Positions 1 through 31,060 of a DNA stretch of 31,060 bases are shown piece after piece. Source of the DNA: a virus; the IMG/VR virus record IMGVR_UViG_3300037010_001404, positions 1-31,060 of that record, one strand, 5' to 3'. Below the pieces are notes generated by a model. The model did no database searches and was not told the origin of the DNA. It saw only the letters and a list, made by a program, of their open reading frames with translations. The position numbers and the translations under genes were made by a program. Positions within the stretch are counted from its first letter, which is position 1. Every line of letters starts with the position of its first letter.

Positions 1-127
1 GTAATTAATCATTTTCTTCGTCTCTTTGTTCATAAACCGCTTTAATGTATGCACGGTCAAGTGTTTTAATAACATCTACTTCCCAAGGCTCAAACTCATT
101 ACCAGTAAGTTGACAATAAGAAGCAAT
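1..127. repeat. 127-bp terminal direct repeat, left copy (circular overlap)
   Basis: This stretch is identical to 30934-31060. It lies in the end of the second tail-assembly chaperone ORF, and the repeat at the other end continues that same ORF into the tape measure gene. A length of exactly 127 is a common largest k-mer in short-read assemblers, so it most likely marks a closed circular contig and not a true packaged terminal repeat. Confidence 0.93.
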
Positions 128-319
128 TTCTGTATAAGTTATTGGTTGTATTCCACCATTATCAGTAAACACTCGTGTTGACCCCAATTCAAAAAACATC
201 TCAAGTAAATAATTGGAGGAAGGTTCCAGAGGTGGTATTTCCAGTGCTTGTTGTTTCTTGCCTGTCATCTTCTCTATCATCGTATAATGACTCCGATTGG
301 AAGAACCGTCTTTCCTCAC
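5..319 (-). CDS. Tail assembly chaperone, second frame (lambda gpT-like part)
   Basis: This 104-residue ORF sits between the gpG-like chaperone and the tape measure gene, the position of lambda T. The only start in this form is a GTG at 319, with no clear Shine-Dalgarno sequence. The frame is open well upstream of that GTG, to at least 376, and overlaps the end of the preceding gene. The natural reading is that it is made as the C-terminal half of a frameshift fusion, not on its own. The protein is acidic at its C-terminus. No family motif is recognised; the call rests on position and on the overlapping open frame. Confidence 0.7.
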   Translation of the reverse strand: MRKDGSSNRSHYTMIEKMTGKKQQALEIPPLEPSSNYLLEMFFELGSTRVFTDNGGIQPITYTEIASYCQLTGNEFEPWEVDVIKTLDRAYIKAVYEQRDEEND

Positions 320-350
320 ATAATCTAACTCTACAACTTTATTTAGGTAA

Positions 351-737
351 TCAACTAACTGTTTGGTTATCTCTGCGAAAAAAGTTGGTACGCGTTTTCA
401 CAAACGCTTCTATCTCCTCTCGCATCCAAGACAATTCAGGGTCCATCATAAACTCTTTTGCTTTTTCAGGACTAAATTCCCCAAAAACTTCCTCATCCCA
501 ACCTACAATACACGATGCAGCAAGTTCAGCATTGTCCTTCTCCAACTTATCAACATCAATCTTTGCATCTGAACCCTGTGCAAGTCTTTGTTTCATAAGT
601 TTTTTACTTATTGTACGGAATGACATACTATCTTGACCAGTGAGTTCCACAAAAACTCCAGTGGCTCCTTCAACAGGGTGGATAAGTTCCATCTTTGCTG
701 ATGTTGGTTTTAAATCTGCTAGTGAAAATTTACTCAT
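351..737 (-). CDS. Tail assembly chaperone (lambda gpG-like)
   Basis: This 128-residue protein is encoded between the tail tube and tape measure genes, where long-tailed phages encode a chaperone that coats the tape measure protein during tail building. It starts MSKFSLADLKPTSAK and opens with a short beta-rich N-terminal part, followed by charged helical sequence, as is common in this group. It has a GGAG Shine-Dalgarno sequence shortly before the ATG. The C-terminal codons contain a T6 run that probably serves as a frameshift site into the next ORF. A terminator-like hairpin and a TATAAATA motif lie just upstream, so the gene may have its own promoter. The family assignment is from position and general character. 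Confidence 0.75.
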   Translation of the reverse strand: MSKFSLADLKPTSAKMELIHPVEGATGVFVELTGQDSMSFRTISKKLMKQRLAQGSDAKIDVDKLEKDNAELAASCIVGWDEEVFGEFSPEKAKEFMMDPELSWMREEIEAFVKTRTNFFRRDNQTVS

Positions 738-748
738 TTATAATCTCC

Positions 749-784
749 AAAAAAGAAAGGGGGTGAATTTCTCCACTCCCCTTT
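749..784 (-). terminator. Rho-independent terminator after tail tube gene
   Basis: On the minus strand AAAGGGG pairs with CCCCTTT, with an extra GTG/CAC pairing across one bulged A, and is followed by CTTTTTT. It lies 27 bases past the tail tube stop and just before the chaperone gene. Confidence 0.75.
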
Positions 785-791
785 ATTTATA
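784..791 (-). promoter_or_regulatory. TATAAATA late-promoter-like motif before chaperone gene
   Basis: There is an exact minus-strand TATAAATA between tail tube and chaperone genes. It abuts the foot of the terminator hairpin, so RNA starting 5-7 bases downstream would begin inside the hairpin's left arm. A 12-bp palindrome AGTTTTAAAACT lies just upstream. Confidence 0.5.
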
Positions 792-810
792 GTTTTAAAA
801 CTATGGTTTG

Positions 811-1710
811 TTATACTCTCGTAATCATCACATTACTTACATCAGTTCCATTATACACTGCTGTGAAAGGTAATGAAATTAAGATTGGACCTTGGCTACC
901 AATAGTTTTTGTAGCACCATTATACTTTACACCACTCATTTTATAAGTATGGCTCTTTGTTCCATCAGTAAGGGTAAATTCAAGAGATGTAGTTGTACCT
1001 GCAATGAACTTTGAAACAATAGTAGAATCTTCAAAGTAGGCAGTAACTGTTCCTGAAACTTTACTCATACCAAGTGTAAGTCCATGGGCATCAGATGACC
1101 CAAGAGCATAGTTGGTTGTGGTTCCATTATCAATTGTAAGGTTGATAGCAGTAATAATTGCAACTGTGGTTCCACCTTCTTTAAATGTTCCACCAGCATG
1201 GAAAAATGGTTGGGAGGCTGTTGCGGGTGTTATGGTAGCATCAAGAGTTGTTCCTGAAATTGTCATTCCTTTACCAACCAAATTAAAAGTGGCTTTACAA
1301 AGTCCATTAACTGGTACATCAAGAGTTAATGAATTAACCTGGACACCTGTGTACACGCTGTATTGGTTAATGTCAAGTGAACCTTGCTCAAATGAAAATG
1401 ATTTAACTGTTGACCCTGTCTTTAATACGTTAGCAGTCCATGTTGAATTAAAAAGACTTTCTAAAAGTGGGTCAAAGTCTGTTGCTGCATAATTAACAGC
1501 AAGAGGACCAGTCACTGCTTTATTACCATGAACTGAATAACGAAGCATACGGTCAGCCTGAATGCTAGCATCTTCGTAAACTGTTTTAGTAAGGTTTACA
1601 CCGAAAGATGTATAAGGAAGAGCCACCATTTGTGGGGTTCCTGGTGTTACTCCCCATGTGACCTCAGGTATGTAGGTAATTTGGGAACGAGCGCCTGTTG
1701 CAATTGACAT
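811..1710 (-). CDS. Major tail tube protein
   Basis: This 299-residue protein sits between the tail terminator and the tail chaperone, the standard place for the tail tube gene of long non-contractile tails. It starts MSIATGARSQITYIPEVTWGVTPGTPQ, the typical opening of phage tube proteins of this group, and is rich in Ser, Thr, Gly and Val with alternating beta-strand pattern and few charged runs. The C-terminal half (T-x-T-L-x-D-G-T-x-x-H-T-Y) suggests an added Ig-like or second tube-fold segment. Monomers would stack as hexameric rings around the tape measure protein to form the tail shaft. AAAGGAG precedes the ATG. A terminator follows directly, which fits a need for separate high-level expression. 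Confidence 0.87.
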   Translation of the reverse strand: MSIATGARSQITYIPEVTWGVTPGTPQMVALPYTSFGVNLTKTVYEDASIQADRMLRYSVHGNKAVTGPLAVNYAATDFDPLLESLFNSTWTANVLKTGSTVKSFSFEQGSLDINQYSVYTGVQVNSLTLDVPVNGLCKATFNLVGKGMTISGTTLDATITPATASQPFFHAGGTFKEGGTTVAIITAINLTIDNGTTTNYALGSSDAHGLTLGMSKVSGTVTAYFEDSTIVSKFIAGTTTSLEFTLTDGTKSHTYKMSGVKYNGATKTIGSQGPILISLPFTAVYNGTDVSNVMITRV

Positions 1711-1747
1711 AATAAAACTCCTTTAATTTGTGTTTATGATGATGTTG

Positions 1748-1755
1748 TATTTATC
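1748..1755 (-). promoter_or_regulatory. Late-promoter-like motif before tail tube gene
   Basis: The minus strand reads GATAAATA, one base from TATAAATA, in the short gap before the tail tube gene. It sits between inverted arms GATGATG (1738-1744) and CATCATC. Confidence 0.35.
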
Positions 1756-1764
1756 GCATCATCG

Positions 1765-2172
1765 TTATTTTAGATAACAAGACCACTGAATGAATACAGG
1801 AACAACATAAAAATTCTGCAATGTTCTTGATGAAATACGCCATTTATTATCAATTGTAACAATAACATTATTTGATGTGTGATTAGCACCTTTGACAAAA
1901 GCATTCATAATAGCGTCTGCTGTATTGTTACCTTCTGTAAATCCTGTTCCTATTTTTGTGAATACATCAATCTGAAATAATCCATTCAATCTATCTATAC
2001 CACCAACCCCTAATGTAAGAATTTGTGTTTGTGCTGGAAGTAATGTTGACCTTACAAAATTAGTTGTTTTGGATGTTCGTATTGTGTTTTCTGTTTGTAA
2101 ATCTTCTGCTTTGATAACAGTAAGTAACTGTGTATCAAGAATAGTTTGGATTGTTTCGTATTGTGAACTCAT
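1765..2172 (-). CDS. Tail terminator-like protein
   Basis: This 135-residue protein is encoded directly before the tail tube, where lambda U-type terminators lie. Such proteins cap the finished tail tube and join it to the head connector. It begins with a helix (MSSQYETIQTILDTQL), followed by the signature middle part F-V-R-S-T-L-L-P and L-F-Q-I-D-V-F, and ends with a beta-strand F-I-Q-W-S-C-Y. The length matches the usual 120-150 residues. Its ATG overlaps the end of the preceding gp10-like gene, so the two are probably translationally coupled. Assignment is by sequence character and gene order. Confidence 0.75.
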   Translation of the reverse strand: MSSQYETIQTILDTQLLTVIKAEDLQTENTIRTSKTTNFVRSTLLPAQTQILTLGVGGIDRLNGLFQIDVFTKIGTGFTEGNNTADAIMNAFVKGANHTSNNVIVTIDNKWRISSRTLQNFYVVPVFIQWSCYLK

Positions 2173-2462
2173 AATGCTGTTCCTCGTTTTGCTTGTTCCA
2201 TAAGAAGTTCTGTTTCTTGGAGAGTTGTTGATAACATTCCAACAGGAGCTTGGTATTCTGTTCCATACTCAACATAAGCAGCATAGTCAACAGGGTTTGA
2301 AAATGAATAAGAGCCACTTTCTACTGAACCTTCCCAACCATCTCGCAATGTTCCAGATAAAACTGGAGTTTTTTGTTTAACACTCTCAACAAATAATTCA
2401 ACAAACTTTTGTTCCCAATGGTCAATTTCTTTAACGACTTCTTCTGCTGTCATTGTTGTCAT
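2169..2462 (-). CDS. HK97 gp10-like head-tail joining protein
   Basis: This 97-residue protein has the familiar pattern of the HK97-gp10 family: a helical N-terminus, T-P-V-L-S-G-T-L-R-D-G-W (residues about 32-43), Y-A-A-Y-V-E-Y-G-T (about 61-69) and P-V-G-M-L near the end. Proteins of this type sit at the head-tail interface or help complete the tail. It is slightly short for the family (usually 110-150), having lost some of the C-terminal helix. The gene overlaps the next one by four bases and lies two bases after the previous one, within the head-completion set. Confidence 0.85.
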   Translation of the reverse strand: MTTMTAEEVVKEIDHWEQKFVELFVESVKQKTPVLSGTLRDGWEGSVESGSYSFSNPVDYAAYVEYGTEYQAPVGMLSTTLQETELLMEQAKRGTAL

Positions 2463-2463
2463 C

Positions 2464-2787
2464 TTACCATTCCAATAAAAGTTTGTACACGATTGTTACA
2501 TTGGTAGGGCTTATTTGCTCCACTTCAATAATAGTATACATGACCTTATTGTAAGTTAATGTACTCCCTACAGTAATTTGTTTGGCTGTATTACCTTGAA
2601 CCACACACTCTCTTTGTGTTGTAAGTAATGGTGAAACAAAGTTGGTGTCAACATCTTTTTGTTTCCTTGAGAGGAATACACCTTTTACCTTTAACTTACC
2701 ACCTGTATCCAAAGTTATAGTGAATGTATCACCATACTCTGTAAGCAATTCAAGTGCTTCTTTTTGGAGGTCATTATAGATGCCCAT
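2464..2787 (-). CDS. Head closure / stopper protein
   Basis: This 107-residue protein has an N-terminal helix followed by a small beta-barrel: D-T-F-T-I-T, K-V-K-G-V-F-L-S-R, G-S-T-L-T-Y and Y-T-I-I-E-V. That layout is shared by head-tail stoppers of the SPP1 gp16 and lambda FII kind. It lies between the DnaT-like connector and the gp10-like protein, the usual place. It would form a ring below the connector and keep packaged DNA inside until the tail docks. The call is based on order and fold pattern; no single diagnostic motif is present. Confidence 0.7.
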   Translation of the reverse strand: MGIYNDLQKEALELLTEYGDTFTITLDTGGKLKVKGVFLSRKQKDVDTNFVSPLLTTQRECVVQGNTAKQITVGSTLTYNKVMYTIIEVEQISPTNVTIVYKLLLEW

Positions 2788-2799
2788 TATTATCTCTTC

Positions 2800-3342
2800 T
2801 TATAGATGAATTCTGTTTATTTGTTTTTTGATTTGCAAAATTGGGGATAATACCCTCTCTACTCTTAACATTCCAGTAAAGATTTCATCCTCAACAGGTG
2901 TGGTGTATGTAATAGATGATGAGATGGCTCTATCAACAGAAACTGTCTTACTTTTAATCTTACTATCCTTATTCTTTGTAACATAAGGGTCAAGTCCATT
3001 GTAAATTAACATTGCTAATTCAGTTTGTGCATTCTTTAACTCATTTGGAATCGAGAGTTGTTTAACCAATCTACCATTATTATCATAAAATACTGAACGA
3101 GGGAATAAAAGAGATTGGGTTACATTTGGAAAGACAAATCCAAGGTATAATTGCCCATAAAGGTCATCAAGAGCCTTTGCAGCTTTAACAAGAGATTGTT
3201 CAGCCAGTACACTATCGTATGTTGAGAACTGGGAAGGGTCATTTGCGTAAAGTGGAATGTATGTGTCAAAACTCTCAGCCAATGTGACATAAGAATTTGC
3301 TCCCGTTGGACGCTGACCTGTTTCTACAATTAAAATGCTCAT
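2800..3342 (-). CDS. Head completion / adaptor protein (DnaT-like fold)
   Basis: This 180-residue protein starts MSILIVETGQRPTGANSYVTLAESFDTYI, the typical start of the phage adaptor family often labelled 'DnaT-like ssDNA-binding'. It also has the shared core: L-V-K-A-A-K-A-L-D-D-L-Y, then Q-S-L-L-F-P-R, then I-P-N-E-L-K-N-A-Q-T-E-L-A. Despite the label, the gene's location between capsid and stopper genes argues for a head-to-tail connector ring attached to the portal, not for primosome work. A GATAAATA motif lies upstream at 3368-3375. Confidence 0.75.
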   Translation of the reverse strand: MSILIVETGQRPTGANSYVTLAESFDTYIPLYANDPSQFSTYDSVLAEQSLVKAAKALDDLYGQLYLGFVFPNVTQSLLFPRSVFYDNNGRLVKQLSIPNELKNAQTELAMLIYNGLDPYVTKNKDSKIKSKTVSVDRAISSSITYTTPVEDEIFTGMLRVERVLSPILQIKKQINRIHL

Positions 3343-3367
3343 AATTTATTTTCCCATAAGATAGTTG

Positions 3368-3375
3368 TATTTATC
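3368..3375 (-). promoter_or_regulatory. Late-promoter-like motif before head adaptor gene
   Basis: The minus strand reads GATAAATAC, one base off the TATAAATA core, 26 bases upstream of the adaptor start codon and just after the stop of the zinc-ribbon gene. Confidence 0.35.
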
Positions 3376-3390
3376 ATTGTTGTATAATAA

Positions 3391-3600
3391 TCAAATAGGG
3401 GTGCGAATCACCCCTGGAATCGACATCATCGAACCTCCATCAGTTCCAACACCATTCTTAAAGCAGAATGCAGGGACAGTAAATTGTTTTTGCATTGGTT
3501 CACCATCATTTGGACAGGTAATTAATACAATGTCAGAGTTTGATTGTAAGTTATCAAAAGATGTTCCACATTTGTTGCATTTGTATGAAATAATAGGCAT
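3391..3600 (-). CDS. Small FmdB-like zinc-ribbon protein
   Basis: This 69-residue protein starts MPIISYKCNKCG, the classic start of FmdB/RegA-type zinc ribbons. The first knuckle (Cys8, Cys11) is intact. The second knuckle begins with Cys29 but reads CPND where the family has CPxC, so the fourth ligand is Asp32 or absent. The C-terminus (GGSMMSIPGVIRTPI) resembles that of many phage zinc-ribbon proteins encoded beside the capsid. Its role in head assembly is not known. It has its own terminator and TATAAATA upstream and an AAGGAG ribosome site. Confidence 0.7.
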   Translation of the reverse strand: MPIISYKCNKCGTSFDNLQSNSDIVLITCPNDGEPMQKQFTVPAFCFKNGVGTDGGSMMSIPGVIRTPI

Positions 3601-3622
3601 AATAGTTCTCCTTTTAAAACTG

Positions 3623-3630
3623 TATTTATA
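3623..3630 (-). promoter_or_regulatory. TATAAATA late-promoter-like motif before zinc-ribbon gene
   Basis: There is an exact minus-strand TATAAATAC right after the capsid terminator's T-tract and 22 bases before the start codon. Confidence 0.5.
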
Positions 3631-3636
3631 GTAGAC

Positions 3637-3660
3637 AAAAAGAAAGGGACCGAAGTCCCA
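3637..3660 (-). terminator. Rho-independent terminator after major capsid gene
   Basis: On the minus strand GGGAC and GTCCC pair around a TTCG loop and are followed by TTTCTTTTT. The stable UUCG loop and T-rich tail are textbook features. It would cap the major capsid mRNA. Confidence 0.88.
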
Positions 3661-3706
3661 ATCTTTGTTTAGCGTTGTCCCCTACGCGAGGACTAACTCA
3701 TTGTTA

Positions 3707-4633
3707 TTACACTGAATTTGCGCCTAAAGAGCTACTTGTCCTAAGGGTCCAAATGGCATCCTGATCTACAATACCGAACTTAAGAGTTGCCTTCCAACCT
3801 ACGTTCAAGAAACGGTTTAACTTATCAGTTTGTGTAATGACCATACCTGGAGGTAAGCTATCAACACGACCTAAAGCGTTATTACCGAAACAGTAGGAGT
3901 TGTAAATGTCAACAGTACCTGCACCAGTTTGGTCAACGAAAGTAGCGTTATTATCACGAACAACACGGAAGCCTTTATACATACCAACTTCATTTTTCAA
4001 AACAGTTTCAGGTGTAGAGTATTTTGCAACATCAACCCATGAACCAAGAGAAGTATCTGCACGTAAATCAGCGATAACGTCATCATGAGCAACTAACACA
4101 TACGAACCGTTAAACGTTGGAATGTTCATACGTGCTAACTTGTTATACATAATGTTCAATTCTGTTCCAGAAATAACCTGACCGGCAGTAACTGAACCTT
4201 CAGCAGTGTTACCAACAATACGGACGTTTGTACTAGCATCAAGAGCAAGAATTGCTAATTTGTCAAGAGTCGTACCAACGTTCTTTCCAATGTTTTCTGC
4301 AGCAGCAAGGTTAACCTTTCCACCAGACTGTAAAGAAGCTAAAGCTGTGGTAGTAACAACGTTACCATACTCAACAGGTGTAAACAGAATTTCAGAATCG
4401 GTCATTGCTTCAGAAACAAGGTCAGATTTTTCTGTCAAAGGTGTAGTAGCCAAAGAAAGACGGGCATACTTAGTGAGAGAGATAGACTTTCCGCCAATCT
4501 CCTTTTTGTATTGGACAAATTGGTCCATTACGTTATCTTGTCCAGCAGCGATAATAAATGATTGGTCAAAAGCAAGAACCAAGCTATTATCAAGTGAGAC
4601 TACATCGGACATTACTGTGGTAAAATCAGCCAT
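3707..4633 (-). CDS. Major capsid protein, N4-gp56 type
   Basis: This 308-residue protein follows the scaffold gene and has the features of N4 gp56-type major capsid proteins, which have the HK97 fold. These are an N-terminal arm, G-G-K-S-I-S-L-T-K-Y-A-R (about 47-58), an L-T-E-K-S-D-L spine region, A-A-E-N-I-G-K-N-V-G-T-T-L-D-K-L-A helix, V-A-H-D-D-V-I-A-D-L, and Y-K-G-F-R-V-V-R-D-N-N-A near the end. The length is usual for the family. AAAGGAG precedes the ATG. It is preceded by a weak TAAATAC motif and followed by a strong terminator, consistent with abundant expression as the shell subunit. Confidence 0.9.
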   Translation of the reverse strand: MADFTTVMSDVVSLDNSLVLAFDQSFIIAAGQDNVMDQFVQYKKEIGGKSISLTKYARLSLATTPLTEKSDLVSEAMTDSEILFTPVEYGNVVTTTALASLQSGGKVNLAAAENIGKNVGTTLDKLAILALDASTNVRIVGNTAEGSVTAGQVISGTELNIMYNKLARMNIPTFNGSYVLVAHDDVIADLRADTSLGSWVDVAKYSTPETVLKNEVGMYKGFRVVRDNNATFVDQTGAGTVDIYNSYCFGNNALGRVDSLPPGMVITQTDKLNRFLNVGWKATLKFGIVDQDAIWTLRTSSSLGANSV

Positions 4634-4664
4634 TTTAAAACTCCTTTAATTTTTTGTTTTGTAT

Positions 4665-5282
4665 TTAGGAAATCTTCCCATACTTTTTCATAACTGTCAA
4701 AATGTCATTATGTGTTTTGGCAAGTTTGATTTCTTTTTCGTATCCACCAAGGACGGAACTGTCTGTGGCACGCTTTACATCAATTTTTTCTTGAACTTTA
4801 GTTTCTTCTACTTTATCTGGCTCTCCAAATAAAATAGGGTCTGACTTTTTAAGTTCATCAACAATAATTTTTACTGAAGAAGGATCAACTTCCATCTGGT
4901 CATTGAAAACAACTTTACTTTTATCAACCAATTTCATTACTGTAGAAATACTTTTGGCACCTGCCTCTGTAAGTTGTTGGGTCAAAATTCCATTTAAAGC
5001 ATTATCTTTTAACTTTGCTTCAACTGTAGCAAGTTTTGATTGAGTTTCCTCGTACATCTCTTTAAACTTACCTTGTTCCAACTTTGCTTTTTCAGCGGCT
5101 TCTTTATTTTCCTTTTCGAAGCGTCTAACTTTGGATAAAAGTTCCTGATTCTTCGAAAGTTCAGCCTTAGTTGCTTCTAACTGTGTTTGTAACTCTGTTA
5201 ATTCAGTTTCAGTTGCTTTTGCTTCTGTTTTAGTACCCACCTCCGTGGAACTATTATTGGTTACTTCTGTTTCTATTGTCAT
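4665..5282 (-). CDS. Capsid scaffolding protein (GP20-like)
   Basis: This 205-residue protein is rich in Glu, Lys, Ala and Thr. A long coiled coil spans about residues 25-90, followed by a conserved-looking A-L-N-G-I-L-T-Q-Q-L-T-E-A-G-A segment and a V-D-P-S-S-V...L-F-G-E-P end. This is the usual build of phage minor structural GP20/scaffold proteins. It lies between portal and major capsid genes, the standard scaffold position. It would guide procapsid assembly and then leave the shell. No protease gene is visible nearby. The ATG follows GGTTGGAG. Confidence 0.85.
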   Translation of the reverse strand: MTIETEVTNNSSTEVGTKTEAKATETELTELQTQLEATKAELSKNQELLSKVRRFEKENKEAAEKAKLEQGKFKEMYEETQSKLATVEAKLKDNALNGILTQQLTEAGAKSISTVMKLVDKSKVVFNDQMEVDPSSVKIIVDELKKSDPILFGEPDKVEETKVQEKIDVKRATDSSVLGGYEKEIKLAKTHNDILTVMKKYGKIS

Positions 5283-5315
5283 GTTTGGCTCTCCAACCTT
5301 AATGAGTTATGTCGT

Positions 5316-5323
5316 TATTTATA
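5316..5323 (-). promoter_or_regulatory. TATAAATA late-promoter-like motif before scaffold gene
   Basis: There is an exact minus-strand TATAAATA in the 60-base gap between portal and scaffold. It is enclosed by a short inverted repeat: GTCGT at 5311-5315 and ACGAC at 5323-5327. Confidence 0.5.
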
Positions 5324-5344
5324 CGACGATGTGTTAAATTGTTA

Positions 5345-6856
5345 TTAATCTTGTGATACTTGTTTTAATTCTGCGTCATCAGAGGGGTCTTCTGTTGAGT
5401 CTTCAATAGGATTTTCTGAATCATCAATCGTAACAGGTTGTGTATTTACAACTGTTTGTAACTCACGTTTCATTGTTTCAAACATAAGAATCTCTTTAAA
5501 TTTGTCTATTGCTTCTTCATCTGTTAAACCTAGTTCGGTTCTGAAATAGTCCAAAATTGTAGCTCTACCACCATTAATGCGTTTATCCCAAACATCTTCC
5601 TGGGAACCTTGGTCAACAGGGAGTTGTGGGTCACTAAATTCTACAAACATTACTGTGTTTTCATTAAACGTAACAGGGGATGAAACATTTAATACTTGAC
5701 GGATAACTTTCCATGCACGTTTAAATCCACCTTGATACATTTTTTGTCTTTGTTTTCTTAATTCAAGATTGGAAATTTCTTCTACAATAACTTGGAATCC
5801 ACTTGATGCTGTACCTTCTCCATCAGCCTTTAATCTAACAGACCAATCTTTTGCTATTGCTTGTCCCCAACCTGTGTATACATCATCCATACCTTTAATG
5901 TCTGGTGATGGAGCTTTATAATCAACAGATGGACGTGCACTTTGACCGTTACTTATTAATTGGATAATAGAACCTGGACCACCACTAACTGATGGTTCTG
6001 CTGGTATTGTTCGTGGTAATGTATCACCATAATTCAAAACTTCTTGTGTCATTTGACCACTATTTGAACTAACTTCACAATCAATTAAAACTAATGATGG
6101 AAGTTTTGACCATTTCATCGAATAATCTGAATCTGTTAAGTGGAGATTGTAAGCCTCATTAAAGTTGATAAGGTCATACTCTGTTTGGTACCAAATTCCA
6201 TTGCGAGGTATACGTAAATCATAAAACATTGTTGCTGGAACAATTCCATAAATGTTTGGTTGAGTATTTGTAACCACTGGCTCATTCATGTCTGTAACCA
6301 TCAAATCAATAATCTGTTCTTTTGTGAAAATACGGTACATACCCTCACTAGTGGTATAGATTAAACCAATCATTTGTTTACTACCATCAACAACAACTTG
6401 ACTATTACCTCTATGGAGAATGTCAATAACAAGTTCATTTGTGTCTGTATCGTATTGGAATAACATCAACACAGATTTAAGCATACGAAGAACTTGGTCA
6501 GCATTGTTCATAATTTCTTGGAATGGAATCTTGTTGAGTTCATTGTACAACTTTTGTGTATCAACTGTGTTTTCTGTGGTATCGTTGTATAACTCAAACG
6601 TTGGAAGATTATCATTAAACAATAATGCACTCTTTTCAACAATCATTCGGGTCAAATTACGATAACGTGGAATAAATCCTTTTTGTTTCCATTGTGTTCG
6701 ACCTGAATTTGGGTCATTTAGAATTTTGATAACTTCTTCTTCTTGTTTACCATCAAGATAATTAAGTGCTTTAGCTGCTTTCTGTTGTTCATTACTGGAT
6801 AACAAACCAACCCATTCTTTGGCTGTCATAGATAATGCGATTGCTTTTTGTTCCAT
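5345..6856 (-). CDS. Portal protein
   Basis: This 503-residue protein directly follows the large terminase, where phages encode the dodecameric portal through which DNA enters the head. The pattern fits SPP1 gp6-like portals: an N-terminal helical part, G-F-I-P-R-Y-R-N-L-T-R-M-I-V-E-K-S-A-L-L-F near residue 60, and a wing and stem in the middle. A C-terminal helical crown follows, ending in a strongly acidic tail with several Asp and Glu. The length is usual. AAAGGAT precedes the ATG, and an exact TATAAATA lies in the gap after the terminase gene. Confidence 0.88.
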   Translation of the reverse strand: MEQKAIALSMTAKEWVGLLSSNEQQKAAKALNYLDGKQEEEVIKILNDPNSGRTQWKQKGFIPRYRNLTRMIVEKSALLFNDNLPTFELYNDTTENTVDTQKLYNELNKIPFQEIMNNADQVLRMLKSVLMLFQYDTDTNELVIDILHRGNSQVVVDGSKQMIGLIYTTSEGMYRIFTKEQIIDLMVTDMNEPVVTNTQPNIYGIVPATMFYDLRIPRNGIWYQTEYDLINFNEAYNLHLTDSDYSMKWSKLPSLVLIDCEVSSNSGQMTQEVLNYGDTLPRTIPAEPSVSGGPGSIIQLISNGQSARPSVDYKAPSPDIKGMDDVYTGWGQAIAKDWSVRLKADGEGTASSGFQVIVEEISNLELRKQRQKMYQGGFKRAWKVIRQVLNVSSPVTFNENTVMFVEFSDPQLPVDQGSQEDVWDKRINGGRATILDYFRTELGLTDEEAIDKFKEILMFETMKRELQTVVNTQPVTIDDSENPIEDSTEDPSDDAELKQVSQD

Positions 6857-6877
6857 TTTATGTAATCCTTTTATCGG

Positions 6878-6885
6878 TATTTATA
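6878..6885 (-). promoter_or_regulatory. TATAAATA late-promoter-like motif before portal gene
   Basis: There is an exact minus-strand TATAAATACC immediately after the large terminase stop codon and 22 bases before the portal start. Confidence 0.5.
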
Positions 6886-8085
6886 CTACCCTTTTGTGAA
6901 TGAAATTTTACCAGGTTGTTTATTTGGCATCAAAGGTTCCAGGGCGTATCTGACTGCATCCCAACTATGATTAAACTTATCAATAATGTCCGGTAAAACT
7001 TCACCGGTAAGACGGTCTGTTTTGTATTTATACATTTTACTTTCTTCTATAAGACCTTTACAAGACGGGTCTATTATAATCTCTTCGAATGAACGAATAA
7101 ATGTAATTCCTTGTTCAATGGAACCTGGACCTTTCTTACATCCAATAATTTTTGGAAAGCCATTTTGTCTCAAATAAGAAATGATTTCCGGACGGGCACT
7201 ATCAGCCCTCATAGGGTAACGGTTACAAATTGGGTCAGTCTTTAATAATAAACTAGGTATCTTATCAATGTCTACACCAATACCATCTGCTTCCTTTTCA
7301 ACGTATAATTTACGTTCATGAACCCAACATTTAACCATACGAAGTGGGTCATTACTAAACCCCCAATCGGTGCCATAGAACGGTATTCCCCAATCTCCTT
7401 GTGGTTTAACATAATCAATTCTACATTTATCAAAGAAGATTTGTGCTTTGGAACGTTTCATAAATTGTCCTTCCCAAACCCACTCGTAACTGTCAGGGTC
7501 AACTTTTTGAAGATAATCTTTTTCTTCAATAGTTTCTTGAGAAATCCATTTATTATCTCTCCAGTTCAAATCAATAACAGCACTTCTTGGAGGAGTATTA
7601 ATAATAAAACGCTGATAAGTGGGGTCGTCTTCTTGAAAGGGATTAAAAGAGATAATAATTTGGGACCCAGGTTTTCGTATGGTTGGAATAAGTATGGACC
7701 AACTATACTCACTAATTGTCTCACCTTCTTCCACCCAACACAAATCAATACCTTCAAGAGACTTAATCTTTGTAATGTTATTATGTAATCCTGTGAAGAT
7801 GAAACGTGACCCAATCTTATTTGTTATTTCATTGTTGGTAATGTTAAATAAACTATTCAACCCCATTTGTTCAATTTGGTCTTCCAATAGTTTGAATACA
7901 GACTCTTTAATACTGTTCTGAAACTCACGTGTTAAGAGTATACGCATTGGTTTCATACAGGACCGCACAATTAAAGAACGAGCAATTGCCCAACTTTTTG
8001 TTGAAGCACGACCACCTTTGAGGATTATGTATCGTAATGACTCATCAAATAATGGTTTGTGTTTTGGAAGGAATCCAATGTTCAT
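6886..8085 (-). CDS. Terminase large subunit (PBSX/Terminase_3 type)
   Basis: This 399-residue ATPase-nuclease pumps DNA into the procapsid. An ATPase domain comes first: a Walker A-like loop GGRASTKS at residues 24-31, Walker B with acidic pair I-D-L-C-W-V-E-E at 113-120, and the coupling motif I-I-I-S-F-N-P soon after. The RNase H-like nuclease domain follows, with Y-G-T-D-W-G-F-S (first Asp), R-A-D-S-A-R-P-E (second Asp) and N-H-S-W-D-A-V-R-Y (third acidic site near the end). The length is normal. The start overlaps the small subunit's stop as TAATG, so translation is coupled. In the Walker A loop Ala-Ser-Thr replaces the more usual Gly-Ser-Gly. Confidence 0.95.
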   Translation of the reverse strand: MNIGFLPKHKPLFDESLRYIILKGGRASTKSWAIARSLIVRSCMKPMRILLTREFQNSIKESVFKLLEDQIEQMGLNSLFNITNNEITNKIGSRFIFTGLHNNITKIKSLEGIDLCWVEEGETISEYSWSILIPTIRKPGSQIIISFNPFQEDDPTYQRFIINTPPRSAVIDLNWRDNKWISQETIEEKDYLQKVDPDSYEWVWEGQFMKRSKAQIFFDKCRIDYVKPQGDWGIPFYGTDWGFSNDPLRMVKCWVHERKLYVEKEADGIGVDIDKIPSLLLKTDPICNRYPMRADSARPEIISYLRQNGFPKIIGCKKGPGSIEQGITFIRSFEEIIIDPSCKGLIEESKMYKYKTDRLTGEVLPDIIDKFNHSWDAVRYALEPLMPNKQPGKISFTKG

Positions 8086-8408
8086 TATTCACTAAATTCA
8101 ATCTTGATTTTTGGAGCACTACGACCATCATCTATAACAGCGTATTCTTTTTCCCCTAAAATAACTTTGGACAAAAAGATTAACATCGTGGCTTGTTGTT
8201 TGTGATTTGGGTCAAAAGCAATTTTAAGTCGCTCTCTACGGAGGGATTGCTTCATAGAATCATGACCCGATTTTATGATAGCAGAATAACTTTTTTCAAG
8301 TGTACTTTTATCACATCCCACAAGATTTGCAATTTCTTCATAAGTACAACCAATTGCTGCAAGGTCGTAAATGTCTTTTTCATTCAGTTGTAATTTTGGT
8401 CTTGCCAT
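8085..8408 (-). CDS. Terminase small subunit
   Basis: This 107-residue protein has an N-terminal helix-turn-helix: I-Y-D-L-A-A-I-G-C-T-Y-E-E-I-A-N-L-V-G-C at about 13-32, followed by the recognition helix. A basic helix (Q-S-L-R-R-E-R-L-K) and a C-terminal oligomerisation part follow. Small terminases recognise the packaging start on phage DNA and load the motor. It is directly upstream of and overlaps the large subunit. GGAG precedes the ATG. The pac or cos site it binds cannot be placed with certainty. Confidence 0.88.
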   Translation of the reverse strand: MARPKLQLNEKDIYDLAAIGCTYEEIANLVGCDKSTLEKSYSAIIKSGHDSMKQSLRRERLKIAFDPNHKQQATMLIFLSKVILGEKEYAVIDDGRSAPKIKIEFSE

Positions 8409-8447
8409 AATAGTTTCTCCAAACCATAAATGTTATAAAGGAGATAA

Positions 8448-8540
8448 TCACTCCTGATCATCTCCGTTTTTGCCACCTTTGAAAGGTAATGAATTGTGTT
8501 GTTTATGAGGATTAGAAGACTTTTTATGGAGTTTCATCAT
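8448..8540 (-). CDS. Possible small basic protein between spanin and terminase genes
   Basis: A 30-codon minus-strand ORF fills the 150-base gap between the o-spanin and small terminase genes. The product is Lys/His/Asn-rich, starting MMKLHKKSSNPHKQ and ending GGKNGDDQE. An AGGA lies just before the double ATG; the second ATG (8537) has better spacing. The unknown product could be a nucleic-acid-binding peptide, but the ORF could also be spurious. Its main support is that the operon is otherwise gap-free. Confidence 0.4.
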   Translation of the reverse strand: MMKLHKKSSNPHKQHNSLPFKGGKNGDDQE

Positions 8541-8562
8541 CCTAAACACAAAGTTTCTTGGT

Positions 8563-8847
8563 TTATTTATGTGGAGTGGATGAGATTTGGGCTTCTTCAT
8601 TGGTTTCACTCCATTTCCTTATCTTATCCTTATCAACGTTGCAACTTTCTAAACTAGATTTCATCTCTAGTACCCAATTTACAAGGTCACTATTCAACTT
8701 TCCATTTAATGTTGGAATAGGGGTATCCATTGTTAATTCAATTGGTGGAGTTACCTTTATTACTTGAGGTTGTGTCTGTATTGGTGTGCTCGAGCAAGAC
8801 GTCAATAACGGGAGTAGGAATAGGGGTATCAAGCCATACGGTTTCAT
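8563..8847 (-). CDS. Outer-membrane spanin lipoprotein (Rz1-like)
   Basis: This 94-residue protein has a lipoprotein signal: basic Lys2, a hydrophobic stretch, and the lipobox L-L-T-S-C with Cys18 as the modified residue. After it comes a Pro/Thr/Gln-rich segment, as in Rz1 proteins. It starts inside the i-spanin gene in another frame and runs about 175 bases past its end, a known overlapping spanin arrangement. It would sit in the outer membrane and bind the i-spanin to fuse inner and outer membranes in the last step of lysis. It is longer than lambda Rz1 (60 residues). Confidence 0.85.
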   Translation of the reverse strand: MKPYGLIPLFLLPLLTSCSSTPIQTQPQVIKVTPPIELTMDTPIPTLNGKLNSDLVNWVLEMKSSLESCNVDKDKIRKWSETNEEAQISSTPHK

Positions 8848-9121
8848 GGGTATCCTTTATTTGTTGTTTTTGTTTAGATAATTCATAATTAAGTTGATTT
8901 ATTGCAGTTTGTCTATCTTTGATAAGTTTATCATTTGATGCCTGTTGTGACTTTAAATCATTAAGGCTTAAATTTAATTTATCAATAGTAGATTTTTGAA
9001 TAATAGTATTTTGTTTGTATGCTTCATTGGAGGATTTAAGTGCATTATAATCAACAACAAAAGCCCCAATTCCAATAATAGCACTAACTACCAATCCAAT
9101 AATAAGGTATAATTGTATCAT
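8738..9121 (-). CDS. Inner-membrane spanin (Rz-like)
   Basis: This 127-residue protein has one N-terminal membrane helix (residues about 3-25) followed by a periplasmic coiled coil rich in Lys, Asn, Gln and Leu, the standard form of an i-spanin. The o-spanin gene begins within it in another frame. Its ATG overlaps the stop of the endonuclease gene (ATGA). It would act with the lipoprotein spanin at the end of lysis. The tail after about residue 95 is Thr/Pro/Asp-rich and probably disordered. Confidence 0.82.
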   Translation of the reverse strand: MIQLYLIIGLVVSAIIGIGAFVVDYNALKSSNEAYKQNTIIQKSTIDKLNLSLNDLKSQQASNDKLIKDRQTAINQLNYELSKQKQQIKDTHETVWLDTPIPTPVIDVLLEHTNTDTTSSNKGNSTN

Positions 9122-9495
9122 TGTAATGTCTCCTTTTGTATTTTATCAACTAATTTAACTAATTGTGACCTATGAACCATCTCTATGTTATTCTTTATAC
9201 AAAAGTCATAATAAGAGGTTGGACTTCCCTTTCGTATCTTAACATTTGGGTTCATAAAACACATAATAATCCTGATGTGTGGGTTTTGCTTTAATACCAA
9301 AATAATCTTATCTCGGTCTTTTTTGTCCCAAATACCCTTCGTTTCTAAAAAGATGTTCGGTGCAATTGTGAAATCTGGTGTATAGGTGTGGTCAGATGCA
9401 GGAATTGTGTATTTTAACTTATCTGTTTCGTATGTACATTTACCCTCAAGGCATGCAGCTGCTTCTCTTTCAAACTGAGAGCGGTATTTGGTCAT
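9118..9495 (-). CDS. Endonuclease I / Holliday junction resolvase (T7 gp3 family)
   Basis: This 125-residue protein closely follows T7 endonuclease I. It begins Y-R-S-Q-F-E and carries the catalytic set Glu9, Asp41, Glu51 and Lys53, matching T7 Glu20, Asp55, Glu65 and Lys67. The core is I-P-A-S-D-H-T-Y-T-P-D-F followed by F-L-E-T-K-G, and the K-G-S-P-T-S-Y-Y-D-F-C motif comes later. The T7 enzyme cuts branched DNA and frees replication or packaging intermediates; here it lies in the lysis-packaging operon, so clearing branches before packaging is a reasonable role. Four-base ATGA overlaps on both sides imply coupled translation. It is a little shorter than T7 gp3 (149). Confidence 0.93.
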   Translation of the reverse strand: MTKYRSQFEREAAACLEGKCTYETDKLKYTIPASDHTYTPDFTIAPNIFLETKGIWDKKDRDKIILVLKQNPHIRIIMCFMNPNVKIRKGSPTSYYDFCIKNNIEMVHRSQLVKLVDKIQKETLQ

Positions 9496-9698
9496 AATTT
9501 TACAAATGCCTGGAATACAGAATTTTCATCTTTTGGGTAAAAGAATGGACTTCCGTGTGGTTGGTATCCATCAATAAGAAGTTGTTGTATTTCATCTGTG
9601 AATTCTTCCAATTTGAAACTTAAACTATTACCTACCTGAACTTTAGTCCTGACACAAATAATCTTATAATCCTTCTGCTTAATTGGGGTTTTTGCCAT
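9492..9698 (-). CDS. Small unknown protein (DUF1737-like)
   Basis: This 68-residue protein reads K-I-I-C-V-R, then an E-F-T-D-E-I-Q-Q-L-L-I-D-G-Y-Q-P-H-G-S-P-F-F helix-to-strand segment, then V-F-Q-A-F-V-K-L. The pattern (E-x-x-V/I-x-x-L-L-x-x-G-x-x-P-x-G) is that of small DUF1737-type phage proteins of unknown function. It has an AAAGGA ribosome site inside the preceding gene and an ATGA overlap with the endonuclease gene. Confidence 0.7.
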   Translation of the reverse strand: MAKTPIKQKDYKIICVRTKVQVGNSLSFKLEEFTDEIQQLLIDGYQPHGSPFFYPKDENSVFQAFVKL

Positions 9699-9879
9699 TG
9701 GTATTTCCTTTATAAAGTGGTGTAAAGATTCCGTATTGTACCATAAGCATTAATGATGTTGATACTACGGACAAAAATGTAATTGGAATGGGAATTGCTA
9801 AATTGATAAATTCCAATAATCCCCAACTGTAGAGGAAGATTATCGTAAGGTTAATAACAAGGATTTGGAGTCGGCTCAT
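9679..9879 (-). CDS. Two-helix membrane protein, candidate holin
   Basis: This 66-residue protein has two predicted membrane helices (about 5-27 and 31-52) joined by a Pro-rich turn, and a short polar C-terminus (Y-K-G-N-T-N-G-K-N-P-N). Size, topology and position just upstream of the spanin genes fit a class II-like holin that would make lesions in the inner membrane. No endolysin gene is visible beside it, which weakens a simple holin call. Its start overlaps the previous stop as ATGA. Confidence 0.55.
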   Translation of the reverse strand: MSRLQILVINLTIIFLYSWGLLEFINLAIPIPITFLSVVSTSLMLMVQYGIFTPLYKGNTNGKNPN

Positions 9880-10118
9880 AATGTGCCTTCATTGGTATCA
9901 TCAACTAATGACCAAAGATAATCAAGTCGAGTGGCTAGTTCAGAGATGTGTTCACTTATTTGTTCATTATCATCTATGTGACCCATAAGAATAGCAAGTG
10001 TCTTCTCCTCATTTTCAAATCTTACATCATCACCAAACTTTCGTCCAAGTTGAATGAGTTGTCCATGAATCGAAGAAATTTCCATAAGTGCATTAAATTT
10101 AGTTTCATTGGGAGTCAT
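9876..10118 (-). CDS. Unknown small acidic protein, first gene of lysis-packaging operon
   Basis: This 80-residue acidic, mostly helical protein begins MTPNETKFNALMEISSIHGQL. I do not recognise a family. It opens a tightly overlapping series that runs through candidate holin, DUF1737-like, endonuclease, spanin and terminase genes. AAGGA precedes the ATG, and an exact TATAAATAC lies 30 bases further up, so this is a likely operon start. Confidence 0.7.
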   Translation of the reverse strand: MTPNETKFNALMEISSIHGQLIQLGRKFGDDVRFENEEKTLAILMGHIDDNEQISEHISELATRLDYLWSLVDDTNEGTL

Positions 10119-10148
10119 TTGTAGTCCTTTTTGTGTGGTTATTGTAGG

Positions 10149-10156
10149 TATTTATA
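10149..10156 (-). promoter_or_regulatory. TATAAATA late-promoter-like motif before lysis-packaging operon
   Basis: There is an exact minus-strand TATAAATACC, 31 bases before the first gene of the operon. It lies within a short inverted repeat, TTGTA (10142-10146) and TACAA (10154-10158). Confidence 0.52.
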
Positions 10157-10174
10157 CAAGAAATAATGTGGGAT

Positions 10175-10276
10175 GTGAAACGGAACCCGGGCAAGGTGGT
10201 ATTTGTGAATTATCTAAAGGTGGAATTTGTTTGTGAATTAATAGGGGAACTCAACAAGTGAGACGGAACCCGGGCA
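10175..10276. repeat. Two copies of a 19-bp GC-rich direct repeat
   Basis: The copies GTGAAACGGAACCCGGGCA (10175-10193) and GTGAGACGGAACCCGGGCA (10258-10276) lie 83 bp apart in otherwise AT-rich non-coding DNA. Each contains the palindrome CCCGGG. Paired sites of this type suit binding by a dimeric or ring-shaped protein. Confidence 0.7.
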
Positions 10277-10533
10277 GATTGGAGTTTGTGAATTGGAGAT
10301 AATTTGTGGAGAACTTAAAGCCCCGCAGGGTATACCGAAGGTACATCCCCCGGGTGACATAATTATTTATAAAAGAAATTTGATGGGTTACCAATAAAAA
10401 CCTATTTGGGTAACAACTTTATTTCTATCGAGATGTGTTTCATTATTAATTTTATGAATCAGAAGTAATTTGATTTATTTATGAATCACTTTAAATTTAT
10501 TTGTGAATCACTTATACCTTATCTGTGCCCTAC

Positions 10534-10809
10534 TTATTCATCTATGTCTTCGATAAGGTCATCTAAAAAAGCCGAAATTTCTTGTTTACATCTATTTTTG
10601 GCTTCGTTCTTATTCCACATGAGTTGTTGTATGTCCCATAGGCGTTTAATTTCAAGCCATTCAGGTGAATTATACTTGTTAGGTCCAACAGGTGGGTCCA
10701 CTTTAATTTTATTTGTGACCTCTCTCTTGGTTCTACCTGATACACCCATAGGAATAATTTTTATCTCATTTGTCTTGAGCCATTCGGTCATTGCATCTGT
10801 GTCATTCAT
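10534..10809 (-). CDS. Unknown 91-residue protein
   Basis: This 91-residue protein starts MNDTDAMTEWLKTNEIKIIP, has a mid-section with S-G-R-T-K-R-E-V-T-N-K and a Trp-rich helical part, and ends in a very acidic run (L-I-E-D-I-D-E). I do not recognise a family. It is the first minus-strand gene after the gene-poor control region. AAAGGTG precedes the ATG, and one copy of the 43-bp repeat element lies right upstream, which could control it. Confidence 0.65.
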   Translation of the reverse strand: MNDTDAMTEWLKTNEIKIIPMGVSGRTKREVTNKIKVDPPVGPNKYNSPEWLEIKRLWDIQQLMWNKNEAKNRCKQEISAFLDDLIEDIDE

Positions 10810-10833
10810 TTGTATTCACCTTTAATTAATGAC

Positions 10834-10876
10834 CAAACCAATAAATGGTAACTTCTTACATGAATTCTGTTTGGTC
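10834..10876. repeat. 43-bp repeated element, copy A
   Basis: The first 17 bases (CAAACCAATAAATGGTA) and last nine (TGTTTGGTC) recur at 11863-11904 with a similar middle. Here GACCAAAC (10831-10838) and GTTTGGTC (10869-10876) form eight-base inverted arms. It lies just upstream of the gene at 10809. Confidence 0.75.
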
Positions 10877-10974
10877 TTTGTATACATAGGTATTTAGGTG
10901 AATTTTATGAGGACATACAAGAATCAATCCTGCATTTCCTTTTTCCTTTAATCCTTATTTCCAAGTTAAGAGTT

Positions 10975-11029
10975 TATTAAGTAATTATTAAGTAACTATT
11001 AAGTATCTATTAAGAGACTATTAAGAGGC
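10975..11029. repeat. Five 11-bp tandem iterons
   Basis: Five consecutive 11-base units each begin TATTAAG: TATTAAGTAAT, TATTAAGTAAC, TATTAAGTATC, TATTAAGAGAC and TATTAAGAGGC. The first seven bases are invariant and the last four drift. A period of 11 puts each site on nearly the same face of the helix. This is typical of iteron binding sites at origins or of cooperative operators. Confidence 0.85.
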
Positions 11030-11074
11030 ATAAATCATAAACTACTTCTTTCACATTCGAGTCTAACTCTTTGA

Positions 11075-11088
11075 TTATTAATTAATAA
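11075..11088. repeat. 14-bp perfect palindrome
   Basis: TTATTAATTAATAA reads the same on both strands and lies about 45 bases beyond the iterons. It is AT-only, so it could be an unwinding element or a protein site. Confidence 0.45.
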
Positions 11089-11150
11089 GTTATTTAGGTA
11101 ATCCTTTTTTGGTCACCAATACAACTAGTAATAACACATTGTGCACAACA

Positions 11151-11185
11151 AAAAGCCCGCTGGCGGTTTTTTTGCGGGCTTGTTG
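11151..11185. terminator. Bidirectional rho-independent terminator
   Basis: GCCCGC (11155-11160) pairs with GCGGGC (11174-11179). Read on the minus strand it is followed by TTTTTG. On the plus strand an inner CCGC/GCGG pairing is followed by TTTTTTT. It could insulate the divergent modules. Confidence 0.65.
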
Positions 11186-11216
11186 GTGGGTGCAATCACT
11201 CGTGGTATTTGTAAAT

Positions 11217-11238
11217 CATTAATAATTCATTAATAATT
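11217..11238. repeat. Two further 11-bp direct repeats
   Basis: CATTAATAATT occurs twice in tandem, with a partial third copy starting at 11239. The period equals that of the iterons at 10975-11029, but the sequence differs. Confidence 0.55.
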
Positions 11239-11255
11239 CATTTTGTATCTAATTT

Positions 11256-11306
11256 GGAACGTTCCGCGGGAGTTTTATGAATGAACGAAGTGAATGAATA
11301 AAACTC
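11256..11306. promoter_or_regulatory. Palindrome GGAACGTTCC and inverted repeat
   Basis: A 10-bp palindrome GGAACGTTCC lies at 11256-11265. It is followed by perfect nine-base arms GAGTTTTAT (11270-11278) and ATAAAACTC (11298-11306). This may be an operator or a hairpin; T-runs do not follow, so it is not a strong terminator. Confidence 0.45.
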
Positions 11307-11653
11307 ACCACAATAGTAATAATAGGTCTACTTAAAAATAAAACCAAAACCGAACCAAAACCTTGTTTTTTATTAAACCCAATCATACTAATACTATCCC
11401 TCGCCCCGCATTAACGCAGCTGAACTGGAATAAACCTCGCGACCTGGGCATCACAGGTTTGCACAAAGTTATAAACTACTCCGAAGTATTCACTTTTTTT
11501 AATTGGCTTGGTCTCGTGTTGCTGGAGATGTTCCAATCTCGATTACAGGAGCGGTACTGTAATTGCGTTTCTATTTAATCAGTTTGTTTCTGTATTACAC
11601 AATCTTCATACATCTATTTATACAAGTCAACAGATGGCATTCAATTTTTTATA

Positions 11654-11766
11654 GTTCCCATTTTGGGCACTTTCCACAAAACATGCGGTTCCCATTTTGG
11701 ACATGGCCCATAATTTCTATCTATAGGGCTCACCTGGGTACCTACTATAGGGCTCATCTGGGTACC
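11654..11766. promoter_or_regulatory. Cluster of paired operator-like repeats
   Basis: GTTCCCATTTTGG occurs at 11654-11666 and again at 11688-11700. CTATAGGGCTCAYCTGGG starts at 11721 and again at 11745, and both copies run on into GTACC. The 24-bp and 34-bp spacings and internal symmetry (CCCATTTTGGG, GGTACC) suggest protein binding sites. No repressor gene is visible to match them. Confidence 0.5.
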
Positions 11767-11862
11767 TTTTAATGTATTCCACCTACAATCAACTTTTAAT
11801 GAACTATACAAAGATGTGTAGATAGGCATCAAATTACTCTGAATACTCACCTAATAAATGTA

Positions 11863-11904
11863 CAAACCAATAAATGGTATACTCTTACATAAACTTGTTT
11901 GGTC
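11863..11904. repeat. 43-bp repeated element, copy B
   Basis: This second copy of the 10834-10876 element is in the same orientation and lies about 1 kb away, upstream of the plus-strand module. The inverted arms are reduced to AAAC/GTTT. It could be a shared regulator site or flank a segment that was inserted or duplicated. Confidence 0.72.
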
Positions 11905-11963
11905 ATCGTTAATAATTAATTCACCCTAATTCATAAAAAGTTGTAAACTCTTCTTTGTCATCT

Positions 11964-11971
11964 TATAAATA
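11964..11971 (+). promoter_or_regulatory. TATAAATA late-promoter-like motif for plus-strand module
   Basis: There is an exact plus-strand TATAAATACTTTCATACA. The next plus-strand promoter at 12525 shares this extended form with one difference. TTGTAA lies 17 bases upstream, so a weak host sigma-70 reading is also possible. Confidence 0.5.
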
Positions 11972-12018
11972 CTTTCATACAGAGATTAGTCATCTTTGTA
12001 GGGTCATTAAAAAGTAAT

Positions 12019-12099
12019 ACGGAAAATAATAACCAGAATACACCAACCAGACATACATTTCCGTGTTCCTCCTGCTGACCACAGGTTCGTCTGGTTGGT
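12019..12099 (+). ncRNA. Structured leader with two interleaved stems (possible pseudoknot or switch)
   Basis: In the leader of the secreted Ser-rich protein, ACGGAAA (12019-12025) can pair with TTTCCGT (12058-12064). ACCAACCAGAC (12042-12052) can pair with GTCTGGTTGGT (12089-12099). The two stems interleave, so they either form a pseudoknot or exclude each other. The second stem ends 25 bases before the start codon, close to the ribosome site. No known riboswitch class is recognised. Confidence 0.55.
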
Positions 12100-12124
12100 T
12101 CCATTTTTAAAAAGGAATACAAAA

Positions 12125-12439
12125 ATGAAAAAATCAACTCTTCTTATTGCATTATTGACATTATTATCAACATCTGTTATGGCTGCTTCCACTTCTGTAT
12201 CTTCGTACTCTTATGCAACATCAAGTAATGGTGTACCATCATCAAGTGCTTCTAGTTCTGCTTGGGCATCATCCTCATCTATGAATGGTTCTAATCCAGT
12301 TTTTTCTTATGGGTATAACGCAAGTGCGACTCCAGGTGCTTTCGCTGGTGGTTCAGTATCAAACGGTGTAAACACAATTCATTTCTCTGCCCCTGCTTCA
12401 TTTTCAAATCTTCCACAAATAAATTATTGGCACAGATAA
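12125..12439 (+). CDS. Secreted Ser-rich small protein
   Basis: This 104-residue protein has a clear signal peptide: MKKS, a hydrophobic stretch of Leu, Ile and Ala, and a V-M-A cleavage site after about Ala20. The mature part is extremely rich in Ser, Ala, Asn and Gly with little charge, probably disordered or a simple beta structure. I do not recognise a family. Export to the periplasm or beyond suggests a surface or exclusion role, but that is a guess. AAAGGAA precedes the chosen ATG; an earlier in-frame ATG (12095) lacks such a site. A terminator follows at once. Confidence 0.75.
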   Translation: MKKSTLLIALLTLLSTSVMAASTSVSSYSYATSSNGVPSSSASSSAWASSSSMNGSNPVFSYGYNASATPGAFAGGSVSNGVNTIHFSAPASFSNLPQINYWHR

Positions 12440-12446
12440 CATCCAC

Positions 12447-12472
12447 AAGGGGGACTTCGGTCCCCTTTTTTT
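12447..12472 (+). terminator. Rho-independent terminator after secreted protein gene
   Basis: GGGGAC and GTCCCC pair around a TTCG loop and are followed by TTTTTTT. A weaker GGAC/GTCC hairpin with a T-run follows at about 12480-12505. Confidence 0.9.
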
Positions 12473-12524
12473 ATCTACTAAAAGGACTTCTTTGTCCACT
12501 TTTTCATTTTGTGTTGACCATAAT

Positions 12525-12532
12525 TATAAATA
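12525..12532 (+). promoter_or_regulatory. TATAAATA late-promoter-like motif before small membrane protein gene
   Basis: There is an exact plus-strand TATAAATACTTACATACA, 68 bases before the start codon and after the terminator. Confidence 0.5.
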
Positions 12533-12599
12533 CTTACATACAAACAAACTTACTTATTTGTATAATAACATAACATAACTTGATAAAGGAATTACAAAA

Positions 12600-12791
12600 A
12601 TGGAACTCTCTACTCTTTCTGCAATCATCACATTTGGTACATTATTTCTCGTTGGAGTTATCTTCTACCAAAACATTAAAATCCATGCTTTAACTGAATC
12701 TCTTAAACATGCTTCTATGGTGGAAAAATTGGCACTTTCAAAATACCAACTTATCCGAGCTGCAACAGCAGCTAAAAAGGGAGAAGAATAA
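12600..12791 (+). CDS. Small single-pass membrane protein
   Basis: This 63-residue protein has one membrane helix (about residues 6-23), followed by a basic and helical tail ending K-K-G-E-E. I do not recognise a family. AAAGGAA precedes the ATG. It is two bases from the next gene, so the two form an operon. Small membrane proteins of this form in phages may serve in lysis control or exclusion; nothing here decides between these. Confidence 0.7.
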   Translation: MELSTLSAIITFGTLFLVGVIFYQNIKIHALTESLKHASMVEKLALSKYQLIRAATAAKKGEE

Positions 12792-12793
12792 TT

Positions 12794-13138
12794 ATGGCTA
12801 ATCGTGCACAAGATTTTGGAACAATTACAATTAAAGTAGTCCGTGTTGACGAAGAAAATTTCACTGTGTATTACAAAATGTTACATGACCCAAAGAAAAG
12901 AATTTTCCGTTTTGTTCCATTTGATAATCACAGCCTTGAGGTTTGTGCTGATTTATGGGACGGTAAAGGTTATGTAATTGAACAACACTTATCAAAAGCC
13001 GGAACAATGTGGTTATCAGCAATTCCAGCCGAGAGTGATAGTTCATTCAAAAAAGCAGACCACAATAAGTATCAAAAACACGAAGAAGTTGTCCAAGATA
13101 AATTTAACAAAAGTGTTTGTAAATTGTTTAACATGTAA
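12794..13138 (+). CDS. Unknown 114-residue cytoplasmic protein
   Basis: This 114-residue protein has an N-terminal beta-rich part (T-I-T-I-K-V-V-R-V-D, F-T-V-Y-Y-K-M-L) and a charged Lys-rich C-terminal half. No signal peptide or membrane helix is seen, and I do not recognise a family. It follows the small membrane protein gene by two bases, with no strong ribosome site of its own, so it is likely translationally coupled. A strong terminator follows. Confidence 0.7.
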   Translation: MANRAQDFGTITIKVVRVDEENFTVYYKMLHDPKKRIFRFVPFDNHSLEVCADLWDGKGYVIEQHLSKAGTMWLSAIPAESDSSFKKADHNKYQKHEEVVQDKFNKSVCKLFNM

Positions 13139-13149
13139 TTAATGATGGA

Positions 13150-13231
13150 TAACAAAAAAGCCCCAAATTTGGGGCTTTTCTTTTTACAGGAGTACAAAAA
13201 ATGAAATTTGTAGGGGCTCTCAATTCCTACA
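13150..13231 (-). ncRNA. Candidate small RNA between convergent modules
   Basis: A minus-strand TATAAATA (13236-13243) sits just past the stop of the gene at 13251. The next 80 bases hold a six-base stem, TGTAGG with CCTACA around an 11-base loop, and then the bidirectional hairpin-plus-T-run at 13156-13185. That makes promoter, hairpin and terminator with no gene between. On the opposite strand the same DNA holds a 17-codon frame with AGGAG (13201-13254), which competes as an explanation. Confidence 0.4.
13156..13185. terminator. Bidirectional rho-independent terminator
   Basis: The nine-base arms AAAAGCCCC and GGGGCTTTT surround AAATTT. T-runs lie on both sides, so it can stop plus-strand RNA from the 12794 gene and minus-strand RNA coming from 13251. 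Confidence 0.9.
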
Positions 13232-13235
13232 GATG

Positions 13236-13243
13236 TATTTATA
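13236..13243 (-). promoter_or_regulatory. TATAAATA motif facing a gene-free 80 bases
   Basis: There is an exact minus-strand TATAAATACA. Nothing is encoded downstream on that strand before the terminator, so it would drive only a short RNA. Confidence 0.4.
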
Positions 13244-13250
13244 AACTTTT

Positions 13251-13628
13251 TTAACGGGTTGACTTACGTTCTTCCAATTCACGAACTCTTTTTTCTAAAT
13301 CACCAAAATCTGCTTTTTGTACATAATTACTATTCATACTATCAATTTTTAATTCAAGTTTGGTTATTAATGAACTCATAAATTCTAATTTCGCAGCAAG
13401 AGTTGACATTTTTTCATTTGCATTATACACGAACGCGGCACTAAACAAAATTGCTGCTGTAATAACAGAAATAAGGATAGTTTGTGCATGTCGCTCAAAA
13501 ACACTAGTATTTGACGATGCCTCAATCAATTTAAGCTGTTTATCTTCTCGTGTTTCATAATTTTCAAGAATAAGTTGTAATCTTTCTTCTGTACTCATTT
13601 CATCGTGTAATCTTCTTCGTTCCTGCAT
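13251..13628 (-). CDS. Membrane protein with coiled coil
   Basis: This 125-residue protein has a basic, charged N-terminal half and a single membrane helix at about residues 50-68. A coiled-coil tail follows (L-E-F-M-S-S-L-I-T-K-L-E-L-K...L-E-K-R-V-R-E-L-E-E-R-K). AAAGGG in the end of the preceding gene serves as ribosome site, so the two genes form a pair. I do not recognise the family. Paired small membrane proteins may be a holin and antiholin or another membrane complex. Confidence 0.7.
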   Translation of the reverse strand: MQERRRLHDEMSTEERLQLILENYETREDKQLKLIEASSNTSVFERHAQTILISVITAAILFSAAFVYNANEKMSTLAAKLEFMSSLITKLELKIDSMNSNYVQKADFGDLEKRVRELEERKSTR

Positions 13629-13631
13629 AAT

Positions 13632-13853
13632 TTACCCTTTATTTTTCAATTCCGCAAATTTATTTAAACTTCTATTTCCAATTAGGGTCACTAATGCAAC
13701 AAGCCAGAATTCATAACCAATTTTACTTCCCATGATAACAGCATACGGAAAGAGAAATAGGAGTACAAGGTATCCACAAACACTGAATAATTTTGTGTGG
13801 GATGGTTTACCTTGATTGTCAAGAATGAATAGTTGGAGTAAAAATTGTTTCAT
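13632..13853 (-). CDS. Two-helix membrane protein, holin-like
   Basis: This 73-residue protein starts MKQFLLQLFILDNQGKPSHTKL. Membrane helices lie at about 22-41 and 46-59, with a short basic tail (L-N-K-F-A-E-L-K-N-K-G). The D-N-x-G-K-P-S-H-T-K-L segment before the first helix is seen in small phage membrane proteins of uncertain role. A GTG at 13898 in frame gives 15 more residues, but a promoter-like GAATAAATA lies inside that extension, so I prefer the shorter form. It is a candidate holin or antiholin in the absence of any recognised endolysin. Confidence 0.6.
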   Translation of the reverse strand: MKQFLLQLFILDNQGKPSHTKLFSVCGYLVLLFLFPYAVIMGSKIGYEFWLVALVTLIGNRSLNKFAELKNKG

Positions 13854-13884
13854 AATAATAATTGTATTCTCGATAGTTGTACCG

Positions 13885-13892
13885 TATTTATT
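13885..13892 (-). promoter_or_regulatory. Late-promoter-like motif before membrane protein pair
   Basis: The minus strand reads AATAAATACG, one base from TATAAATA, 32 bases before the preferred ATG at 13853. Confidence 0.3.
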
Positions 13893-13911
13893 CACCACCT
13901 AATTTCTTTAG

Positions 13912-13919
13912 TATAAATA
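13912..13919 (+). promoter_or_regulatory. TATAAATA late-promoter-like motif before zinc-binding-like gene
   Basis: There is an exact plus-strand TATAAATACCC, 28 bases before the plus-strand start at 13947 and about 20 bases from the opposing motif at 13885. Confidence 0.5.
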
Positions 13920-13946
13920 CCCAAACACCCAGCCGAAAGGGACTTT

Positions 13947-14345
13947 ATGTCAAAAGATTTGTACAGTAAAACTCGAGAAGAAGCCAGTTTAAAGGGGTCT
14001 CGTGTTTACAATGATGGTCAACCTTGTATCCATGGACATTTTCCAGCAATTCGATTAACGAAAACAGGTATTTGTATTTTATGTGATAAACAAAAAGGTC
14101 GCACAAAATTAAAAGATGATTGTGAAAGTGAGAAACAAAGAGAAAAGCGTGAACGAGATGAAATTGTAAAACAAATACACAAAACAACAAAATGTTTTTA
14201 TTGGTTCACATTCCCTGATGGTTCACAGCAATTATTTGGACCATTCGCAAGTGCATACGGGTCAGCAAGGTCATTATCAAATAAATGGAAGTTGTATTAC
14301 AATTATCCTTTACCTGATTTTGACCCAAATGATTACAGGTATTAA
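13947..14345 (+). CDS. Zinc-finger-like small protein
   Basis: This 132-residue protein has a treble-clef-like knot near its N-terminus: G-Q-P-C-I-H-G-H (Cys27, His31), then T-G-I-C-I-L-C (Cys43, Cys46). This C-x3-H and C-x2-C arrangement is common in small phage proteins, including N-terminal parts of HNH nucleases and DNA-binding proteins. The C-terminal half has G-P-F-A-S-A-Y-G-S-A-R and ends in a Tyr/Asp-rich tail. No catalytic HNH motif is seen, so nucleic-acid binding is the most that can be said. AAAGGGAC precedes the ATG. Its stop overlaps that of the opposing gene by four bases. Confidence 0.7.
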   Translation: MSKDLYSKTREEASLKGSRVYNDGQPCIHGHFPAIRLTKTGICILCDKQKGRTKLKDDCESEKQREKRERDEIVKQIHKTTKCFYWFTFPDGSQQLFGPFASAYGSARSLSNKWKLYYNYPLPDFDPNDYRY

Positions 14346-14620
14346 TTACCTGAAACGTTAAAGTTTAACACATTATCTACCACAACAATAGTTCGAGGTC
14401 TTGGTAAATCTTCATCTTGATAGACAGCAATCAAGTCACCTGGAACTAATAAAGCCCCACAATTCCAACAATAAGTAGGTTGACCCTTCTGTGGTTTTTC
14501 TCCATTTGGATAAATTGCGTGTTCTGTTTTAAGAGGTTCAGTGGTTACTGGCATCTTATCATAAAAAAATGCTACTTCTCTACATGTTTGTTCATTGTGA
14601 ACCATTGCGTATCTTGACAT
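14342..14620 (-). CDS. Small protein with a CxxC knuckle
   Basis: This 92-residue protein starts MSRYAMVHNEQTCREVAFFYDK and contains C-W-N-C-G-A-L-L-V-P-G-D, a single zinc-knuckle half, plus one earlier Cys. The ATG at 14618-14620 is preceded by GGGAGTAAG; a longer in-frame start at 14671 lies inside the preceding gene and lacks a site. It is the last gene of the long late tail series. The function is unknown; it may complete a metal site as a dimer. Confidence 0.65.
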   Translation of the reverse strand: MSRYAMVHNEQTCREVAFFYDKMPVTTEPLKTEHAIYPNGEKPQKGQPTYCWNCGALLVPGDLIAVYQDEDLPRPRTIVVVDNVLNFNVSGN

Positions 14621-14624
14621 AATC

Positions 14625-17600
14625 TTACTCCCAATAACTTTGTGCTGTAATTGTTGTTGAAACTGGTGCATCTACAATACCAGTAATTCGTTTAACTGTT
14701 TCTATTTGGGCTGTGGTTTGTTGTTTTGTTGATACAACCCCATTACCCTGTTCAATAATAATTTTATTTAGTGTTTCACTTTTTGGGGTTAAAACACTTG
14801 TTCCGTTTGTTTGGATAATAAATTCAGACCAATTTACAGTAATTTTTAACGAGTGCAATGATGTCTTAAAGTAAACCGACTCTAAAACTTGCAACATTGT
14901 TAATACTTCTGGCTTTATTGTAGAAACAACGGAACCATCATTCAGTGTTTGTGTAAATTGTAATGCATTAGGTAATAATGAAACATTTAAGTTAACATTT
15001 TTACCAACTTGATTAAACGATAATTTAGAAATGTCAACAAATTCATTTAATTTTAAAGATAAAAATGTCTGAATAAACTGAATAACATTAGGTGTTATCG
15101 TGGTATTTGTCTTTGAGGTAAACAATGATTGGAATAAAGACAATGGAACAATAGTAACACTTTGATTCACTAATGGGTTAAACCCTGACTGAGATAATCC
15201 AAGAGTATTAATGGAGATAATCTTTTGTGAAAGTACCTGTGTTGGATAAAGTTGTTGTAAGTAAGTAACCAATGCAGGTGTAATAACCGAAACTGTATTA
15301 CCACCCAATCCATTTTGTGTAAATCCAATGTATGAACTGTTGATAAGAGTCTGTTTGTTTATCGTTGCAGCATTCAAAGATTGTATCAAGTTTAATACAC
15401 TAGGTTTTAATGTAAAATTAACTAATGGACTTATCGATGATTGTGTAAACATCAATAAAGAAGCAGCAACATAATCTGCTGTTCCAAGATTAATACCAAG
15501 TAATGTTTGTATCTGTGAAATAACATTAGGATTAACAATCAAGTTTGCTTTAGTATCATTCTGCGTTTGTACAAATGAAAGTAGGGTAGATAACACTCCC
15601 TCATTAATTTGGTTATTAAACATACTTTGAATAAACGCTGTAACTCCAGGTTTAAGAGCAAAGTTTGTATTTGGTCCTATAAGACTCTGAATAAATGTCT
15701 CCACATTAGGTTTAATAACACTAGTTGGGGTACAATCTAAAACTGATTGGATAAACGCTGTAACTGCAGGTTTAAGAGCAAAGTTTGAGTTTGGTTGTGC
15801 AAAACTCTGAACAAAAGACTCAACATTAGGGTTAATTGTGCTAATAACTGTATCAGTCTGAGTTGTCTGTGTAAATGTTGTTAAACCAGGAGACACATTA
15901 CTGATTACATTTGAATTAAGGAATGTTTGGACAAAATTCTTTAAAACAATTGGAATGAACTCTTGTTGTTTAACATAAACAGTGTTTAATGTTTGAACAA
16001 AAGACAATAATGCTGCTGCTATTTGAACATTTGTATTTGCTGAATAAAGTTGTTGCGTTAAAGTCAATAAACCGATTGCTACCTGTTCATTATAATTTAC
16101 AGCAGTACTATTCATCACCTGTGTAAATGTTTTAACAGATAAACCAATCAAAGACTGAATAGTTTGTGTGTTTAATGTCTGTGTAAAAGAGGTCAATGTT
16201 GGAAGAATTACACTATTACTATTTGCTGCTAATCCTGTCTGAATAAAAGATAGAATTGTATTAATAATAACTGAACGTTGTGTTGGACTATTTAAAGACT
16301 GTGTAAATGCTAACAAATCAGCAAGAACAGTCACACCTGACGATGTAAAGACAACATTTGGTGATAAGAGGGACTGAATGTAAGAAACAACATCAGGAAA
16401 AATCGTACTCGTACCCTGTGCAGAATTAAGAACTTGACTAAAAGCACTTAAATTAGTTTGAATAATAGATTGTGGTGTTTGTGGTAATAATGTTTGTGTG
16501 AAAGAATTGGTAGCCACACTAATTGCTGGTATAGTTGTTTTTATACTAATACCATCAACAAACGGAATGTATCTAATTGTTCTTCCCACACTATCTAAAT
16601 AAACTGTTTGAGTACCAGACGAGTAACTTATCCAAATACCGTAATCACTACTGTTAATTTGAGAAGGAGTAATAGAGGGAAAGTTATCTCCACCACCAAA
16701 AGTGGATGCTTCATTTAAAATAATTGTTTGTGTTGAAGGAGATGAAGAAAAGGAGTTAGGTAGAGAATTAAAACTGAAACGTTGTATCGTTCCATTATAA
16801 AAAATTTCACCCATACTGAATTGTAAATTGGAATCAACAACACTCACATACCCTGTTAAATCAACACTTGTATAAAAGGGGGTAGATGCTGCTGGAATTG
16901 CTGCTAAAAAGTTTGTTAAATACAAATCTTTAGAAACATCCCCCGCTAGTACAACAGAACCGTATGTTGTATCTGTATTACCTAAAACATCATTTGGGTT
17001 AGTCCAATCTGCTGTCCCTCCTTCAATAGTATTTCCTGAAGCAACAGAGGAAGGAAAATTTTCACTTGTCTCTTGATAAGTTTCAGTGGTATAAATGACT
17101 CTTATTCTAACAGAATCAACATAAATAGAGCAAGAAGACGTATCAGCACGGAAATACAAATCACAACCAAACGTAGACGCCATAATTTCCGAACCGGAAA
17201 AAGTTGTTCCAAATCCAGGACCCCCAACTATAAATGTACTATAAGAAGTAGTTATTTGATGGTCATCTACTTGGGGAACCCAAACACTGAACGATGTTTC
17301 ATCTCTTTTGATTCCATAATAAGCATAAATTGGTGCTGACCCTGTATAATAAGCACTTACTTCAAGTTCTACACCAATAATAGTTACACCATTAGGTATT
17401 CCGTTAATTCCGTAACCATACAAACATAAATCATAACTATTATTTGATGGAGATAAAACAACAGAACTGTATGTATTGTTTGGTTGACCCAAACTTTTAC
17501 TTGCTGATGTCCAGTTTACAGCCCCATCTGATCTCGTTGTCACGGAAGAAGGAGCAAACCAAGGCGTTCGCTGTAAACCAGAAGTAAAGTCTCCATTTTG

Positions 17601-17888
17601 TGTAAAGGTAAGATTGGAAACAGAAATTATCGATGGAATTGTCAACCCAAACATACTTTGTGTAAAGGTAAGATTGGAAACAGAAATTATCGATGGAGTT
17701 GTCCCCCCGAACATACTTTGTGCAAAGGTAAGATTGGAAACAGAAATTATTGGTGGAGTTACCCACCCAAACATACTTTGTGCAACAGACAAACCTGCAC
17801 CAGTTGTTGTTCTTTTTAATACCGTTTGAGACACCAAACCACGAGTATTTGAACTCGTAGAAAGTGGAAACCTATGAAGGTAGCCCAT
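14625..17888 (-). CDS. Giant 20-residue-repeat tail fibre-like protein
   Basis: This 1087-residue protein has three regions. The N-terminal ~90 residues hold four copies of a 20-residue unit of form LTFTQSMFGxTxPSIISVSN. The middle (~90-450) contains two copies of a beta-sandwich module with W-T-N-P, N-x-T-Y-x-S-V-V, an L-Y-L/L-C-L strand and an I-P-x-x-x-x-I strand. The C-terminal ~600 residues are about 27 diverged copies of the same 20-22-residue unit, each carrying F/L/Y-x-Q-S/T near its start and often I-x-P-x-V near its end. Regular 20-residue coils suggest a beta-solenoid stalk. It lies in the tail-fibre part of the late series, so a host-binding or side-fibre role is likely. AAGGTGG precedes the ATG. 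I know no named family for it. Confidence 0.75.
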   Translation of the reverse strand: MGYLHRFPLSTSSNTRGLVSQTVLKRTTTGAGLSVAQSMFGWVTPPIISVSNLTFAQSMFGGTTPSIISVSNLTFTQSMFGLTIPSIISVSNLTFTQNGDFTSGLQRTPWFAPSSVTTRSDGAVNWTSASKSLGQPNNTYSSVVLSPSNNSYDLCLYGYGINGIPNGVTIIGVELEVSAYYTGSAPIYAYYGIKRDETSFSVWVPQVDDHQITTSYSTFIVGGPGFGTTFSGSEIMASTFGCDLYFRADTSSCSIYVDSVRIRVIYTTETYQETSENFPSSVASGNTIEGGTADWTNPNDVLGNTDTTYGSVVLAGDVSKDLYLTNFLAAIPAASTPFYTSVDLTGYVSVVDSNLQFSMGEIFYNGTIQRFSFNSLPNSFSSSPSTQTIILNEASTFGGGDNFPSITPSQINSSDYGIWISYSSGTQTVYLDSVGRTIRYIPFVDGISIKTTIPAISVATNSFTQTLLPQTPQSIIQTNLSAFSQVLNSAQGTSTIFPDVVSYIQSLLSPNVVFTSSGVTVLADLLAFTQSLNSPTQRSVIINTILSFIQTGLAANSNSVILPTLTSFTQTLNTQTIQSLIGLSVKTFTQVMNSTAVNYNEQVAIGLLTLTQQLYSANTNVQIAAALLSFVQTLNTVYVKQQEFIPIVLKNFVQTFLNSNVISNVSPGLTTFTQTTQTDTVISTINPNVESFVQSFAQPNSNFALKPAVTAFIQSVLDCTPTSVIKPNVETFIQSLIGPNTNFALKPGVTAFIQSMFNNQINEGVLSTLLSFVQTQNDTKANLIVNPNVISQIQTLLGINLGTADYVAASLLMFTQSSISPLVNFTLKPSVLNLIQSLNAATINKQTLINSSYIGFTQNGLGGNTVSVITPALVTYLQQLYPTQVLSQKIISINTLGLSQSGFNPLVNQSVTIVPLSLFQSLFTSKTNTTITPNVIQFIQTFLSLKLNEFVDISKLSFNQVGKNVNLNVSLLPNALQFTQTLNDGSVVSTIKPEVLTMLQVLESVYFKTSLHSLKITVNWSEFIIQTNGTSVLTPKSETLNKIIIEQGNGVVSTKQQTTAQIETVKRITGIVDAPVSTTITAQSYWE
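17597..17776. repeat. Three near-identical 60-bp tandem repeats in fibre gene
   Basis: Units at 17597-17656, 17657-17716 and 17717-17776 differ at only a few bases; 17777 begins a decayed fourth. Each encodes one 20-residue F-x-Q unit. The high nucleotide identity marks recent in-frame duplication, unlike the strongly diverged repeats later in the gene. Confidence 0.95.
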
Positions 17889-17898
17889 TTAGACCACC

Positions 17899-18693
17899 TT
17901 ATCCGTTACAAACTTCTAATTGTATCTCTGGAACACCTGTTGATGTAGAATCAGCCGCTACAAACATTGATAATGCACAATGTGCAAAAACTTGTGGCAT
18001 CCCTGTTTTATCTAATCCGTGGGTATCACCATCATTAGCAATTTTTACACGACCTGTCCAAAGTGGACGAACCACAAGAATGTTAAAAGTTCCTGCTGTT
18101 GCAACAGAACCTACAACTCCAGTTACACCCTGAACCCCAATGCGGCCTGCAGCAAGAGGAATTTGATACAATGCACCTACCGTACCAGCAGCAGCAATTG
18201 CAAATGTTCCTGTTGATGTTGAGGCGCCTGTTTGATCATTATAAGTAACAGCAACGTTCTGAATACCAGTTCCTGCTGTAACTTGCTCATACCATAATTG
18301 TGTTCCTGAGAAATCTGTTCCACCTGGAACGCGTGAACTATAAGAAGTTGGTGCTTGACCTGTTGTTGAGGCGTTGTATGCATACGCACCTGCTTTCCAC
18401 AAAACATCTACAATCATAATTCGACAAGCAACTGAATTTCCATAATCTACAGAAGAAAGGTATCCAGTAGCACTACCACCAAAAGTATTAACAGCAGGAA
18501 ACCCCGCAGTTGCGTCCGTAGGAACTACACCCGTTGTTGTTGATGTGCCGGCTAAAGTACCAGCACCTGGGTTTCCTGTTAAGTCAAAAGTACTAAACCA
18601 TTTTGTTCCTACCGTTGTTCTTGATGCAGTCTTACACATTGGTACCATTTGTTTTGCAGAGGCGATGTATCCGTCAAGTGTTGTAATAGCCAT
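17899..18693 (-). CDS. Phage structural protein, tail-associated
   Basis: This 264-residue protein is rich in Ala, Gly, Thr and Val and has few charges. It starts MAITTLDGYIASAKQMVPMCKT. It contains a W-F-S-T-F-D-L-T-G-N-P-G-A-G segment and ends with C-A-L-S-M-F-V-A-A-D...I-Q-L-E-V-C-N-G. Proteins of this type occur in many phage genomes near tail fibres and are annotated only as structural. The start at 18693 is favoured over an in-frame upstream ATG at 18744, because AGAAGGAG lies directly before it and the previous gene ends there as TAATG. Confidence 0.72.
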   Translation of the reverse strand: MAITTLDGYIASAKQMVPMCKTASRTTVGTKWFSTFDLTGNPGAGTLAGTSTTTGVVPTDATAGFPAVNTFGGSATGYLSSVDYGNSVACRIMIVDVLWKAGAYAYNASTTGQAPTSYSSRVPGGTDFSGTQLWYEQVTAGTGIQNVAVTYNDQTGASTSTGTFAIAAAGTVGALYQIPLAAGRIGVQGVTGVVGSVATAGTFNILVVRPLWTGRVKIANDGDTHGLDKTGMPQVFAHCALSMFVAADSTSTGVPEIQLEVCNG

Positions 18694-18884
18694 TATTGTA
18701 CTCCTTCTTGTGAATTTAAAAATGATGTTGCTCTTTGTAGACAATCACAAAGTTGTGTTAATTCTTTTTGGGTATACCAAATACCTACTGTTTCAATAGC
18801 AACACCACTCATTCCTGTGTCTGCTGTAACAGTAATAATAACTTCATCATTTTCGTTAATAATTGTTTCTTTTGTTTGTGACAT
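18693..18884 (-). CDS. Small unknown protein upstream of structural protein
   Basis: This 63-residue protein has an acidic beta N-terminal half (E-V-I-I-T-V-T-A-D-T) and a helical end (Y-T-Q-K-E-L-T-Q-L-C-D-C-L-Q-R-A). I do not recognise it. Its stop overlaps the next start by one base (TAATG), so translation is coupled. AAGGAG precedes the ATG. A terminator and a CATAAATA motif lie upstream, so this gene begins a new transcription unit. Confidence 0.65.
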   Translation of the reverse strand: MSQTKETIINENDEVIITVTADTGMSGVAIETVGIWYTQKELTQLCDCLQRATSFLNSQEGVQ

Positions 18885-18906
18885 AATTTTCTCCTTGTAA
18901 TGATTC

Positions 18907-18914
18907 TATTTATG
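18907..18914 (-). promoter_or_regulatory. Late-promoter-like motif after terminator
   Basis: The minus strand reads CATAAATA, one base from TATAAATA, between the terminator T-tract and the 63-residue gene. Confidence 0.38.
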
Positions 18915-18918
18915 TCAG

Positions 18919-18947
18919 CAAAAAAGAAAGGCGACCGAAGCCGCCTT
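18919..18947 (-). terminator. Rho-independent terminator with UUCG loop
   Basis: A nine-base-pair stem (AAAGGCG... paired with ...CGCCTTT) closes a TTCG loop on the minus strand. It is followed by CTTTTTTG. It ends the unit that holds the structural protein at 18981. Confidence 0.9.
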
Positions 18948-18980
18948 TACTAAATTTTTCCTTTAAAAATTAGGAAGTTA

Positions 18981-19451
18981 TCATTGCCACTGACACAAAC
19001 CCGACACATTCCATTGTAACGTCAAATCACCACCAACGTTACCTTTATCAGTTACAAAGTCAATGTAACCAAATAATGTACTTGTAGCAGCGGTACCTGT
19101 TGATTTGTAGATAATAGCAGTTCGTGCGTTACTGAATCCAGCAGCGTTTGCAGCCCAAGTTACGTCAGCAGCATCAAAAGTAATTACTCCTGAAGAATCA
19201 GTCACTGTAGCAGCACTCAATGTAGAACCACCGGCGGTATAGTTGGTACCAGTTACTTCGTTTGTCACACTGTTAAAAGCAGCGTGAGCCGTAGCAGATG
19301 GTACATAAGTGGATGTAGACAATGAAACTTTAATAGTATCTGTGTCAAAGTCGATAACACGAGCAAGACCGGCAGTAGATGCTCCAGTTGTGTCGTTTCC
19401 ACCATTCATTTGTGTTAAAAGAAATTTGTTGTATTTAACCAAGTTCGCGAT
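18981..19451 (-). CDS. Phage structural protein with probable non-canonical start
   Basis: This protein of about 156 residues is rich in Thr, Ser, Ala and Val. It has the pattern L-V-K-Y-N-K-F-L...F-D-T-D-T-I-K-V-S-L-S-T-S-T-Y-V-P and G-Y-I-D-F...W-N-V-S-G, seen in many phage structural proteins of unknown exact place in the virion. No ATG or GTG is suitably placed. TTG at 19442 lies about 17 bases from the AGAGAGG ribosome site. An ATC at 19449-19451 is eight bases from it, and reading it as start gives (M)-A-N-L-V-K-Y-N, a natural N-terminus. The start is therefore probably ATC, or a changed ATG. Confidence 0.72.
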   Translation of the reverse strand: MANLVKYNKFLLTQMNGGNDTTGASTAGLARVIDFDTDTIKVSLSTSTYVPSATAHAAFNSVTNEVTGTNYTAGGSTLSAATVTDSSGVITFDAADVTWAANAAGFSNARTAIIYKSTGTAATSTLFGYIDFVTDKGNVGGDLTLQWNVSGLCQWQ

Positions 19452-19500
19452 TTTGGGTACCTCTCTTTCTGTAAAAGTTGTTAATTCTTAAGTTATGCTG

Positions 19501-19508
19501 TATTTATA
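19501..19508 (-). promoter_or_regulatory. TATAAATA late-promoter-like motif before structural protein gene
   Basis: There is an exact minus-strand TATAAATACA, 50 bases before the probable start and 18 bases past the stop of the previous gene. Confidence 0.5.
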
Positions 19509-19525
19509 CCAATACAAGATTTTCG

Positions 19526-19903
19526 TTAACCACGAGTAATTTCTCTATTAAGAGTGATAGTTCCTCTTGCTGGTTTATAAACAGTTCCGGTTGTAGTATG
19601 AGTAATTTCCAAATCATAAACAATGTCCAATGTATCATCGTCACTGTTTGTGAATGTAATAACTGATGTATCAAGTGGGTCAAGCGTCATTGTAATAATA
19701 CCTGTCGTAACATTCAGTACTAACTTTGGATTAACACCTGTTGATGTAACATTTATAATAGGTGTTCCTGCTCCGTATGTCTTTCGTCCCATCAATGATG
19801 CTGTGTATCCAGTAAGGTCAAACATGGTCAAATCACTATTCTGTATCGTGAATTCGATTACATTTGTTGACCCTTGGTCCATTGTAAAGTCAAAGGTTGT
19901 CAT
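19526..19903 (-). CDS. Ig-fold baseplate or tail-tip protein (BppU N-domain-like)
   Basis: This 125-residue protein follows the pattern of small baseplate upper-protein N-domains: F-D-F-T-M-D-Q-G-S-T, M-F-D-L-T-G-Y-T-A-S-L-M-G-R, T-G-I-I-T-M-T-L-D-P, and Y-D-L-E-I-T...A-R-G-T-I-T-L-N-R-E-I-T-R at the end. This is a single beta-sandwich domain often encoded near tail-tip or fibre genes. It lies after the FN3 protein and before further fibre-region genes. AAGGAAT precedes the ATG. Confidence 0.7.
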   Translation of the reverse strand: MTTFDFTMDQGSTNVIEFTIQNSDLTMFDLTGYTASLMGRKTYGAGTPIINVTSTGVNPKLVLNVTTGIITMTLDPLDTSVITFTNSDDDTLDIVYDLEITHTTTGTVYKPARGTITLNREITRG

Positions 19904-19924
19904 TATAATAATTCCTTTTTTGTT

Positions 19925-19932
19925 TATTTATG
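19925..19932 (-). promoter_or_regulatory. Late-promoter-like motif before baseplate-like gene
   Basis: The minus strand reads CATAAATA, one base from TATAAATA, overlapping the end of the preceding gene. Confidence 0.28.
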
Positions 19933-21226
19933 AGAGAAGGGCTGAACCACTTATACTTTGGGAACTACTATTCACACTAACAGTACATGTTGGGGTACCA
20001 GATGCTTGTTCCTTCATCACTTCCGTATAAAGATGGTATGTATGTCCTGGAATTATCAACCCTCTGAATCCTGATGTCATCATTAAATCAAGATTTGTTA
20101 TGTTTGATGTTTGACCATACTGCGTTGTTCCAAATGTTGAAAAAATTAAATACATGTTCGTTCCTGCAGGGACATCTGCTGATAAAGTATCGTCATACAA
20201 TCTTTGTCGCACCCATACATTTAATTGGTTACTACCTGATGAAGAAACAGATGAAATTGTTGTTATAACGTATCTTGATGATGTTACAATTTCATTATTT
20301 ACAGCAGTAAAATAAATGTATCCTGGAGAATACCATTGGTTGTAGTTTGTAATTGTAGTCAACGAACTACTAGAACCTATTGAAGTACTCCCACTTGTAA
20401 CAGAACCAACAGTAGTATTTGCTGATGTAATTTTATCTGCTACAAATGAAACACCACCACCAATACCAGTCATACCAAAAACTTCCGTACTTCCACCAAT
20501 AACAACAGTTTGGTCTACATTATTCGTTGTGAATGCTGGGAACTGATAGTTTGAATCTGAATTCCCAGGAGTGTCAATAAAACCATACAATCTAGAATTT
20601 GTTACATCATTTGTTTTTCCTTTTAAAGTAAATTCTATTCCAGTAATTGTTGCTGTATCTGGAATGGCTGAAAAGTCACTCAAAGAAAACACTAAATTAT
20701 TACTGTCTGTTGTTGTAACAACAGCATACGAAGAATCATCAACACGAGCATTATCAGGGTTAGTCCAGTTTGTTCCATTATAAGTTCCATTTACAACTGC
20801 TGATGTAAAAGCAGAAGGACTTCCAATAGAAGTTCCATCATACCAAATTTTATAAAGAACTGTTTGTACAGAAGTTGTTACAGATGCAGTAGAGTATTCA
20901 TACACCAGTAACTTTAATTTTTTAAAAGATTCACCAGTAAGAGCAGTTTGGAATGGTCCAGTAACACCGTATTGGTTAATAATTCGAACCCAAAAATAGT
21001 ATGTATTATTTGTTGAGAGGCTTGTTGGTGAATAATGATTACTTTCTATAGTAGCCATCAAAGATGCTGTCTTAGGGTCATTGTCGGTAGTACTATACCA
21101 AACTTCGTATTTGTCTGTAAGTACAGATGAAGGATTCCATTTTAAAGATGCTGAATTTATCCCACCTGTAACAGTGAGACCTGTAATAACAGGTGGTTGT
21201 ATAACTGTGAACGATAAAGTAGCCAT
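19928..21226 (-). CDS. FN3-containing tail tip or fibre protein
   Basis: This 432-residue protein starts with a fibronectin type III domain (about residues 12-100; L-K-W-N-P-S, Y-E-V-W-Y-S-T, Y-Y-F-W-V-R). Next comes a beta-sandwich module with W-T-N-P-D-N, D-S-S-Y-A-V-V, L-S-D-F and I-P-D-T-A-T-I-T-G-I-E-F, the same module that occurs twice in the 1087-residue fibre protein. The end is Ser/Thr-rich beta structure. It follows gpJ and a small protein in the late series, so it is probably part of the tail tip or a fibre that binds the host surface. Confidence 0.75.
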   Translation of the reverse strand: MATLSFTVIQPPVITGLTVTGGINSASLKWNPSSVLTDKYEVWYSTTDNDPKTASLMATIESNHYSPTSLSTNNTYYFWVRIINQYGVTGPFQTALTGESFKKLKLLVYEYSTASVTTSVQTVLYKIWYDGTSIGSPSAFTSAVVNGTYNGTNWTNPDNARVDDSSYAVVTTTDSNNLVFSLSDFSAIPDTATITGIEFTLKGKTNDVTNSRLYGFIDTPGNSDSNYQFPAFTTNNVDQTVVIGGSTEVFGMTGIGGGVSFVADKITSANTTVGSVTSGSTSIGSSSSLTTITNYNQWYSPGYIYFTAVNNEIVTSSRYVITTISSVSSSGSNQLNVWVRQRLYDDTLSADVPAGTNMYLIFSTFGTTQYGQTSNITNLDLMMTSGFRGLIIPGHTYHLYTEVMKEQASGTPTCTVSVNSSSQSISGSALLS

Positions 21227-21229
21227 TTT

Positions 21230-21685
21230 TTAAGTTGCCGTAATAATTTGTGAATACTTTTGGTATGGAAACGCTGTAAACGAAACCAAATAAGTACCAG
21301 CAAGGGTTGTGTTTAATGAAAAACTTCCATCAGTTGTATCAAGAGATTGTAAAACTTGTTGTGAAGATGAAATTGTATTTGTATACTCTACAACAACACT
21401 TGTTGGGTTAGGTAGAGAACTTCCAAAAGTAGCAGTACTTGTTCCATTTGCTGTTATTGTGGTAGCATTCCAACTATTAGATGTTGTAAATAAAGGTCGT
21501 GTTGTTCGTGTTCCAGAAGGATAGTAAAGATTATCAACGGTATCTGTTGCTTGTCCTAAATAAGTTGTATGTCCGACCGGTGTATTATTAGTCAACAGAC
21601 CGGTATCCAGCGTTACATCTCCTGTTATTTGTCCAACAATCCCTCCCGTTGAATCTTTTACTAAATTATAAGTTTCGTTGCTCAT
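21230..21685 (-). CDS. Small tail-tip-associated protein
   Basis: This 151-residue protein is Thr/Ser-rich and beta-patterned. It starts MSNETYNLVKDSTGGIVGQITGDV and ends Y-L-V-S-F-T-A-F-P-Y-Q-K-Y-S-Q-I-I-T-A-T. I do not recognise the family. Its ribosome site GAGGT lies in the last codons of gpJ, two bases from its own ATG region, so it is coupled to gpJ translation and probably attaches to the tip. Confidence 0.68.
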   Translation of the reverse strand: MSNETYNLVKDSTGGIVGQITGDVTLDTGLLTNNTPVGHTTYLGQATDTVDNLYYPSGTRTTRPLFTTSNSWNATTITANGTSTATFGSSLPNPTSVVVEYTNTISSSQQVLQSLDTTDGSFSLNTTLAGTYLVSFTAFPYQKYSQIITAT

Positions 21686-21687
21686 TT

Positions 21688-24600
21688 TTACCTCAAAATA
21701 GTTTGGATGTATGCTGTCTTATTTACTGCTCTTACTTGAAGAGTGAAAGCGGTACCGGTTGTGTTTGTATACGACCATGACCCAGCGTTTACTATCACTT
21801 GTAATTTATACTGGGTATTTTTTAAAAGATTAACAGTTCCAAATAAAATGTTTTGTCCATTCCCACCAACAATGTTAATGGATAAGTTTGCTCCAGTATC
21901 AATAATGCCCAAATTACTTATGTACACACTTTTTAAATTTACTGCAGCAGCCCCACTATACGACGGACTAGTGTATACCACACTGGAATCACTTGTTTTG
22001 ACTATTTGCACTCTGTATGTTGGTACAAACTGCGCTGAAACCGATAATTTTGATGTTCCTGAAATTATTCCCAAATTACTTATGTAAACATCACTTGATG
22101 AATAAACATCATAAGTACAAAACGCGTGAAAGTATGTAAAGAAACTTGTTTCAGATGTTGTTGGGTTTGCTGTATTAAAAACAAAATTAAACACTTCTGT
22201 ATCATTATAACTATAAGTATTACTTCCATTTGATAAAGTTGCTGAACTTATCACAACTGGTGTATTATCTACATACGCTTTTACATCACTTATAGAACCA
22301 TTTTTTAAATTTAAAGTATCAATAGTAGCAGTTCCAATCTTTGCTCCAGAAACTGCTAAATCAGCAATCTTTGCTGTATCAACCGCAAGGTTTGCTATTG
22401 CAGCATTATTAATAGATAAATTTTGATAATCAGCAGTTGCGGTTCCAATAGTAGTTCCAACAACACCAGCGGTAGAACTTGATGGATAGTATCCACTGAA
22501 ATTTCCACTTGTGTCTACACTTCTTACCCAATAATACCTTGTAGTTCCAGTAGATAAACCAGAATGTACAAATGTGTTATCACCTGTTATTGTTATTAAA
22601 GTCGCTGCTGTTCTGTCATTTGTAGCAGATGCCCAAACTTCTGTTCCTCTTAAATCTACTGCGGTAGACTTTGTCCATGATAACCAATTATTTTTAAATG
22701 AACTTGTAACAGTTAAAGCACTTGGGTCAGATGGTAATGTAGTATCTCCAGGAGTAGTAGATGTAATTTCAGATGTATAACCTGAACCCACATCAGCATT
22801 TCTTGCCTGAACTTGGACTCCGTATTGGTTACCAACCTTTAAACCACTCCAAGTTTGAGTTACAGAAGATGTAATAATAGAACTATACTGACCACTTCCT
22901 GTAATGTCTCGTATACGAACCTCATAACTTGTTGTATTAGTTGTTTGAGAATTCCAAGTTGCAACTATTCTACCTGTTTGTGAACCATTTGGTGCTTGGT
23001 CTAAGAATGCTGTTAAGGTCAATCCTGTTGGTACCGCTGGTGCTGTAACTCCACCCAACGCATAACTTGACACAGCAACTCCACTTGTATAATTTAGACC
23101 CGTTTTACCGAATGTATCATAAATTGCTGCTTTAACATAATAACTTCCGGTTACCGCTTGTGGTATAGTAATTCCATCAGAACCTGTGTAAACTGCTCCG
23201 TCATAAACAATGTTAGATGTGTCTGGTGTAAACCCAGCAGTAGTTCCTTGATAGATTATTAAACCTTGTTGGTCTGCTACTGGACTTGAAACAGTAATGT
23301 TAACTTTATACTGCATCGTACCACTTGTTGCTGTAAATGTTGATGGAATAGCGGGAGCAGAATTTGTGAATACTTGATTAATAAAATTAGTTGATGCTTG
23401 GTTATAAGCATTCAATGTATAAACTTCTACCCTTAACGCACGGAAAGGACCTCCATCTCTTACATTTTCAGACATTGTATAGTCCATAGATGTAACTAAC
23501 TTACCAACTGTTTCAGAGTGTATTAATGTTGAGGTAGCATTATCATAAATTTTAACCAAATACCCACCAACTGTGGAACCAACAATGTTATCATTTAACG
23601 AATTAGGTGTCCACCCAAAGAATAAATCTGGACCATACCATTCATTACCACTTCCATGTCCACTGGAAATTGTTAAAGCAGTAGGTGGATAAAGTGAATT
23701 TGTTCCATTATACCCAACAGTAAGAGTCTGTACTGTTGGTGGAGACTGAACTCCTTTCATGTTATACGCAATAACACTGATAAAATAAGTACCTTCTGAG
23801 GCACCGTCAATGTAAAACTCGTTATTATGAACTGTTTCTTGTGTTGACAAAGGACCACTGTTTCGTGAATAGCTAACTTTATACCCCATAATACTTGGAG
23901 TTGTTGGTTCAGTCCAAGAAACTCTTAAAGAAGTTAAAGGACCAAGAACATTATCAACTCGTGCTTCAAGAGTTCCTGTTATACCCGAAACTGGACCACA
24001 AACATCAGAAGCAACAGAACTATAAACTAAACTTGGGTTAACTAATGAACTCTCTACACGGTCATACTTACCAGGGTCATGAAAAACAGCAGTAATACTG
24101 AAAATACCCTTTTCTGATTCTTTGATTCCAATAACTTTAAATTGGCGGGCACTGACATCAGCAGCAGATGTAATCATCCACTCTCTACCCTTTAAGTTAG
24201 TAGCGCTATTAGGTAGGGCTGTATTGAGGTTAAATGTTGTGTATGTTCCAGCCGCGTTTGTAATTGTGCGCTCTACAAGTGTTGACCCATCTAAATCCAA
24301 TAATGTGAGTGTATAAGTTGTAGCAGAATTTAAAACAACAGGGGCATCAGTTATTACTTGAGTTGTGGTTCCGTCAACTATTCTACCAGCAAATACCTCA
24401 CTAACGTAATCATTATCCATAACATAGATAACATCACCAGGAATAAGGTCTGCTTGGTTAAAACTTGTCTCATAAGAAACAGTTTCAAGTTGATTCATTT
24501 CTGTATCAAGGTACCATTTTGCAACACGTCGGGCTTGACCCTCACTAGTACATCCAAACGCAGCAACTTCCGCTAAATTATAACCATAACGAGTTATACC

Positions 24601-26367
24601 GGTCGCTGTGTCTTCTGAAACTATTTTTGGAAGAAATCGGTCATTCTTATCATTATAAGTCACATTCACAGCAGTATGTCTTGCTAAAATACCAGAACTT
24701 GTGTATGTAAACATTCCATCTTTGACATTACTATTTGTCACAATCTTTACTGGTGTACTTGGTCTATCTTGAACCAATGTAATAATACCACCAGGAATAA
24801 CAACTGCTCTCATAACAGAAGCAATTGCTTGAATAAGTTTCCAACCTTCTTCTCGTGTTGAAATTACATTATTAAAAGTGAATCTTGGTTCTGTTCCACC
24901 GCTACCATCATTAACCAATTGGTCATTATACTGGGATGCTGAATAAAATGACCAAATGTCAATTGTACTAACATCAATAAATGACCCCATACCGTATTTG
25001 GTATCTGTTAATAAGTCATAAAGAATCCACGCTGGGTTATCTGTCCAACCAGTAGTAAATGTACCATTCCATGAACCAGTATAAGCACGAGTAATAGGGT
25101 TATAATTATTTGGTATTTGAACTATCATACCTTTAACATCATAACTTCTAACTGGAATTTGGTTACCAACAGAACGTGCATCAAGCGCAACAGCAGCATA
25201 AGCAACACCATTGTACGCAAGTTTAATTTCTTGAACTTCTGTTATTTGATAAACATCTGTTCTATTCACAACAGTAGACAATGTTGGGTCAGCAGTTATT
25301 CTACGAATTCTAACATCCCAAGTTGTCGCACCTGTTGGACGACTAACCTTATAAGATGTATCATAAGTTGTTGTGGCTTTACCTGTAATTGATGGTTTAA
25401 TAATCTCTGTCCATGTACCACTAGTTGGTTTAGTGTCAATAGCGAACTGAACTGAACCACCATGCATGTCTCCAGTAGATGTATCTTGTGTGGCTAATCC
25501 ATTCGGGAGTCGTATTTGAATAATTGCAGCATCTGTGGTTGCTTGGAGTGAACGAGTAACAGGTATTGTTGTTGTAATTTGTGTATCAACTCCAATAACA
25601 CTTTCAACTCCATTAAATCCTGTTACATAATCTTGCGAAGGTATACCTGTACGGAAGTCACCCTGTTTAATAGAAAAGTTATAAGATAAATCTGAGTTTT
25701 GAATAGGGGTATCATTAAAGAATACAGATTGGAAGTCACTAGTAGTCAAACCCCAAATTGGACCCTCACTAATAACTTCCATAACACGAGCAATTTGTGT
25801 TGAACGTAATGTATTGGCATCTTCTTGTGCAGGACGTGAACTTCCACCACTTTTTCCACCTCCGCCGTTGTGAACTCTTACATTTTGTACAATGTATGTG
25901 TGTTGTGGAATAACATTTAAGTTATAGGTGAACTCATCATCGTTTATTTCACGAAATTCAATAGCAGAGATTGTTTGTAATTCACCCAAATCATCAACAA
26001 AGATGTCCCCTATAACAAAGTCTTTGGCTTGTTTAAAAGGTGTATCAGTACCATTTTCAAAATAGATAGCGTGGTTACCAGTTACTTCTAATGTTTTATT
26101 ATCACCAAATGTGAATGTATAGATTCCAGAGTTATTCTCTTGTTTACTATGTTTAAATGTTTCAACAATAACACCGTGGTCAAGATTGCCTTCTGTATCA
26201 AAAGCAATAACAAGGTCACCTTTTTGTAAACGGTGTATTGGCTTCCAACCATGAGATGTGAATACAAGTTGATTCTGTGTAAAACAGCCACCACCGCCAC
26301 CTCCGGAACCTTCTACTGGACCTTCGAATACAAATTCATCAAAATACTTTTTATTATTATTTTCCAT
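21688..26367 (-). CDS. J: Tail tip host-specificity protein (lambda gpJ-like) with N-terminal Hint domain
   Basis: This 1559-residue protein has a short acidic N-terminal peptide (1-27) ending in a Gly run, then a Hint domain (28-167). A second Gly run follows, and then typical gpJ sequence beginning near R-S-T-Q-I-A-R-V-M-E-V-I-S-E-G-P-I-W-G-L (about 188-207), where lambda J has a like segment near its own start. The J core runs to about residue 780 and includes A-W-I-L-Y-D-L-L-T-D-T-K-Y-G and P-G-D-V-I-Y-V. Several FN3 domains follow (about 785 onward). A helical stretch with N-L-A-V-D-T-A-K-I-A-D-L-A-V repeats lies near the C-terminus, followed by a beta-rich end. It would form the trimeric tip that binds the host receptor. 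Without Hint it is still longer than lambda J (1132). Confidence 0.92.
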   Translation of the reverse strand: MENNNKKYFDEFVFEGPVEGSGGGGGGCFTQNQLVFTSHGWKPIHRLQKGDLVIAFDTEGNLDHGVIVETFKHSKQENNSGIYTFTFGDNKTLEVTGNHAIYFENGTDTPFKQAKDFVIGDIFVDDLGELQTISAIEFREINDDEFTYNLNVIPQHTYIVQNVRVHNGGGGKSGGSSRPAQEDANTLRSTQIARVMEVISEGPIWGLTTSDFQSVFFNDTPIQNSDLSYNFSIKQGDFRTGIPSQDYVTGFNGVESVIGVDTQITTTIPVTRSLQATTDAAIIQIRLPNGLATQDTSTGDMHGGSVQFAIDTKPTSGTWTEIIKPSITGKATTTYDTSYKVSRPTGATTWDVRIRRITADPTLSTVVNRTDVYQITEVQEIKLAYNGVAYAAVALDARSVGNQIPVRSYDVKGMIVQIPNNYNPITRAYTGSWNGTFTTGWTDNPAWILYDLLTDTKYGMGSFIDVSTIDIWSFYSASQYNDQLVNDGSGGTEPRFTFNNVISTREEGWKLIQAIASVMRAVVIPGGIITLVQDRPSTPVKIVTNSNVKDGMFTYTSSGILARHTAVNVTYNDKNDRFLPKIVSEDTATGITRYGYNLAEVAAFGCTSEGQARRVAKWYLDTEMNQLETVSYETSFNQADLIPGDVIYVMDNDYVSEVFAGRIVDGTTTQVITDAPVVLNSATTYTLTLLDLDGSTLVERTITNAAGTYTTFNLNTALPNSATNLKGREWMITSAADVSARQFKVIGIKESEKGIFSITAVFHDPGKYDRVESSLVNPSLVYSSVASDVCGPVSGITGTLEARVDNVLGPLTSLRVSWTEPTTPSIMGYKVSYSRNSGPLSTQETVHNNEFYIDGASEGTYFISVIAYNMKGVQSPPTVQTLTVGYNGTNSLYPPTALTISSGHGSGNEWYGPDLFFGWTPNSLNDNIVGSTVGGYLVKIYDNATSTLIHSETVGKLVTSMDYTMSENVRDGGPFRALRVEVYTLNAYNQASTNFINQVFTNSAPAIPSTFTATSGTMQYKVNITVSSPVADQQGLIIYQGTTAGFTPDTSNIVYDGAVYTGSDGITIPQAVTGSYYVKAAIYDTFGKTGLNYTSGVAVSSYALGGVTAPAVPTGLTLTAFLDQAPNGSQTGRIVATWNSQTTNTTSYEVRIRDITGSGQYSSIITSSVTQTWSGLKVGNQYGVQVQARNADVGSGYTSEITSTTPGDTTLPSDPSALTVTSSFKNNWLSWTKSTAVDLRGTEVWASATNDRTAATLITITGDNTFVHSGLSTGTTRYYWVRSVDTSGNFSGYYPSSSTAGVVGTTIGTATADYQNLSINNAAIANLAVDTAKIADLAVSGAKIGTATIDTLNLKNGSISDVKAYVDNTPVVISSATLSNGSNTYSYNDTEVFNFVFNTANPTTSETSFFTYFHAFCTYDVYSSSDVYISNLGIISGTSKLSVSAQFVPTYRVQIVKTSDSSVVYTSPSYSGAAAVNLKSVYISNLGIIDTGANLSINIVGGNGQNILFGTVNLLKNTQYKLQVIVNAGSWSYTNTTGTAFTLQVRAVNKTAYIQTILR
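25867..26286 (-). other. Hint (intein-like, BIL-type) domain inside gpJ
   Basis: This 140-residue insert (residues 28-167) begins with Cys28 after six glycines and ends His166-Asn167 before Gly168. It contains the expected splicing blocks: block A C-F-T-Q-N-Q-L-V, G-D-L-V-I-A-F-D (50-57), block B T-G-N-H with His99, and block F Y-N-L-N-V-I-P-Q-H-T-Y...V-R-V-H-N. There is no homing endonuclease. The residue after Asn167 is Gly, not Cys, Ser or Thr, so a standard splicing end is absent, as in bacterial intein-like domains. Cleavage at one or both ends, or aminolysis-type joining, is therefore the likely chemistry; this is inference from the family. Confidence 0.9.
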
Positions 26368-27015
26368 TTAGTTCTTCGCCTGTAATTTAGTTTTTGGTTT
26401 TGCTACAGTACCATCAGCAGGAACTCCACCTGCATCTGCTGTAGGAAGTTCTGCAGTTTCGAGACCAGAACTTATAACAACTGAACCAGTACGGAATCTA
26501 CCATAAACTAATGGAATAGGTCCACCTTGGGCTACTGTATTAACAGCACCATTGAAAATAAATGAGGGGTTTTGGGCCACATTTGAGGATTGTGTAGATT
26601 TTGGTGTGGGAGTTAACATTGCGGCAACACCTGATAAAGCCATAGAAGCACCCATGTTTACTAACCATGATTGGTGAAAATAAAGACCAGCAACAATTAA
26701 TACAACACCAACAATAACTCTAAGAACACCACTTGACCCTTCAACATACGGAATAATGTGAATGTCTTTCTTTGATGTACCAAGTAAAAGTTCATCTTCT
26801 CCAATGTCATGTGGTTTTTCAACATCAAGGTCACCTAATACAACATGAAATCTACCTTTTCTGATAGCGTGCTCAAATTTATCACCTAAATTAGCAATAA
26901 GAGCTCGAGTTGCCATCGCTGTATTTGTAACATTTAATTCAAAAGTATCACCAAACTCTTTTAAAGAGCCATGTAAGTGAATTGTTTTAAGTTGTGTAGG
27001 TTGTAATTGATTCAT
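26368..27015 (-). CDS. I: Tail assembly protein (lambda gpI-like)
   Basis: This 215-residue protein lies between gpK and gpJ, as in lambda. A ubiquitin-like N-terminal region (T-I-H-L-H-G-S-L-K-E-F-G) is followed by a hydrophobic segment with two likely helices (about 97-135). The C-terminus matches the shared end: N-P-S-F-I-F-N-G-A-V-N-T-V-A-Q-G-G-P-I-P-L-V-Y-G-R, then T-G-S-V-V-I-S-S-G-L. It is needed for tail tip assembly with J. It adjoins gpJ (TAAATG). Confidence 0.88.
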   Translation of the reverse strand: MNQLQPTQLKTIHLHGSLKEFGDTFELNVTNTAMATRALIANLGDKFEHAIRKGRFHVVLGDLDVEKPHDIGEDELLLGTSKKDIHIIPYVEGSSGVLRVIVGVVLIVAGLYFHQSWLVNMGASMALSGVAAMLTPTPKSTQSSNVAQNPSFIFNGAVNTVAQGGPIPLVYGRFRTGSVVISSGLETAELPTADAGGVPADGTVAKPKTKLQAKN

Positions 27016-27017
27016 TA

Positions 27018-27749
27018 TTAATCAAGCCTCGTATTGTGTAAAAAATAGGCCACATGCTTGGACCAACGGTCGAGTGTTTCTATACAAGAGAGTTTATTAT
27101 ACTGATGGTGCATAAATTTGTTATCCCCTAAATAAATTCCAGCGTGGTCAATGAAATCTCTACTCATTACACGAAAGAAGATTAAATCACCAACATTTGG
27201 AGTATTTATGGGTAGAAATCCTTCGGATGAATAGTGTCTCTCATAAATGTTTTTATCATAATCTTTCCAATTGGCAGGTCTTGGATAAACACCCAACTTT
27301 AGGTTGTGTTCCAATTTATAATAGTCCCTAACCAGTGTATAACAATCGTACACATTATGAATAAAAGGTCTTTCTAGAAGAGGTGCAGGTGTGTCAAGTC
27401 CATACCAAAGAATGGAACTAACATTCTCTCCTTCTGTACTAACAATACCCCAAGGAATGTCTGTATCCATTTGACCTTGTAAGTCATTCATAGATGGTGT
27501 GCGTGGGTCATAATGTCGACCTGACTTATCTACACCAATAGGCTTTGGATGACTGTGAATTATTGCTTGGAGTTTACCTGTCTTGACAGCATCAATGTAT
27601 TCTTTGGAAGAGATTTTAAAATCTTCTTCGGGATTTTCCGCAATGTTGTTCGCTGGAATGAAATTATTCTCAACAACAAAACCGGCCGCTTCTTTTGGGA
27701 ATTCATCCAATACAAATTTTGTGAATTCATAATAATTATTAATGTCCAT
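27018..27749 (-). CDS. K: Tail tip peptidase-hydrolase (lambda gpK-like)
   Basis: This 243-residue protein has two domains. First is a JAB/MPN metalloprotease with a complete JAMM motif: Glu20, H65-S-H67-P, then S86-x-x-D89. Second is an NlpC/P60 domain with Cys136 (Y-D-C-Y), His202 (D-H-A-G-I-Y-L-G) and a third polar residue near His214-His215. Both active sites look intact. In lambda-like phages gpK acts in tail tip assembly and may cut peptidoglycan during DNA entry. Because no endolysin is recognised in the genome, this is the only clear peptidoglycan-acting enzyme here. Order with M, L, I and J matches lambda. Confidence 0.92.
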   Translation of the reverse strand: MDINNYYEFTKFVLDEFPKEAAGFVVENNFIPANNIAENPEEDFKISSKEYIDAVKTGKLQAIIHSHPKPIGVDKSGRHYDPRTPSMNDLQGQMDTDIPWGIVSTEGENVSSILWYGLDTPAPLLERPFIHNVYDCYTLVRDYYKLEHNLKLGVYPRPANWKDYDKNIYERHYSSEGFLPINTPNVGDLIFFRVMSRDFIDHAGIYLGDNKFMHHQYNKLSCIETLDRWSKHVAYFLHNTRLD

Positions 27750-27764
27750 AAAGTGTAACCCTGT

Positions 27765-28310
27765 TTATCGCATCGTATTAGCCACGCCCGGAAAGTAAAC
27801 ATCCGAGTTACTAACTTGGTCTTTTAAAATTTGTCTCTTTGGAAGAAGTAATCCCTGTCTGTCCATAGGTGAAATTAATGTAAATTGAATAATCTGTTTA
27901 TTATGAGTCTGTTTCTGATCAATCAAAAATACATCTGGAATAAAATGTGCACTTGGGTCAGCATCACTTTGACCATCAAGAAAGCGACTAAATGTCCGCC
28001 ATCTTGTGACCTTTGCACCTACTAAATCACCTAATGATAATACAGCAGCAAGTAAAAACTTATGCGCATTCGAAATAGTTAGGGTAGGTTTTGGAGGTGC
28101 TGTTGTTGTTCCATTCCACTCATAACCTGTGGCTTCTATTGGAAACGGTGTGTATGTATTTGTTTGCCAGGTAATTGCTGTTGTTGAAAAGTTTTGTGGG
28201 ACGTATCTGTAAATTGTACTCCCACCAATAACAGTGGTATCAAGGTCAAATAACTCAACATAACCACTTGTTGAAAATGACTGAATCTCTTGGTCAAAAG
28301 TAATAGTCAT
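27765..28310 (-). CDS. L: Minor tail protein (lambda gpL-like), C-terminally short
   Basis: This 181-residue protein lies between gpM and gpK. Its core matches gpL: V-E-L-F-D-L-D...Y-R-Y-V-P, T-P-F-P-I-E-A-T-G-Y-E-W, P-P-K-P-T-L-T-I-S-N, G-A-K-V-T-R-W-R-T-F and L-P-K-R-Q-I-L-K-D. Lambda gpL is longer (232) and its C-terminal domain carries four cysteines that hold an iron-sulfur cluster. This protein stops shortly after L-P-K-R and has no cysteine at all, so that domain is missing. It connects tape measure, tip and J during assembly. Confidence 0.88.
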   Translation of the reverse strand: MTITFDQEIQSFSTSGYVELFDLDTTVIGGSTIYRYVPQNFSTTAITWQTNTYTPFPIEATGYEWNGTTTAPPKPTLTISNAHKFLLAAVLSLGDLVGAKVTRWRTFSRFLDGQSDADPSAHFIPDVFLIDQKQTHNKQIIQFTLISPMDRQGLLLPKRQILKDQVSNSDVYFPGVANTMR

Positions 28311-28319
28311 TGTTATCCT

Positions 28320-28667
28320 TTAAAGGTCAAAAACTTGTTTAATGGTGAATGAAATAGCATAAGCATCACCTGAAAGTACTGTTTCTCGTACATCTCCATC
28401 TACAACAAATTTCATTGCAGTACCACCAGGTGGTGTCCAACTTATAACACCTGTACCTTTAACAGTGTTTAAAAATGTCCAAACGGTTGACCTATCTGTA
28501 CTATCCAAAGGTGAATAGGAAATAGTCCAGCGTTGGAATGCATCGTTAATTCCATCAGGTGTGCGTTGTTCGTATCCATTACCAAACTGACATTTAATTG
28601 TACGGAATGATGTTGTTGATGATGAACTTTGATTTATCTTTGTTGTAAGAGGTAGAGCAGTTGCCAT
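28320..28667 (-). CDS. M: Minor tail protein (lambda gpM-like)
   Basis: This 115-residue protein directly follows the tape measure gene. Characteristic pieces of gpM-type proteins are F-G-N-G-Y-E-Q-R-T-P-D-G-I-N, W-T-I-S-Y-S-P-L, V-W-T-F-L and S-W-T-P-P-G-G. Length is near lambda M (109). It would form part of the distal tail tube or tip ring complex. Confidence 0.9.
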   Translation of the reverse strand: MATALPLTTKINQSSSSTTSFRTIKCQFGNGYEQRTPDGINDAFQRWTISYSPLDSTDRSTVWTFLNTVKGTGVISWTPPGGTAMKFVVDGDVRETVLSGDAYAISFTIKQVFDL

Positions 28668-28678
28668 AATTTATCCTT

Positions 28679-30922
28679 TTAAAAAGACGAGGTTGGGTTT
28701 AAACTATTACCAGGTCGTCTTTCATTATTTAGGGTTTGTAAAACAATAGATTTAACTTGGTCAGCAATAACTCTTGCTTTTTTAGAAGCATCTTCTGTTG
28801 AATCAGAGGTCACATTTATGTTGAAATTCATTGTTGGACCTGACTTTCCACCAGACATTTGTACAGGAACTGAACCATTTTTAAGTGGAATAACTGCTTC
28901 CGGACCTGCTTCTCCTGCTACTGCAAATCCATCATTATGTGTTCCAACAATTGTGGGTTGATTAACAATACCACCATCAGCAAATCCAAAAAAAGTTGCT
29001 GCTTTACTAATCATGTCTCCAATACCAGAGCCAGAACTCATTAAACTGCTTCCAAGTGAACTAATTAAACTGCCTCCACTTCCTGCACTAAAACTTCCAT
29101 TCTTTGTTATACCCAAAAAATTGAAGAATTCAAGGAATGCTTGGTTGGCTAGCATGTTTGCTATCTCTGAAAGAATACCTGAAACTAAATCTTTAAATGA
29201 ACCTTTACCTGAAACAACAAGGTCAGCCAATCCACTACGCATCTTATTAAAAATCTTATCCATTTGTTGTCCAGTGCGATTAGTAGTTTCTGCTGCCTTA
29301 TTATTAAGTTCATCAACTGCTTCTTTGTATTGTTTAACAGAAATCATTTCATCTTTTAATGCTTTATCAAGAATAGCAAGACTATCACTGTAAACTTTTG
29401 CTTTAACTTCGCTTGTATTTTGTATAAGAGCTTGGAGTTTGGAATACTGTTCTGCTAGTAAATCATGTGTTTCTTTATCAAACTCCTTTTCCTGCTTTGC
29501 ATACTCTTTATCAAATTCAAGATTATTCTTTTTTGCTGCTTCTATCTTATTACGGAAGGAGATTTCATCAAGTAAACTTTGTCCGTGTTTTTTCATCTCA
29601 TCACTGAGTTCTTTTGTTTTTAACTTTTCAGCAGCAAGATTAAGATTTCGTTCAGCAATTTGTTCATTTGTCTTTCCAATAGCAGCGGCTTCGTCTTCGA
29701 GTCTTGCTATGTAAGCATTCATTGTATCTAAATCTTTTTCGTATTGCGTCTTTTTAGGAGTTTTTATTTTAGGAGTTTTAGGAGGTTTGTCTTTATTAGG
29801 ATTGTAGACACCTCTATCAACTGCTCCTTCTGGGACTGGTTGTTTACCTGGACCCTTTGTATCTATTGTCTTCCATAAATCAGAAATACTTTTATTGGCA
29901 GCCACAGCCGATTTTGTAACATCATCTACATAATTCTTCCATGCAGCTGACGCTTTACTAGAATCCCAATGTATAAGAGCATCGAGTAAACCAAGAGTAA
30001 GGGTAATGTTTTTTGATAATACTTGGAAGCCTAAATCCAATTCAACAAGAACTGTTGCTATACCCTCTAATGATACTACAAGAACTTCTAAAGCCATTCC
30101 AAGTAACTCAAGTGCGTATTGTAAAAGACCTTCATTAGTAGCAGATGAATAAAACGCGTCCGACAAACCTGACATAAGTGGTAAGAACATACTAGCAACT
30201 TTATTACCAACACCTTCTGATACTTTGTGCAAATCTCGTAAACTATCATTATAAGCATCACTGGCTTCTAATAATTCTTTACTCTTCATGGCACCAGTTT
30301 CCATCAACTTATTGTGTTCGTCTTCTGCTGTATTTAATTCAAGTAATGAAGGAATAACTTCACGATAATTTTTACCTAAAGCTTCCATGGCAGCGGCGTG
30401 CTTTGATGCTGATTCTTTTGTATGTTCATAAGCAACAGCAACTTCATGTGCAACTTCCTCATGTGATTTCATCTTACCGTTTACATCTGTAAGAGAAACT
30501 CCAAAATAATCTAGTGCTTTACCAAACTTTCCTTCTGGGTCATCACCACCTTTAGCCATTTTAACAGCTAATTTATCAAGAGATGCAGCAAGTGAATCAA
30601 CATTACCACCTGATTTTGCAGCAATTTCAGCCATTACTTGTAGGTCTTCACTGGCTTTACCTGTAGCTGTTGACATGTCATTTAGTTTATCTGCGGCTTC
30701 TATTGCTTCCATACCTAAAGCAATTGCACCTGCAGCGGCTGCAGCAAATAATGTAATTGCAATAGTTAAAGGGTTTTTTAAGTTTTCAAAGGATTTTGCT
30801 AATAAATCGACATGTTCGCCTACACCAGGTATTTCTTTACCAAGGTCCTTAATACTGTCTTTGGCAGTATCAACCGATTCTTTATCAACTTTAATTTTGA
30901 GGTCTGCTAAATCTATTGACAT
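28679..30922 (-). CDS. Tail tape measure protein
   Basis: This 747-residue protein sets tail length. It starts with helical sequence, has a hydrophobic stretch at about 50-70 (T-I-A-I-T-L-F-A-A-A-A-A-G-A-I), and then long helical and coiled regions rich in Lys, Glu and Ala. A central Pro/Lys linker (K-D-K-P-P-K-T-P-K-I-K) follows. It ends with the well-known F-A-D-G-G-I-V-N...A-G-E-A-G-P-E-A-V-I-P-L signature. A tape measure of this size predicts a tail around 110 nm by the usual rough scale of 1.5 angstrom per residue. The gene follows the chaperone pair across the contig junction; only a weak ribosome site is seen. Confidence 0.93.
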   Translation of the reverse strand: MSIDLADLKIKVDKESVDTAKDSIKDLGKEIPGVGEHVDLLAKSFENLKNPLTIAITLFAAAAAGAIALGMEAIEAADKLNDMSTATGKASEDLQVMAEIAAKSGGNVDSLAASLDKLAVKMAKGGDDPEGKFGKALDYFGVSLTDVNGKMKSHEEVAHEVAVAYEHTKESASKHAAAMEALGKNYREVIPSLLELNTAEDEHNKLMETGAMKSKELLEASDAYNDSLRDLHKVSEGVGNKVASMFLPLMSGLSDAFYSSATNEGLLQYALELLGMALEVLVVSLEGIATVLVELDLGFQVLSKNITLTLGLLDALIHWDSSKASAAWKNYVDDVTKSAVAANKSISDLWKTIDTKGPGKQPVPEGAVDRGVYNPNKDKPPKTPKIKTPKKTQYEKDLDTMNAYIARLEDEAAAIGKTNEQIAERNLNLAAEKLKTKELSDEMKKHGQSLLDEISFRNKIEAAKKNNLEFDKEYAKQEKEFDKETHDLLAEQYSKLQALIQNTSEVKAKVYSDSLAILDKALKDEMISVKQYKEAVDELNNKAAETTNRTGQQMDKIFNKMRSGLADLVVSGKGSFKDLVSGILSEIANMLANQAFLEFFNFLGITKNGSFSAGSGGSLISSLGSSLMSSGSGIGDMISKAATFFGFADGGIVNQPTIVGTHNDGFAVAGEAGPEAVIPLKNGSVPVQMSGGKSGPTMNFNINVTSDSTEDASKKARVIADQVKSIVLQTLNNERRPGNSLNPTSSF

Positions 30923-30933
30923 AATTTATCCAT

Positions 30934-31060
30934 GTAATTAATCATTTTCTTCGTCTCTTTGTTCATAAACCGCTTTAATGTATGCACGGTCAAGTGTTTT
31001 AATAACATCTACTTCCCAAGGCTCAAACTCATTACCAGTAAGTTGACAATAAGAAGCAAT
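30934..31060. repeat. 127-bp terminal direct repeat, right copy (circular overlap)
   Basis: This is an exact copy of bases 1-127. It holds the C-terminal part of the chaperone T-like ORF, whose stop falls 16 bases before the tape measure start codon. Gene order therefore runs across the contig ends, as expected for a circle. Confidence 0.93.

Follow-up and report, generated by a model that had tools for sequence, protein, structure and literature searches.

Ordinary inteins need Cys, Ser or Thr at the +1 position. Class 1 mini-inteins of phage proteins (e.g. gp41-1) have such a residue together with the Hint fold, Cys1, T-x-x-H and His-Asn. A-type BILs are Hint folds of ~130–155 amino acids without endonuclease, bearing Cys1, T-x-x-H and a C-terminal His-Asn and no +1 nucleophile, and B-type BILs are characterized by absence of the C-terminal His-Asn. 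BILs without a +1 nucleophile yield mainly cleavage products (PMC7664689), and A-type BILs are unable to ligate according to a review (PMC7765530); for the A-type BIL of C. thermocellum (2lwy), ligation without nucleophilic side chains has been reported, as cited in PMC7664689. Described BILs sit in hypervariable regions of non-conserved bacterial proteins (PMC7765530). In Tetrahymena, BIL2 of BUBL1 (6y75, 6tmm) belongs to a eukaryotic polyubiquitin-like locus, is flanked by ubiquitin-like domains in the same protein and joins one of them, ubl4, to lysine through an isopeptide bond (PMC8616854). Pretoxin HINT (PF07591) stands directly before a C-terminal toxin domain.

Here we describe a Hint domain in gpJ, a conserved, receptor-binding tail-tip protein of phages. 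It is real, well-defined, recurrent and undescribed as far as the searched literature goes: no description of a Hint or BIL in gpJ or gpI was found in that literature, where subscription journals are thinly covered.

A Hint domain in the Gly-rich linker of gpJ

The window analyzed here is a whole virus record of 31,060 bases (IMGVR_UViG_3300037010_001404), whose minus strand carries a lambda-type tail-tip block in the order tape measure-M-L-K-I-J. The 1559-residue ORF at 21688–26367 (−) (P0001) is certainly gpJ, judging from its sequence: the lambda TipJ model matches residues 171–883 (E = 4e-111), PHROG 31 'central tail fiber J' matches with E = 1e-217, and both the gene order and all conserved gpJ domains are those of lambda. 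The conserved body (residues 171–1559 and stop, 21688–25857 (−)) contains PF24801, PF13550 and fn3. Because conserved gpJ starts at about residue 169, from where it aligns to lambda gpJ from residue 2 onward, the 27-residue leader and the Hint constitute an N-terminal extension; lambda gpJ lacks the Hint and nearly all of the leader. No in-frame start codon occurs between residues 127 and 196, so that translation must pass through the Hint before it reaches the conserved N-terminus, and an internal start bypassing the Hint was ruled out.

The adjacent gene encodes a gpI homologue without Hint (tail assembly/plug protein, 26368–27015 (−), phrog_32 E = 1e-49), and beyond it lies a gpK homologue (27018–27749 (−)) with NlpC/P60 (PF00877) and a JAMM-like motif, H65SH67...S..D, which was read from the sequence, the Prok-JAB Pfam match being marginal only. 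Elsewhere in the window, a 1087-aa ORF downstream of the tail genes (14625–17888 (−)) has no Pfam or PHROG match, and a 432-aa ORF two genes downstream of gpJ (19928–21226 (−)) weakly matches a gpJ second Ig-like domain.

The first-pass annotation of this DNA had read from the letters alone a complete 140-residue Hint/BIL domain in a Gly-rich linker near the start of gpJ, and its coordinates proved exact. The N-extein consists of the leader MENNNKKYFDEFVFEGPVEGS and six Gly (residues 1–27, 26287–26367 (−)), and the BIL-like Hint covers residues 28–167 (25867–26286 (−)) in the context GSGGGGGG-C28FTQ...TGNH99...PQH156TYIVQNVRVH166N167-GGGGKSGG. Pfam recognizes it (PF07591/PF01079: PT-HINT E = 7.9e-10, Hint E = 3.6e-8, both above curated cut-offs), the pretoxin model being the best. 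Structure prediction, which the annotation had proposed as a check, agreed: in an AF2 model built with 40 homologues, residues 28–167 form an all-beta Hint fold, mostly at pLDDT 85–97. The top Foldseek match of this model was 2lwy (E = 2.5e-11, TM 0.89 by target length), VIA-align gave Z = 20.0 to BIL2 (6y75) and 19.8 to 2lwy, and a profile of the phage Hints likewise ranked 2lwy first (7e-22) and Tetrahymena BUBL1 BIL2 second (4e-15). Chance similarity to Hint was rejected on these values (E 8e-10, fold Z 20).

All catalytic residues named in that annotation are present, and they are invariant in 40 aligned gpJ Hints, which are ~28–44% identical to the window Hint except for one close relative (L002, 95%). 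They are Cys28, the Hint Cys1 and predicted nucleophile of an N-to-S acyl shift (26284–26286 (−)), T96 and H99 of the block B motif T96-G-N-H99 (26071–26082 (−)), and His166-Asn167, the C-terminal dyad for a predicted Asn cyclization (25867–25872 (−)). F29, H73 and V165 are also invariant, and the block F-like His156 (25900–25902 (−)) is present in 38 of the 40, while the median column is 47% conserved. The invariance of V165-H166-N167 is partly by design, since the search pattern behind most of the Hints fixes VHN; scans by the N-terminal motif or by the gpJ body likewise returned His-Asn exclusively.

Translation confirmed Gly168 as the +1 residue, at the start of the C-extein linker (Gly168–Gly171-Lys172, 25852–25866 (−)), so something besides standard class 1 splicing is needed, as the annotation had pointed out. 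In scans that left the C-terminus free, linker-inserted gpJ Hints had Gly or Lys at +1. When Cys, Ser, Thr, Arg or Trp was required at +1 in a Gly context, the scan matched a single gpJ, and its residue is Arg rather than Cys, Ser or Thr.

Among the described systems, the A-type BIL of C. thermocellum resembles the gpJ Hint in size, predicted fold, Cys1, T-x-x-H, C-terminal His-Asn and the absence of both +1 Cys/Ser/Thr and endonuclease. The resemblance to class 1 mini-inteins ends at the +1 residue and at the site, as the gpJ Hint is inserted not in an active site but in a flexible Gly linker; B-type BILs differ by the C-terminal His-Asn, which the gpJ Hint has. Unlike pretoxin HINT, the gpJ Hint lies near the N-terminus and is followed by conserved gpJ domains, with no toxin domain after it. 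BUBL1 BIL2 is alike in predicted fold, sequence profile and nonstandard joining (putative in gpJ), whereas no ubiquitin-like domain precedes or flanks the Hint in the window gpJ. Since its location in the Gly linker of a conserved tail-tip protein, where it is retained across lineages, differs from the described distribution of BILs, and its activity is putative, we file it as a BIL-like variant, not as a plain A-type BIL, and consider that, in a host protein of a kind new for BILs, it probably functions as A-type BILs do.

Distribution and inheritance of the gpJ Hint

Scanning viral contigs for VHNGGGG codons gave at least 120 stretches; among the matches listed, 67 were Hint-like (55 distinct), most of them in gpJ and most of the others in a gpI-like protein. 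Over all scans about 50–55 distinct gpJ Hints were collected, and dozens of other phages, mostly uncultured, share the arrangement. In two overlapping samples picked by gpJ alone, a Hint was found in 2/80 and 4/80, so a few percent of gpJs near the window gpJ carry one. A tblastn search of 50,697 phage records with four Hint-gpJ queries and the bare window Hint returned no Hint-bearing gpJ, only Hint-less gpJ or unrelated Hints. Two candidates were rejected: the join over an 'HNH endonuclease' in Escherichia phage atuna concerns a neighboring gene and contains no Hint, and MT836326 encodes an RHS-like protein.

Among bacterial genomes, a pattern scan picked out two of Leptolyngbya with Hint-gpJ genes, including that of the isolate PCC 7375, a possible laboratory system. 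Leptolyngbya sp. PCC 7375 (L254, G001) has, besides the Hint-gpJ gene, a second genomic site whose match is confined to the portion of gpJ downstream of the Hint. The same scan found a Hint of a Magnetococcales MAG in a protein other than gpJ.

On the gpJ tree, Hint-bearing proteins group together (9 changes, against ~36 when shuffled), and the supported group that contains the window gpJ has 13 members with a Hint and one without, the window's own copy (L001) counted. Distances of Hint and gpJ are correlated (Mantel r = 0.68, 0 of 2000 permutations), and the gpJ clades reappear in the Hint tree. Clustering, correlation and recovered clades together indicate that the Hint is an old resident retained vertically with gpJ. 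Its GC content (0.33) is close to that of the window (0.36). A near-identical gpJ without Hint was not found, the nearest Hint-less gpJ in the clade being L131/L265.

Fate of the leader and the Gly-rich flanks

The first-pass annotation preferred trimming of residues 1–27 from gpJ and suggested comparing gpJs with and without the insert; this comparison turned out to weigh against trimming. Hint-less gpJs follow the pattern M-leader-(L/I)IxGAGGGGKGGGG...EAPDSLRS and Hint-bearing ones M-leader-IxGSGGG-[Hint]-GGGGKGG...EAPNTLRS, the hydrophobic-x-Gly-[Ser/Ala]-Gly motif that ends the leader before the Gly linker being found in 45/47 Hint-bearing and 76/81 Hint-less proteins. When the linker of a Hint-less gpJ, LIIGAGGGGKGGGG, is set against LRGAGGGGGGG-[Hint]-KGGGKGG of another gpJ (L294), the flanks of the latter join into the Hint-less linker. 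In one Hint-bearing clade (that of L010), the leader had the lowest pN/pS (0.185), below the Hint (0.289) and the gpJ body (0.359), and is thus under the strongest purifying selection, which also acts on the Hint. Moreover, the gpJs of L064, L221, L224 and L231 hold two tandem Hints with a Gly-rich spacer between them, and each pair falls in one supported group on the Hint tree.

With a probability of about one half, we propose that the gpJ Hint acts as a mini-intein of BIL-like type, devoid of endonuclease, which removes itself from the Gly-rich linker and splices the two flanks together without a +1 nucleophile. Cys28, aided by T96 and H99, would attack the Gly27-Cys28 bond to form a thioester, and Asn167, aided by His166, would cyclize and free the alpha-amine of Gly168. 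This unhindered amine (that of Lys in some relatives) would then attack the thioester directly, in place of a +1 side-chain nucleophile, and the predicted product, leader-GSGGGGGG-GGGGKSGG-gpJ, has the architecture of a Hint-less gpJ. We thus infer that the Hint is active, that both bonds are broken and that the ends are joined again instead of being lost. Rejoining is ranked first because the rejoined flanks give the Hint-less protein, and because conservation of the leader and the presence of a second Hint are harder to explain by cutting alone; the invariant catalytic positions, the vertical retention of the Hint and the reported ligation by its nearest relative, 2lwy, also favor it. Counting against rejoining are the published behavior of BILs, which mainly cleave, and the nearly leaderless lambda gpJ, according to which gpJ can work without a leader. 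Purifying selection on the leader, seen in one clade, could also be explained by a peptide that is released or transferred, and the leader/linker comparison is one between homologues rather than between near-identical gpJs that differ by the insert.

Alternatively, the Hint might merely cut at one or both ends, by thioester hydrolysis and Asn cyclization, so that the leader is lost and mature gpJ starts from Gly168. For such a cut, the first-pass annotation further suggested a timing tied to tip assembly, as a putative control over tail maturation. Consistent with such an outcome, BILs mainly cleaved in vitro, and the predicted product, GGGGKSGGSSR..., resembles the N-terminus of lambda gpJ, MGKGSSKG. 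We rank it second, as less likely than rejoining, since the conserved leader motif is common to Hint-less gpJ and a second tandem Hint would be redundant.

The thioester of the leader could instead be transferred to a different amine, namely a lysine in gpJ or in a neighboring tail protein, resulting in a branched or cross-linked tip, which the JAMM of gpK could reverse. BUBL1 BIL2, the second nearest profile match, forms isopeptide bonds, and Lys occurs at +5 or +6 after the Hint in 33 of the 40 aligned gpJ Hints. This Lys is not Hint-specific, as the linker of Hint-less gpJ has it too, and we hold such a transfer, to a hypothetical acceptor, to be improbable, even with the JAMM-like motif kept in the window gpK and in most of the Hint-gpI loci described below.

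Given the putative status of its activity, the Hint might also be inactive, or stay in the virion in a structural role, since gpJ could accommodate a loop that lies in the Gly linker, outside the ring. We give this little credence in view of the purifying selection on the Hint and the invariance of Cys1, T-x-x-H and His-Asn against a median position that is conserved at less than half.

If the gpJ Hint is active, it would represent a natural family of splicing domains that apparently dispenses with the +1 nucleophile, and one long kept in an essential phage tail protein rather than in variable bacterial proteins. Efficient joining of poly-Gly flanks without a nucleophile would then become testable, which bears on protein-ligation tools.

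Hints in gpI and in other phage proteins

In a second phage group, 19 ORFs match a gpI-Hint motif, some of them being overlapping loci of one contig (L013:2303–3619 (+) and 18 others, including L003, L007, L014, L046, L056, L060, L078, L090, L103, L105, L106 and L223). In these gpI proteins the Hint interrupts a Gly linker that connects the ubiquitin-like N-terminus to the plug part. The gpI of L013 matches the tail assembly family (phrog_32) on both sides of its Hint, and the Hint-less gpI of the window aligns to both of these sides, with the break at '...PYVEGSSG' versus 'PVLEGAGGGGG-Cys'. A JAMM-like motif ORF is present in 18 of the 19 gpI-Hint loci.

The linker of gpI divides its ubiquitin-like N-terminus from the C-terminal domain, and the JAB domain of gpK has been proposed to release the ubiquitin-like domain (Iyer et al. 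2006, PMC1779556); the lambda tail-tip model covers gpI residues 135–223 alone, as the plug (PMC10721106). These observations fit cutting without rejoining, by which the equivalent insertion in gpI would part the ubiquitin-like part from the plug. On the other hand, Hints also occur deep in a gpJ-like protein (residues ~580–850, outside the Gly linker) of gpI-Hint group phages (L003, L013, L078, L090, L106 and L248), where cutting alone would split the protein in two. These deep Hints have Arg, Met or Gly at +1 and are sister to the gpI Hints on the Hint tree (98, starred), which suggests spread within a genome. If the Hints are active, the question of the purpose of tail-tip self-processing would be reopened for gpI and gpJ as well as for the JAMM-motif gpK.

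As in BUBL1, a ubiquitin-like domain stands directly upstream of the Hint in the gpI group. The order ubiquitin-like part, Gly linker and BIL may recall the BUBL genes of ciliates, a lead that would make it their parallel in a prokaryotic virus. Extending this analogy, the tail-tip Hints could form an enzyme-free conjugation system, in which a BIL behind the gpJ leader or the gpI ubiquitin-like domain passes the upstream part to a tail-tip lysine and the gpK JAMM trims or reverses the bond; it would correspond in phages to the BUBL loci of ciliates. We assign this a low likelihood.

Hints were also observed in proteins other than gpJ and gpI. A large non-gpJ protein of L236 (also L237, L247 and L249) has consecutive Hints with Gly/Cys-rich flanks and Cys at +1 (VHN-CGGGG), and very Gly-rich proteins of L093, L076 and L113, neither gpJ nor gpI, have a Hint with HN-GGGGGG flanks. 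In L070, a Hint with GGGG before it and GGGGK after it belongs to a protein of ~935 aa that is unrecognized by gpJ comparison and reads like another tail-type protein. Ruminococcus phage NatCom_3870 (L123) has three separate Hint ORFs close together, in unannotated proteins with Ser, Ala and Ala after His-Asn.
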